The notes below the pieces were generated by a model that saw nothing but the letters and a program-made list of their open reading frames with translations, was not told where the DNA came from and ran no database searches. The position numbers and the translations under genes were made by a program. A stretch of 64,000 nucleotides of DNA from Macrocystis pyrifera (Eukaryota > Sar > Phaeophyceae > Laminariales > Laminariaceae): positions 13,905,427-13,969,426 of the forward strand of contig JASSKH010000010.1 of the NCBI GenBank assembly GCA_031763025.1, given 5' to 3'. Each line of letters starts with the position of its first letter. Positions within the stretch are counted from its first letter, which is position 1. Shown piece by piece: positions 1-64,000 of the stretch.

Positions 1-129
1 ATATAAATATATTTCCCGGGCAAATCCCGCAGGAATTTCCCCAGCAATGCCCTGATGTAAACAGAGCAAGACTAAGAACGAAGGGAAATAACAGGCAAAC
101 CGAAACACGACAAAAAAAAGAAAGATAAA

Positions 130-476
130 TAACACTTTTTCTCTTTCATCACTTTACTCTCCAGTTTAACTCGTCGGAGGTTTCACCCTCAGCGATCTTC
201 TGGCCAAGCCGTGGTCCCGTGGCCACGAGCGTCATCCCTTTCCCCCCCCGGCACGTGACTTCTTTTTTAATGCGCATAGGGTTCAGGATTCCCGCTGCTC
301 GTCGATTTCATCGAATAATGTTTCTAACTCACACGCTCTCGCGCTTTCCGCTAATTAATCAATTCGTACGCAAGAAAAAGTCCCTACGAGTATGCCCTCG
401 GTGAGGCTCGAACCCAGGGAATTGATCTTGATAGGTGCGCGGACCACCTACCAAGCCAACGAGTACACCGGCACCA
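130..476 (-). repeat. tRNA-derived SINE, copy 1
   Basis: Read on the minus strand, the element starts with a tRNA-like head. It has an A-box-like TGGCTTGGTAGG and a B box GGTTCGAGCC near 404-413. A body follows that matches the plus-strand copy at 23228-23545 almost base for base. Shared body features are the GCGCGAGAGCGTGAGTTAG-like segment, the GGGAATCCTGAACCCTATGCG stretch, a C/G-rich run and a GTGACCACGGCTTG-like tail. It is a Pol III-type retroposon relic and codes for nothing. It is not a functional tRNA because the acceptor stem does not pair. Confidence 0.75.
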
Positions 477-1046
477 GGCAGCCGCAGCAGTTTGTGGTAC
501 AAGTAGCACATATAGATAGACAGGTTTTACCCACTAGTCGGGTAGAGGTTGAAGGCGATGCCGAAAAAAACGATAGAAGATCTGTAAAAAAAACGATGAT
601 AAACAACACAACATGAAAACGAAAGTTGAAACTAAACTGAAACAACATGTTTATTTTTACAGACTACTAATTACTACCTGGTACTGTCTGTGTATGCGTA
701 AATAACACCGGGAAAGTAGAGTCATTAACTTGAAAAAACCCAACAGGTATAGCTGCGAATTTGAGCATTTCGTCGAAACCTATCTTAGCAAGCTGTGTGT
801 CATACTTTGATCGCGCGAACTACGGGTTTTAGGTGGCCTCATGCGGGATATATAGCCCGAATACGAGGAAGACAAAACTTGAAGTTTCATATTTCGAAAA
901 ATGTGTGTGTATAATTAGACCATTATCTAGGGAATTTTCCGAAGAGCTCTAAGAATTGAGTTTTGTTGCCGAAAACCCGCGATTTGCTTGGCGGGACGGT
1001 CGAAAACTCCGGTAGACTCCTCAGGATGCTCCCCTTAAGCCAATTA
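477..1046. other. Unassigned AT-rich sequence
   Basis: There is no supported gene. Short open frames on both strands have no recognisable domain and no splice context. Homopurine and homopyrimidine tracts occur near 560-600. Confidence 0.5.
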
Positions 1047-1829
1047 TTATGCAGTCGGAAACGTGGATTGAAAATGCCGGTTCCCAATCGGTTATTTTTT
1101 TCCGACTGGATTGTGAAGCGCTACCATTTTTATCGTCCGTCGGATCGAATATGCAGTTTTTGTGTTTTTGCTGGAGCCGTTTGATGTAAAAGAGTGTAGC
1201 TTGACTACTGTAGCTCAAAGAAAAAAGGGTAGAGTAGGCGGAAGTCGGTTCGAAACTGCTTCGCCGTAAAGCTCGTGGGGTCAGAGCGATCTTCATCTTG
1301 CAGCAGCTGCGCCCAACCATACATACATGCTTAGGTCTCGCTTCTTCCTCGAGCAGCGTGTGAGCTTCACACGCGGGGCGTTCTCCTCCATCTCGTCCAC
1401 GAGGCCATCGCGGCGGTGGACTTCTTCGAGAGCCGCCAAAGCTACAGCCAGCATAGCAGTTGGCAAAAGGTCATCGATTCCGCGCACTGCGGCCACTGGG
1501 TGCTGACACGTGCCACTGACGGGCGTAGATAAGGATGTATCACGCTGACTCGCGGCGAGCAGCGGCAGAAAAGATAGCAGCCAAGCCAGTGTCACCGGTG
1601 TTGTGGTGTCGGGTTGTGTCGTACGTCGTGTTGTTGTGGCGTGGGTGTGTGATACTCGTATGCGGCCGGAATTTCAAACTTTTCCGATGCATGAATCCGA
1701 CTGGGGTGTTGGATCGAAAATTTCCTATTTTTCGACTGTCTGGTCCAGTTGAAAAAAATAATCGAAAACTGTTGGATTGAAAAGGCGTTTTTTCACCGAC
1801 TTTTTCAATCCATATTTCCGACTACGTAA
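1047..1829. mobile_element. Non-autonomous TIR element (about 780 bp)
   Basis: The left end (about 1050-1081, containing AGTCGGAAACGTGGATTGAA) and the right end (about 1795-1829) are inverted repeats of each other. The right end in reverse complement contains AGTCGGAAATATGGATTGAA. TTA lies outside the left end and TAA outside the right. This hints at a TWA-type target duplication as in PIF/Harbinger elements, although the two triplets differ. Subterminal copies of the AATCGG/CCGACT motifs occur near 1105 and 1725. No transposase frame is present, so it is a MITE-like derivative. Confidence 0.55.
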
Positions 1830-2291
1830 GAACTGGCCCTAGTTTTCCGAGAGCTTTTTTGAGCATGTTTTTGTTTCTCCAGAGTCGTAGTTTGTCTGTT
1901 GGTTCATTTTACTATAAATAGTCCTGAGGGCATTTTGACTATTCATCATTTTCTTCAAATATCCCTTTTTTCTGACCCCAATTTTGACAGTCTTATTTTT
2001 GACCCTCTCGAGAAAACTGAATGGCCGCGCCAAAAATCGAACTAAGTCTCTGGAGAAACGAAAAATTGTTCACGAAAGCTCTCGGAAAGCTCCGCGGAGC
2101 ATCCTGAAGAATCTCTCGGTGTTTTTTGACTGTCCGGCCGAGTAACACACGTATTTTGTGCCTGGAAACTCAGTTCCCGGAGCCCAAAAATAATTTACCA
2201 TAATAGTTGGTCTTGAAAAAGAATTAAAATAATTTCTCCGGGAAATTGTATGTACGAGGCCGGACGGAAACGGTCTGGATCGCGAGACTCG
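1830..2291. other. Unassigned sequence between two elements
   Basis: There is no recognisable gene. The motif GAAAGCTCTCGGAAAGCTCC near 2076 partly inverts a motif near 1849 and may belong to an old repeat. Confidence 0.4.
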
Positions 2292-2295
2292 CGAG

Positions 2296-3977
2296 TGTAG
2301 TAGACCCCGATGGTATAGAAGTAAGAGAAGAAAAATGCAGGACTGCATCGAAAGACAGCTTGTCTTGTTCAGGAGACTTTATGTCTTTGTTGTCGTGTTA
2401 TTCCCATTTATGATGAGAGAAAGTGGAGCAGTTCAAGAATGATTCGATTGAGGCTTGATTCGAGGTATCAAGCCCACTTTCCCCCTTCCATTGACCCGCT
2501 AGAAGGGTAAATACACTTGCCCGAGGAACTTTTCTCGGACGCTGGTATACTCTTTTCCTATCGATGATCATGACCAAAGGAGTAGCCAACCCTAGGATAG
2601 TTCTGTAGCCTACTAAAACCCAATTATCCGGGTCATCTAAGGGAGGTCTGTCCTAAAAACATTGCTTGCATCCTTACGAAAGCCTTAGTAGCACCGGCTG
2701 TCCTTTCTACGTGATATTCTGGGCTTTGATTCTTATTTACCATGGGAAACTTCAGAGCTCGAGAGCAATCTTCGGGTGTTGCAGGATTCGATACCACGGG
2801 CTATCTCATAACCACTCCTGCGTACAGCCCGATACTATATCATATCACATTTGCCCACCCTGGATAGTCGTATATGCAGATCACGACGGTCGATGGATGA
2901 TATCGGACTTTATCCGAAAGATACCGGGAAGGGAGGTCGAAGACGTGTCTATTCGAAACAACAAAATAAGGCTGTAGATTTCCCCACACCTCGTAGTGAG
3001 GCCTAGGTGTCACGGTCAGTGTTACTGTCAGAAACTCCCGCTGAAAGAGGGGCCAAAAATCGAAACAGAAAAGGACAGGGGCGGGGCAGGGGGCTCAGGT
3101 CGTGTCCTGGTCAACGGTGGGAGCGAGTCGCCCGTCTTCACGACGGGGCTGTCCCTCGAGCTCAGGGGCAGCTGTGTTGTCAGCACTGCGGCAGCAGCTA
3201 GGATCCCGTCGTTCGCGGGTCCCATGCTGTCGCTGATGGTACACACGTCTTGTGATGAGCGCGGATGGAGCCGCCAGGAGGGTGTCGGGGCGGGCTCAGG
3301 GTGCGATGGCCCGAAGGTCGAGGCAGGAGGGTCTTGCTGTAGTCCGAAACCGCTGGTAGCCGTAGTCCTACTGTCGACGCCAAGCGTAGTAGAGCTCGAT
3401 GATAGAGGTAAGGGAAGTGGAATTCAGGAACTGGCTCGGGAGGCAGTTTCTCTTGTTCAGGAGACTTCTTCCTTTGTTGTCGTGTTATTCCCCTTCATGA
3501 GATAAACGGAAGCAGTTTGAGAATGATTCGATTTGAGGCTTGATTCGAGGTATCAAGCCCACTCTGCCCCCTTCCATTAACCCACTAGTAGGATAAATAT
3601 ACTTGCCCGAAGAACTTTCGTCGGACGCTGGTATACCCTTCTCCTATCGGTGATCATAACCAAAGGAGTAGCCAAACCCTAGGATAGTTCTGTAGCCTAC
3701 CAAAACCCAATTATCCGGGTCATCTTGTTTTTAAGAGAGGTCTGTCCTCAGAACATCCCTTGCATCCTTACGAAAGCCGTAGTAGTACTGACTGTTCTTT
3801 CTACCGAGAGAAACTTCAGAACCCCGGGAATACTCTCAGAGTGTTCAGGGGTTTGATTCTTATTTACCAAGGGAAACTTCAGAGCCCGAGAATAATCTTT
3901 GGGTGTTGCAGGCTTTCATACTACGGGCTATCTCGTAACCACTTCTACGTCCAGCCCGATACTATATCATATCAACA
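2296..3977. mobile_element. Miniature LTR retrotransposon (TRIM-like), copy A
   Basis: Two long direct repeats flank about 535 bp of internal sequence. The left LTR is 2296-2849 (TGTAGTAG...CATATCACA) and the right LTR is about 3385-3977 (...CATATCAACA). They align over their length, for example at TGTTCAGGAGACTT, AAGGAGTAGCCAA and CCAATTATCCGGGTCATCT. The 4-bp CGAG occurs just outside both ends (2292-2295 and 3978-3981), a plausible target duplication. The first 220 internal bases match copy B (2850-3075 against 28108-28340). The rest, 3075-3384, is GC-rich and unrelated to copy B. No gag, protease, RT or integrase frame exists, so movement would have to be in trans. The orientation is not certain. 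Confidence 0.8.
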
Positions 3978-3981
3978 CGAG

Positions 3982-5514
3982 ACCATGACGACAAAAAGTA
4001 CACTCGTTCGCAGTATGCTGAGATCATTCAAGCGGAAAGGGTACGATGGCACGATGAGTCTAATTTATGGTAATTTTTTATCGACACGTTTCCCCTCTTA
4101 ACATGCGAAAGGGGGGTGTTAGACTGAAGAAATCAACTCGGGCGCTACTTTGCGGTTTACTCTTTGTTATCACCCGGCGTGATTCTTTTTCCTGCTGTCG
4201 GGTGGTACTGCATCTAACGAATCCGCTGATAGTGTACACGTTTTTGTTCGAGTTTTGGTACTATGTATCAACGTCAGGTGGTTTCTCGTGCGGGGTGACA
4301 TCAGGACGATGGGTAAGATTTGGTACACCTTGCATATGCACCCAGACAGCAGAGGGGGCTGATAAAAAGGAGGGTGCTACCGCCAACCGGGATAATTTTC
4401 ACGTTTTGATGCTTCCAGGCAAGTACCAGGGGGGGGTGACAACGACAGGGCGATTACATCCCGTAGAAAATATCCATAATGTTTGCACATCACTTAATTT
4501 GAAAGGGGTCATGGGGGGGGTAAACGCTAGTACCAGGTGTTGAGGCACGGCAGCCGGTGCCGGGACTGCAGACACTGTGGCGGGCGCAGCACTCGCTGCC
4601 GTGGCTGGCACGGCACACACTGCTGTGTCTGGCTCCTCGCACGCTGCTGTCGTTGCTTGAGGTGCAGGTGCCGCAGGGGGAGTGGTTTCAAGACGGGCGA
4701 AGAAACATGCGATCGCAGCTCCACTCGTGGGTTGGGGCGCGTCAGCAGGCCGTGTCGGGACAGCACAGACTTTCGGCGGCCACATACGCGTTCTGTCCAC
4801 GGCGATGGGTTATCCTTACGGAAGGGCCCGGCACCTCTTCAACGATGTTCTCCATGATGTGCGGTGCGAAAACCTACTTTAGTGTGGACCCGAGTGATAT
4901 TATCCTGTGTTTGGCTTGGAAGGCGCACCAGTACCGCCCTTGGGGTGATACATATGCTATTGTTTGGGTGGCGTACTGGCCCAAGGAGGTGATATCGAGA
5001 AAAAACAATTTTTGAACCCAGATAATAACCCTGGATTAATACTTTTGCAGTAGTTTTACTTTTTAACCACCAGCGGTGGTTTACTGTTGTACCATGGTAT
5101 CTACGAGAAAATAGTCTACGTCAAATACCGGTAATCCCTTCTAAACTGCACGCGCGCTTTTGGCGACAAACTACTTGGAACTAGTGTGGGGCATGTTTTG
5201 CAGAAATAGAAGACAAAACCACCCTTTTTTTTTACCGAAAACAAGAATAATCTCATTCTATATGCTATACATTAAAATTTGCAGATCGGGAGCAAATAAC
5301 CCTGCTCTACAACCAGCATTACTAAATAACGAGGGAACGGGGAAAAAGGTCAGACCCTTATCACGCTGGGGCTGCCAAAGGCGATATACGGGACCGAACC
5401 ACACGAGTTGTTTGCAAATGAACAAATGGCTTGACTCTCGATTTTTGACCGGAGAAGGCGGAAGAGTCAAAACCAAGGAAGCTAATACGGCAGTTGTGAT
5501 TGTGCCCAACTTGT
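3982..5514. other. No assignable gene; one alanine/proline-biased stretch
   Basis: Nothing recognisable is seen. On the minus strand 4450-4760 would encode an Ala/Pro/Val-rich low-complexity segment, and on the plus strand the same bases open into 4557-5015. Neither has a domain, splice context or homology to the second dioxygenase locus. I do not call a gene. Confidence 0.4.
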
Positions 5515-5764
5515 AGGTCGAAACATTGTTGTAATCAATTTCGGCGGCACCCCCAACGATATACACAAACGGGTTGATACTGCACGATCGAATTGTCATC
5601 TTATTTCAGAGCCGGGCATTCCCGCTGCGCGCAGAAGACAAGAGGTATTTGTCCGACAGCCGGCAGTGACGTTGTCGTTTAGGAGGACATTTACACCAAT
5701 AGAGCATGGAAATCCTGCAAACGACGTGCGGAACTGGGGCTAGGTTATCAATAGTCGAGTCTGT

Positions 5765-5947
5765 GTGGAAGGCGTATCAAAGGAGTATTCTTCATCATCT
5801 GTCGGTGTTTCAAAAAGACTGGGTGCAGAAGACGGCAACATACAAGTTCACTCGAGCACCATCTATCTCGCTCAGGGAGGAAGCCCGGTTTTCCACGTGC
5901 CACGGCGGTCACAAACAGTTGGCGAACCCAGCACCTTTTCATACTGA
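5765..5947 (+). CDS. Candidate terminal exon of an unknown gene (copy 1)
   Basis: The product is not recognised. The block 5515-6480 is homologous to 54425-55110, and both lie just beyond the 3' end of a dioxygenase gene. Within the block a plus-strand frame is conserved between the copies: VHSSTIYLAQGGSPVFHV here and VHSSVVYPALWGRPVFHV at 54682-54841, each ending in TGA at the aligned place. Several differences fall at third codon positions. A tttcag 3' splice site precedes a second conserved block at about 5610, as it does at 54500. The gene would be convergent with the dioxygenase. The upstream exons and the start are not resolved, and the frames drift by indels near 5810. It could instead be a duplicated 3' flank without coding function. 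Confidence 0.3.
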   Translation: MEGVSKEYSSSSVGVSKRLGAEDGNIQVHSSTIYLAQGGSPVFHVPRRSQTVGEPSTFSY

Positions 5948-7089
5948 CTCAGGGTCACAGAGTACCCGGTAGTTGGTATCTCCCCCCTGATCTAACCCCG
6001 TTCCTGTCTAGCCACTCTACCGCGCAGTGGGTCCAGCAGTACCAACGCCGGTCGAATTGCGTTCAGCTCATTCTACTCACTGCGCTAAGCGCTTTCTGCA
6101 CGGGCGTTATCCAACGTGATACACAATGGTGGGTGTGGAGTGCGTGCAGGGCCTGCTGCGTGCTCGGACGAATGGGCGTTGGGATCCGCGCGCAGAGCGC
6201 CGCCTCTACGCGCTTTTATAATTCTCAACACTTCCAGGCAAAAAAAAACGCGGGAAATCTCCGGCCGGTTCCTTTTTTTTCACGTCGACGGCTCACACAC
6301 TTCTGTTTTCCCAACATAAACCACAGTGCCTAAAAACGATGCTATTTTCGGCAAAGTCATGTCGGCCTTCGTACTATGTGTTAATAATGAAAAGTACAGG
6401 AATAACACTGATCGCGTGTGTTGAGTTAGAGCCGGCAGATTCAATACTGAGGGATTCATCTCTATAAAGGGAAGCAAGATGACCCAAGCGCCAGTCTGAT
6501 CCCCTGGCGGACTACTTCAATCTTGTTCGTGACATGCCCTGCCTGCTCACGGGTTCTACCGCGCTCGATGGCTCTACCCCCCTGGGCGTGTTCCTTCATC
6601 GCCGTTATTGGCACAGCAGCGCCACGCATACACACTTCAACGTAGGGGAGCATAACAGCTCTCGCAAGACATGTTCTTTACTCGGACTGCTCGTTACGTA
6701 TTTGTTCAAAACCTGTTAGCGACATCGGACTGCTCGTTACGTATTTGTTCAAAACCTGTTAGCGACATCTGACAATTATGCAGGAGCAAAAAAAAACGCA
6801 TGCCAGTGACCGACCATCGTACAGTACGTACAGGACACTTAACACGAAGACGAGGAGCGACAAACGCAGGCTGAGATTTCCAGGCAAGAAGAAATTCGGG
6901 TGTCGTTGTCCTGGAGTTAGTGTGCAGCGCACCGACTCTCAAACAAAAAGTCTTACACAAGCTTTCCTGTCTCTTAATAGATGTCCGGTACTGTACACTA
7001 ACAGAAAACAGTGAAACAGACTCCAAAAGGCGAGAGTGCCCCCCCCCCCCCTCCGCGGTTAGAATAGCGTCTGTTTGGGCTGTCGGGCC

Positions 7090-10000
7090 CTACGTAGCAT
7101 CCTGATTACCGTCGAAGTCCTGGTGCGTCTCCGAGTATCGGCCCAAGAGGTATTCTCCGCTTTTCACCGGCGGGTACTTGGCGGGGCTTCCTTCGGAGCA
7201 AAACTGCGGCAAACACACCACCTACAAGCAGTGCCACCCGAAGAAAAATATACCAGGAAGCAGTGCAGAGCGGAACACCCGAAAAACAGAGATGTGTGGG
7301 GACTTGCATGACTGCAGCAGTTTCAGTATTCGGTAGGATTCAAGGGGGAGAGGGAAGGGGGCTTGGGGTTCAAATTATCTTTTTTAATTCGTCGAGAGCA
7401 CAGGCCACAAGGAGCCCGTAACGACCTTGGGGAAATACGCGGGTACCACTACATCTTGTGAATCCTGGGATCGAAAAGCGCAACATCTCTCTGCTCAAGA
7501 GATCCCAATATCAGATTAACGCTTGCGTAGCCCTGTGCACAACTACTCCTTATCGACAGCATACAGTTGGAACCTCGCGGGCCAACAGTCGCGAGGTTGG
7601 CGGCTGGCCCTGCTATCAGCGGCATACGGTGTGATGCGAATTCAGGGTGCAATTTCCCCACGCGAAGGCGTAATGTGCGTATGAGAGTGAAAGCATTGGG
7701 GCCCCCAGTACGTAAGGGGAGAATCGGAACGCGCGCACGTAACGGTAAAGCATTGGTACGCTCAGTATGTATGGGGATAAGCCGTGCCATGCGGTTGCGC
7801 GTCCTGCTGGGCATCTACGCCCCGATTATTTTACCTCCGTCTCAAAGTTTGGTTCGAAGAAAAAGGGAATGCTGTACCGCTCGCGTCCCAGCTTGTTGAC
7901 GACTCGGTGCACAGTCGATCTCAGGTTGTCGTTGGTCCTGTAGCCATGTGTAAGGGCCGGTGGTCAGCAACAGGGCGCCCTAACGTCAACAAGATTGTGT
8001 TCGTGTGCGGGCCGTTCGACAACACGACATAGTGTCGTGGATAGGCGAATAGTGTACATGCTGGCACATGATTATTGAAATGCGGCGTTAGTGGTTGCTG
8101 TACGGCATGGGTGGAACTCGCTTACATTACCAAGGCACGAATCAACCATAACCCTATACCAAAGCCCATGCGGGCACGCACGGCCACTGCTGACCTCACG
8201 TCAGTACCGATACTTCCTAAACCGCGCCGGTACGTGCCGTCGTCGCAAGACCTTTTGTGGCACGATAGCTCTGTTGCCCAGCTGCTGCCGACCTCTACTG
8301 CCGGTCTCACTCTTCAGCTACAACATATATTCCGGGTAGACTTTGGAAAAGAGACGAAACTTCACACATACTACTGTCCACAAAGCTGAGAGATCAGATC
8401 ATACCCCCACTTCATGATATAACTCTCTCGGGGGAAGATACACCCCTGATTCACACGATCTGCACAATCTGATATAGTGTTTGTCTAGTGGGATCCATCT
8501 GCATGGCACGGCTCTTGCGCACACGCTTGTGCGTTGAAATCTGTGCGATACGACTGCTGCGCACGTATTTACGCGGTGGGTGGGATTTGTACGATACGAG
8601 TCAGACACAACATATGAAAAAGCAAACATAAAAACTATTTTCGGGGAACCAAAGTATTCGGGACCCATCATACACATAAAAACCTACATATTCCAGTATT
8701 TTTACCCTGAATATTTGGTCCTGATTGATATGGTTCCCCGGAATAGGTGATCTTGATCATGACTTTTCCAATGTGTCAATATGTTTAGATCTGTGCACGA
8801 ACAAATCTCCAAGAACAGGGTGAAGCATATACTGCGACAGTCTGATGAGGCGGGATTTTTACAAGGGTTTAGGAGGTTGGATCCCTGTACGAGCTGACCC
8901 CGGTCGAGAAATTGCCGGACGAGCTCACCCCGGTCGAGATATTGCCGGGTTTTGTCATAGGTAGACTTCAAGTTTCTGTTGTTTGCCCCCTCTACGCAGA
9001 ACACCTTCGTATGGGGAAGCTAGCCGGATGGAGACCGAGAGGTTACCATGAACGGTGCGAGAAAGCTGTAGGGCAAATTTCGTGTACCGTAAGCGTGAGG
9101 ACCGAGATCTTCCTCGCGGTCTTTCGGCCGATGGAAAGAAAACATGTCTAGATGGTCTACTGTAGGTCGTAGTCCGTCCGAGATATACGCACATACAAGG
9201 AAACATAAAATCTTCGTGATGAGGCATTGTGATTGTCCTCGTGGTACGGGCAGCTCTCACTTGTGCAGCCGCCGGGGGGCATACCATCAGGATACGCTCG
9301 GAGGGGCTTCCGTGTTCTGTCGTTGCGACCGTGTAAGGGCCACCACTAACGGGAACAAATAAGACTTAATTTGTCATTTTTTTTCATGAAAAATACGAGG
9401 TTGGGTCCCCTATCGGGAAGCGGTGTATTATTCCTAAAATTATCATGAATAACGCAGCACGTCACACAACGCCCAGCTGAGAACACCGGCGAGACTCAAC
9501 GAGAGCGAAGGCGTGCGTCGTTGCGTGCGCGCCGCCGCCGACCTCTGTGTTGTTTCGGCGGCGCAGGCATGGAACTGATCATTCTCAGGGTTCTCTTGGG
9601 TGGGCGGAGGGAGTCCTGAAACGTCAAGCACATCGACGGCGATGCAGCTATCGAGGTCTTTGGCCTATAAAATGGTTGAAAAACCTGGCTTAAGTTCGCC
9701 ACGAGTGTTTTTGGAGGCGCCACCGCCGGGATACGCTGTGCTATGGTCTGTAGCCGCGGGTGCGGCTGTTGCCCCGGTCGCCTCTCGTCGAGGTTCGCGT
9801 TTTATCACCTTGGTCGTAGTCATCGACGCCGCTAAAAATCGCGCCACGCTGTCCTGGGGGCGTTGACCCAGACCGTGAACATACCACGTCAATTCGGATC
9901 AACTCCAAAACTGGATTTCGATTGCAAGAAAATTATTTTCGGGACGTATATATCCGTATACCCCGAAATCATACTCTTTGATGGTGGTGCATGTTTGGAC

Positions 10001-13000
10001 AGATCAAACGCATTTTTCTTCTGAAATATTTTTCCAAGTTGGATATCTGTTCTTTTGATAGTATGGAGCCTAACAGGAATGTAGAGCGTACTTTCGACGC
10101 TGTCGGGGTTCCGATCGAATAAGGGCAAAGTGTTGCAGCAGTACGGAACAGCAGTAGTACTCGCTGTGGGTTCGGGAAAACAGCCACGGGGAGATTTGCT
10201 GTGTTGCGCAAACTCGCCCTTCTTGGCACCTAATGTGATTTGGCTAGTCTTGACAGTCCGTGGGTGCGGCTGTCCCCCTTTTTGCCGCTAAAACAAGGTA
10301 TGTACTGGTTTCGTCAGAATAGGTGTATGGGTGGGTTTGGCCCACGAAACACTGTGAAAGCTCGACCTATAGCCCTGGATACGCACACCCTACCCCTTTC
10401 CGCCAAAAGTATAGTAGGTACGCTGGGGGGTGCGCCGATCAGAGAGCCAGTCAGCTAGTCTGTCTCGCAGACTAGTTCGTCTGCACCTGTATCAGGATCA
10501 CTAAAATTTGGCAGCGTTACCCTTCCTTTCCCCTACTTTCTGCTAAAGCAACGGCTGAGGCAACGAGCGTCAAAACAACCTGCATGCAGTTGCTGAAGCG
10601 TGTGTTTTTCAGGTATCACTATACGTTTAATACTACCGCTCTACCGCCCTGCAGCACTCACCATCTCTGCAGCAAGTCGCCAAGGTTGCAGATGAAAGCT
10701 CCCGGTGTCGGGGGCACGTCACACCACACTCCACCAAGCTTCACCTGTAGCCCCGGCACATCATCCTGGTGGTCGACGGCGTGGGGTAGGCTTCATTTGA
10801 AAAGTAGTTCCATAGACAAGCTACTGTACGTTAACAACGAAAATAAGGGTAACACGGAGAATAGCGGGATCTCCGATTTGGGCGAGTGGTGCGCGGCTCC
10901 TGAGATACGCCAGGTAGTCCGCGGGAGAGACAAGCACTGTCAACCGGGGTCAGTTGACTGCTACAGTAGTTGCTGCGTAAGCTTTAGCTCCGCAAAGCTT
11001 GTAAGAGAATGACACTCAAGGCCAGTAGTGTTGATCATCGAGAAGAAGGGGAGGAGGAGGGAGTGACAGAGCGTGCGCGGCGCGAAGCAAGCTTGTCTCA
11101 ACTCGAACAAAGCAAAAAAAAACATAAGGGATCCTAAACCCTACATGTGCGGCATGACCTAAAACCTAGAACGTACAACCCACGAGTGAACTAGAACCAG
11201 GCTTTCGGGGTTACTTCGTAAATGCATGAAACCGCAATAGCTGGTACCACGTGGTTCCCCCGCATATTAACAAATTTTTCATATAACACACCGCACTTTC
11301 TGTACTGCCGTAGCACCGTGTGTTGCTGTGGTCCACTCGCTGCAGGCGACTGTGCTACCGATCAGCGCCTCTGTATAGGCTACTGACTATTTCTGTGTAG
11401 CATGGTAGTTATCCTTAAGAAAGAGTTGAAGAAAACAAACTTGACAGAAAATCCCCCACTGTCCCCAATTTTCATTTGCGCCGTAAACGTACCACAGTTC
11501 GCTGAAAACCCAGAAAACTCCTCGCATAGTTTTGTCTGATTTTGTTGAACCGTAAAACACGGCCGTGGCGAATCGTGAGGTTGCTAGGGCGCCAAGTGAT
11601 GTTTTAAAACAAAATCAGTTCTTTTCACAGGATAGAAAACGCACGAACTCTCCGTGGCAAAAAACAAAGTCCAACAACAGCGAAACTCGTGGAAATGTCC
11701 ACATCGTTTCGCGCGCCCCCTCGATAGCATCCCCACCTACGTCCTTGTACGCTCTAAACATGCCTCAACAACAAAGAAATTTTCTCCGTGAGAGCTGTTG
11801 GCCTTGAGGCTTATATCTACAGCCGAGTTTGGTGCTCACCGTGGCTAGCATGGTCATCATCCCGTAATCCGTGTGCGCTCCGGTACCCAGCACGCCCTTG
11901 TCCGGGTCTGAAACCTGACCGATCGCCAATACAAGACGCTATGTTTGTGTTGCACGGAAGACACGCATGCTGGAGTGCCCATCGCAAGCGCTACACATTT
12001 GACTCTTGACCATCACGACTGTTGGTCATCACGCACAATGCGCGCGTTTGAACGAAGGAAAAAATGTTGTTGCAGTACCCAACTTCGCGCACGAAACATG
12101 TATACGTCGAGTATCGGATGTATATAGCGCCTGCATGCGATGGCTTCTCCTGTTTATCGGAGATGCTTGCTGGCTGTTTCATCTTGCCTAGCATGTGTTC
12201 GACAGCCCGTGGGCCAAGCAGAGAGCCCAACCCTCTGTGGGCCGCGCGATATCCTACACAAGCAAACGGCAGCATCACCCCCCACCCGCCTCTGCCGGCT
12301 TCTTCGCTGAAAATCTGCCTATAACATTGATCGTGTCCCACCTCGGAAGAGTAATGAAGTAGCCGCAGTGCTGACATGGGCTTCAAGAAGCAGCCTTCGA
12401 AGAAAGAGGGGTCCAGGCCGAGGCCCGTGGACAACAGTCCGCTCAGCCTGATCCCCAAGGCGTGCATCCGGTTGAAATAGTCTAGCATCGTCGCTTTCCA
12501 TCTGAAAAGGGTCAGTGTGTGGCGTGGTGTTCCAGGCGCAAAACAACGGTAGACCCATCAACTTGGTTTTGTCAAAGTGTGGTGAGCTAGAGCTTTCGTC
12601 CTTCCCATCCCCAGGAAGATTACAAAACAAGAGTCACTGTTATTGCGCCATGTGTCACACATACTGGCGAGGCGCATACCCTTGGCTAGGTCACGATGTT
12701 CCGTGAGAGCGTACCCTCGAACAGCGAGACCCTCAACTTGCAGTGACCGCGCAGATGACCGTGTAGATGATCGTGAGACGTACGTGGCTGCCCACCTCCT
12801 CGACCAGTTCGTGTTCGTTCCTGTTTCCGGCCTTCCTGTCCCAACTGCCCCCTCGAGTGGGTCACTTGCAGGGTAGACCAGGGGGTCGCAACAACGTAGG
12901 GTATCCCTACTTGATAGGAAAAAACGTGTAAAGATAAGGTCTCTTCATGCCAAACTATCTCAGTTTCTTCGCGAGCATGCTCGCGTCTTTCATCGTTTGT

Positions 13001-16000
13001 GTTTCTTTTTTTGAGTGCCGAGCGTTGATTCTGGCCATGTGACCACAGACATGAGTAAACGTGAGTTAATCCATAAAATAGCTACGCTGATCAAAATCAA
13101 AGGCCGGCATACACCCTCGGCAGCTGCCCTTCCATAACAGCTGCTGGCAGCATCTTCTAGATTTTTTTTCCATTGTACCCGATGAGTGCTCGAACTGTTT
13201 CAACCACCGAACTTTGGCAGAAGTTGCAAATTTCGCCGCGGCATCGAGGTGAGGATATCTCTCCATCGGCGAACTTTCGCCTTTCCTCCGTCGATATTGT
13301 GGACGGGATGAACCCATTTTATGCCAGTTGGCACTGGGCGATGTGTTAAAACAACAGTGAACAACAAACCTACGAATACACCGAACCGAATGATTGCGAG
13401 ACATCATCTTCGACAGGAAGCTTGTTTGCAAGGGACGCCAAAGAATATGACAACGTGTCCGTCACCTCACCCTGGGACAAGGTTCTCCGACGGCCATTGG
13501 TTGGGTCCGCTCAGGGGCTTGGTAGCATCTTCGCTGTCGGCGGCTATCTCTCGGAACACGTAGTACCCTTCCTGCACAACGCAAAAGCAGGCGCCCAATT
13601 GGACTGCTTGCATGGACGCATCGCATTGGCTCTAGCGTATGCTACTGTGTCCTAGCGGCTTCCACGTCGCGACAGCAGCACAACGAACTGCATCGTGACC
13701 ACAGCAGTAGTTAGACCTTTGACAAGAGCATTTGGCGAGGCAGCGAATTTTGTTCTGGTCTCTGTGTTCGTGGTCGACGACCGCTTCTACGCACACGTTC
13801 TGCGAGGCAAATTCGAGGGTATAGCAACCCCCGACCGTTTTAGCGTTCGCATGTCGAAAAAGGTGGCGCCACTTGATCTCGGTCAACGCACCGCGGAAGC
13901 GAACTTGACGGCGAAAGGATGTCGTATAAACCAACCAGACGCGGATGAACTTGAGAACAGCGCTGTAAACATACGTACGATATTCCAACGGCTTGTACTT
14001 TCAGCGGTCCTCAGCCATTATATAAACACTTTTTTTTTTGCGCCTTTTCGTGTTCTCGGGATGGGGTTAACTTCTCGGTCCACTTTTTCTCCATAGTGCT
14101 CGCCTACCCCGACTGTGAGGGAGGCAGCCTCGATCGCGCTCGAGCTGCGTCCTGGCGGGGCGAACTGCTCTGTGGATCCTGGGCCCTTTCTCCTAGATGG
14201 TACCGCCTCATGATCACAGTAGTATTCGTGTCAGAAGAACATATCAGGAGATCAGTCTGCGATATAATTTCATTTCTGATCCTCTACTGATCTCCTTGGG
14301 TGTGACTATGCCACCAAACCCACCTAGATGTGTCTCCGTCCTCCAAAACTGAAAGACGAGACCCATCTGCTGGGGGATTATACCGTTCGGCAATTGGCGT
14401 CTTGGTCGGTTCAGAGAGCCTACCAGAGAATTTATTTCACCACGTATTACTGCTGCTTGATGCTGTCTGCTGCACCAATGTGCTCGACAGCGCGACCGAC
14501 GATTGGCTGGTGCTGTATGCACAGTATGTTGTACTGCTGCAGCTATTACTGCTTCCACTGCTGCTGCCGTTCTGCTGATTGCTGCTGGTGTACGAGCGAG
14601 TGTCGATACTCGACGGATCTGGGGAAACGGCAGAGTAAGCAGATCAAAGTGAGAGCTACAGTAGTATCCGAAAAAAATGGGCCGACTTTCTATCGCCACA
14701 CTTCCGAGGAGTAAGCTGCTGTACTGCTTTTCTTGTGGATTGATTTGCATATTATGTCGGATAGTACTGTCACAAGTACGGCCTCGATCTTCCTACATCA
14801 TCGGCCCTCACAGGCACGCGCAGAGCCGCAGGCGGGCATCAGCCTGCCGCGGCGAAGCCCCCTTGTACAATCTATAACGTAATTCGGTTATAAGTTCCAG
14901 TATTTCCGTCCAACGGCATCTATCTACGACAAAGGAGCTCGCGCTCTAGCCGTCTTTCCCCCCCATCGTCACCAATGCAAGCAACAGCCACCACCACCAC
15001 AATCGAAAACAAGACGAGCAGCGGCAGCACTTCGATCGAGCAGCAGCAGGGGCAAAGGCCGTATTCGCACCTTAGTGTCTCCCTTGCTTTGGTTCTTGGG
15101 GTCCAACACTTCCTCGTGCATGGGCGTATAGCCGCGGTTGTTCTTGTCCGCCTTTACGGACAGTTTGTCGTCTTGGCTCAGGGAGAAAAACGCCTTGGAT
15201 GCTTGAAAAACTTGCTCCATCACCTCCTCTGGAATACCATGGTTCTCCAGATAGAAAAAGCCAAACTCCTTGCATGCCTGGCGATACCCCACAGACAGAA
15301 AGTGGGCCGCCCGATAGGCGAAAAACAACCAAAATGGCGTTGTGGCTCGTAATCGAAATATGCAGGTACTTCAGTAGAATAGACGGTCGTTCCGGCGGTC
15401 TAGTGGCGAACCTCAAAGATTTTAGCGTATGAGGGCTGGGGTTCGAATCCCGGCGGGTTCCCCCCCCGAAAAAAAAAACAAGTACCACATCTGGCTTGTT
15501 CTTATCGCGGAAAGCACGAGAGCGCGAGTTAGCAAAATTTGATAGAAATAATGACAAGCAATGGGAACGCTGAAACCCTTCGCGCGATAAAAAATGAACA
15601 CAATTTCCGGGGGGAAGAAGAGAAGACACCTGTGATCACCACGGCCTGTCCAGAGACCTGGACAGTAGAACTGATGGTTAAACAAGACAAATATTATGGC
15701 TGCCACCCTAAAGAGCGCGCTCGGCATCCATCCCGCCGTGCCGCATTTCGCCAGTGCTGTTATCGCCTTCTACTCGGATAACAAATGTCGGGCTCACTCC
15801 GTGCTAATGTGTACGGAGAACATCAAAACTGTAGAGATGTTGCGTGTTGATGGTCTACCCCCGCAACCATATTCATGGGAGGCGAAGAGATGCACATTTT
15901 CGAACGTAAGATGGATACCCCTGTGCTTTGTCTTTCCTGGGGCACGCCGTCAAAATGCGGACCGCGCTACCCCGTGAAGGAGTTCTCTCGACAAACTCCA

Positions 16001-16375
16001 TTCAGTAGCCAACCTCAGCACCGTCTACAGCAGTTTACCCACGACTCAGCACCATGGAAGAGACGGGGCTGCTTCCTGGAGCGGCCAACCCATAGCCTTC
16101 CGGGGTTTCTGCACTTCAACAAGGTAGCTTGCTACCGCGTACCAGGCACTATTTTCGTTTCATATTTTTCCTGGGGTATGCTGCGCTCCAGAGTTAGTGG
16201 GGCCCGTCCTGTGACCACGGGATTTAGTGACGATGACTTCATGTGATAACAACAGCAGCAACAAAATATGTGTTTACTTGTGCGGGACCACCCACAAAAA
16301 ATCCTCTTGCCGCACCTTGACGATAACCGTAGGCGCTGACGGGTCTTCCATATCCACAACGGGAGGCACCCACAT
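7090..16375 (-). CDS. 2-oxoglutarate/Fe(II)-dependent dioxygenase, gene 1 (8 exons, intact)
   Basis: This is a soluble oxygenase that would couple 2-oxoglutarate decarboxylation to oxidation of an unknown small substrate. Minus-strand exons are 16375-16316, 15277-15071, 13571-13471, 12501-12342, 11914-11840, 10765-10662, 7937-7835 and 7221-7090. All junctions are GT-AG and they join without a frame break into 942 nt (313 residues plus TAG), a normal length for the family. The DIOX_N domain covers roughly residues 1-125 (ACKEFGFFYLENHGIP, GYTPMHEEVLDP). The catalytic jelly roll covers 150-270. Fe ligands are His190 and Asp192 (AHTDYG) and His246 (STVHRVVN); the 2-oxoglutarate-binding pair is Arg256 and Ser258 (RYSIP). 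The start ATG at 16375-16373 gives an N-terminus colinear with the paralogue at 55482-61279 (PVVDMEDPSAP against PVLDMQAPSAP). Introns run from 427 to 2724 bp and hold a SINE (15386-15690) and a MITE (8638-8743). The substrate cannot be inferred from sequence. Confidence 0.9.
8638..8743. mobile_element. MITE of the TTACGGGGGACC family, diverged copy in intron 6
   Basis: The terminal inverted repeats (TTTTCGGGGAACC... and ...GGTTCCCCGGAA) are flanked by TA on both sides. The interior contains the family core ATAAAAACCTA...ATATTTGGTCCTG. It lies inside the 2.7-kb intron 6 of dioxygenase gene 1. The rest of that intron (7938-10661) holds no supported exon. A GC-rich stretch at 9480-9880 looks composition-shifted but was not identified. 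Confidence 0.7.
15386..15690 (+). repeat. tRNA-derived SINE, copy 3, with a different tRNA head
   Basis: The head (15386-15460) has a B box GGTTCGAATCC at 15430-15440 and an A-box-like GGTCTAGTGG. The body (GCGGAAAGCACGAGAGCGCG..., GGGAACGCTGAAACCCTTCG, GCGCGATAAAAAATG, CACCTGTGATCACCACGGC) matches the copies at 23228 and 130. The head, however, is a different tRNA-like sequence. It sits in intron 1 of dioxygenase gene 1 on the opposite strand. Confidence 0.7.
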
Positions 16376-16442
16376 GGCGATGCCTACGATAGATGGTGGC
16401 GTCTTGTGCCCACCGTTTCGCTGGTTAGCGTAAGCAAAATTC

Positions 16443-16520
16443 CTGCACCGACCGGTCGAGGTTTGGAAAGGTCGGGGCGTTTTTCCTTCGCAACCAGTTC
16501 TCTTCGTGCACCCACTCCTT
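16443..16520 (-). other. Possible upstream exon of dioxygenase gene 1 with lost donor
   Basis: The sequence upstream of the start codon is conserved with 61343-61420. On the minus strand both can be read as a short coding segment, HEENWLRRKNAPTFPNLDR here and DEGNWLRITSETYPDLGR there. In gene 2 the segment ends in GTGCAG followed by GTAAGT, a consensus splice donor. Here the same position reads GTGCAG followed by GAATTT, so the donor is absent. It may be a 5' untranslated or coding exon of the dioxygenase, or the last exon of an upstream gene. The left limit is arbitrary. Confidence 0.3.
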
Positions 16521-16609
16521 GTTTAGTGCGATTGAAACCACACCATTGAGGCGATGCCGCCGAAACATGATACTCGGCAAGAAGCACGTAGGGTACAGTC
16601 ATCATTTCG

Positions 16610-17720
16610 GTTCAGGTGAAGAGGGCTCCCGCACTGATCGTTCCTTGCGGTACCGCGCCAAGACAGAGGCGCATCTACAATGAAACTAGGATGTATTCGT
16701 AGAGCTTGCCGCGCAACGAGAGTAGTTTCAATTTGGAAGAATGAACGTTGGAAACCTGGGGTTCGTACGACAGGACTGGATCATAGTATATGTAAGAGGC
16801 ATGTTTGGTTGGGGGATATATGCGATCAAGTACGGTTGGGGTTGAACTCGCATTCAGGAGGGAGATACAAGGACACGACGGGTAGTGGACAAGCGAAGCC
16901 TGCGGCAGAGTACGGAAAAATGGTTGGTAACCGACTGGCAACAACTATAATTGTGAGGATTGCGCCCGCAGATTGCGGCAGAAAACTTTTGAAGAATTGG
17001 GGGTTACGTTGAGGTCACAGTCTGTTTTCGGCAGAGGAATACGAGTGAGCATTGAATACGTTGAGAGTGTACGAGGCTGCGCTCCTGAAGGAGTGTGTGA
17101 GGGCGTCGGGTGTGCCAGACAGCAGTCGTAGGCAGTCAGAAGCGACTCACGAGGAGTTTTCGTGAACTCGAAGTTGCGAGCCAGCAGCAGAAATATATTC
17201 CCAGAATCCACCGAGCTAGTAGCACTAAGAACAACGAGCGTAACTCGGCCAAACGCCCCACCCCCGGCTGGAGAGGGGGGGGCGCTTGAGGCGCCGCCGG
17301 AGGCCCCAAAAATCGCGATTTCGCCTAATTTCCAATCGCAATGGGGGCCCACAACTGCATTGGCCGGCGGTGGTTGCGGTCATCCGCACAGAAACAAATC
17401 AAGAAAAAAATCAAGAAAAATGGATGAAACGTGCTGTGATGATGTGACGATGTTCATGTTATTGGTTTTCGCGGTACAGTACAAATTGCTTTGGCTTACG
17501 ATGTTTATTGTTACTCCATCGCTCCTACCCTTGGGGCGTAGGGCGTAGTAGGCTTTCACCAGCAAACAAAACACAAGAAACACAGACAGACACAAAACGA
17601 AAGCGAAGCAAAAAGAACCCCCGAAAAACGAAGGAATGTAAAATATAACCGGTATCACGTATCAGGTGCTCAACGGAGAGAAAAAGGCCAGGCACGACAA
17701 GCGTCAAGGCTTTTCACCGT
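16610..17720. other. No supported gene
   Basis: The left part is ordinary unassigned sequence. A GC-rich patch at 17250-17310, with a run of G and alternating GGCGCC-like bases, gives long shadow frames on both strands but has no domain. CACAAAACG/AAGCAAAAAG purine-rich sequence follows at 17570-17630. Confidence 0.4.
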
Positions 17721-17724
17721 TTAT

Positions 17725-18160
17725 TACCGAACCGCACCGGTGCGGTTTTTCTCTTTGCACAATCCTACGTTGCCGTGCGGTGCAGTGCAGGTTTTTGCTT
17801 TCGATTTTCATGCGGTGGGGTGGGGTGGGGGTGTGGTGCGGTTTGACATCGCACGTTGCGGTTAGGTTCGGCAAAAACCGCTAAAAACCTCACCGCACTA
17901 CGGTACTCGCACGATAGCAAAACCCACGATTTTGAAGACCCTAAGGCCTGGCCGCGGTTTCATTTTTGTGAAATTCGAACGGTGCTGTTCGCTGCGTTTT
18001 GTTTTGTTAGAATCGTACGATATGGTTGGGCGCGGTACGATTTTTTTTTGAGGATTCTATGGTTAGGTTTTGGTGCGGTTAAAAGCACACTGTACGGTGC
18101 GGTTCGGTAAAACAGTACCGAATCGCACCGCACCGTAAGAAAAAACCGAACCCTGAGGAA
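17725..18160. repeat. Palindromic GGTGCGGTT-rich element ends
   Basis: Copies of GGTGCGGTT and its complement AACCGCACC occur in both orientations, for example in the palindrome AACCGCACCGGTGCGGTT near 17730 and in a facing pair near 18093-18140. The right end reads ...AACCGAACCCTG, which in reverse complement begins CAGGGTTCGG, like some hAT termini. A matching left terminus and an 8-bp duplication were not found, so the class is open. Confidence 0.4.
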
Positions 18161-18466
18161 CCCGTCAAAAGGCCCAACAGCCTGGGGGTAGCGGAGAGCA
18201 CTTCTCTTCTCTCTCTTCTCTCTCCTCTCTCCTCCCGAAACGCCATTGGTGGGTTTCCGTACTATAATATGATGAGTTGCCTGGACGTGCGTACGATAAA
18301 AACTGCTGGAGAATAAACTGGTCGGGTTAAACAATGCCAGGTAGATTCCACTACTGCCAGTACATGCTGCGCCAGTGCCCACGGTGAGCATTATGCCTTC
18401 CTTAATTCGGGCTTTTGTTCGACATACATGCCTTACTTTGGAAAGGGCAAATGTAAAAAAAATGTC

Positions 18467-19245
18467 TTAGGCCGTTTCCTATGCGGTTCGATTTTTGAGC
18501 TTCAGATTTTGACCCGATGGCATTTTCAGATATGAGCTTGACAAATCGAAAGGGCCTTCCTATGCGGAAAATCAGATTTATTGTGCGTGTAGAGATTCGA
18601 GCAAACGCCGAGACCAACTGCTGTTTTTGTGATTTGGCGCCGCGAAGAGACGCGCTGGGTGCGCTGCCCTGCGCGTAGGACCCAAGCGTCCGAGCCCACG
18701 CTGACTGCCTCTAGTCTGGCGGCGAAGAGATGTGGCCAGTGCGCTAGAGTCAACCTGTCTTGGTATTTTGTGTTTGATTTTGTGACTTGACTTGCTGCTG
18801 CTGCTGTACAGCTGCAGTGTAGTCTACGAGTACGTATCCACGGAGAGGTGCGTGCCGAGTGCTCTTCTCTTGGTCTCTAGGCCCGAGCCCGCGCCAGCGG
18901 ACTTTAGTCTGGCCACGGAGGGACGCGCCGTCCGCGCGTCGGACGCGAAGCAACGTCGCTATACAGCTGTATCACCATCCAACTCATCGATCGTTCTGCT
19001 GCTGTTTGCAGTCGTGGATAATATCTTGAATTTAGAGAGCATGCCATTTTTCGATTTGAAAATCTGATGACCCAGGTCGTCGGATTTTGGGCCAAAATCC
19101 GACGACTTGGGTCATCGGATTCTCAAATCGAAAAATTTCCAGTCGGATTTTGCATAATCGGACTGCATAAGTAGGGTCATTCGATTTTGAGATCGAAAAA
19201 TACAAACCTGAAGCTCGAAATCGAACCGCATAGGAAACGGCCTTA
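18467..19245. mobile_element. Non-autonomous PIF/Harbinger-like element with TTA duplication
   Basis: The left end 18470-18506 begins GGCCGTTTCCTATGCGGTTC, and the reverse complement of 19207-19242 begins with the same 20 bases. TTA flanks the element on both sides (18467-18469 and 19243-19245). GGCC-type ends with a TTA/TWA target duplication are typical of PIF/Harbinger and Tourist-like MITEs. The 773-bp interior has no transposase frame. It holds a second internal CCTATGCGG copy (about 18555) and paired GGTCGTCGG/CCGACGAC motifs near 19075-19110. Confidence 0.75.
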
Positions 19246-20355
19246 GACGTGCCTTACTGAAGTGGTCCCGAACCCCGATTGTAGGGAGTTCGTAATGACG
19301 GCATTATATTGGTGCACAAGACGTGATTCATTTGCCCCTTTTCGAGCGCAGATACGTTACGAGTACCTACGGAAGAAAGGCATGCGAGCCACCAATCGGC
19401 GTCTAATTAAGGCAAGCCTCTGTTCGGAAAGGGCCCAGGGCGCTGCGGCTCAGCGCTGATGCGTATACACAATATATATATATATATGTTCTATTTATAT
19501 ACTGGTATAGAACAGGGGAACGTGAATCATGCACTGACGGCACAACAACAGCACATACGCATCACATTCTTGTTCTGCTGCTGAAAGACCAATTAGTTGT
19601 TGTAAGTACACACACTGCTGTTGTATGTAGCACAACGTCATGCTCAGGGGGTCTAATAACAACCATCGCGTCCCCGCGCACGTGCAGGGCGCAGATGCTG
19701 TTTGCGAGACATACTCGTACGGAATCGTACGCGGGAGTTCCTGATAAACGCAGAAGAATCAGCAACCGGAGCCGTGTGAAAACATGAACATTGACCAGCT
19801 GATACCTTCGGCAGTCGGTGCTGCCGAGAACGAAGTGAGAGTGAGAGGTGTGCACGTGCACATCTTCGTACTCGGCTAAAAAGAGCTGCATGAGGGGGAG
19901 CAACACCCGAGTAGACCTCTATCAATACCAGGTAATCACATCGTATCGGCATCCAAGTAGCAAGGTACCAGGCCGACTAATAGGTTGGACTTTTCTTGAC
20001 TCGTACCGCCAACTGCTGCGGCCGTTCGGTATGTATTGGTTTGGTGCTTTGATTTTATTCCATGACTTAACTTTTTCCTATATTTTCTCGTTCTTATCCG
20101 TATGAAAGAAGTACTACATAGTGGGTGGGTGACGAGCGTCTTTTGGTCCACTAGTTCTTTCTCTTTTTACTTGGTTAAGTGTTCCCCGGGATGCATATTT
20201 TCCTTTTTCCTTCCCATCTCTTCCCCCATGCACGTCCATTTCGGCTCATGCTCGAGGTATGTGTCTGAGCTTTGGCTTCCCATTTTATTTATTTATTTGG
20301 GATTCTTCCCCTTTTCCATTTTCGGTTTGATTTCTTCGTTGGTTCTCTTTATGGT
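19246..20355. other. No supported gene; AT dinucleotide run and T-rich tract
   Basis: A short (AT)n run lies at about 19470-19487. From 20140 to 20350 the plus strand is pyrimidine-rich. A block at 19915-19965 (CAATACCAGGTAATCACATC) recurs at 21330-21360, so this region shares a dispersed repeat with the tandem units downstream. Confidence 0.4.
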
Positions 20356-20363
20356 GTATTTTG

Positions 20364-20930
20364 CAGTGATGTGCATAACCCGGCGTGAACCATGTAACCT
20401 ACCAGTACCGGTTATTACCGCAAATCAGGATTTGATGTAACCTACCGGTTATAACCGCGCTGGCCGGGGACGAAAACATCCCATCCCCGGGGTGGTAAAC
20501 AACGTATGATGTTGGAAATATTGTTGTTTGAAAGCAGCTTGCTGTATGCTCTTCTGATGCTGCATCCGGTGATGTACTGCTGTGTGGTTGCAGTCACTGC
20601 TGCTGCCTGTCTTTCGTTTCTGCTCTTTTACCTCGTTACAAAGCAGTTGGCAACGTTCAATGCCACGCTTGATGCAAATCATTCTTCCATTTTCAGTCAA
20701 GCAAGATATATTTCTGCGCATGGAAGCAACGGCTTTTCCCTTCGAAAAGAACACTAAAAAAACAACGAGAGAACAGAAAGACGGGATACACATATACTAG
20801 GGGGCTCGAGGGGGGGTGGTCCCCCAGTGAGGGGCCCCCTGGAACTGAAAAAAAAAACCGGGAATTTCCACGTAACCTACCGCGGAAAGTTGTAACGGTA
20901 ATAACCGGTGCCGGGTGATGCACATCACTG
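20364..20930. mobile_element. Non-autonomous hAT-like element with perfect 8-bp target duplication
   Basis: The left terminus is CAGTGATGTGCATAACCCGG and the right terminus is the inverse of CAGTGATGTGCATCACCCGG. The identical octamer GTATTTTG lies immediately outside both (20356-20363 and 20931-20938). The CAGTG ends and 8-bp duplication are diagnostic for hAT-type insertion. Subterminal inverted motifs GTAACCTACC and ACCGGTTAT recur near both ends. The 567-bp interior contains no transposase. The perfect duplication suggests a fairly recent insertion. Confidence 0.85.
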
Positions 20931-21160
20931 GTATTTTGGTTGGTGGCGTATGTATGTATGATGTGTCGGGCGCACCTAGTGCGAAGGCATGCTATTGCGT
21001 AGGCTATTAATGCATTACGGTGTGGTATCTCTGTGTCGTAGTCTGTGACCACAGACCTCGTATCTTTCTAGGGCGAAGAATCAGCACGGACACTGGGCTT
21101 GCTGGATGTCGACGAGTAGAAGAAGAGCGGTTTAATATGAAGAACACACGCACACACACA

Positions 21161-21495
21161 CTGCTGCTGTACGAGTACCAGGTACCAGTATTGTTTTTAC
21201 GCCCGAGCGTAGGACATATACCCATGGTACGTACCGAGGCGCGGTATACATGTCGTACCCGGAGGTACCATGAACCAGTACCCACCTGATATGTAAAACA
21301 AATGGGTGTTTCGAGTCGCCAACCTCTATTAATACCAGGCAATTACATCGTATCGGCATCCAAGCACTGCTGCTGTACGAGTATATACCAGGTACCAGAA
21401 TTGTTTTTCACGCCAGAGCGTAGGACAGAGATACCAATGGTTCGTACGGAGGCGCGGCATAAACAAATGGGTGTTTCGAGTCGCCAACCACAAAA
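21161..21495. repeat. Tandem duplication, unit about 205 bp
   Basis: Two units share CTGCTGCTGTACGAGTA, CCAGGTACCAG, TTGTTTTTACGCC-like, GAGCGTAGGACA and CAAATGGGTGTTTCGAGTCG. A partial third copy of one end lies at 19915-19965. The units carry short frames but no recognisable protein. Confidence 0.65.
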
Positions 21496-21615
21496 AGAGG
21501 GAAGAAAAGGGCGAGCAGATGCCCCGCCCTGCGCTCAGCAACGCCCTTCAGTCGCGACAATAGCCAACATTCCGAGGAACTGAGCTATTTTCAGGCCACA
21601 GCACAGAGCAGTCTG

Positions 21616-21933
21616 TTGTGCTCTTTCGCGCACGGCCCTTCGCGCATGGCTTCAACTGTGCAAAGTACAGGTACTGCTGTGTCCGGGTATGATACCTACT
21701 GGTATGAGTTAAAACAACTCCCGAAAAATACCAAACAAAATGCATCACACCTGACGATTCGGGCCACCCGAGAGCTGTTCAGTAAAATCAGTCTTGCAAC
21801 AGAAGAATGCCTGCGAGAGAAATTACCGGCTGGTATAGGAAATGCGGTGCGGGACGCACTTTCCGAGGCCTACGTTTTGCGCGTGAGTCGTCGTTGTGTC
21901 TACCCTCAAGGCCTCAAGGCACCTGGTTTCTGA
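21616..21933 (+). CDS. Hypothetical small open frame (about 105 aa)
   Basis: I do not recognise this frame. The C-terminal two thirds have a helix-like, protein-like composition (RATRELFSKISLATEECLRE) rather than repeat composition. No family motif, paralogue in the window or splice context supports it. The N-terminal part overlaps repeat-like sequence and may not be coding. It could be a fragment of a longer spliced gene or a chance frame. Confidence 0.15.
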   Translation: MCSFAHGPSRMASTVQSTGTAVSGYDTYWYELKQLPKNTKQNASHLTIRATRELFSKISLATEECLREKLPAGIGNAVRDALSEAYVLRVSRRCVYPQGLKAPGF

Positions 21934-21971
21934 TTTGTTCGTGAAACGGGACTGTCAGCTTTTCACAAAGT

Positions 21972-22207
21972 ATTTCAAAATTTATAAAATCATGGAGTAT
22001 CAACTATTTAATGAGTCGAACTCACAGCACAGCTGACGTATTTTTTTACAAATTTTGAAATACGTCAGCTGTGAGTTCGACTGATTAAATAGTTGATACT
22101 CAACTTTGCAAGCTGCGTAATACGCTTCGTCTATATTCCATTTTTACCGAATTTTACAAGTATTGGAACGTATTTTATAAATTTTGAAATATTTCAAAAT
22201 TTATAAA
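21972..22207. repeat. Hairpin element bounded by a direct repeat
   Basis: The arms 21995-22041 and 22060-22101 are inverted copies (GAGTATCAACTATTTAAT... paired with ...ATTAAATAGTTGATACTC). They differ by one substitution and a 5-base insertion and flank a loop of about 18 nt. The bases ATTTCAAAATTTATAAAATC occur both at about 21973 and at the right edge near 22190. There they form a near-perfect palindrome with the preceding ATTTTATAAATTTTGAAAT. A foldback MITE or cruciform-forming repeat is likely. Confidence 0.6.
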
Positions 22208-22859
22208 ATCATGGAAGTTGGCTGTCAGATTTGAATTTTGAATTTTGTACTGGTCTGTTGCCCTGTGAGTCACGAGTTCGTAGTGGTATGGAATACAAGG
22301 CTTTCCTTCGGAGTGGGTATTCCGTCGTTTCGTGTACATATAACTGCAATTAATTGGCGACATAGCCCAAAGCCAACCAAATTAAATGTATTTGTGTAAG
22401 AAACGGTGAAGGATGTAATAATCGCGTTTATTTATGAATGTAATGTGAAACGTAAGATCGGGTGACGCAAGAGTAAGAATGACATTCGTCTAATAATAAG
22501 AATAACATCTTTCATCAGTGTAGGGAGAGAGTGGAGTAGTGCTTGGCATGTGGATGATATACAACATACAGGCTGCTGTTTAAAGGAAGGTTTGGGACAG
22601 GAGAGAAAGCAGCAGTGCCGGCAACGACAACGGTTATGGAAATGTTGTATAGTTGCTGGGCGGCCGCGATTTCGATGTAGCCAGCATAGGAGTTTGGATG
22701 AGACATGATATGTATGTAAATAGTCTTCCAGGACGCTGTAGTAACGAGGCGGGAGGCCCAGAATGTGGATCTGTTCGCTGTTGAACCCGTTGGATATGTG
22801 TAGGAAGAAATAATCGTGATTTTGGGAAATGTGGGAAACAATTTGTTTCCTTTCGTTCG

Positions 22860-23060
22860 TCCTGGATGGCGACAATCTGCTTGGCGTACTGCTTCGGAAT
22901 TCCGCGAAGCCCTGGAGCAGGCGAAATGGAAGGGAGTCTTTTTGCGCTTGATGACGATGTCTCCGTCTTTGGTGGTGGAGTCCGTCAGGCGGCAGTTGTA
23001 GCACTTGCCACGGACCTGGTCGAAGTAAACATATAGGGTGCGCGGGGCGGGAGTGGCGTG
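22860..23060 (-). CDS. Candidate exon with a Cx2C...HxxC zinc-binding motif
   Basis: On the minus strand, one frame reads YVYFDQVRGKCYNCRLTD, continues to GDIVIKRKKTPFHFAC, and then an adjacent frame reads GIPKQYAKQIVAIQDERK. The CYNC and HFAC pairs look like a zinc ribbon. The frame must shift by an indel around 22915-22930, so this is either a broken exon or contains a sequence error. It lies on the same strand as, and about 2.2 kb downstream of, another Cys-pair exon (25252-25616), so both may belong to one gene. No named family was recognised. A 16-base G run at 23072-23087 sits just upstream. Confidence 0.35.
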
Positions 23061-23227
23061 CAGGGAATGGCGGGGGGGGGGGGGGGGCAGAGTTCATTAT
23101 TTGTACTACTCTACAGCGGCACAACAGCAGCACGTAATCGCTTGCTATACGACGGCAGCAGCAGCAGCAGAAGCAGCAAGTACGTAATTTCATTGACGAT
23201 ACAGAAATATGTAGACACACAAGTGTA

Positions 23228-23545
23228 CCGGCGTCCCCGGTGGCTTGGTAGGTGGTCCGCGTGCCTATCAAGATCAATTTCGTGGGTTCAAATCTCACCG
23301 AGTGCATGCTCGTAGGGACTTTTTCTTGCATAAAAAATTGATAAGCGGAAAGCGCGAGAGCGTGAGTTAGCTACATTCGATGAAAATCGATCGATGAGCA
23401 GTGGGAATGCTGAACCCTATGCGCGACAAAAAATAAAGGCAAGTACCGGGGGGGAGGGACGACACCTGTGACCACGGCTTGTCCAGAAGATCGTCGAGGG
23501 TAAAACCTCCTACGAGTGGGCTGGAAAGTAAAAGTGATGATGAAA
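23228..23545 (+). repeat. tRNA-derived SINE, copy 2 (reference copy)
   Basis: The tRNA-like head (23228-23320) has TGGCTTGGTAGG and GGTTCAAATC as degenerate A and B boxes. It is followed by the family body and an A-rich tail ending near 23560. It matches copy 1 (130-476, minus strand) over its full length and copy 3 in the body. Confidence 0.75.
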
Positions 23546-23589
23546 AAAAAAGAAAGAAAAAAGTACTGTACACACACAAATCACGTCCA

Positions 23590-23802
23590 GCATGATGTAC
23601 GGCAACAACGCAGCAGCACCACAAAAAAAATCATTGACGATACAGAAATATATACACACGCACAAGTTTAAGTGTAATAGCCACACAAATCATGTCCAGC
23701 ATGATGTACGGCAACAACTCAGCAGCGCCACAAAACGACCAGGAAACACAATTATCCGAGTACATACAAACATTCAGTGAATATTGCGGCAACACTAAAA
23801 GC

Positions 23803-23838
<36 letters not shown>

Positions 23839-24900
23839 GCAACGGATCGCCACAGCGTTGGCAGCAGCAGCATAGCAGCGATATGCAAAGAAGGGAGAAA
23901 AAAAGTATGTACCCCGAGGCCGTCCGAAAAGTATTTTTGGTACCTCACAGTAGACCCACCTCCGCATGCTGTACGGCAACAACGCAGCATAGCAACAACA
24001 CGAAATACGAGAAAAAGTAGTACGTACGCAAAATGCAGGAGCAAAACGACCAAAATATTTTTTTTACGTATCAAAAAAAAACCATTTGGGTACAAAAATG
24101 GCCAATAAAAACAGTAATCCGCGTTGGCAGCAACCGCATACGTAGCAACGATATGAAAATAAGGAAGAAAAAAAGTATGTACCCTGGTATGCCGCAATCG
24201 CAAAACCTACGGAATTTCATTGACGATACCGAAATATGTACACACGAAAGTGCAGCATGATGTACGGCAACAACGCAGCAGCACCACAGCAGCAGCATAC
24301 GTAGCAACGATATATATGAAAATAACCAAGCCAAAAACGAGAAATTGCAGTACGTACGCAAAATGCGGGAGTAAAACGACAAAAATATTTTTTCACGTAT
24401 CAAAAGGAACCATTTGAGTACAAAAACGACCAAGAAAAACAGTAATCCGAGTACATACGTACGAACATTCAGTGGATATTGCGGCAGCATTAGCAGCAGC
24501 AGCAGCACAAGCAGCCACAGCATTAGCAGCAGCAGAAGCTGCAACAAATCGCCGCAGCGTTGGCAGCGTTGGCAGCGTTGGCAGCAGCAGCAGCAGCATA
24601 GCAACGATATGAAAATAAGGAAGAAAAAAAGCACTAACCCTGGTATGCTGCCATCGCAAAACCTACGGAATTGACGATCCGAAAATATGTACGCTTCCAG
24701 CATCATGCACGGCAACAACGCAGCAGCACTACATACAGCAGCAGCAGCAATTGCACAGGAGCAGCAGGTGCACAGCACGGCAACAACGCAGCAGCACTAC
24801 AGCAGCAGCGAGTGCACAGGAGAAGCAGGTGCACAGCAGCAGCAGCACTCATGGCGTGGCGCTGAGCAGCAGCAGCAGCAGCGGCAGCCGAAAACGAGCA
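23590..24900. repeat. Imperfect tandem array rich in CAG/GCA, units of about 110-450 bp
   Basis: The motif TACGGCAACAACKCAGCAGC recurs at about 23597, 23707, 23973, 24262 and 24712. Shared interspersed segments include GCAACGATATGAAAATAAGG, TTGACGATACAGAAATATGT, AAAACGACCAAGAAAAACAG and stretches of (CAG)n. Long frames encoding poly-Ala, poly-Ser or poly-Gln on one strand and poly-Cys or poly-Leu on the other are composition artefacts. If the two flanking Cys-rich segments are exons of one gene, this array would lie in its intron. Confidence 0.7.
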
Positions 24901-25251
24901 AAAAATGAGTACGTGGGGTCACCAAAACATGTACACACAGAAATCGTGTGCATGCACCGAAAATGCACCACAGTAGCAGCAGCACTCACGTCGTTCGGTG
25001 CAGCGGTGACGGCGACAGCTGAATCCTCCGTTCCTTCGTTCACGTCCCGCAAACAGTTGTGCATGTGCGCGTTCGCGTGCACTGTGTGTAAGAGGAGCCG
25101 ACGCAACGCACGAAGGGGAAAGAACGAGCATGGATGAGTCAAAAAAAAAAAAAAACGCTTTGACGTAGGATTGTATGCAAAAAGGCAATTGAAAACCCCA
25201 AAAAAACGTACTGGCAACATACAGCATGCACAATAGACGTAAGACACTCAC

Positions 25252-25616
25252 CACTGTCAGCAGTCTCGAGGGAGTACGAGACAGTCCCTTCCTTGATCGG
25301 GCGAGCACAGAACTCGCAGTCGGTTGCCCTGTCAGGATGATCCCGCCACCACGCACGTGAGATCCTTGCAGGTGGCGAAGGCCACGTTTTTTGCCACCAG
25401 GCGCGGAGTTCTTGACCAAGTGCTGATCCGTGCACTGGTCGCAAACAACAGCCGGCACCAGGTCGGTCTTTGTCGTTGCCGCTCTCTTGCCAGAGGGCGA
25501 GGACCACGCGCCTCTCGACGAGGGGGAGGTGAGCTTCGGGGGCGTGGAGAAGGGAGAGGCGGGGGTTGCAGCACCAGCAGGTTTGCCACCGACAGCAGCA
25601 GCTTGGCCGCCGACAG
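25252..25616 (-). CDS. Candidate exon with paired CxxC motifs after a low-complexity linker
   Basis: On the minus strand an acceptor-like GGTGCAG precedes an Ala/Gly/Pro/Ser linker, then KTDLVPAVVCDQCTDQHLVK. Further on, in another frame, DCEFCARPIKEGTVSYSLET follows. The segment ends at a good donor (GTG followed by GTGAGT). The two CxxC pairs suggest a treble-clef or PARP-type zinc finger. The shift between the halves occurs near an A6 run (about 25395) and is not explained by one intron, so the exon is degenerate or contains errors. Its partner may be the Cys-rich segment at 22860-23060. Confidence 0.35.
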
Positions 25617-25677
25617 CTGCACCTATTTATGCCGTTCGTCGAAGGCGAGACGGCTCTTTTAGGCGCCGTGCGAAGAG

Positions 25678-25865
25678 TTGTCTATTGGTTGGCAGTTTGC
25701 GGAAGAAGAAAGAAGAAAAGGTTGTTTGGCTGTTTGGCGAAGAAGAAAGAAGAAAGGTTGTTTGTGGCATTTCGGCTGTTTCAAAGAAAGAAGAAAGGTT
25801 GTTTGGCTGTTCGGCTGTTTCAAAGAAGAAGGGCTGTTTGCGAAGAGCTGTCTATCAGCCGGTCT
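25678..25865. repeat. Degenerate short tandem repeat (GAAGAAAGAAGAAAGGTTGTTTGGCTG)
   Basis: The purine-rich segment and the TTGTTTGGCTGTTYGG segment alternate about four times with a period of roughly 55-60 bp. Open frames through it are repetitive and not assigned. Confidence 0.6.
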
Positions 25866-26189
25866 GTCTGCCAAGAGCTAGCAAGTGACAACGACCTCAA
25901 AAATCGTAATTATAGTTGTATTTATTGGGCTTGGGGGGGGTGGGCCGGCAATAACAGAAAGCAGCCCGAGCCTTCATATAGACTATACAAAGCCCGCCGC
26001 CCTCGGCACGAAAGGCACCATTGACAGGACGAGGACGCCTTTAAGAACTGCAGTCCTGGGTTGGGGACAGACCAATCAATTTTTAATTAGTTTGTCTCCA
26101 AAACGGGACCGCAGTCCTAAAAAGGCTGAGGGAATTCGCAAGAGCAACCCGCTTGCTGTTCTGACCTTGGATAACGCAACACGTAATCC

Positions 26190-27718
26190 TAACGTTTTAT
26201 GTGAATGTTAGGCGTCAGCGAAAACCCCCTGTAGCATTACGTTACTACATGTACGGTAACTACCTTCTGGATTTGTGATAACATAGTGTTAGTGTGTCGT
26301 GATATTATTGGCGGGCGATCGCGTAACGTTATGTTGGAGTGTTACCTTGAACCCGTACTGATCGCAGTATATATGTTGAGTGTTAAGGTATGTATGCAGC
26401 CCAGAGCGAGTAACGTGTTAGCGGAATTCCTTGAGGCTATCGTAACACACGTAAACGTACATGGGCAATTAAGACGTTAACATTATGTTACCGTGTTAGC
26501 GACATCAGCCTTTAGCGAGCATAACGTTTTGTTAGTGTGTCAGCGGGATTCTTACTTGCTACCATAGCACCGGATGGATAACGTACACGGCCAAATAATC
26601 GCGTACATAACACTACTATGTTCAGTGTGTTTGTGAAATTCCTACAGTAGTGGCTATCCTAACACACGTTGGAGGGGTGACGTATATGGTCAATATAGTG
26701 TTAACATTATATCAGCCGCAGCAGCAGTCCATATATATCTAGCGACGTTATGTGAGGGAAATCTTCCTACCATAACATACGTCAAAAGGACAACGTATAT
26801 GATCGATAAAACACTTGCAGTATTGACTGGTATGCAATGTATGTGGTGACAAAAGTTAGCAGATAACGTACATCCTCAATCTAACATCAACAATATGTTA
26901 CTGCCGTGTTGGCTCGTACGTGCGAGTGTGCAGATTACGTTATAGATGAATAATGTACTGTGCTATAGATGGATAACGTACTGTGTTATAGATGGAAAAC
27001 GTATGGCGGGGTTTCCAGAAAAAATGGCGTTTTTTGTGGGGATCTATTCTGAATATCCCCTGTTTTGGGATTTTAAAATATGGAGGCGTTTTTTCACCGG
27101 GGATGCCATACTATTCTCCACCGGGGATATTTTGTAGGTATCCCCTGCTGAGATGTCGACGAAATTGGATAACACGGGTACGTTATGTTACTCTGCCACG
27201 GCGCTTTACCACTAACACAGGTAACACGCGTCGCACAAACATGTTAGATCTCGGGAAGATCGAAAGGACAACGTAGTTAACATTACGTCAGAATGACTTC
27301 GGCCCCGACGGTAACTCAGTAACATAATGTTAGACCCCAGATTGATTTTCATGGCAACACGGTAACGGAATGTTACCATCAGATATATCTTTACTGACGA
27401 CATCACTGTAGCATAATGTTACAGAAACCTCTGCTTTTAGGTTAGCATTCTATATAACTAGCATAATGTTACGTATGGATCGGCGAAGACTGTAACACAT
27501 CTAACGTACGCTAAGTGTTACGTTATCCGAGCCTAAGCCAACCAGATGAGGGGTCCAGAGAATACGAAGTGTTAGTTAGTAGTGCTGGCCACTGCGTTAT
27601 GTTGCGTTAGTGTGTTACTTGTAACACAATGTTATGTGTTAATAGTGCTGGCGAACATGGTAGCGTTATGTTAGTTTGGGTGTTATGTATATATAACACT
27701 CCTCCTAATAAGGGTAAC
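26190..27718. repeat. Degenerate GTTA/TAAC-rich array, left part
   Basis: Motifs such as GTTAGTGTGTTA, TAACATTATGTTAC, TAACACACGT and GATAACGTACA recur at irregular spacing in both orientations for about 1.5 kb. The same composition resumes at 30159, directly after LTR element B, so the array is one unit split by an insertion. No gene is seen. A short unrelated GGGGATxxxCCCC-type patch occurs at 27040-27140. Confidence 0.6.
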
Positions 27719-30158
27719 TGTAGTATAGCCCGATTGTCGTGGTACGGGAATCGAATGCAGGTACTATTGGAACTGGCTAGGAAGGCAGCTTCTCCTTTTC
27801 AGTAGACTTCTTCTTGTGTTGTCGTATTGTTCCTCATGACGAGAGAAGAGAGCTGTTGAGAGAGTGAGTCGATAGGGGCTTGATTCAAGGCATCAAGCCC
27901 ACTTTGCTCTGCTTCTATCAACCCGCTGGACGGGTAAACTTGTCCGAGGATCTTTCCTTGGGCGCATGTCTGCTCTTCTCCTATCGGCTATCCTAACCAT
28001 TGTACTGCACAGGAAACTTCAGAGCCCCGGAAATACTCGCAAGAGTATTCAGGGCTTTGATACTACGGGCTGTACCATAAACGCGCCCGATACTATACCA
28101 TATCACATTAGCCCACCCTGAATAGTTGTATATGCAGACCACACGACGGTCAATGGATGATACCGGAATCATCCGAAAATACCGCAAAAGGAGGTCGAAG
28201 ATGCGGCTATTCAAAACAACGTAATGAAGCTATAGATTTCCCCACACCTCGTAGTGAGGCCTAGGCGTCAAGGACAGTGTTATTGTCTGAAACGCCCGCT
28301 GAATGAGGGGGTCAAAAACCGAAACAGAAAAGGACATGAATCGAAAGGGAGGTAATAAGAAACACTAGACCCAATGCAGAGGAAGGATGCGGAAACCCGA
28401 AATGGAGTCGAAATAGATACCAAGACAAATGCAGAAGAAGGAAGCGGAACTCAGGGAACGGCCGGGTGCGTCTCGAAAGGCTAGGGCCAGGTAGGGTCCG
28501 CGGTTATACGAGTGCAGGGCCGGTCATCTAATCATGGCGAATAAGGTGGAGGTACGCAAACGGGAACACCACATGAAGTACATAAAGAGAAGGGGGCACA
28601 ATAAACCTATAATGAGCGTTTCTGAAACTATGGCCGGGGGACTGACTTGGGCCTGCAAGGTGAGCAAACAATGTTCTACTCTAAAGTGGCGAACTATTAG
28701 TGGGAACAACACCAGCAAAAGGAGCAAGGTAACTCAACCAGAATCAATACGCCCAAGAGATCGCCAAGAAGTCACTCGGATGGGCAGGCCCAAGGCGTCT
28801 AGTTCGACGTGGACAACAGGGTGTGTCCCTACAGCTTCATGTAGATATGCAACTTACGGCTACATCGAAGAAAGGTGTGTATGCCAGGGACATAAGGTCC
28901 AAGGATAAGCACCTTGCATGCTGCGACAGAAGCAGGAGACGTGCAGCAAGTCGTGCATGTGTGCCAGAAACAGGACACATATAGTACGTGTCCAATAGAC
29001 ACTCGGGGCAAGGAAAACCAGCCAGCAAGAATACTACTCCAAGTGGTGATGCAGTAGCACCAGGGGTCAGCGGCCTTCACGAAGACGAGGCAGACGAAAA
29101 CGGTGCCGTGAAGTTGAAGAAAAACCCCAAAAGATATTGCCATAGATCGATGATGGCATGGTCGAATATAATCCCAGACGCTCCCGAAAGTACAATACCA
29201 AGATCCGGAGTCCGTCGTGAAAAAGAGCAAAGTAACTACGGGAAGCCTATGGTCTACGACGTGATATCGAAAGACGCAACTTCGAAATCGTCAATGACGG
29301 GAACTGATTTGAGGCATATCAAAAGCGGGAGCTACGTACAATACCAACATCCGGAGGCCGTCATCGAGTCTGGTGACGCCCAATCAAGATCACCTCCGAC
29401 CACATCGTCTGCATGGCCTTCATACACCATCTAAGCTCCGTCTTCCGGAGCTCGCTATCGATCCTGATGACGTCCTTCATTGTTTCCTTGTGTTTGTTTT
29501 TTTTGTTCCCGCGGCTACGTTCAAATAGCTACTGTCTAGGAGTACGGCAAAGAGGAAGCAGGAGGGTGCCTCGCTTTCGATGCTAAGTTGCTGTACGTCT
29601 GCGCTGCTACAAAAGTCTTCTAACTACGAAGAAAGGAAGGAAAGGAAATAAATAAGATGTGACTCTCAAGCTGATAGATGTCTCACATAAAGAGGCAAGG
29701 AAGGCCCGTTGAACAGGAGAGGCTGCGCTCCTAAGCTCAGGTGCCAGTTGCGTCAACTGTAGTATAACCCGAATTATCGGTGGAAAGGGAATCAAATGCA
29801 GGTACTATTGGAACTGGCTAGGAAGGCAGCTTTTCTTGTTCAGTAGATGTTTTCTGTTGTTGTCACATTATTCCTCATGACGAGAGAAGGGAGCTGTTGA
29901 GAGAGCGAGTCGATAGGGGCTTGGTTCAAGGCATCAAGCCCACTCTGCTCTCCTTCTTTTGACCGCTAGGCGGGTAAAGTCACTTGTCCGAGGAGCTTTC
30001 CTCGGGCGTTTGTCTTCTCTTCTCCTATCGGCTATCCTAACCATTTTACTGCGAAGAAAACTTCAAAGCCCCGGGAATACTCTTGGGGGTCTTCAGGGCT
30101 TTGATACTACGGGCTGTATCATAACCACTTCTATAGCCCGATACTATACCATATCACA
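27719..30158. mobile_element. Miniature LTR retrotransposon, copy B, nested in the GTTA array
   Basis: The left LTR is 27719-28107 and the right LTR is 29758-30158. Both begin TGTAGTATARCCCGA, end ACTATACCATATCACA, and share GCATCAAGCCCACT and TCTCCTATCGGCTATCC. The LTRs are shorter than those of copy A because they lack a segment around AGTAGCCAA...CCGGGTCATC. The 1650-bp interior shares its first 230 bp with copy A. It then carries unrelated sequence with two plus-strand frames (28534-28908 and 28988-29434). These frames are basic and Ser/Thr-rich, with no retroviral motif. Flanking bases (TAAC at 27715-27718 and TTAC at 30159-30162) are only an imperfect duplication. Confidence 0.8.
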
Positions 30159-30700
30159 TTACACTATTATGTATGTTAGTGTGTTATGTCTAACACTGCG
30201 TCGACAATAACATTATGTTATCGTGCTATTTAAATAGTAAATATGCGGATATCGATCTGGGCATGTTAGAGGGATAACGTACGTGTTTGATCAAAGCCTA
30301 ACACTATGTTACAGTAGTGTTAGTTCAAGGACTGATCACGGTATAATATCATCATAGTATTAAATGGTACCTGGTATTGTACCAGAGCTGGACGAGATCG
30401 AGCAACAACATAACGTTCAGGCGTGTGCACGTTCGTGGGTTTCCAGTTAACACTGTGTTACCGCGTTACCGTGATCGCTTCTCCAGTGATAACTATATGT
30501 TAGTACATTACCACGTTCCTGTGCGAGGCCCCACAACGTACATAAGTGTTATCCGAGTCTTACGATTGCCAGGTAATGTTCGTTTGAAAAGGGCCGCGCC
30601 GGCGTCGTTATAACCAAGTAATATAATTTCGGAATTTAATGTCGTACTTGGAGGATTTATGTTACGTTTGGTGAACCCTTGGAGGCGTTCGCCATAGATA
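30159..30700. repeat. GTTA/TAAC-rich array, right part
   Basis: This continues the array of 26190-27718 (for example TAACATTATGTTATCGTG and CTAACACTATGTTACAG) and fades after about 30700. Confidence 0.55.
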
Positions 30701-31466
30701 TAGGACATAATATTGCAAAATAAAGCTTGGCCGTCGTTTCGGCCCTGGCCCAGTGCCGCTCTCTGCTGTCTCGTCTGCTCTGCTGGTACGAAATATGTAG
30801 TGGGGAAAATCGCAAGCTTGCTTCGTTCTAGGCCAGAACTTCACTAACTAGAGGATGACTGGCACGACCGGTCGAAACGAGAAACGAGCTCCCACCGGAG
30901 AGTTGGAAGGAGTGGACGGGTCTAGAGACGGGCAAGACCATGGACCAAAGCCTGGCGAAAAAAAAACGTGACTTTTAGCACAATGCTACACTAGAGAGGC
31001 GGAGCAGCAATAATCTATCTCGAGCTTCAACTCGTGGGAAGCTCCAGGCACCACTCGTCGCCGGAATCGACATACAGAATGCAGGCGACGCTGTCGGAAA
31101 GTGCTGACTGCTGTTTGTTGTTCATTATAATACGAGTACAATTGCAACAGGCACGTACCTGGCACATGATACCTGGTACCTCTCTGGCATATATAAAAAG
31201 ACCGCTGAAAATATCCATTTTTATGCCCAAACGATTATTGTATATCCGGAAGGGGTGGGTTGTGCAGAAGGTTATACTGAATACAAAACAAGACTCGAAG
31301 ACTTGCTTTATGCATGTATATATGACAAGACCCCACTGGCAGGTGAATTGATACCACAGCAGTTACAAGTACAAGTAGCAACAGCACTTCTGTAGATCAG
31401 CATGTTGCTAATGCTTCTTGTACTGCTGTAGTATATACCTGGTATAGTACATATATGCATATATAC
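30701..31466. other. No supported gene
   Basis: Nothing recognisable is seen apart from short palindromic TATAC/GTATA motifs near 31430-31465. Confidence 0.4.
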
Positions 31467-31468
31467 TA

Positions 31469-31560
31469 TTACGGGGGACCGTAGTATATAGGACTTAATA
31501 TTGTTCGTAAAAATAGCGAAGTATATAGGTTTTTATGTCTACGGTATGTCTTATTCTCAG
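31469..31560. mobile_element. MITE of the TTACGGGGGACC family, copy with decayed right end
   Basis: It begins TTACGGGGGACCGTAGTATATAGGAC after a TA, in the same orientation as the reverse complement of the 57821 copy. It continues through the family core (AATATTGTT...TATATAGGTTTTTATGT). The right inverted repeat is degraded. A (CTGT)n microsatellite follows at about 31597-31625. Confidence 0.55.
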
Positions 31561-31774
31561 TTTGTAAAACTGAGTCTCAGCTGCGGTAATTGCAAATCTG
31601 TCTGTCTGTCTGTCTGTCTGTCCGTATGACTTATATTTTGGAACACTTTCCAATGGTCGATATATAAGGTCGTTACAGATGATATTCGTAGAACATATTC
31701 GACCCTTTCGGACCTTGTATACTGAAACATGCCATGCCACCAGGGAAATTTAGCCATACAATACTTCCACGACA

Positions 31775-31975
31775 CCGTATCATCGTACCATACCACTAAC
31801 ATACCACACTACTTGCTGTGTTTTTCCCATATACCACGTACCACCAACATACCATATCACATACGGTGTTTTGTCCATATAGTATATCAAACCGTACCAG
31901 CATACCATACCATATCAACATACCGTGTTTTTTCATAAAGTATATCAAACCGCAGTACCATCATACCATATATTA
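31775..31975. repeat. Tandem repeat of about 55-60 bp (ATACCA-rich)
   Basis: Three to four imperfect units contain ACCATACCACTAACATACCA, GTGTTTTxxCCATATA and AGTATATCAAACCG. They encode nothing recognisable. Confidence 0.6.
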
Positions 31976-32229
31976 CTTCGTACCAAATGGACGTTTTTTC
32001 CGGAATAGTTCACTTTCCTCGTCCGGCCGCAGGTCTTTTCTCGTGCTTCCTGCTGCAGGGCCTGCAGGGGGGCGGCGTGGACAGTACGGTGCAAGCGTTG
32101 GCTCCGACCGGGCTCCGTGGCACATGCTCTAGGTGGTCAAAGTCTCGAGACCCAGCAAGCAACTCAGGGGATGGGATCCCACTGCCGAAAAGCCATCTAG
32201 GGGCTTGAAAACCTACCCGGATCGTATTT

Positions 32230-32710
32230 TTAGCTGGAAAGATTTTGTTCTTCTCGCTTCTTGCTGCAACTGCAACAACAGCACATAGCAGTGCTGCTCG
32301 AGCTCGTGCTGCTCGAACTGCACCAGTAAACAACAGCAACAACAGGCGTACGAGTGCTGCTCGAGTCGAGTGTTGCTCGAGTGTCGCGCTGGCTCTCTGC
32401 TGCTGAGTGCTCGTGTGCCCGTGGCTGCTTGGCCACGTCGTGCTCGCGTTCATCTCGTGCTCGTTGCGCTTGAGTAATCAAGTGATCGTGGTCCCGTGTG
32501 TTTGTTTTGCGGTGCAATATACTTGGAAACCTAGTACTTCATGCTTGTGCGCCCGAGTGCTGCTCGAGCAGTACGCATCAGTACAAGAACAGCAACAACA
32601 GGCTTACGAGTGCTGCTCGAATCGAGTGTTGCTTGAGTGCTGCTGAGTGTTGCTGGTGCTGCTGCTGTGCTGCTGAGTACTCGTGTGTTCGTGACTGTTT
32701 GGTCACAAGA
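32230..32710. repeat. CTCGAG/GCTGCTCGAG repeat, two long units about 260 bp apart
   Basis: The segment AACAGCAACAACAGGCGTACGAGTGCTGCTCGARTCGAGTGTTGC-like occurs near 32332 and again near 32588. Each copy is followed by a TGCTGCTGAGT...CTCGTGTGxxCGTG block. Self-complementary CTCGAG and GAGCTC words are frequent. Confidence 0.6.
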
Positions 32711-32879
32711 CGTGAGAAAAAAGGCTGTGGCCATCACGTACATACCTGGTAGCATTTTTTAGTACCTCGGTGCGATTCATCATTAAATCTTTGTACCACG
32801 TATTGCGTTGCGTGTAATAGCCGAGTGTTCACTGCCCTTTGTACAATGTGCCCGATCCACACGGTTTGCTTATTATTCT

Positions 32880-33260
32880 GCTAATCCGGTTGTTGCTGCC
32901 GCTACTGCTACACACAATCACGGTATAGCTGCTACTGTTGCTGGCACAGGTTGTTTTCCTTGCTGCTACCCTTATTTTATCTTTGCCCGTCCCACGCGGT
33001 TGCCTATCTTGCTGCTCCTGTTGTTGCTGCTGCTGCTGCTGCACACTGCTGAGCACAATCACGATATGGCTGCTACTACCACTGTTGCTCCTGGCACGTT
33101 TTCTTGCTGCTGCCCAAACTTTTGTTTTGCCCGTGTCACATGGTGGCTTATATTGGTGCTCCTGCTGATGACGCTGCTGCTTCCCAATATCACGGTATAT
33201 AGCTAGTGTTGTTGCTGCTGGCGCAAATTGCTTTCCTTGCTGCTACCCTTAGTTTTTTGT
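32880..33260. repeat. GCTGCT-rich tandem repeat, period about 130-143 bp, three units
   Basis: The word ACACAATCACGGTATAGCTG and its variants recur at about 32911, 33054 and 33185. Each is followed by GTTGCTGGCAC...TTTCCTTGCTGCTACCC-like sequence. Hydrophobic open frames (poly-Leu/Cys) are composition artefacts. Confidence 0.65.
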
Positions 33261-33469
33261 GTCCGTGCGAAAGATGATTTTATCACACCCTGGCTATTTC
33301 GTCTACCAGTGTACTTCGTACCGGGGGTTCGTTGAAGTAGGTTTGCAATTGTGATGGGACCTCGTTAATTGCGTTCCGCGTGTATAGGTTTCCATCAACT
33401 CATTTTCGAGCTTGATTTGTTTCGATGGATTCTTTGATCTTCCCGACGAATCATGTGCAGTTAATGCAG

Positions 33470-35640
33470 ATCGTACATATCCCACCCTGGAGATGTACAG
33501 ATCACACAGACCAAGATCCCACTCAGGTACGCACCTGCCTAATATCACAGATCCTGCAGATCATACATATCATACAGATCCTGCAGGTCATGCAAACCCA
33601 CCGATAAACGTGTGCAGATCATGCAAATCGTACAGACCCCATCCCGGTCAAGATAAACATATCGCATAGATCATATATATTCTACTCAGGTAGATCATAC
33701 AGATCCTGCAGCTCACACACATGTACAGAACACACAGATCAGGTACCCAGTCAAGTACACATGTGTGGAATATCTACCTCATACGGACCCCATCCCGGCT
33801 AAACATCATGTAAATAGTTGTGAAGTATCCAGATTTACAAATCTTGCAGATCATACAGAAATCTTACAAGTTCCCACTCAGGTAAATACGTGCGATATAT
33901 CTACTTCATCATACAGATCGCACCCGGTGAAGATGTACAGATCACACACATCAACACCCCCCTCAGGTACTCACCTGCCGAATATTACAGATCCTGCAGA
34001 TCATACGCTTCCCGCAGGTCATGCAAACCCACCGATAGACATGTGCAGATCATGCAGATCATACAGACCCCATCCCGTTCAAGATGAACAGATCATACAG
34101 ATCACACAGATTCCACTCAGTCAGGTAGATCATACAGATCCTGCAGGTCACACATACAGAGCATACGGATCTTGCAGATCACACATGGGTACATAGCACA
34201 CAGATCAAGTTCCCACTCAGCTACAAACGTGTGAAATATCTACCTCATACAGACCCCATCCCGGCTAAACATGATGTAAACAAGTGTGATGTATCCAGAT
34301 TTTACAGATCCTTCAGATCATCAAGAAGTCCAGCAAATTCCAGGTACACACGTGTGAAATATCTACCTCATACAGACCCCATTCCGGCTAAACATGCTGA
34401 AACAAGTGTGAAGTATCCAGCTCTTACAGATCCTCCAGATCACACAGAAATCCTGCAGATCATACAGATCCTGCAAATCGTACAGACCACATCCCGGTTA
34501 AGATGTACAGATCATTCAGATCACACAGATTCCACTCAGGTAGATCATACAGATCCTGCAGATCATACAGATCCTGCAGATCATACACATCCTGCAGATC
34601 ATGCAGACCCAACCCGGTAAAGACGTACAGATCACACTGATCCCACTCAGGTACATATCTATGAAATACCTGCGTCATACAGACCCCATCCCGGCTAAAC
34701 ATGCTCTAAACAAGTGTAAAGTATTACAGATCTTCCAGGTCATACAAAAATTCTGCAGATCATACAGATTCTGCAGATCATACAGATCCTGCAGATCATA
34801 CAGATCTTGCAGATCATACAGATCCTGCAGATCATACAGATCTTGCAGATCATACAGATCCTGCAGATCTTGCAGACCCACCGATAAAAATGTGCATCCC
34901 ATGCACATCGTACATACCCCATTCCGGGGTACAGATCATACAGATCAAACAGATTCCACTCAGGTAGATCATACAGATCCTGCAGATCAATGACACCCAT
35001 CGATAAACATTTGCAGATCATGCAGATAGATCGTACTGACCCTATCTCGCTAAATATATACAGATCGGCAGATCGGACAGATCCCATCCCGGTCAAAATG
35101 TACTGATTGCACAGATCACACAGAGCCTACGCAGGTACACATATATGAAAATTGTAACCAGACAGATCCCCTTCAGGCTAAACATTTTCATGTCATTGAG
35201 ATCAACCAGATCCCACCTGGCACACAAGTGGGAATGATACGGAACATACAATGTCTTCCCAGGCAAACTAGTAGGGCTGTGTAGATAATTGATCCTTCAG
35301 ATCATTCATGCAGATCCTCCACATCACGCACACATGGCGTTCAGATCATCCCACCCGGCACGCAAGTGCAATCATAAAGACCAAGCAGATCTCACCGCCA
35401 AAAAAAAGGCTGACACACCTACATTATACAGGTCCTTCAGATAATGCGGACCCACCCACGCAAAGCCATCCATCAGTTAATCACGGTACACGTATGTTCG
35501 ATTAACATGTGTAGTTCATGCAGATCGTGCAGACCTCACCCGGTAGAGGTGTTCAGATCATCAAGGACCACATAAATCGATGATACAGATCCCACCCAGG
35601 CGATAAATACCTGGATGATACAAACCCCGTCAGTTTCCTT
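33470..35640. repeat. CAGATC minisatellite with higher-order units (about 2.2 kb)
   Basis: The basic unit is CAGATCATACAGATCCTG (18 bp), purest at 34740-34880. Longer composite units alternate with it. The phrase TACCTCATACAGACCCCATC...CGGCTAAACATG recurs at about 33775, 34240, 34365 and 34670. The phrase CCACTCAGGTAGATCATACAG occurs at about 34105, 34530 and 34960. Open frames encode CRSYRS-type or ICMICR-type repeats on either strand and are not evidence of a gene. The array decays after 35100. Confidence 0.85.
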
Positions 35641-35929
35641 CTGAGTGCTACGCTTTCCTTTGAGCAATACAGTCTATGTCTCTTACACGCCAAGACATGC
35701 GAGGGCATCGAAGACTAGACTACAGTACTACTCTTCGATTTTAGCAACAAATCAGTAGCTCAGTTTGCTCCGAGATCACTTTTACTCAAAAAAGAGGTGC
35801 AAGGGTTTTACCTGCGTCTCTCTTTTCAATTTGCGACACCCCCGGATTTCATGCCACCTACATCCCGAAGGCGAACCTTGTACCAACGTACGATATCGCA
35901 TCAAGTACACAAGAAGAGCATACGTTGAA

Positions 35930-36416
35930 GGGGCAAGGTGATGAGGTGATAAGTGAGGTGAAAGTGCAAGGTGGTGAGGTGATATATGAGGTAGGTGAAG
36001 GTGCAAAGGGAGACCGATTGCACTAGGGAGCAGCAGCACCCGCAACGGCAACAGCAGCCCCAGCAGCCACGTCCGCAACAACAGCAGCAGCAGGACCAAG
36101 TGGGTCCGCTTAGCACTTGCGACTATTGCCCCGAAGAGCAACAGCAGCAACAACAAGAGCATGCCATCGCTCGTTAGATATCATACTGCTGTACCAAAAC
36201 GCTTGTTGAGGATCTCTTACATGAGAAGCGATGGCAGAGCGTCAAGTGCACAAGAGCATATGCCTTGAGGGCAACCGAACAGGAACGAGTATATATACTG
36301 CTGTACCAAAACGCTTGTTGGGCATCTCTTGTATGACGAGCGATGGCAGAGCATCAAGTACACAAGAGCATATTATGCCTTCAGGGCGACAGAGCAGAAA
36401 CGAGAATAGATACCAT
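35930..36416. repeat. Short repeats: GGTGATGAGG, CAG-rich patch and a 117-bp tandem pair
   Basis: GAGGTGATA-type repeats lie at 35935-36000. A CAGCAGCAG/CAACAGCAG patch follows at 36030-36165, with a Gln-rich plus-strand frame at 35995-36177 that I do not call a gene. At 36183-36416 two 117-bp units share CTGCTGTACCAAAACGCTTG, GAGCGATGGCAGAGC and ACACAAGAGCATAT. Confidence 0.6.
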
Positions 36417-36539
36417 ACTGCCTTCCAACACGACAAGTACACAACAACATGCAAGCGCGCGACGAGCAACACCACAAGTACATAACAAGAGCATTCCTTG
36501 AGAGCGACATTGCAGGAGGAGCTGAACAAAATAATAACT

Positions 36540-38070
36540 TTTACCACGACTTTATAGTCGATTACTTTTCGCTTCGCCTTCATTTTGCGATCCTCGTCGT
36601 ATGTTTCGGTACTCTCGTAAATAACCCCGCTGTTGAAAATACATGTCAATCTGTCGTTTGTGTAAACAACCGACATGTTTTTCCTTGGCCAACAGAGCGT
36701 CGTCAGCTCTCTGACCGCTTGTTGGGGATCTCTTATATTTCGCGGCCTGGGGCCGCAGAGTTCACCGGGCGGATCGCCATCGTGTCGGCGCTTGCTACAC
36801 GTCAGATGATCTTTAGTTGGGTTGGGCGTTGGAATTACGGCCTGTGTGCCGGGTTGTGCTGTGCAGTGTGTGGTGGTGTTTGCTGTGCTGCGTGTGCTGG
36901 ATATGGCCGGGGAAATATTGTGGTCGATCATTTCCAGTTATTACGAGAGACTGGCGGTTGAGTCACGCGTGCTGGATCGGCGTGCCCCTCCACGCTGCCG
37001 ACATTGCTGCTGTTGTAGGGTGATAGCTGCGAGTTCATCCTACACCGAGAAGGTTCTACTTGGGGGTTTGGATCGTATGGCGATGCTTTATGCGCGTTGT
37101 TGCTGCGGAGCTGTGGCTGCTCCTGCTGCATGCTGCGGCAGAGCTGTGCTGTGTGCTGTACGATGTGCCACGCTATGAAAATAAAATGCCCAGAAAAGCT
37201 TACCACCAAATAATATTATATGTACTTGGTCAGAAAAGTGCCCATGTACTTATTTTTGGGAAAAACCATATTTCACGCTGGTCGTGACATATTTTTGCAT
37301 CGTATAAGACTCGATAGATAGGTGTTTTTTTCTCTGTTCCTCCCTAAATATTACGTACATATTCGTAGTCATAAATGTGTCTATTATAGCACGACCACGA
37401 GTAGTGTCGATTACCTTGTAACCTTCGTGCGTGCAAGCGCAATAAATGTCAAGAAACCCCGCTGCAGACCACTGTGCCGCCGTAGATCTGTCACTTCTGT
37501 CAATCCCACTCTTCTAGTAGTTGTAGGCTGTTAAAGAGTCCGGTGCACCACTACTACTAGTACGGGGGACCACAGTGAATAGGACCTACGGCACACACAA
37601 AAGCCTATATATCCCTTTTTTTTCCCAACAATATTTGGTCCTGTTTACTATGGTCCCCCATAATAACAACATGAGAAAGTCTAATTCGCTTTCATTTTGC
37701 GATCCTCTGTGTGCTGCAGACATCTTCTGTCTATATGCGTTCGTTTGTCGATTACTTTGTAACAGCTTGTTGGGGACATTGTAATTCGCTTTTAGTTTGC
37801 GATCCTCTGTGTGGTACAGACATGTTCTGCCTATTTTGTCTGTCGATTACTTTGTGACCGTCGTAAAATTCGGTACTGTTATATTTCGCGGTACAGAGAT
37901 CTCTTGTCCATCTGTCGTTTGCTTTGTAGTAAAGCACGCCGCAGCCGCAGTATCCACTTCAAGACGAAACATATTTCGCTTTTACTTTCCAATCCTCTGT
38001 GTGGTACAGGCATGCATGTTCCGTCTAATCGTCTGTCGATCACTTTGTGACCGTCGTATATTTCGTCTCC
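36540..38070. repeat. Mosaic of diverged tandem units (TTCGCTTTxxTTTTGCGATCCTC)
   Basis: The units contain GTCGATTACTTTGTAAC, TTCGCTTTTAGTTTGCGATC, TGTGTGGTACAGACATGTTC and CTTGTTGGGGATCTCTTATA. They recur at about 36550, 37690, 37790 and 37985 with insertions between. No protein is recognisable. The GC-rich Cys/Val frames at 36810-37180 are low complexity. Confidence 0.55.
37560..37664. mobile_element. MITE of the TTACGGGGGACC family
   Basis: The left end is TACGGGGGACCACAGTGAATA and the right end is TGTTTACTATGGTCCCCCATAA. Between them is the family core ACACAAAAGCCTATATATCC...CAACAATATTTGGTCC. It is inserted within the repeat mosaic of this region. Confidence 0.75.
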
Positions 38071-38621
38071 CGTATTAAAAAAAAACCTAGTAATTATTAT
38101 TTCTCGCAGGCTGTACTGACTGATCCACCACCGCCTCGACTCTACATGACGTTATTATAGCATGCTTCGTAAAAGAAGTGTCTGTCTGAACGTAGGCACG
38201 GGTAGGCTTCCGGCTTCCATCATCGCTCGGAACCGGAGCCGTGAGCCGGCCGTGGGCTCTTCTTAGAGGCGTGGGAAGACATTCTGCGATATACAGATAT
38301 CGGCAGACATGGTTTATCGTATACACTACCGCTGTATGGACCAGGCAAGCCACACCCTATTGGTGGCTGTTGGGAGGTGGGGCGTCCTGCCCCGCCGTGC
38401 TATCGTGCTGGTGTACCGTCATACCACTCTGTCCCGTAATATAGTAATCGTTCGGTTTTCCAAGGAAAAAAAAAAAAAACAGACGTTCAGTCTGAGCCAA
38501 ACCCCGCCTGCTGGGGGTGCGTCTGTGCGGATGCCGACTGATCTCTCTCGACACTCGCACCAACTCCAACTGCGACGTCACCAAAAAAAGACAAGTATGT
38601 TCGTTTATAAAGGATTAACCA

Positions 38622-38660
38622 CTGAGCTACTCAGTCAGCGCTGACTGAGTAGAACAGCGC
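38622..38660. repeat. Perfect 26-bp palindrome with tRNA 5'-half similarity
   Basis: Bases 38626-38651 are an exact palindrome centred on GCGC. On the minus strand the sequence contains GAGTAGCTCAGTGGTTAA, which resembles a tRNA D-arm and A box. A related but imperfect copy lies at about 52690-52735. No B box or acceptor stem follows, so this is not a tRNA gene. It may be the head of a truncated SINE. Confidence 0.45.
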
Positions 38661-38699
38661 TCGAATTCATTTCGTCGAAGGCAATAACAATTTAATATG

Positions 38700-41015
38700 G
38701 TCCCCCGGATTAGGTGTAACATACCACGATAATCCGTAGACTACTACTGCTCCACGACTCACTAGTCTAACAGCAGTAGTACGAGTACGACTAGACTCCA
38801 GCCGTATCTGGTATAAAACAAGGGTGGAGACTCTACCGTGTACAAATACCAGAAGACGACAAGTGCCACGTATTGATATCTCCGCGTACGACGCAAAATA
38901 ACACACACCCTCGAACGAACCCGAATCGATTATCTCGACAACAAGGCGAGCAGAACATACGATGAATAAACGCACTCTGTAGAAACATCTCGACAGGCAG
39001 GTAGATACTATCATCAATCGGGCTGGGCACTGGCTGCCTCAGTCAGTAGCGATAGTATTATTGTCAAAATCAATAAGTATACTGGGTTGCAGCAGTATGG
39101 GCGGTCGCGGTCATCAACGCGGTTGTCACGAAGAATGTCGAGAAAAATGCATGCACGGTGTGGCGATGATGTGGCGATCCTATGAAAAAGTTGGAGAAAG
39201 GTATGAGCTCCCTCTTTCACCTCTTTCATTTCTCGTCTCTCTTCGCTGTCCTCTTTCTTCCCGGGACGCTTTTGATGGGTTTAAAATAATGTGGCGTGTT
39301 TCCGGGACGTACGCATGACAAAAAATTCCTGGCGAATGTATTAGCCAGGTCAAAAAGTAGATTACTACCGCCAGTAAATGATAACTACTGCATGCAGATT
39401 ACTATGGCAAGTACGTTCTCTGCCAGTGCCCAGCCCTAATCATGGAAGCATCGCTCGGCATTCGCACTCTCCCCGGTGTCGAATAAAACAGTTTGGATAA
39501 TTCGTCCTTAGGGTGCGTGTTACATCTAGCATATACACGGCACTGTTGTTGCTGTAGTTCACTTACGGTACCTGCAACATGCACCGGCTATCTTGCCTCG
39601 AGAATGTTGGTGCTTACGTACAATATAGACGGTATATTACGACCTCGACAGGTGCCGTGTACAGTAGCACTCTCAAGACAAGTCACTCCCTTGTAGGATT
39701 ATCGTGCCTATTTCCTCCCAGACGAGGGGAGCACACAACGAAAATGGCGGTTTTGCACGTACCTCGTGGAGCTCGCTTCAGGGACGCATCGATCGGTGTT
39801 TGCACTCTCGTCTCCTCGTTGCCAAGAATTGTGATGGGAAATTCGTCCGAGGAGGTGTATTGTGTTGCGTGTTATTACGCGAATCGGACAGGTACTACAA
39901 CGGCTGCAGTATGCAAATGTTCGTCGTATCTAACACCTTACAACGGCAACAGCAATGCAGGGGTACATGATATAACTTCCCCTCGAAATGAAAGGAAGAG
40001 AAATACGCATGCTAACGTAGAATATCGGCCTGCCGTGCCATCGAATCATGCTGGGGCCCCCATGCAGGTCTGTACTTGTTGATGAAATGCACAACCTTGA
40101 CTCCGTTCCAAGCCCAACTTAATGCCTTCGCAAAGGTCGAATAATACTCAATGTTCCCAAGAGAAGATACAGGGAACGACATACTTCACTAATTTGTGCG
40201 ATTCTCCGAAAGCTCGAAGAGATAGCACCGTAGCAAACTACTACATATAGACTCCCCCGAAAACGTAGCACAAATTTGAGTCCGTGATCAAGCTGCCCAG
40301 GATTTATCCTAGTGTGCCCGCCGCTGCCCTGCTGCGTGTGCTTTTCTTCTCCATGTCGTCCGAACAGGATGATCTAACACGCTAGAGGAAGCGCGACGGA
40401 GACGACGTCGCATATTTCCTGCCCTGCATGTTCCGGTCTTGTGTCCAGTACCTAGCACAATGCATCAGGCGATCTCGGTGCAGCTAGTGGCAACGCCGGA
40501 GCACGGCTTGCACAGAGAGGGCGATGATATTTGTTTAACGCGAAAGGATGGTTTTCCTAAGGAAGTAGAGGAAGCGCATTGCGACTTCTAAGCGTGTGTG
40601 TGTTTTGTCGCTTTCTGTACAGGATCTGGCCACCGCGTCTGTAATGCGTATTGGGGTGTGGGGCTGAGGCATGAACAATATCGAGAAGAATATGTGTTTT
40701 CCTAGAGAGTAGGAGTGTCTGGTCACCTTCTCCGACGTCGGTTGTAGAGGTTGTTATTGGCGTCGGTTACGGATGTGACCAGCTCGTGTTTGTTTCGAAT
40801 ACTATCGGATATTTCCTCGGCGCGGTGCCACCTTTGACGTGTGTGAACGATTAGGAAATTTAGTCTTATACGTCTAAGTACGAAGCTATCGGCTAGCTGG
40901 TTTAGCTAGGGCTGCATAACTGACAGAATATTGCGGAACATTGTCGCCATATATAATTACGAACATACGCAACGGAGCTTAGTGATTAGAAAACAGTTAC
41001 TGGCGAACTCTGCCA
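38700..41015. other. No supported gene
   Basis: A MITE-like end fragment (ATATGGTCCCCCGGATTAGG) is at about 38696. Otherwise I see only unassigned sequence with short frames lacking domains. A (CAACGGCAACAGCAA) patch lies at about 39940. Confidence 0.4.
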
Positions 41016-42665
41016 CTCTAGCAGGGTCCACCTCATTATTTGGTAAATGGGTGGAAGCTTCCACTCGATTTCCAAAACTTTCATTTGGAAGTAAAAAACT
41101 TCCAAAACTCCCATTTTGACTTCCAAATGGAATTTATGGAAGTGAAAATAGAAGTTGTGGAAATCAAAATGGAAATTGTGGAAGTCAAAATGGAAGTCGG
41201 GTGGAAGCTTCCAAATGGAATCATCTAACTTCCAAATGGAAGTTGTGGAAGTCCAAATGGAAGTTATTGGAAGTTAGAAACTTCCATTTGGAAGTCGAAA
41301 ACTTCCATTTTTGGAACTCGAACACTTCCATTTCGAAAACTTCCGTTTGGAAGTCGAAACTTCTATTTGGAAGTCAAAAACTTCCCTTTGAGGAAGAAAA
41401 ACCAATCCGTTTGGAAGTCAAAATGGAGGTTTTGGAAGTTGAATGTAGAATGGAATTCGCGTGGTAGGCTCATACCCGACTACCAATACTTCCATTTTGA
41501 CTTCCAAACTTTCATTTTCACTTCCAAAAGGAAGTAATTAGGCCAAAGTCCCACACGCATATGGGCCCCCGGGGAGTGGATAGAAGCGTCTGCAGACGTA
41601 GATGTGAGTTTTCCATGGTAATACAAGGCAAACATATTTCTTGGGAGTTTAATGGAAGTGGATGAAAGCACGTGGAAGTACGTGAAAGTATGCAGAACTT
41701 ATTCTTGCATATGAGAGTGTATGGAAGCTTCGGCGACGCTGATATGAATTTCCGTGTAAGTAGGGATTACATGTAACTTTGGAAGTTGGATAATTGGAAG
41801 CGGATGTAAGTAAGTGGGATTAGGTGGAAGGTAAGCTTGAATATAGGAGTGGATGGAAGCGTCTGCGGACGTGCGTGGAAGTTTCCATTGAAATGGAAGT
41901 TAAATGGAAGATAAATAAGTAAGTTAGCTGTAGCCATCGGAAGTTTAATGGAAGTGCGTGGGAAGTACGTACAGATAGGTGGAAGTCGCGCTTGAATATG
42001 GGGGGAGTGGTCAGAAGATTCTGCGTACTCAGATGCGAGTTTCGTTGAAATTAAATGTAAAATGGAATTTTTGAAAGTCAAACGAAAGTTGTAGAAGTTG
42101 AATGGAGCGGATGCGAGTAGATGGAAGTAAGTGGGAGTTACGGTTGAGGATGGAAGTGGACAGAAGATTCTGCGGACGCCGATGGAAGTTTCCTTGAAGG
42201 TAGAAGTCTAATGGAACTTCTAGACGTGAAGTGGAAGTGGGTGACAGTAGGTGAAAGTATATCAAGGTGTATGGAAGCTTAGTGGAAGCTGGACGAAGCT
42301 TCTACCGGGCATGGCAGTGGAAACTTCCACTTTGCTTCCACTGGCTTCCGCTGTGGAAACTTACACTGGCTTGCACTAGCTTCCAAAATGGAAACTTCCA
42401 TGGACTAAATGGAAGTTCCACTCGACTTCCAAAACTTCCATTCAGAAGTAAAAAACTTCCACAGAAGTAAAAAACTTCCAAAACTTCCATTTTGACTTTC
42501 ACAACTTCCATTTGGAAGTAAAAACTTCCATTTTGACTTTCACAATTTCCATTTGGATGTGAAAAACTTTCATTTGGAAGTGAACAACTTCCATCTGGAA
42601 GTAAAAATGGAAGTTTTGGAAGTTGTGAAGGCTTCCACTCATTTACCAAATAATGAGAACCACTG
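41016..42665. mobile_element. Foldback element composed of GGAAGT/ACTTCC repeats
   Basis: The ends are inverted: CTCATTATTTGGTAAATGRG followed by TGGAAGC is at about 41031-41057 and, in reverse complement, at about 42628-42654. The interior of about 1.6 kb consists almost entirely of degenerate CTTCCATTTGGAAGT-type words. The ACTTCC orientation is concentrated towards both ends, and TGGAAGT in long plus-strand stretches fills the middle (41700-42290). The right terminus reads as CAGTGGTTCTC inward, hAT-like. CTCTAGCA (left) and TTTTAGCA (right) may be a decayed 8-bp duplication. No transposase is present. Confidence 0.65.
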
Positions 42666-42669
42666 TTTT

Positions 42670-43435
42670 AGCACGGGCCTATAACGCAATGGGATTGTCA
42701 TATTCTTCTCCCAAACTGCTTTCTAAACTATAATGGAAGCTCCTCTTAACTTCGCGTCTAAATATATCAAATGGTGGAGCTTTGTAGCTCCTCTGCGTTG
42801 TATCGAGGCCGACTAAAGTGTGCTCCCCCTCAACCGGCACGGCATTGTGGTCCTACTGATTCAGAGGGCTTGACTCGTTCTTTCCCATGTTAGCGAACGT
42901 CTCTCTTCCGCCGCTGTACCTAGCGTATATACCTCGAAGTATTGATCTCGCGGAAGGATCAGCATTCCTGCTGCTCGTCGATTTGCACCAGTTCCGGCGA
43001 TGAACGAATACACTGTAATCATCGGCTGATTGCAGCGCGAATCTCTTTGACCGTGCCCCAGCCTTGCTACTACATCCCGCGAATCCTCGGTCGATTTAAT
43101 ATACCCCACGTGCAATAATAGTATGTGTAAACGGCGGCAATACGCAACGAAACACCATCATCGTCGGCGTGTATGGGTTGTATTACAGCTACTTACCCCA
43201 AGTACAACATGTCGGCTATTGAGCAGCACCAAAAACGGCCGGTGTACTCCTATGAAGAGCCTTTCCCTGGGGTATATTTTCCACTCTCGTTCAGCAGCAG
43301 CAATAGTGTACTAACCGCAATACAATACGCAGAAAATGAAGACACCTACATTGCCTTAAAAAAAAAGCGTGCTTAAACGGACATAACTCTTGAAACAAGG
43401 GGATGATTATGTCGCAGTCATTTGCTGTGCAGAGC
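42670..43435. other. No supported gene; small open frame at 43173-43376
   Basis: The plus-strand frame 43173-43376 (MGCITATYPKYN..., ending in KKKRA) is protein-like in its middle (QHQKRPVYSYEEPFPGVYF). It has no recognised domain and no paralogue in the window. A fragment similar to the SINE body (GCATTCCTGCTGCTCGTCGA) lies at about 42962. Confidence 0.25.
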
Positions 43436-43439
43436 TAAT

Positions 43440-43680
43440 GTCATCGGCTATCTATTGTTTATTCTCAGGATCCCGACCTATTTATCGCATTTGGCACCAC
43501 CAAACCCGCCTGTGTTAGGAGTCAACTCCCATCTGGGAAGCAGTGTTCGAAAGGCATCAATAGATACTAAAGTCGGTATATTGAAGAAAAAAAAGGTGAA
43601 CATAACATGCTTCAATACGTAGCTCGTGCGGAAAAGGTGACGGCTACAGCAGCAGTAATTTGAGCTATCTCATGCAATGC
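43440..43680. repeat. Single unit of the GTGTTCGAAAGGCGTCAATAG repeat
   Basis: This diverged unit carries CAGTGTTCGAAAGGCATCAA, ACTAAAGTCGGTATA and GCTCGTGCGGAAAAGG. The same unit appears tandemly at 51339-52015, on the far side of the retroelement, so the array predates the insertion. Confidence 0.65.
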
Positions 43681-43716
43681 AGGTCATACCTCTACAGAGA
43701 CAAAATTGTTGACTAC

Positions 43717-43791
43717 TACGAGGGGCCATAGTAAATAGAACCAAATGTTGTTAGCAAAATAATGGAAATATATGGGTGTTTGTGTGCACCG
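43717..43791. mobile_element. Left part of a MITE split by the retroelement
   Basis: TACGAGGGGCCATAGTAAAT...AACCAAATGTTGTTAG...GTGTTTGTGTGCACCG matches the 57821-57927 MITE in reverse orientation but stops about 30 bp short of its end. The missing end lies at 51309-51337. The last five bases, CACCG (43787-43791), are duplicated at 51304-51308. Confidence 0.75.
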
Positions 43792-44069
43792 TGTTAAGAT
43801 ATTGTCTTGTATGAGATTGAAAGCCCGGTAACTACCTGGGTTCAGTCACTGGGAACGTATTTGTAGTACTTGGAAGGCGTATCTTAGATGAAAAACCAGG
43901 GGTTTTCCAGAGGAGCACGAGCTTGGTCTCAGTCTCCGCGTGCACGAAAGGAATAAAACTGCTCTTCTTCTGTAGCTAAGCAAACAACACATGTGAGTAC
44001 AATGTTTACCGACTTAAAAAGCAGACCTGTCCAGGGATACAAAGTGTCCCGCAACCGTTGATCTTAACA
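43792..44069 (+). repeat. 5' LTR of the NADAR retroelement
   Basis: It begins TGTTAAGAT and ends ATCTTAACA, a perfect 9-bp inverted terminal pair in the canonical TG...CA form. No second copy occurs in the window. A T-rich stretch that could hold transcription signals follows at 44095-44160. Confidence 0.7.
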
Positions 44070-44071
44070 AG

Positions 44072-44090
44072 TGGCGTCTTCGGCTTAGGA
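44072..44090 (+). promoter_or_regulatory. Putative tRNA primer-binding site
   Basis: TGGCGTCTTCGGCTTAGG starts two bases after the LTR end. It begins with TGG, the complement of a tRNA 3' CCA, at the expected place. The matching tRNA is not identified. Confidence 0.45.
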
Positions 44091-44184
44091 CTTTCCGCTT
44101 TTTTGTCGGTTTGCGTTGTTTGTCACTGTTTTTTTTTATTGTTTCTTTCCTATTGTTGTTGAGTAAGTTTGTTCCGGCCACTGC

Positions 44185-46932
44185 ATGATGGAGACTCAAG
44201 AGGTGGAAGGGTCTGCTTCCCGTCACGGTGGCCGAGCCATTGAGGCCCAGGGCCCCTCAGTGCCCCACCGCCGAAGGCCCGTCGATGTAGATCGAGTGCC
44301 TTGTACAACAGACCAACAAGTGGAGCACGAGTCTAGGCAGGAGCCCCATCAGAACGACGTGGATCGAGCGCCTTGTACAACAAACCATGAGGAGAAAGAG
44401 CTTCGACCGGAGCCCCCTGACGGGGCCCGAGCAGCCTCCGCTAGACGGACCTTATCCAAGACCCCTTCTGTGCCTCGCTCGGCTGAGCGAGCTCTGCCGC
44501 CCAAGACAACTGGACGCCCCGCTCCTTCGAGAGCGCGACGCGCGCCACCAGCCAGGCCTTGGGTCTTGCAGCATTGTCTCCCCACTCGTGCCCTCTGCTG
44601 TCCAAGCCACCTGGAAGCCCCCGCTCCGCTGAGCGCGTACCCAGCCAGCCCGTGGAGCCAGCTGCGTTTGCTATGGGCCGGAGCACGTCGGACAAACCTG
44701 GACGCAGCGATCTGCAGGCATCCCAGTTGCGCTCTGCGCCGCTGGATCTACCTGCTTCTGGGCCAGATGAGAGAGTATTTGATACTGTTTTTCCGCCTCG
44801 CATTCCACTGTTGTTCGACTCTGCTCGTACTCGAGGATGACCACGCGTGATGTTGCCACTCCTGAAAAACAATTTCCGTGCCGCGGCCACACGATGGCAC
44901 ACTGGATTTCGTTGTTGAGCTTGCTTCCCGCGCTGCTCTATTAGGAGCTACAAACAGAGATCCTGGAAATTACAGTGCTGGTTCGAGTTTTCATGCTGCT
45001 GATAGCGGGAGCACCACGGCCGCTCGCGATTTTTTTCCCGCTCCTCGCCCACAAGATGGCACACTGGATTTCAGTATTGCACCCTTTTCGCCCGCTGCTG
45101 TTACCACCCACGCCGATCCCGCTGGAAATTCCACTACTGCTGCGAATCTTGATACTGGTGTTAGAGGGGACGATGCTTTTGATAGGCCCCCCAGTACCGT
45201 AGTTCCCGCTGCTGTAGCTACCCGTGACGATTCTTCTGCGAGTTCTCGTCCTGCTGCGAGTTTTAATACTGCTGTTAGTGAGGACGATGCTTTTGATAGG
45301 CCCCTCAGTACCGGAGTGCCCGCTACTGCGGCTACCCGCGACGTTTCTGCTGAGAATTCTCGCCCTGATGCGAGTTTTAATACTGCTGTTAGTGAGGACG
45401 ATGCTTTTAATAGGCCCCCCAGTACCGGAGTGCCCGCTACTGTGGCTACCCGCGACGTTTCTGCTGAGAATTCTCGTCCCGATGCGAGTTTTAATACTGC
45501 TGCTCGAGTGGATGGTGTTTTTTGATAGGCCCTCCAGTACCGACGTGCCCACTGCTGTAGCTACCCGCGGCGATCCGGTTGAGCATTCTCGTTCCGATGC
45601 GAGTTCTAGTACTGCTGCTACGAGGCTTTTGATAGGCCCTCCAGTATCGGGGACGCGCCAACACCAACAACACTTGCTGTTAGTATAAATATAAACCGCG
45701 ACAGCCGCCACCCTATCACGACACCACCTGGGGTCGAGGCTCGCTCCCCAAGTGCTCGTAGTGCCCGCCGAATGGCGCGCCAGGCCTTGATCACAGCTAT
45801 ACAATTTGCTGAAGCACAAGCTGCGGCTCCTGCCACCGCTGTTTCTGCGCGCCACGACCCTGAGAACCGCCATTTCCCGTCCTCCCCTGCCTCGGTGTTC
45901 CCCCCCTGCCCCGGTGTCGCCCTTTGCCCCGGTGTTTTCCGCCCGCCCCCGCCCCAGCGTGTCACGGACAACAAAAGCATGGGAGGGATCACCCAGCCCG
46001 GCCAGGTCTCCCAGCGGCCTGAGGACTTACGGCTCCTCCCCCTCTTCGGGAGCTAGGACACCCGAGCCCGCGGGCCCCACGTCTCTGGACGACGCCGTGG
46101 ACTTCGAGCCCCCTGACTCAGAGGACGAGCGGCTGGCTACCGAGAAGGCCGCAGAACCGGCGGCCGAGGACCCGGACAGTGCCCAGGCCCCCCCCCAACT
46201 ACCTGGAGCGTGGGCCTCCCTCTCGCCGCAGAGCAGGCGGCTGTGATCCAGCGTTGGGCTACCCAGTCGAGCCTCGACGCGGGGACAACAGCCGATCGCC
46301 CCGCGCCCGGCCAGGCCGACACTGTCACGGCCGTGCGGGCTCCTGATGCCGCGGACACCCACCCCGACGTCCTCGCGGCCGAGCAGGCTTTGGTCACCGC
46401 CGAGGCCCTTGGGACTGCCTCGGCGACAACGGCTAGTCGTCGAGCGCAGACGCGTGTGTCGGCCGAGCTCGAGGCTGCAGCTGCCGCCCGCGCCTCCACG
46501 GCCGCCGCCGCCGTCGCCACGGCTGCCGCCACGGCTTCTGAGGAAGCCGCTCGCTCCGCCTCTTGTGCGCGAGACTCCATATCTCGAGCCAGTGAAGCGC
46601 TGCGGGCTGCCTGGGCTGCTGCTTCCTCCGCGACCAGCCGGGTCGCCGAGACGAGGGCCCCAGCGGAGAACCTTCCACTCGCCTCTTCCATAACAAAGGC
46701 CGCTCCAGCTCCCGGCCTTGGCCCCACGGATCCGTGTTCACCCGCTGCCATCGCAATCGACGCCCGGACCAAGCATCCCGGGGATTTGGACTTCTTGCAG
46801 GGGAGTGTGGCCTGCATGGCGGCCGAGCCAAACCCGTGCTTCCCCCCCGAGGAGGCGGCCCTGGTGGTCTCTGCAGCTCGCCGCCTCCGACGCGAGATGC
46901 CGGCCGAAGGCCTCTCGGTCCACGACGCTTGA
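44185..46932 (+). pseudogene. Retroelement gag, N-terminal region (Pro/Ala-rich, repetitive, frameshifted)
   Basis: Frames 44185-44850, 44878-45525, 45224-45688, 45806-46246 and 46210-46932 follow one another on the plus strand and together look like a single broken coding region. The start contains a duplicated DVDRAPCTT-type motif. The next part carries the 38-residue tandem repeat described separately. The last part (46210-46932) is an Ala-rich predicted helix or coiled coil of about 240 residues (AEQALVTAEALGTASATTAS). One clear break is an extra T in the run at about 45517-45522, which ends the repeat frame one unit early. The function is presumably structural, as gag N-terminal or spacer regions are. 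No enzymatic motif is seen. Confidence 0.55.
45142..45640 (+). repeat. 114-bp coding tandem repeat (38 residues)
   Basis: Units start at 45142, 45256, 45370, 45484 and about 45598, exactly 114 bp apart. Each encodes variants of SFNTAVSEDDAFDRPPSTGV followed by PATVATRDVSAENSRPDA. Because 114 is a multiple of three, the repeat keeps the frame until the indel near 45520. Confidence 0.85.
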
Positions 46933-47014
46933 CTGGAAATGTCAGACGATTCCTGGTCGGCCCAACAGCGCCGGGCCTACACAATGATTCTGGTGGTGAG
47001 CCTTCGGAAGGCCC

Positions 47015-49198
47015 ATGACGCTTCTTCCACCACCGTCCAATGGCCGAGACCGGCCGCGTACCAGCTTCATTGCAGGCGGTGGTCGCGCCGCCCCCCAGGA
47101 GCCCTCCCTCCCTTACTCGGGACCGGAGGCTGGACACCACCCCACCTCCCCCAGCGGACACCGGGGAGCTGGCGACAGCTCTGTTGCCGGAGATCGCTCT
47201 CGCTGCCGCGCTGGCGACCAGGGCCGCCAGCGCCCGAGGGTGGGAGGGGATTCGGCCGGCCCAGACGGCAGGCTCCGCCGGGGCTCGGGCGGGGAAATGG
47301 GCGGCAGTTCGTCTCGGCGCAACGGGGCTGGACGGCGAAGAAACCGGGGGAAGGGGAAGGAGAGGTCGGGTGACGGCCGATACGGCTCACGGGGCAACTC
47401 TGGTCGAGCTACTTCCCCCAGCTCTTCCTCGGACGGCGACACCAGAGCCCCCGTTCCAACGAAGCACGCAACCAGCAAGAGGCAAGTGATTCCCTCGCTG
47501 ACTGAGGTTGCTTCTTCCGCCGCGCGTCTTGGTCGTTTGACCATGCCCGATGACCGCGCCTTGCCTGTGTCATCTAACCTTGCTCACGACCGAATTTCGG
47601 CGATCGACTCCGCCGCCGCCACCGCCGCAAAACAGCACACTGCCGACGTACAACGGGCGTACAAACGCCTGGGATTGAAGGATATTTCGCGCATTTCTGT
47701 CTTGCCTTTCCCCTCCTCGATCGACCCTTGCGAGACCGCGCAGCAACTCATGCGTTCGGTCAAGGCCTCCGCCTCTGATATTCTCATGATGTGCAACGAT
47801 GGCAGCCATGAAGGCCTTAGTTCTACTAATTGGATCCCCGGTTGGGGGTACCCTCTCAAGAAATCCTTCGCGTGCGCCATCACGCCTGACAAGCCTACGA
47901 CCGCTCCTCTCACTACCTTGATGGTTTATTGTTTTGGACAGGTGTCGCGCGCCCTCGCAGCAGGATCGTCGGGACCGGAGGCGTTCACGCTCCTCCTGAG
48001 GTTGCTGAGCAACCACTTCGACCGCACCAACACGGGGGCCAGCTACACCAAGTTGCATAATTTTGGCGTGGCTAACGGGACCCCTTTTTGAGATTTTAGT
48101 CGTGCATTGCGAGGGGTGGTGTCCGCAGCGACGGGGACTGAGCGTGTTTTGGCACCGGGGGTGGGGGGGGTGGAGGTAGTTTTGGAGGTAGTTCGGATGG
48201 CAGTGAACGAGCAGTACCCTAGCTTGATGCCCACGCTGTACCCGGGAGTTTTGGCTACGGTATCGAGGCCGTTCGGCACTTTGGACGCCATGTGGTTAGC
48301 GTTCGAGACACTTGCAAATAATAAGACACTTGCCGTCAACGGCGAAAAATATTTTTCTTTGCCTGCTTCTTCGACGGGTGCGCGGTCATCCGCCCCGTCG
48401 GGGCCTCGGCCCGCTAATATTGGTCGCGGCCAGGGCCGGACGTTTCTCCAGTCGTCTTCTTGGCAGACGGGATCGCGCAATAATCCGCTTGTGATGAATG
48501 TCCACAAATCCATCCCTGACTGCCTCGACCCGTGGCTTGACACCTCTTCCAACTGCTGGCCCCTTGAAGAACACCACTATGCCGAAGCTCACGCCGTTTG
48601 CATGTCCATCCAGACCGAGGATCCTCCCCTCTGGAGCGGCCTACTTTCATCGTCCGCTCGCACAGCCGCCCTCAGCGAAAACCGAGGACGCTGTTTAAAC
48701 TGTCACGAAGACACACACTCTCTTCGACAGTGTAGACACCCCTTTTTAAACCTTAGTGGTATCTTGAACCCCGACCTCGGAACGCTCGGCGACAACGGCG
48801 AGGCGTTCCGTCGTTGGCAAGAACGCATGGTCAGACACCGCCGCGAGAACAATTCACGACCGAACAAATACAACCGAAGAAACACAGGCGTCGTCCCGGC
48901 CCCTCGCGTGGGCAACACCACGGCCAGGGTCAGCAACACAGACAAGGTGATGGCTACAACACACATGCGGCACGAGGACACCAGCAGTCTCACTCCGGCC
49001 ATCATGGTAGTTCGACCGCCCCTACCTCTTCCGCACCGGCTCCCGTCTCGGGGGTTCACTACGGTGCTTCGCATACCTCGGGCGGAAACCCGAATGGACG
49101 CCAGCCAGGCACCTTCCGCGCCGGTAACTGACAGGTCGACGGCGGTTCGGCTTCTCCTGACCGCCCGCCGCCAGCATTGTCGGGAGAAAAAACCTTGA
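47015..49198 (+). pseudogene. Retroelement gag: capsid-like region and CCHC zinc knuckle, with in-frame TGA
   Basis: The first 130 residues are Arg/Gly/Ser-rich. A capsid-like helical region follows (SNLAHDRISAIDSAAATAAK, then FGQVSRALAAGSSGPEAFTL and LLRLLSNHFDRTNTGASYTK). It continues in the same frame across a TGA at 48089-48091 (GTPF, stop, DFSRALRGVVSAATGTERVL). This looks like a Trp codon mutated to stop. The region VRMAVNEQYPSLMPTLYPGV leads to a Cx2Cx4Hx4C knuckle at 48692-48733 (CLNCHEDTHSLRQC), the nucleic-acid-binding motif of gag nucleocapsid. The frame ends at 49198 and coding continues in another frame. Known role of the family: packaging of element RNA in cytoplasmic particles. 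Confidence 0.7.
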
Positions 49199-51303
49199 TT
49201 TCACAAGATGCTCACGTCCCAGGCTCGCTCAGTACTCCGCTCCCGCCCCGCGCGTTACTCCGTACTTCGGACCGACGCAGCGACTCAGCTCCACTGCTTT
49301 TTCCGGGGAGCCCTCGGACGCCTTCCCCGACGTCGCGAGCCCGCGCCTCAAACGCCGCTCCCCTCAACCTGGACACGAGAGCAGGCGCCAGAAACGCCTC
49401 TCTCCCAAACCACGCACCGCGCAACACGACGGGTGTCGCGCCATCGCGTCGTTTATTTCAGCGAGGGTATCCCCCTCCTACACCTCCCGGCCATGCGGTG
49501 GCGGTCGGTTTGAGGTGCGGGAAGGCAAACACCGAAACCCCGAGATCTCGGTTGAAGCTCGACTCGGCGTTTCCTCGCAATAAGGGTGGCCGCTCCACCC
49601 TTTTTCCTATTAAGGAGGAGTCGACAAGATTAGCTACCTCGTCCCCCTTCCCCACCAGGTCTACAGGATGGAAGCCCTCTCCGGTGGGCCCTTTGTTGCC
49701 CCCCACCCGAGCACCGTTCCTGAAGACGTCTACAGGGTCTGCAGGCCCTCTTTCGTCTTCGCGCACGCCACTCCACGTGCGCAGCGCTCCTTCGGCTCCA
49801 GTGGAACAGGAAAAACCTGACACTGTCCGTCGAGCTAGTGGTGACTCCACGGCCTCCGGTCAGATCAACCGGACAGCATACCCGTTAAATTCGGAAGAAT
49901 CGCAGCTCTCGTCAAGCAGAACGGGCTCAGAGCCCTCTGCCCCCTTTGGTCCAGGACAGATATCATCGGGCGCAGCAAGAGAACCTTCTGGCGATTTTTT
50001 GCCTACGGGCAATGGTGACACAGAGCCAGTATACGTGGAACCGGACTCGTCTCGTGCACCAGGGGCTCAGTGTTCTCAGAGAAGCACACCCCCCCCCCCA
50101 CACGCCGCAACTGCGGCCACCGACGACTCGGCACCGTCGGTTTTTGACCCTACTCTCGAGTATACAACGGAGCGAGTGGTACTGTTCTGGCAGCCCCCCT
50201 CTTATTTTTCGCAGTGGTCCCCCTCGTCTTTTGTCGTCGACGATGTATCATATTCCTGCGCGGAGCAGTATATGATGGCTGAAAAGGCTCGCCTTTTCCA
50301 GGACCACGGCACAGCGGAGCGGATTATGGCCTCGCCAGACACCCCCGCGAGCACAAACGCCTCGGTCGAGGCGTGCATAACTTCGACTGCGCTATCTGGG
50401 ACCGTGTTCGGGAAGGCGCCGTCCTTGCTGGTAATTTTGCCAAATTCTCGCAGAACCCGGTCATGAAGCAGCACCTATTGAGCACTGGCACCAAAATTTT
50501 GGCTGAAGCCAGCCCTTTTGATACCGTGTGGGGCATCGGTCTGCGGGCAGACGACCCCCAAGTTCACGACCCCTCTCGGTGGCATGGAAAAAAATTCCTC
50601 GGTAAAGCTCTTTCCGCCGTTCGCGACACCCTCCGATCAAGTGAGGCCGGGTTGGCACACCCTGCCTCCTCTCACCAATTCTGCACCCCAACCAGACCTG
50701 ACAGAATTCATGAGATTACACCAGCGCCGCCCCGCCCTTTGGCCGTGGCCCGCGCTTGCCCAGGTCCTCCTTTGGAGTTTTCGACCTATTTTTCTGACGC
50801 GCCGGCTGATCACAGCCCCGAGATTTTGGCTGTCGCACCTAGTGTCAACCCCTCCCTCGCGCAGCCAGAACACGGCCCCTGCCTCGTCGGGGGCACCATT
50901 ACCCTCGATGACGCCTCTTTTACAACGAAAATCGCGATTCACAGCGGAGCTGGCGTGCTTGCACCTTTTGGTTGCGTGGCGCTTCTCGACACTGGCTCCC
51001 CGCAGACTTTCATCCGACGAGATGTTTTGGATCGCATACACTCGGTTGGTTCGGCATCCCTCGCGTGCGAGCAGAAAGGCGCCCCTCGTTCTTGGGGGGG
51101 TTTTGGCGAATCGGCCCCTCTGAAGACTTCGACGAGTGTGCGCCTGAGCGTCCAATTTTTTTTTCGAGAAAATGAGCCTACTTGCTCCCTCGCAGTTTGG
51201 GCCTGCGTGGTCCCCCCCTCAGTGATGCAGCATGCTGTACTATTGGGACGTGACAGCTGGATGCGCTTTAATAGCCGCTCCTACCGCTCTCTGCCACCTC
51301 GGC
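49177..51303 (+). pseudogene. NADAR domain fused to a retropepsin-like aspartic protease
   Basis: A Ser/Pro/Arg-rich linker (49177-50160) precedes a full-length NADAR (YbiA/DUF1768) domain at about 50167-50640. Its landmarks are FSQWSPSSFVVDDVSYSCAE, QYMMAEKARLFQDHGTAERI, then in the -1 frame EHKRLGRGVHNFDCAIWDR, LAGNFAKFSQNPVMKQHLL, EASPFDTVWGIGLRADDP and WHGKKFLGKAL. The Glu in CAEQYMM and Lys in AEKA match conserved family positions. The frame changes at a C5 run, 50342-50346. A spacer leads to the protease: VALLDTGSPQTFI (DTG at about 50988) and the C-terminal HAVLLGRDSW flap-distal motif at about 51231. The coding sequence stops at the CACCG junction (51304-51308) before any RT motif. 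Characterised NADAR proteins remove ADP-ribose from guanine bases; whether this one does is unknown. Confidence 0.75.
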
Positions 51304-51308
51304 CACCG

Positions 51309-51337
51309 CAGGTCCTATTAACTATGCTCCCTCGTAA
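51309..51337. mobile_element. Right end of the MITE split by the retroelement
   Basis: AGGTCCTATTAACTATGCTC followed by CCTCGTAA is the inverted repeat missing from 43717-43791, followed by TA. Together the two pieces restore a MITE of normal length. Confidence 0.75.
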
Positions 51338-51338
51338 T

Positions 51339-52015
51339 ATATTTTATTCTAAGGTACACAATTTATTCGTCGCATGTTCAACCACACAAACACGCCTCGA
51401 TTACGAGTGAAATCGCATGTGAGAAGCGGTGTTCGAAAGGCGTCAGTATCATACTAAAGTCAGTATAATCGATAAAAACAAAGAAGACGATTGATGCTTC
51501 AATAGTTCGTGCGGAAACCGGCACAACTACAGCAGTATTATGAGGATTCTCTCCGTCAACTTATCCCGTTAGCTATCTTTTATTACAAGGTACTCAATAT
51601 ATTTGTTCCCTTTCGACCACAAAAACACGCCTCGATTACGAGTGAACAATTACGGGGGTCCATAGTGAATATGACCTATGGTATACATAAAAAAACCTAT
51701 ATGTTTACCTATGTTTACTAACAACGGTATTTGGTCCTATTCACTATGGTCCCCCGTAATACCATATATGTGGCAAGCGGTGTTCGAAAGGCGTCAATAG
51801 TATAGTAAAGTCAGTATAATAGAGAAAAACAAAGAATACGATTTATGCTGTAATATCTCGTGCGGAAAACGGCATAACTACAGCATTACTACGATGATTC
51901 TCTCCCTAAAAAATATGTATAGAGAGATAATATCGTTGGCTATCTTTTGATACAATGTACTCATGCATTCGTCGCATTTTCAACCATACAAACACGCCTC
52001 GATTATGAGTAAACT
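51339..52015. repeat. Tandem repeat of about 225-bp units, interrupted by a MITE
   Basis: Units share CAAACACGCCTCGATTACGA, GCGGTGTTCGAAAGGCGTCA, CTAAAGTCAGTATAAT, AACAAAGAA and CTCGTGCGGAAAAC. About two and a half units are present. The MITE at 51650-51759 lies between the GATTACGAGTGAA and GCGGTGTTCG parts of one unit. One further unit is at 43440-43680. Confidence 0.7.
51650..51759. mobile_element. MITE of the TTACGGGGGACC family, best-preserved ends
   Basis: The ends TTACGGGGGTCCATAGTGAA and (reverse complement of the right end) TTACGGGGGACCATAGTGAA differ at one base. The interior is AT-rich with the common ACATAAAAAAACCTATAT...TATTTGGTCC core. TA follows the right end, but the left flank is AA. 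Confidence 0.8.
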
Positions 52016-52019
52016 CCCA

Positions 52020-53930
52020 TCTTGAGGCAGCCAACACAGGCCAAATGGTGAGAATGGCGTTACGGGGGTTATCGGTATTCCTTTGCGTTGAAACCAGCTC
52101 ACGGTGCCAAGAACATGCCGCTGAACACGCCTGGGCCTCTAACGGAGCCCCAGTCTCAGATTACTTCGGGCACAGTAGCGTCATTTCCACTCGGGGGGTC
52201 TGTATGTATGTGGGAAACCAGGCTGAAACTCAGGAAAGTTGCGAGCTGAAAACACAGCACATGACGCACCCCTTGCTAATCTGGAGAGCACCACATCTAG
52301 GGGAGACACTACAGAGAACACCCTGACCTTAGAGGAAACCGCTTTTGGTCCAGATCGAGCGGGTGGACAGTTCCCCTCACGAGCCAGCCTTTCACCGCCC
52401 TCTAGACGGAGGCGTACAACGGTTAAGTATCACGAAGACCTCTATCTTCACTGATATAACGCGCTTCAGAGAATATAAAACACGCAACTAGCACCAACAG
52501 GTGGTGTGCTTCTCGTCATACCTGTTTGGGGCAGCGGTCTTCTTGTCGTACACGATAATAGCACCAAACTAAGGCGGTGAGGGCCCTTTTGAGCTCTTGT
52601 CAAGGTTACCACCACATAATGAAAGCAATACAAAGTTTATTTCGTCGCATGAAACGGCAATTTATGAAACACGTCATTTTTGGGGATGGTTTTAAACCAC
52701 TGAGCCACTCAATCGGCGCTGACTGAGTAGCTCACGCTCCGAGGGGAAACGTGACGATGCAGAAATGATGATTGCGGCATCGGCGACTGGTTGGCTTGGT
52801 TATAGGGGATATGTTGAAAAATCATACAATGCAACGGGCCTTACGACACGAGGGCACCGTGGCCCTGTGCTCGTTCTGCTGCACGTTCATACTAAGCGTA
52901 TCGTAGACAGCGGTTAAACAAAGCTGTTTTGTCCTTTTGGTCGCTACTTCGTATGTCTCTATCTCTGGTGCAAAGCAAGGTGGTGGCTCATCCCCGTACG
53001 GATGATACATTCCGTTCTTTTGTTCGCGTGCAGGGCTTGGTTCTTGCCACCCTCTTCTAAAGTAATCACCGGCAGGGGGTGTCATGCCCTCCAGAAGTGG
53101 GACACCAGTAGTAATCGTCAGTAGCCCATCGCTCGCTGTGGATCTGTTGATAGCGCAGCAGTCATTGATGAACCAAGTAACTCGGCAGCCGTACCACGTA
53201 GCATATGGAGATCCCGATAGTGCAGTAGGTTATGAGTCTCGGATCTCGTAAGCACTACAGAGCTGCGAGCCACGAGGTACATCGAGTAATTACCACCTCA
53301 GACCCGATCTGCTGCGTCCCTCCGCTCTGAACTTCACCAGAGCTGCCAATACCATCATCTGGAGCTACTGCTGCGAGCTGGTACTTAATGTACTTCTGTT
53401 ACCTGTGTTTGCAATAGATTGACACTGACGCGGCGGCGGTTAGAGAACTTGTGGAGTTCCATCGGTATTGGTATTCTTGGTAGCGGAAGATTGGGATGTC
53501 GGGATTTACATGATGCAATGTCGATGTCACGATGTCCCACCCTAGATTTTCTACTCTACGTGAAAGCCCTGCACGAGGTTTCCGGGAGCAAGGAGCGGCG
53601 ATAACAATGTTCGTACACGGTTTAAGTCAGCTACTGCACATCGACCCTGTCCGTCTGCGTAAGTCCTGTCACGCACCCTCAGTTGTATCAACAACTTTTC
53701 AGGCTACATTAAATCAAGCGGCCTACAAGGTTCTACGCGAGCGGTACGAAAGCAACTTCAAACCCCGTGTATGAAATCATCGGATGATCCGGGTGAGATG
53801 CAGCGCTGCACGCTGCAAGACAAGGAGGATCCCGGCAAGCACTGCGCAGTAATACATCATGTTCGAAACCAATGTCAGCAAAGTATTTACGTCATGAAAC
53901 GAATGCCGACAACAAACTATTAATAGCAAT
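52020..53930. other. No supported gene
   Basis: A tRNA-half-like fragment lies at about 52690-52735 (see 38622). The frame 53532-53774 contains a protein-like stretch (LLHIDPVRLRKSCHAPSVVS) without a recognisable family. Nothing else is assigned. Confidence 0.4.
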
Positions 53931-53936
53931 CGGTCG

Positions 53937-54245
53937 CCTCGATGGTCTAAGGGTTATCCTCGAAAACTACTAGAGTTGGGGTCAGGGTTTCAAGTCTCCG
54001 TATGGAGTATTTTTTTCTCTAATGACACCAACTAACTGTCGAGAGCACCATTATAGCGCGGATAGGCACAATTGGACGCGAGTCGACGAGGGAAAAAATA
54101 GCTGAGCCCCTCTCGCGATAAAAATGCAAGGCACGTACCGCAGTGGGGAGGTAGGAGAAATGCCTACGATGTGATTAAGGATTTTTGAGGTACGACTGGG
54201 AGGGGGCAGGACCAAGCAGGGCGAATACTGTAAGTGGGATGGAAC
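53937..54245 (+). repeat. tRNA-derived SINE, copy 4 (diverged)
   Basis: The tRNA-like head reads CGATGGTCTAAGGGTTATCC...GGTTTCAAGTC. The body retains GCGCGGATAGG...GCGAGTCGACGAGG, TCTCGCGATAAAAATGCAAG and GCACGTACCGCAGTGGGG. These correspond to the GCGCGACAAAAAATAAAGGC and AAGTACCGGGGG parts of copy 2. The tail is too diverged to align by eye. Confidence 0.5.
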
Positions 54246-54681
54246 CAAAACACAAAAAAGTACCGCTCTAGGTAGTTTGACTGGAGGCTATATCCGTTCC
54301 AATATTAACCCAAAATAGAACCTTGCCGCGCGCTTCTCTTAACCCACACCATCAATGGTGTGGAGAAAGCATACAAGTCAACCAACTATTTTTATCAATG
54401 ACTGTTATTACCGTGCCCGACATACAGCAGGTCGAAACGTTTCATACTTTTCTGCGGCACTCGCAACGGCATAGCTATGATCATATTGCCATCCTGTTTC
54501 AGAACCGAGTATGCCCGCTGCGTGTAGAAACAAGATATTCTTCTGAGATCCCTGAAACAACGTACGGAAGGAAATTGCCGAACAACCGGCTACGACATCA
54601 TTTGGAAGGGAGATTAAACCAACAATAAATCATGGATGCCCTGCAAGAAACTGGGGGGTCAGGTTTGTAGAATATAACGCC

Positions 54682-54841
54682 ATGCTTGTTACGAAAATAT
54701 CGGCGTTTCGAAGAGTCTACCTTCGCAACGGGCACACATGTTCACTCAAGTGTCGTCTACCCGGCTCTGTGGGGACGCCCCGTTTTCCATGTGTTCCTGC
54801 AATCACCCAAGTTCGTCCAGTCCAGCACACTTTCACCCTGA
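54682..54841 (+). CDS. Candidate terminal exon of an unknown gene (copy 2)
   Basis: This is the counterpart of 5765-5947. The frame FATGTHVHSSVVYPALWGRP followed by VFHV ends at TGA 54839-54841. It keeps the VHSS..Y.A..G.PVFHV pattern and the stop position of copy 1. The rest of the duplicated block starts at about 54425 with a gtttcag acceptor-like site at about 54500. The family is unknown. Confidence 0.3.
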
Positions 54842-55481
54842 GTGAGGGTCACGGAGTCGTTGTTTTCCCACCTGGCCTATACCCCTGTGCTTGCCTTGCA
54901 CTTTACCTACCGGTTGGCTCTGTTTACGTCGACGGCTAACGTTTTTTTTTTTGTTTTAGAAGTACCAACGTGCCGAAAACGTTTTCATCTCCTGCAGATC
55001 ATGCGGGCTCTCCTACCTCGTAATATCACGAAAACGAATATACACTGGTTGTGTCTGCTGAGTTACAGCCGGTAGATTCAATCCGACAACGCAGAATATA
55101 ACCATAAGAAGGTAGCAATGTTCAACCCAATCGGCAGTCTGGTCCACGGCCGATCAACCTTGCTTCATGCCCGTTCCCGAATCTCCCGCGCTCGACGTCT
55201 CCACCCCGCAAGCTTGTTCTTTCCCGCAGTCGTTTCACGCACGCAGCGCCATGTACGCGAATTTTGTAATACGATCAAGCAAGGCAATATTCGCAGGATT
55301 TTTTTGCTCACTATTCCATAACCTCGTAGCTCAAACCCCTACTGCGACGACCCCACTGTGACAAACGAAACAGCGCAGGCCAGCGAAGCACTGCAGTACA
55401 CCAACATCAGATCGTGGGGGCGTTGTATGCACTCCGCCGTTGCAATGACTCCTTGATGGCCCCTACTGTGGCTGTTCAGCT

Positions 55482-58400
55482 CTATTTGTCCTGGTTGCCA
55501 TCGAAGCCTTGGTGCGTCTTCGAGTACCGGTCCGAAAGGTACATTCCGCCTGACACGGGTGGGTACTTGGCCGGGTTGCCTTCGGGGCAGAACTGCGGCA
55601 AGCATACCACCTATACGTAGTGCCATTTGGAGCGAAATAAAGCAGATACAGAGTTATATAAAAAAAGACGGCACGGTGGTGGGTTAATCCTGGAGAACAA
55701 AGGTGAGCGAGGACGTTGACTGACTGTTGTAGCATAGATAATGGCAGGAAGCTGGGGGTGGGGGTATGGGGCTTCAATTTCGTTTCGTAAAGTTCGTTGA
55801 CATCACGGGCCCGTCTATCTTGCGTTTGCGAGGGTACCGTAGGCGCATCTTGTTGCGAATCCGGAAGAAGGAAAATAAAACGTCTGTTCAATAGGTGTCA
55901 GTCTCGGGCCAGTACTGACGCAACTCCGTGCACGGCTGCATTATTTCTGCACGACGGCAGAAAGGTAAAAAGCCGCAGTCCAACGGGTACGCGGTTCACG
56001 GCTGGTGCACTATGGGGCATGCGATGCACTCTAAATTAGTTCCAGGGTGCTATTTGCTCACCCAAAGAAATGAAATATCGCAGTGAAATGTAAACCATTG
56101 GCAAACTGGGCTGTCATTAATTTTGATCGTGCGCCTACTGCGTATCTATGCCCCAGTTGTCTTACCTCTGCCTCGAGGTTTTGGTAAAAAAAAAAAGGGA
56201 ATGCTGTAGCGCTCACGTCCCAGCTTGTTCACGACGCGGTGCACTGTCGACTTGAGGTGGTCATTGGTCCTGAAATCACGCGTAAGGATTAGGACAGGAA
56301 CAGGACAGCGCTACGTAACGTTAACAAGTTTTTATTCGTGTGTGCATCTTAAAATATTCGCGAGAGCTGCTGTCACACACAGTTCTGTTCGAATGGCGTA
56401 TGCACCTGACTGCTGAGGCGACTTTACCAGTTTCGACGGTCAGTGGTGGCGACTTACTGCTCATTCCATTGCCGCCAGAAACATGTAGGTTTGTACGTAA
56501 GCGAAGTAACGACCCCCCGCAAACGTACTAACGTGCACATTGAGGTTTATTGCACTAGGCGTGTCCATGTCGGGGACTGGGAAACACTATGGATTGATCA
56601 CACACGAGAGAGGTTTGTAGTTATCTCTTTGGAGAAGGCAAAAGTGCAGGTCAGCACCCCCACGTCGGGCGCAAGCAAGTACGAGATTCTTGCTGCGAGA
56701 GTAAGCACACGTGAATGTAGTCGCTGGATTGGTCAGCCAAGGCAGGAGCTTGTGCCCACTGTCTGCCGGGCTCTTTGCCGACCAGCTAGGCGATCGATTG
56801 GTGGACAAGCTGCTCAGATCCCTCCTCCGGGTCAAGACTCTGATCCGAGAAGGGAGGTGTACCTGCGAAGAGGGAAGATCCGCTGATACGCTGGATTCAT
56901 CGCGTTCCAAGTGGTACGTTGTACTGTTTTCACCAGTGAAAGGGCATGGGTGTCTCGCCTGAACAAGGTGGAAGCCCGACCTTTGAACCATTCACATGGG
57001 ACACATGGTTCCCTTGTCCCTTTCCGCCCAATGTAGGCACGCCGGCGTTCGGGCCAGTAAAAAAACCCGGCAGGGATGCGTTTCCCCAACGAAATGTAGG
57101 AGTATTCGTTTGGTTCCTTCAACCTCAACGTGATATTTGAAATGACAGTGGCCCTTGCTTTTTCTTGTGTGATGCCGAAGCAACGGTCAGCACATACAGC
57201 TCCGTCCGGTTTACAGCAACACAAGCGTTTGCTGAGGCGTTGTTAGGTACCAGCAACACGACTACAACACTCACCACCTCTGCAACATGTCGCCGATGTT
57301 GCAGATGAACGCTCCCGGCCTCGGAGGCGCGTCATGCCATTCTCCGTTAAGCATCACCTGTAGTGCCGGCACATCATCCTGGCAGACGACACAGAAGGGC
57401 GGGCTTCGTTTGAAAGTAGATACATAGACGAGCAACGGAAAAATCCCAAACAAAAACAACAGAGAAGGAGGGGGAAAACCAGCCGTAGATCTCGTGCTGT
57501 CCGGTCCTCAAGCTGCTCTTGAAAATTAACCGCAATCCGTTGCTACGCTCGAAAACCCAAGCCCAGAAGTCTGATTAGGCGTTGAATAGCATGATGCACG
57601 TGGTACATACGCAGGATACGGCTTCAGCGAATCGTGCGATTTCTTGGACGCAATTTTTTCCAAACAATTTAGTCAAGGAGTTTTCGGCATGAATCGTTGC
57701 AAAACGTGGGCGGTTTCAGCAGAAGAAACAAAGAGCAAGCCTCTCAATGGCGAACAACAACGTGAAAATAGATCCACATCGTTGCGCGTGCCCCGTCACT
57801 GCAATCCCCAGTATGTGCTATTACGGAGGACCATAGTAAATAGCACCTACGGTACACAAAAACCCCCTATATATATTCCCTTTTTTTACCAACAATATTT
57901 GGTCCCATTTACTATGGTCTCCCGTAATAGTGCGCTCTAAAACACGCGCGACGCGAGGACGGTGCTCGACTCTTTACTTCAAGAGGTAGATTTAAGGTTG
58001 GCACTCACCGTGGCCAGCATGGTGATCATTCCGTAATCCGAGTGAGCTCCCGCACCCAGCACGCCCTTTTCCGGATCTGAAACCTGATCGTCAACACAAG
58101 AAGTTGTCGTGCTGAACGGAAGAAGCATATGTTGGAGGGCACTTCGGAAGCGCTACACATTTAGCTCTTGGCTACCACGAACGGTATGCACACTGTTGAA
58201 AAAGGCTAAGTTATCATGTTACAGTGCCCAAAGTGTGGGTATTGGCGAAAACCATCTATCGGGTGTATGCCGCACCTGTTCGCGATGATTAATCCTGGCA
58301 CGTGGTTTCCGGTTACTTTGTCTTGCCTGGTAAGGAGGGTATCGTTTGCTGCCATGTGGGTCAAACTAAAACCGTGACCATTTGAAAAACTCGATATACT

Positions 58401-61279
58401 ATCTATAAAAACGGCAAGCATTCCCTCCCCCAGCTGGCCCCTTCGCTGAATCTGCCCTAAATCTTGGCTTTGTCACACCTCGGAAGAATAATGAAGTAAT
58501 CGCAGTGCGGACGAGGACTCCGAGAAGAAGCCCTCGAAGAAAGAGGGATCCAATCCGAGGCCGATGGCTAACATTCCACTCAGCCTGATGCCCAAGGCGT
58601 GCATCCGGATGAAGTGGTCTTGCATCGTTCTTTTCCATCTGCGGAGGATCAGTATGTGTCGTGGTGTTCCGAAGTGCAGTCAGCCGCAAATTCTTCGACT
58701 TGGTGCATACTTCAATTAGTTTTTTTCTGTGTTTTGCCACGATGTGGGCTGACGAGGTGTTTATCCTTGATCCGTCAATGGTATCCGAGGAGAGCACACC
58801 CGCCTTATGCGTGTGCGGTGGTTTTGCAACCAACCCGTCGCGCAGATGACCGTGAGACGCACGCTGCTGCTTCAGCCTCCGCGGTCAATTCGTCCCTAGT
58901 TACCAAGAAAGAAAGAGAAAATCGGAGATGGTAGTCTCGCGTGACCGGCACCGTCCTCCGGCTTTGCGGAATCAGTAAACCGAAGCGTCATGGGAGAAAA
59001 TATACTCATAACCCCACACCCCCCACATATTTATACTACGCTGGCTACATGGCTACCGCACCGCCAGAGCTTATTCTGCCGACGACAGAAGACGAGCCAC
59101 CTGTACGCAAAGTGTGTACCGAGAAGGGCCTTTTGAGGCAAACCGAGACAAAGATGGTCCAAGACACGGCACGGCGAGAGCGACGAGGCTAGACAAACAC
59201 AGTTGTGATGGACGACTATGGTAATGCGTGACGTTTGGCGAGTTGGTTAGATTTTTTAAAGTCAGGATAAAGAAATAAAAAAAATGGTTCCATGTCTCAA
59301 CCATGACCTTGTGGCGGCTGGTATCGACGTTCAGGTAGTAGGCAAAGGCCGCCGGCTACATGTTTGGGGTCCAATTGCTGAGACAAGGTCGATACATCGG
59401 GTGTCCCGGACATAGAAAAACGACGATGTGTGGTGATGAACGGAGATAAAGAAATCTACTTCTGATTTCGGCCTTCCCTCTCTGCACTACCAACTCTGCC
59501 TCACGCGGGATATGGACATGTATAAGCTGCTATACAGCTGTTATACTGCTACGGTAGATCCTACGGTAGACCGCCAGCACATAGGATCGCTATCTTGGCA
59601 GAAATACACGTGCAATATGTCGTCTCTTTTGGCAAGCTTTCGCACTCGTTGTGTGAGCATGGTGGCGTCTTTCGTGTGGTGGGGTTTTGGTTTTGGTGTG
59701 CGGATCGTTGATCCTGACCATGTGGCCAAACAGTGAGTTGGTACATTTGCGACAGTTGACGCTGTGCGAGGTGTCAGACACACCCTTGAACAGCAATCCT
59801 ACGACCACACCGCACGATTCCTCGACGCCCGCAAAATACTACAACGGGCTCATCAGCTTACCCTGGGACAAGATGCTCGGACGGCCACTGGTTGGGTCCG
59901 CTGAGGGGCTTGGAAGCATCCTCACTGTCGGCCGCGATCTCACGAAACACATCGTAACCTTCCTGCACAACGTACAACACATGCGGCCGATTATTATGCT
60001 TCCACTGGCACGTCTCGCGCTTACTCTGGGTCACGCTGTTGTGTCCAAACAGCACTATCGTCGGTACGTCAGGAAATGAGAACTGTATCACAACATGATA
60101 GATTTTTCGGTTGACAAGGAAACGAGAAATTATAAATCGATTTCCACACAGTCTTGGTCGATAGCCGGAGCTCCGCAAACGTCTCGTGTAGCGAATTCAT
60201 GGTTATCGTACCCCTCCCCCGAATATTGTAGCGTTCGGCATGCCGTGGACGGTGGAGCCTTTTGATGTCGGTCAGCGTGCCGTGGAAGAAAAACACCGAC
60301 TAAAGCACGCCTTCTACAACATTGAGCCACGGACAAACGTCTAAGGACGCTTTACATACCGGGAAATTCAGCGGAGTAACCTAGCAGACCCACCCAACGA
60401 ACTGTACCACAAACTATCTGGCATCAACGGAACTTCGCCACCACGATTACAGCGAACTACACACGCGAGGTTTCGAGCAGCAGCAGGAGCAAGAGCCGTA
60501 ATCACACCTTAGTGTCGCCCTTGATTTGCGTTGCAGGGTCCAGGATCTCTTCGTGCATGGGAGTAAAGCCGCGGTTGTTCTTGTCTGCCTTTACAGACAT
60601 TTTCTCGTCTTGGCTAAGGGAGAAAAACGCCTTGGATGCTTCAAAAACCTGCTCCATCACCTCCGCTGGAACACCATGGTTCTCGAGATAGAAGAAGCCA
60701 TACTCCTTGCATGCCTGCCGATAACCCAAAGCAGTGGGCGACTCAATGGGAAATCTATCCTGAAACAGGTTGTGACTCACAATTGAAGGACAATGGTGTT
60801 GCAGTACATATGAAACGGATTGTACCACCAGAGCGCGCTCGGCCCCCTCCCACTTGACATTTGACCGGTCCGATGATATTACCTTTCAAACGTAGATGGT
60901 AAAAAGTCAGATACACTATCATGCACACATCCATATTCACGGGTGTCAAGTCAGTGTGAATCTACTGCGCGTTTTATGAGTCAAGCTGTCAAAACGCAAA
61001 ACAGCCCTACCCCACCAAGGCATTCTCCCTATCCACGAACTTCAGTTTCCACTCTGTTCTGTCAACAGCAGCAGAGCCGCAACGCGATGCTATGTATGGG
61101 ACGGCCTGCGAATCGGTCCGGTCACTCCAATGCACTCCAGGCGTTTCGCGTTGCAACATGGTCGGTCTACTGGCCGTGCAATTTGGCAGGACAACCCACC
61201 ACTGATCGCCGTTGCGCACCTTGACGATATCCACAGGCGCTGACGGAGCTTGCATGTCCAGCACAGGAAGTGTCGACAT
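55482..61279 (-). CDS. 2-oxoglutarate/Fe(II)-dependent dioxygenase, gene 2 (8 exons, one frameshift)
   Basis: This is the paralogue of the 7090-16375 gene. Minus-strand exons are 61279-61220, 60714-60508, 59962-59862, 58638-58479, 58083-58009, 57378-57275, 56269-56166 and 55610-55482 (TAG). Exons 1-6 have the same lengths and phases as in gene 1. The Fe ligands are His190, Asp192 (AHSDYG) and His246, with Arg256/Ser258 (RYSIP) retained. Exon 7 is 104 bp instead of 103: the run of 11 A on the plus strand at 56186-56196 adds one base, so translation leaves the family frame after RYSIPFFF. In the original frame exon 8 reads VVCLPQFCPEGNPAKYPPV, and its stop is three bases earlier in the alignment than in gene 1. 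In exon 4 the family's KPMS is ESSS. It may be a young pseudogene, a gene with a changed C-terminus, or a homopolymer sequencing error. Introns are 395-1223 bp, shorter than in gene 1. Confidence 0.85.
57821..57927. mobile_element. MITE of the TTACGGGGGACC family in intron 5 of dioxygenase gene 2
   Basis: The ends TTACGGAGGACCATAGTAAA and ...TTTACTATGGTCTCCCGTAA are near-perfect inverted repeats of about 24 bp, flanked by TA (57819-57820 and 57928-57929). The 107-bp element has no coding capacity. Intron 5 of gene 1 has no MITE at the corresponding place, so this insertion follows the duplication. Confidence 0.8.
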
Positions 61280-61342
61280 GGTTCTGCCTTCTTAGATGAT
61301 GGCGTCTTGTGCTCACGGTTTGGCTGCGCTTGAGAAACTTAC

Positions 61343-61420
61343 CTGCACCGGCCGAGGTCCGGATAGGTTTCGCTTGTTATTCGCAACCAGTTCCCTTCGT
61401 CAGCTCGGTCCTCCTGTCGA
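61343..61420 (-). other. Possible upstream exon of dioxygenase gene 2 with consensus donor
   Basis: On the minus strand the conserved segment DEGNWLRITSETYPDLGR ends in GGTGCAG followed by GTAAGTTTC (61342 downward), a strong splice donor. An acceptor-like GGCAG lies at 61284-61288, four bases before the ATG, implying a 59-bp intron in the 5' region. The homologous segment at 16443-16520 lacks the donor. The left limit is arbitrary. Confidence 0.35.
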
Positions 61421-61479
61421 TCGGTGGACACACAATCAAGGCACTGCTGCCAAAAGAGGATGACTTCATGTCGGGTCGC

Positions 61480-62690
61480 TGATGTTATATCTCTTGGATT
61501 CCCCATTGTCAACTGAGGTCTCTTTATACCAAAGTTAAATTAGTTGGTCGCCTACTTCTCAGTCTGATCTCCCGATCTCCCATCTCGCATTTGTTTAGTT
61601 TTTTCGCGGTTTTCAAGCCATTTAGAACCACGGAAATCGATAGATGACACACATACATCCGGTACGCGTGCCTTGAGCTATGAGACATGACATACCCGAA
61701 CATACCCTGTAACACACTCGCCCACCCTCAGTTTACGTTTCACGCACGTACTGATGTATCTCAACAATCGTCAGTACGAGAAGGATTCCGAAATGATGCA
61801 CAGATCATCTATCAAAGCAAAGGTGGATTCTAACGGTGGAGGGGTTACGGTCCTATATACGGCACTGTCAAAGTCGCGCACAAGCTGGCGTCGCCCTCTC
61901 TTCGGACTGCAGGCACATACGGGCACATGGGCGTTCATGTCATATTCGATGGCATGTTGTAGTATAACCATGCTCAGGGCGTGCTCAGGGCACGGCGCCC
62001 GCTGTAGCTTGTACCATTTATTGTATTTTCTGCGAGTAACAGCCGCCCACAACCCGCTGCGGCATCATCATAGCTCCATGATTGGCAGCAGCATTGCATG
62101 GATAAAATCAACAACTTTCCACGGGGTACAACGCGGTTTGGAATCTGCGTTGTATTAGGAGCCGCCCCCACGCATACGCTTCATGTTCCTAACGCGAAAC
62201 CGATGTAAGAAGTCACTGAAGCTGATGATGTAGCTGATTTGTCTGAAGTAGCTGATGGGGACGAATACGCCAATTAAGTTGTCCCGGAACACCGCCGTTG
62301 TACTTGTCAGAGCGTCCCGTTTACCCTGCTGATGTTAGACAAGACCCTGAAATCCTTGTTCAGTCCAATGAGGTACCGCTCGCGATGCTTGCTGGTGTGG
62401 AAAGGTCCAAGAGCCACGTACTTGACCCGTAGAGCACTTGTTTTTTTTCCGAAGCCCAGGTCCTCCACCATGTTACAGCACAATAGCACAGCATACGGCC
62501 TCTCTCGTCGTTAGTGTTACAGTAGAAATCACTGCTCCTGCAGAAGATGTTGCCGTCCATAGACCAAAGAGATGGCGGCGCGATGGATGATGATGGTGAT
62601 TATGCATATTATATGACGACCGCAGTGGTGATGGTGATGATGACAACGGTGATTGTGAGGATGAGCCCGGCTGTTTAGCTGCCGCGTGTT
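61480..62690. other. No supported gene
   Basis: A minus-strand frame at 62307-62489 (RVKYVALGPFHTSKHRERYL) is protein-like. It might be a fragment downstream of the copia gag, but no diagnostic integrase motif is present. GATGATGGTGATGATG-type repeats occur at 62585-62660. Confidence 0.35.
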
Positions 62691-62756
62691 CGGGTGGTGA
62701 TATCGCAGGCCTAGCTCCGCGTCTTGAGTGGTTGGAGGTGCCATGTTCAACGGTTG

Positions 62757-63800
62757 TTAATATTTGGAAGGATTCAGTGATGATGGCGCTGCGATGAGCG
62801 AGTAGCTGGCGCCTTCTGGAGGGGAGGATGACGTCGTAGTAAACGCTGAACTCGAAGTAGCGGTGGTATTCGCCGCATTGAGATCCCTTTCGAGCGCCGG
62901 TGTCCCGATTATGTAGGGCTGCTTGCCCGTGTTGTTCGATTCTAGTGCTTCACCAATAGGCTTGGCGTCCTTCGCGGGGGTGGCTAGAAACGAACATCCT
63001 CCTTGGCGACCCTGTTCCCCTGGCACTGTAGACTAGTATTGCTGGAATCTATGTCCAAGTTGTTTCGCCGTTGTTGGCCTGCCTCTTCTACAGCTTGCAC
63101 TCGTCATCGGAATGTGGTGTAGTCAAGTGTACTGAGCACCACCAGGTTCCTCCTTCGCCGTGCGTCTGCTGCTGCTTCGGGTGACAGAGATCTCCCCTGT
63201 TCTGTTGCGGCTGGAGTCGTACTGGAGCAAATCTCCATCAGGGTGTCCAAACGTCCTGCAGACATTGCACTGGACACCGTTGAGTTCCCCTGCGCGTGCA
63301 TGACGATACCGCGCTCCGTTTACTCATGTAACATGAAAGGAGGGCCGCGAACACATGTCTTCCAGCCTAAAATTGCAGTATCTCAAACTGGTGTTGCGCA
63401 CGGAGTCATAGGAAAGCGTGGGGGCTTCGAAGTCTTGTTTCGTGTCCATGGTGTGCGGGAAATCGTCTGGATCCTGGCCTTTCTTTGTCTTGGGCTTGAC
63501 CAGTTCTTCGTAGATCTCCTGACGGGTGGCGTTGCGGACGTCGTCGTACTTCCTCCTCGAACGCATTCCAAGCCACTCTTCCGTCTGCGAGTCCCTTTGA
63601 CGATTTTTCTTCCTCGTGATGCCGCACAACTGTAGTTGCCCTTCGTTTGTAGCTAGGAAGAGGCCAGAGTAGGGCTTGATAATGTTGTGCCGATTGACCA
63701 AGTCGCTTCCGTCTGCCGGGTTGGGCGTTTCCGGCCCCGTGATTATGTCGTAATGGCTGGGGCTGACACACTCAAGGTTGGCATTGAATCGTGTCTTCCA
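62757..63800 (-). pseudogene. Ty1/copia gag, decayed and truncated
   Basis: Minus-strand frames together follow a copia gag (UBN2/DUF4219-like) layout: DLVNRHNIIKPYSGLFLATN, then AWNAFEEE and KYDDVRNATRQEIYEELVKP, then KGQDPDDFPHTMD. A zinc-knuckle remnant CNVCRTFGHPDGD lies near 63230-63275, and the second finger WCSVHLTTPHSDDEC near 63091-63145. The reading frame changes several times (around 63590, 63300 and 63100), and a stop follows FRLEDMCSRPSFHV. The last frame, 62757-63026 (FLATPAKDAKPIGEALES), would be the gag C-terminus. No protease, integrase or RT is found downstream, and the 5' end may continue beyond the window edge. Confidence 0.7.
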
Positions 63801-64000
63801 GACGCGATACGCGTGCTTGCCCTACCCGTCGAACCGCGGTAGGTCCTATGCCATAGTCGCTACTATTTAGCGCTGGTGTCCCCCATGCTGTCGATAGTTG
63901 TTGCATTGTGCCGCCCATGATGCGGTCCGCGTCGAAGTCTTTTGTTTGTCATTTAGTTTGTCGCAGCCTCCTGGTGTTCTCGCTTGTCGATGCAGACGTC

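What the first reader, a model, noticed from the sequence alone, without database searches (positions are those of the whole stretch)
49177..51303. NADAR (ADP-ribosyl-guanine hydrolase-type) domain built into a retrotransposon gag-protease polyprotein
Between the gag CCHC knuckle and the DTG protease there is a complete NADAR domain with its family landmarks (QYMMAEKARLF, FAKFSQNP, WGIGLRADDP, LGKAL). Established knowledge: bacterial NADAR proteins reverse guanine ADP-ribosylation and act as antitoxins to DarT-type ADP-ribosyltransferases. Inference: the element may carry an activity that cleans ADP-ribose from its RNA/cDNA or counters a host defence based on nucleic-acid ADP-ribosylation. I am not certain whether such fusions have been reported.
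Basis: partly seen in the sequence, partly recalled or inferred. Interest (0 to 1): 0.88.

Follow-up and report, generated by a model that had tools for sequence, protein, structure and literature searches.

The report
Retrotransposons carrying an ADP-ribose-removing enzyme domain
The window holds a broken copy of a jumping gene whose relatives in the same genome carry a well-preserved enzyme domain of a kind known to strip ADP-ribose from guanine in RNA and DNA; such elements have already been reported in a brown alga, but why they need the domain is still unknown.

Summary
A NADAR domain (PF08719) lies between a gag zinc knuckle and an aspartic protease at 50185-50636, split over two frames. 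This copy is dead: frame broken inside NADAR, no match to fetched relatives past 51304, no reverse transcriptase in the window. It is no one-off capture: 150 NADAR places were scored in the genome, and reading from the RT side 94 of 100 examined copies carry at least part of NADAR about 2 kb upstream. The order is gag-NADAR-PR-RT-RNaseH-integrase. Two copies of a neighbouring Gypsy lineage have gag and PR but no NADAR. Between families the domain is under purifying selection (omega about 0.13) with eight ADP-ribose-pocket residues invariant. The predicted fold matches the oomycete NADAR-ADP-ribose structure (TM 0.82). It is YbiA-type, not DarT-antitoxin type. Such elements were published for Ectocarpus in 2025 (PMC12477816): new member of a known kind. 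Likely role, inferred: the element's own hydrolase for ADP-ribosylated guanine in its RNA or cDNA.

The parts
43791..44084 (+). LTR-like piece at the 5' side of the element
   Evidence: 94-97.5% identical stretches lie 5' of NADAR in L016 and L024 and 3' of the pol frame of L017 (L030:3367-3645); LTR identity inferred from occurrence at both sides, no LTR pair in the window
45090..45620 (+). 114-bp tandem repeat array upstream of gag
   Evidence: the repeat finder, 3-4 copies at 79-87%; lies inside the stretch shared with L012
47000..48091 (+). gag, N-terminal open frame
   Evidence: open frame of 363 aa; homologous to the gag of the NADAR-less sister copy L177, E 1.2e-12
48092..49198 (+). gag, C-terminal open frame
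   Evidence: open frame of 368 aa; homologous to sister-lineage gag, E 1.5e-11 in L177 and 4.8e-9 in L178
48692..48733 (+). CCHC zinc knuckle CLNCHEDTHSLRQC
   Evidence: sequence
50185..50340 (+). NADAR domain, N-terminal part (holds the Glu and Lys equivalent to E43 and K50 of 8BAU)
   Evidence: Pfam PF08719 E 3.9e-12; tblastn to L017 NADAR residues 1-52
50343..50636 (+). NADAR domain, C-terminal part, in another frame (the stretch in which R79, W89, R93, E125, D130 and W133 of 8BAU have their equivalents)
   Evidence: Pfam PF08719 E 4e-31; tblastn to L017 NADAR residues 53-150
50781..51173 (+). retropepsin-like aspartic protease region (DTG at about 50988)
   Evidence: 92% identical to the protease region of L017; motif LLDTGSPQTFI 50982-51014; Pfam only at E 0.35
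51304..51304 (+). 3' breakpoint: last base shared with relatives; RT, RNase H and integrase are missing
   Evidence: alignments to 13 relatives end at 51304 and pol residues after 604 of L017 have no match in the window

Best explanation
The window holds a decayed, 3'-truncated copy of a Ty3/Gypsy retrotransposon from a lineage, abundant in this (probably brown-algal) genome, whose Pol begins with a YbiA-type NADAR domain followed by protease, RT, RNase H and integrase. Shown: domain order, presence in nearly all copies examined, purifying selection between families, conserved ADP-ribose pocket, predicted fold, and absence of the domain from two copies of a neighbouring Gypsy lineage with homologous gag and protease. 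Inferred: NADAR is made as part of Gag-Pol, is probably enclosed in the particle and freed by the protease, and hydrolyses the N-glycosidic bond of ADP-ribosylated guanine in the element's RNA or nascent cDNA, so that an adduct that would block reverse transcription or translation is removed before integration.
For: NADAR in both frames of the window copy; 150 NADAR places scored, all over cut-off, of 1264 candidates; NADAR + RVT_1 + RT_RNaseH in one open frame of 1696 aa in L017, integrase zinc-binding domain downstream in other copies. RT-first test: of 114 RT places, 100 examined, 94 with at least part of NADAR at the expected place. Purifying selection between four families: omega about 0.13, lnL gain 89.8 over omega = 1. 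Eight ligand/catalytic positions invariant in 11 family representatives while 34 of 150 columns are (hypergeometric 3.5e-6). AlphaFold model pLDDT 95.7, best PDB match 8BAU, NADAR with ADP-ribose, TM 0.82. Published: the NADAR representatives tested in PMC11833690 removed ADP-ribose from guanosine in RNA (E. coli YbiA more weakly than E. coli C7 NADAR), and NADARs were inactive on phosphate-end and 2'-OH adducts (abstract and passages); the oomycete YbiA-type NADAR acts on guanine-ADP-ribose (passages). NADARs of animal RNA viruses tend to sit in polyproteins with the polymerase (passages; fold matches to nidovirus polyproteins).
Against: No enzyme assay of a retrotransposon NADAR is known to me. 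No DarT homologue found in the genome; one PARP exon-sized match and a Tpt1/KptA gene show ADP-ribose enzymes but none known to me to modify guanine. D86, a contact of the adenine-proximal ribose in 8BAU, is not conserved. TIGR02464 names the family after riboflavin-intermediate N-glycosidase activity, so another substrate is possible. NADAR changes 2.1-4.4 times faster at amino-acid level than RT, so constraint is weaker than on the polymerase. Near-identical copies within a family show little constraint (omega 0.55-0.87 from few differences), as expected of decay after insertion. E. coli YbiA does not protect against DarT1 in cells (PMC11125620 passages). The two copies read of a neighbouring Gypsy lineage do without NADAR.
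Confidence: 0.42

Rival explanations
1. The domain is an active N-glycosidase but its substrate is a small ADP-ribose or nucleotide derivative (a host signal or a toxic metabolite), so the element manipulates host ADP-ribose metabolism rather than cleaning its own nucleic acid.
For: Phage NADARs have been argued to act mainly on low-molecular-weight ADP-ribose derivatives (PMC9503650 passages). The domain scores over the TIGR02464 cut-off, riboflavin biosynthesis intermediates N-glycosidase. Pocket residues would be kept whatever the leaving group.
Against: Placement next to the RNA-binding knuckle and at the head of Pol suggests action inside the particle (inference); RNA-virus NADARs embedded in polyproteins were argued to act on macromolecular ADP-ribose (passages).
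Confidence: 0.3
2. The domain no longer works as an enzyme and serves as an RNA- or ADP-ribose-binding or structural module of Gag-Pol.
For: NADAR tolerates faster change than RT and D86 varies; an N-terminal position in Pol would suit a structural role.
Against: All eight other ligand and catalytic residues, including the two Glu and the Lys, are invariant across 11 family representatives; a binding-only role would not obviously need the catalytic Glu.
Confidence: 0.15
3. A one-off captured host or bacterial fragment carried as a passenger in this copy.
For: The window copy is broken and truncated.
Against: Found at the same place in 94 of 100 examined copies and in divergent families and other sources; purifying selection.
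Confidence: 0.01
4. The domain protects the host cell as well as the element, an addiction-like or mutual benefit arrangement against ADP-ribosylating toxins of bacteria or viruses.
For: NADARs act as antitoxins in bacteria (passages); stand-alone NADAR proteins of brown algae are related, 56-62% identical.
Against: No toxin gene is known to be linked to the element; no DarT homologue found.
Confidence: 0.07

Closest known systems
NADAR-carrying Gypsy lineage of Ectocarpus sp. 7 (e.g. Gypsy-12_Ec32), Dinatale et al. 2025, PMC12477816
   Same: [quoted passage not shown] bacterial-like NADAR. An Ectocarpus protein (P0128) has NADAR, RT, RNase H and integrase with 71% RT identity to L017.
   Different: Another, unnamed, larger genome (537 Mb); several divergent families (NADAR 46-58% identical between four of them); the window copy is a dead fragment. 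Added here: NADAR-less sister lineage, selection, active-site test, structure. A C-terminal chromodomain, reported there, was not seen in the six frames scanned.
Tx1 LINE ORF1 proteins with NADAR, Crassostrea gigas (reported in PMC12477816)
   Same: Retrotransposon with a YbiA-family NADAR domain.
   Different: Non-LTR element, ORF1, divergent domain; not examined here.
Phytophthora nicotianae NADAR (8BAU) and E. coli YbiA (2B3W)
   Same: Fold (TM 0.82 and 0.74); for 8BAU the YbiA-type Glu and seven other pocket residues.
   Different: Stand-alone proteins; the 8BAU ribose contact D86 is not kept in the elements.
NADAR domains in polyproteins of nidoviruses and other RNA viruses (PMC9503650)
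   Same: NADAR inside a replication polyprotein next to a polymerase; fold match.
   Different: No reverse transcription, unrelated polyprotein, distant NADAR (21-26% identity in the named RNA-virus rows).
DarT1-NADAR (DarTG1) toxin-antitoxin
   Same: NADAR superfamily; reaction on guanine-ADP-ribose.
   Different: BC4488 subfamily with Asp at the catalytic position; paired with DarT; bacterial (passages).

Membership tests
NADAR superfamily (PF08719) | Profile match over the curated cut-off | tested here: met
   47.2 and 108.9 bits against 35.1 for the two pieces
NADAR superfamily (PF08719) | Five-helix fold with two small beta sheets, as in 8BAU / YbiA | tested here: met
   Model of the L017 domain, pLDDT 95.7, TM 0.82 to 8BAU
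NADAR superfamily (PF08719) | Conserved Glu and Lys of the active site (E43, K50 in 8BAU numbering) | tested here: met
   E in 33 of 33 rows, K in 32 of 33
NADAR superfamily (PF08719) | ADP-ribosyl-guanine hydrolase activity | not testable with these tools
   needs a biochemical assay
YbiA subfamily | Glu at the position of E125 (Asp in BC4488, His in phage NADARs; PMC11543638) | tested here: met
   E in 33 of 33 rows; TIGR02464 over cut-off in four family representatives
BC4488 subfamily / DarTG1 antitoxin | Asp at that position and a DarT partner | tested here: not met
Ty3/Gypsy LTR retrotransposon | RT, RNase H, integrase in this order with an aspartic protease upstream | tested here: met
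   RVT_1, RT_RNaseH in L017; Integrase_H2C2 over its cut-off in 5 of 6 downstream frames of other copies, rve in 4 of 6, all four below its cut-off; protease by DTG motif and homology. The window copy itself has only gag, NADAR and PR.
Ty3/Gypsy LTR retrotransposon | Two long terminal repeats | tested here: inconclusive
   LTR-like piece on the 5' side in the window and the 3' side of L017; no pair within one copy seen
NADAR Gypsy lineage of PMC12477816 | NADAR at the N-terminus of Pol in all families of one RT lineage | tested here: met
   RT tree: 15 lineage rows, P0128 of Ectocarpus among them, on one side of a branch, support 91/96 (the P0129 record begins at the protease and shows no NADAR); at least part of NADAR in 94 of 100 examined RT copies
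NADAR Gypsy lineage of PMC12477816 | C-terminal chromodomain on integrase | tested here: inconclusive
   none matched in six frames scanned, some cut by the end of the locus

The most novel reading that the evidence does not exclude
Stramenopile cells restrict retrotransposons by ADP-ribosylating guanine in their RNA or cDNA, and this Gypsy lineage spread because it gained, once, a bacterial-type NADAR as a counter-enzyme carried in its particle; the faster change of NADAR than RT would reflect an arms race.
Probability: 0.12. Interest if true: 0.88.

Novelty: new member of a known kind. Interest (0 to 1): 0.42.

Why it matters
NADARs are the only hydrolase family found to reverse guanosine ADP-ribosylation in RNA (PMC11833690 abstract), and their role in eukaryotes is unclear (PMC11125620 passages). 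A retrotransposon lineage that keeps a full NADAR pocket under purifying selection, next to a sister lineage that lacks the domain in the copies read, is a natural experiment for asking whether nucleic-acid ADP-ribosylation touches retroelement RNA or cDNA. It makes the question testable with a 150-residue domain and an established oligonucleotide assay.

Tried and rejected
One-off capture: rejected, because NADAR sits at the same place across copies and families. DarT-antitoxin subtype: rejected on the Glu/Asp position and on TIGR02464. A stand-alone host NADAR gene in this genome: a search with the Pylaiella protein P0058 gave 150 places at 48-59% identity, many of them the same places as the element copies; an intron-split gene is not excluded. 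A window LTR pair: not found. A clear donor: not found. In the NADAR tree the five rows that I labelled algal (four with brown-algal names, one unnamed EukProt protein) form one clade (100/99); the nine rows that I labelled bacterial (five with bacterial names, four, P0010, P0012, P0022 and P0067, by assumption) lie with 63 unlabelled rows in a 72-row clade (95/80) that holds no row labelled element or algal; element rows do not form one group there, the tree is unrooted and its bootstrap had not settled. GTDB genome matches (80 kept of 169) are 49-57% identical and spread over many phyla; 27 viral contig loci are 42-55% identical. Paper searches, seen as listings: NADAR + retrotransposon, 104 papers, 20 listed, many by words beginning with 'nadar' such as author names, only PMC12477816 opened; DUF1768 + retrotransposon, 0; NADAR + transposable element, 7, of which only PMC12477816 looks relevant by title; YbiA + retrotransposon, 1, the same paper; a six-term search, 10 of 1329 listed; ADP-ribosylation + retrotransposon + reverse transcription + PARP + macrodomain, 0. 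The pdb_via structure comparison was not run.

Results against my reading: 6 of 20 RT copies read upstream have no NADAR by tblastn in the 801 bases examined (L044, L048, L054, L056, L058, L059). L059 is cut inside the end of NADAR; the other five hold DNA with no match to the L017 pol frame, as expected of truncated copies or insertions, but a NADAR-less variant is not excluded there. 14 of 114 RT copies were not examined. Three of the 14 positives (L051, L057, L061) hold only part of NADAR. The 25 places were picked by eye and had no separate control. Rows dropped for stops before the codon analysis: L034 (NADAR and RT), L005 and L008 (PR), L009, L015, L023 (RT); rows with too short a single piece, the window NADAR and L032 among them, were also left out there. 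Synonymous sites are near saturation between families, so omega is approximate; within families omega is 0.55-0.87 from few differences.
Full report
What is in the window. The region 49177-51303 is the 3' part of a larger decayed element. Its DNA matches fetched relatives elsewhere in the same genome at about 93-97%, in the longest case from window 44675, up to 51304, where the matches to 13 relatives end. Inside it lie two gag frames (47000-48091 and 48092-49198), a CCHC knuckle at 48692-48733, the NADAR domain and an aspartic-protease region with LLDTGSPQTFI at 50982-51014. NADAR is hit by Pfam PF08719 in two frames with E 3.9e-12 and 4e-31; the pieces are 50185-50340 and 50343-50636, so this copy carries a frame break inside the domain. 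No match to the pol frame of L017 beyond residue 604 exists in the 64 kb, so RT, RNase H and integrase are gone. A piece at 43791-44084 recurs on the 5' side of L016 and L024 and on the 3' side of L017 and is probably part of an LTR.

The genome. The window lies in an unnamed 537-Mb assembly. That it is a brown alga or near relative is inference from the nearest named element and stand-alone NADAR proteins (Ectocarpus, Pylaiella, Scytosiphon).

The element family. A NADAR search of the genome gave 1264 candidates, of which 150 were scored, all over the family cut-off. L017, used as reference, has one open frame of 1696 residues with NADAR 233-382, a DTG protease motif at about 498, RVT_1 886-1043 and RT_RNaseH 1140-1242. 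Of six frames scanned further downstream in other copies, five have Integrase_H2C2 over its cut-off; rve appears in four, each time below its cut-off. A sequence search finds 8BAU (E 3.1e-15) and YbiA (E 3.7e-5) as the only solved relatives up to E 0.001.

Is NADAR a regular part? The search was turned round and started from RT. Of 3982 RT candidates 114 were scored. For 54 of these a listed NADAR lies 1.2-3.0 kb upstream on the same strand, against 0 on the opposite strand and 0 after shifting by 100 kb. Two further NADAR searches gave 25 more, picked by eye and checked by script without a separate control. One more (L034) was read directly, making 80. Of the remaining 34, 20 were fetched and read upstream: 14 hold at least part of a NADAR, in pieces or partial, and 6 do not. 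Those 6 hold DNA unlike pol, except that L059 starts in the last residues of NADAR. So 94 of 100 examined carry it; 14 were not examined.

When was it gained? Eight other RT_RNaseH places were fetched. L176 (46% RT identity to L017) and L171 (47%) are nearer to the NADAR lineage than the other six (26-34%). Upstream of these two (L177, L178) there is a homologous gag with a CCHC knuckle (E 5e-9 to 1e-12 against the window gag) and a homologous protease, but no NADAR by tblastn (both) or by Pfam in three frames (L177). The other six were not read upstream. From knuckle to protease motif is about 1.38 kb in L177 and 2260-2311 nt in the five copies of the NADAR lineage measured (L010, L012, L013, L023, L028). 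In the RT tree of 20 rows the 15 rows of the lineage (among them P0129, whose record begins at the protease) lie on one side of a branch with support 91/96 and L176 is next to them; long branches make the exact place of L176 unsure, and L171, L172 and L173 were left out because their open frames were too short. Gain in the NADAR lineage is the simpler reading; loss in the sister is not excluded.

Selection. Four families with open NADARs (L017, L035, L033, L019; 46-58% identical in NADAR, 74-86% in RT) were compared codon by codon. One omega per gene, estimated by IQ-TREE, is about 0.13 for NADAR, 0.10 for PR and 0.03 for RT; fixing omega at 1 costs 89.8, 79.6 and 471 log-likelihood units. Nonsynonymous distance in NADAR is 2.1-4.4 times that in RT for the six pairs. 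Near-identical copies within a family give omega 0.55-0.87 from few differences, as decay after insertion would. Synonymous differences between families are near saturation, so the values are rough, but neutral change between families is excluded.

Active site. The ligand and catalytic residues of the Phytophthora NADAR (E43, K50, R79, D86, W89, R93, E125, D130, W133) were taken from passages of PMC11543638 and placed on L017 by the alignment, with the numbering offset inferred from the motif spacing. In 33 rows (25 copies of this genome, 8 proteins from elsewhere) all but D86 are conserved, with one exception (K to M in L023); among 11 family representatives the eight are invariant while 34 of 150 columns are. 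E125 marks the YbiA subfamily; BC4488 (DarT1-associated) NADARs have Asp and phage ones His (PMC11543638 passages). NCBIfam puts four family representatives over the cut-off of TIGR02464, riboflavin biosynthesis intermediates N-glycosidase.

Structure. AlphaFold2 on 63 aligned sequences gave pLDDT 95.7 and pTM 0.89 for the L017 domain. Foldseek returns 8BAU, NADAR with ADP-ribose, E 5.9e-13, TM 0.82, and YbiA, E 7.3e-9, TM 0.74, and nothing else below 0.001. In BFVD, 58 viral models match below 0.001; the 50 rows shown include giant viruses, phages and polyproteins of nidoviruses.

Elsewhere. A search with residues 225-560 of the L017 Pol, in which 7993 candidates were scored, found 11 proteins; eight (P0121-P0128) have NADAR with RT and RNase H, one of them named Ectocarpus sp. 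CCAP 1310/34, one from EukProt, the rest unnamed; P0129 has RT but begins at the protease; P0130 and P0131 have NADAR without RT. NADAR alone finds 1406 proteins, 120 listed, including stand-alone ones with algal or bacterial names at 56-62% identity. In a tree of 132 rows the five rows that I labelled algal (one of them an unnamed EukProt protein) form one clade and the nine that I labelled bacterial (four of them by assumption) fall in a 72-row clade without labelled element or algal rows.

Host ADP-ribose enzymes. No DarT (PF14487) match; one exon-sized PARP match; Tpt1/KptA in four pieces on one contig and one on another. Introns limit these searches.

Function. The abstract and passages of PMC11833690 report that NADARs, E. 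coli YbiA among them though more weakly, remove ADP-ribose from guanosine in RNA and are inactive on phosphate-end and 2'-OH adducts; PMC11543638 passages report guanine-ADP-ribose hydrolysis by the eukaryotic YbiA-type NADAR. With the pocket kept and the domain placed between the nucleocapsid knuckle and the protease, the best reading is an in-particle hydrolase for ADP-ribosylated guanine in the element's RNA or cDNA. The enzyme activity, the packaging, the protease release and the existence of the modification in algae are inferred, not shown.

Literature. PMC12477816 (abstract, passages and section 5 part 1 read; [quoted passage not shown] The finding is therefore a new member of a known kind. 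In the listings I saw no report of the NADAR-less sister lineage, of selection on the domain or of an assay; most papers counted were not listed, and supplements were not open to me.

Noticed in passing
L009, L010, L011, L013, L014, L015, L017, L022, L023, L024, L028 (e.g. L022:7473-8095): A tandem array of about 126 bp (42 codons) and variable copy number lies in pol of the window's family between RNase H and integrase.
   Followed up: no
45090-45620: A 114-bp tandem array upstream of gag, 79-87% identical units.
   Followed up: no
3079-3367: A stretch about 72% identical, on the opposite strand, to DNA just upstream of NADAR in another family (L018:3388-3667 and others), so a second related fragment may lie in the window.
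   Followed up: no
51417-51910: Two 143-nt direct repeats (85%) and smaller repeats soon after the 3' breakpoint of the element, perhaps another mobile element.
   Followed up: no
P0013, P0049, P0058, P0076, P0038: Stand-alone NADAR proteins of 209-252 residues, four with brown-algal names and one from EukProt, in at least two (P0013, P0058) with a Cys-rich N-terminus, forming one clade related to the element domains; their function is unknown.
   Followed up: partly
P0130: A 2816-residue protein from an unnamed source with a NADAR domain near its N-terminus and a precomputed FHA domain.
   Followed up: no
L028 (1931-2938 and 2942-5122) against window 48092-49198 and 49132-50466: In L028 the gag frame and the NADAR-protease frame are in phase with one stop between them, while in the window and L012 they overlap in different frames; how Gag-Pol is made is unclear.
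   Followed up: no
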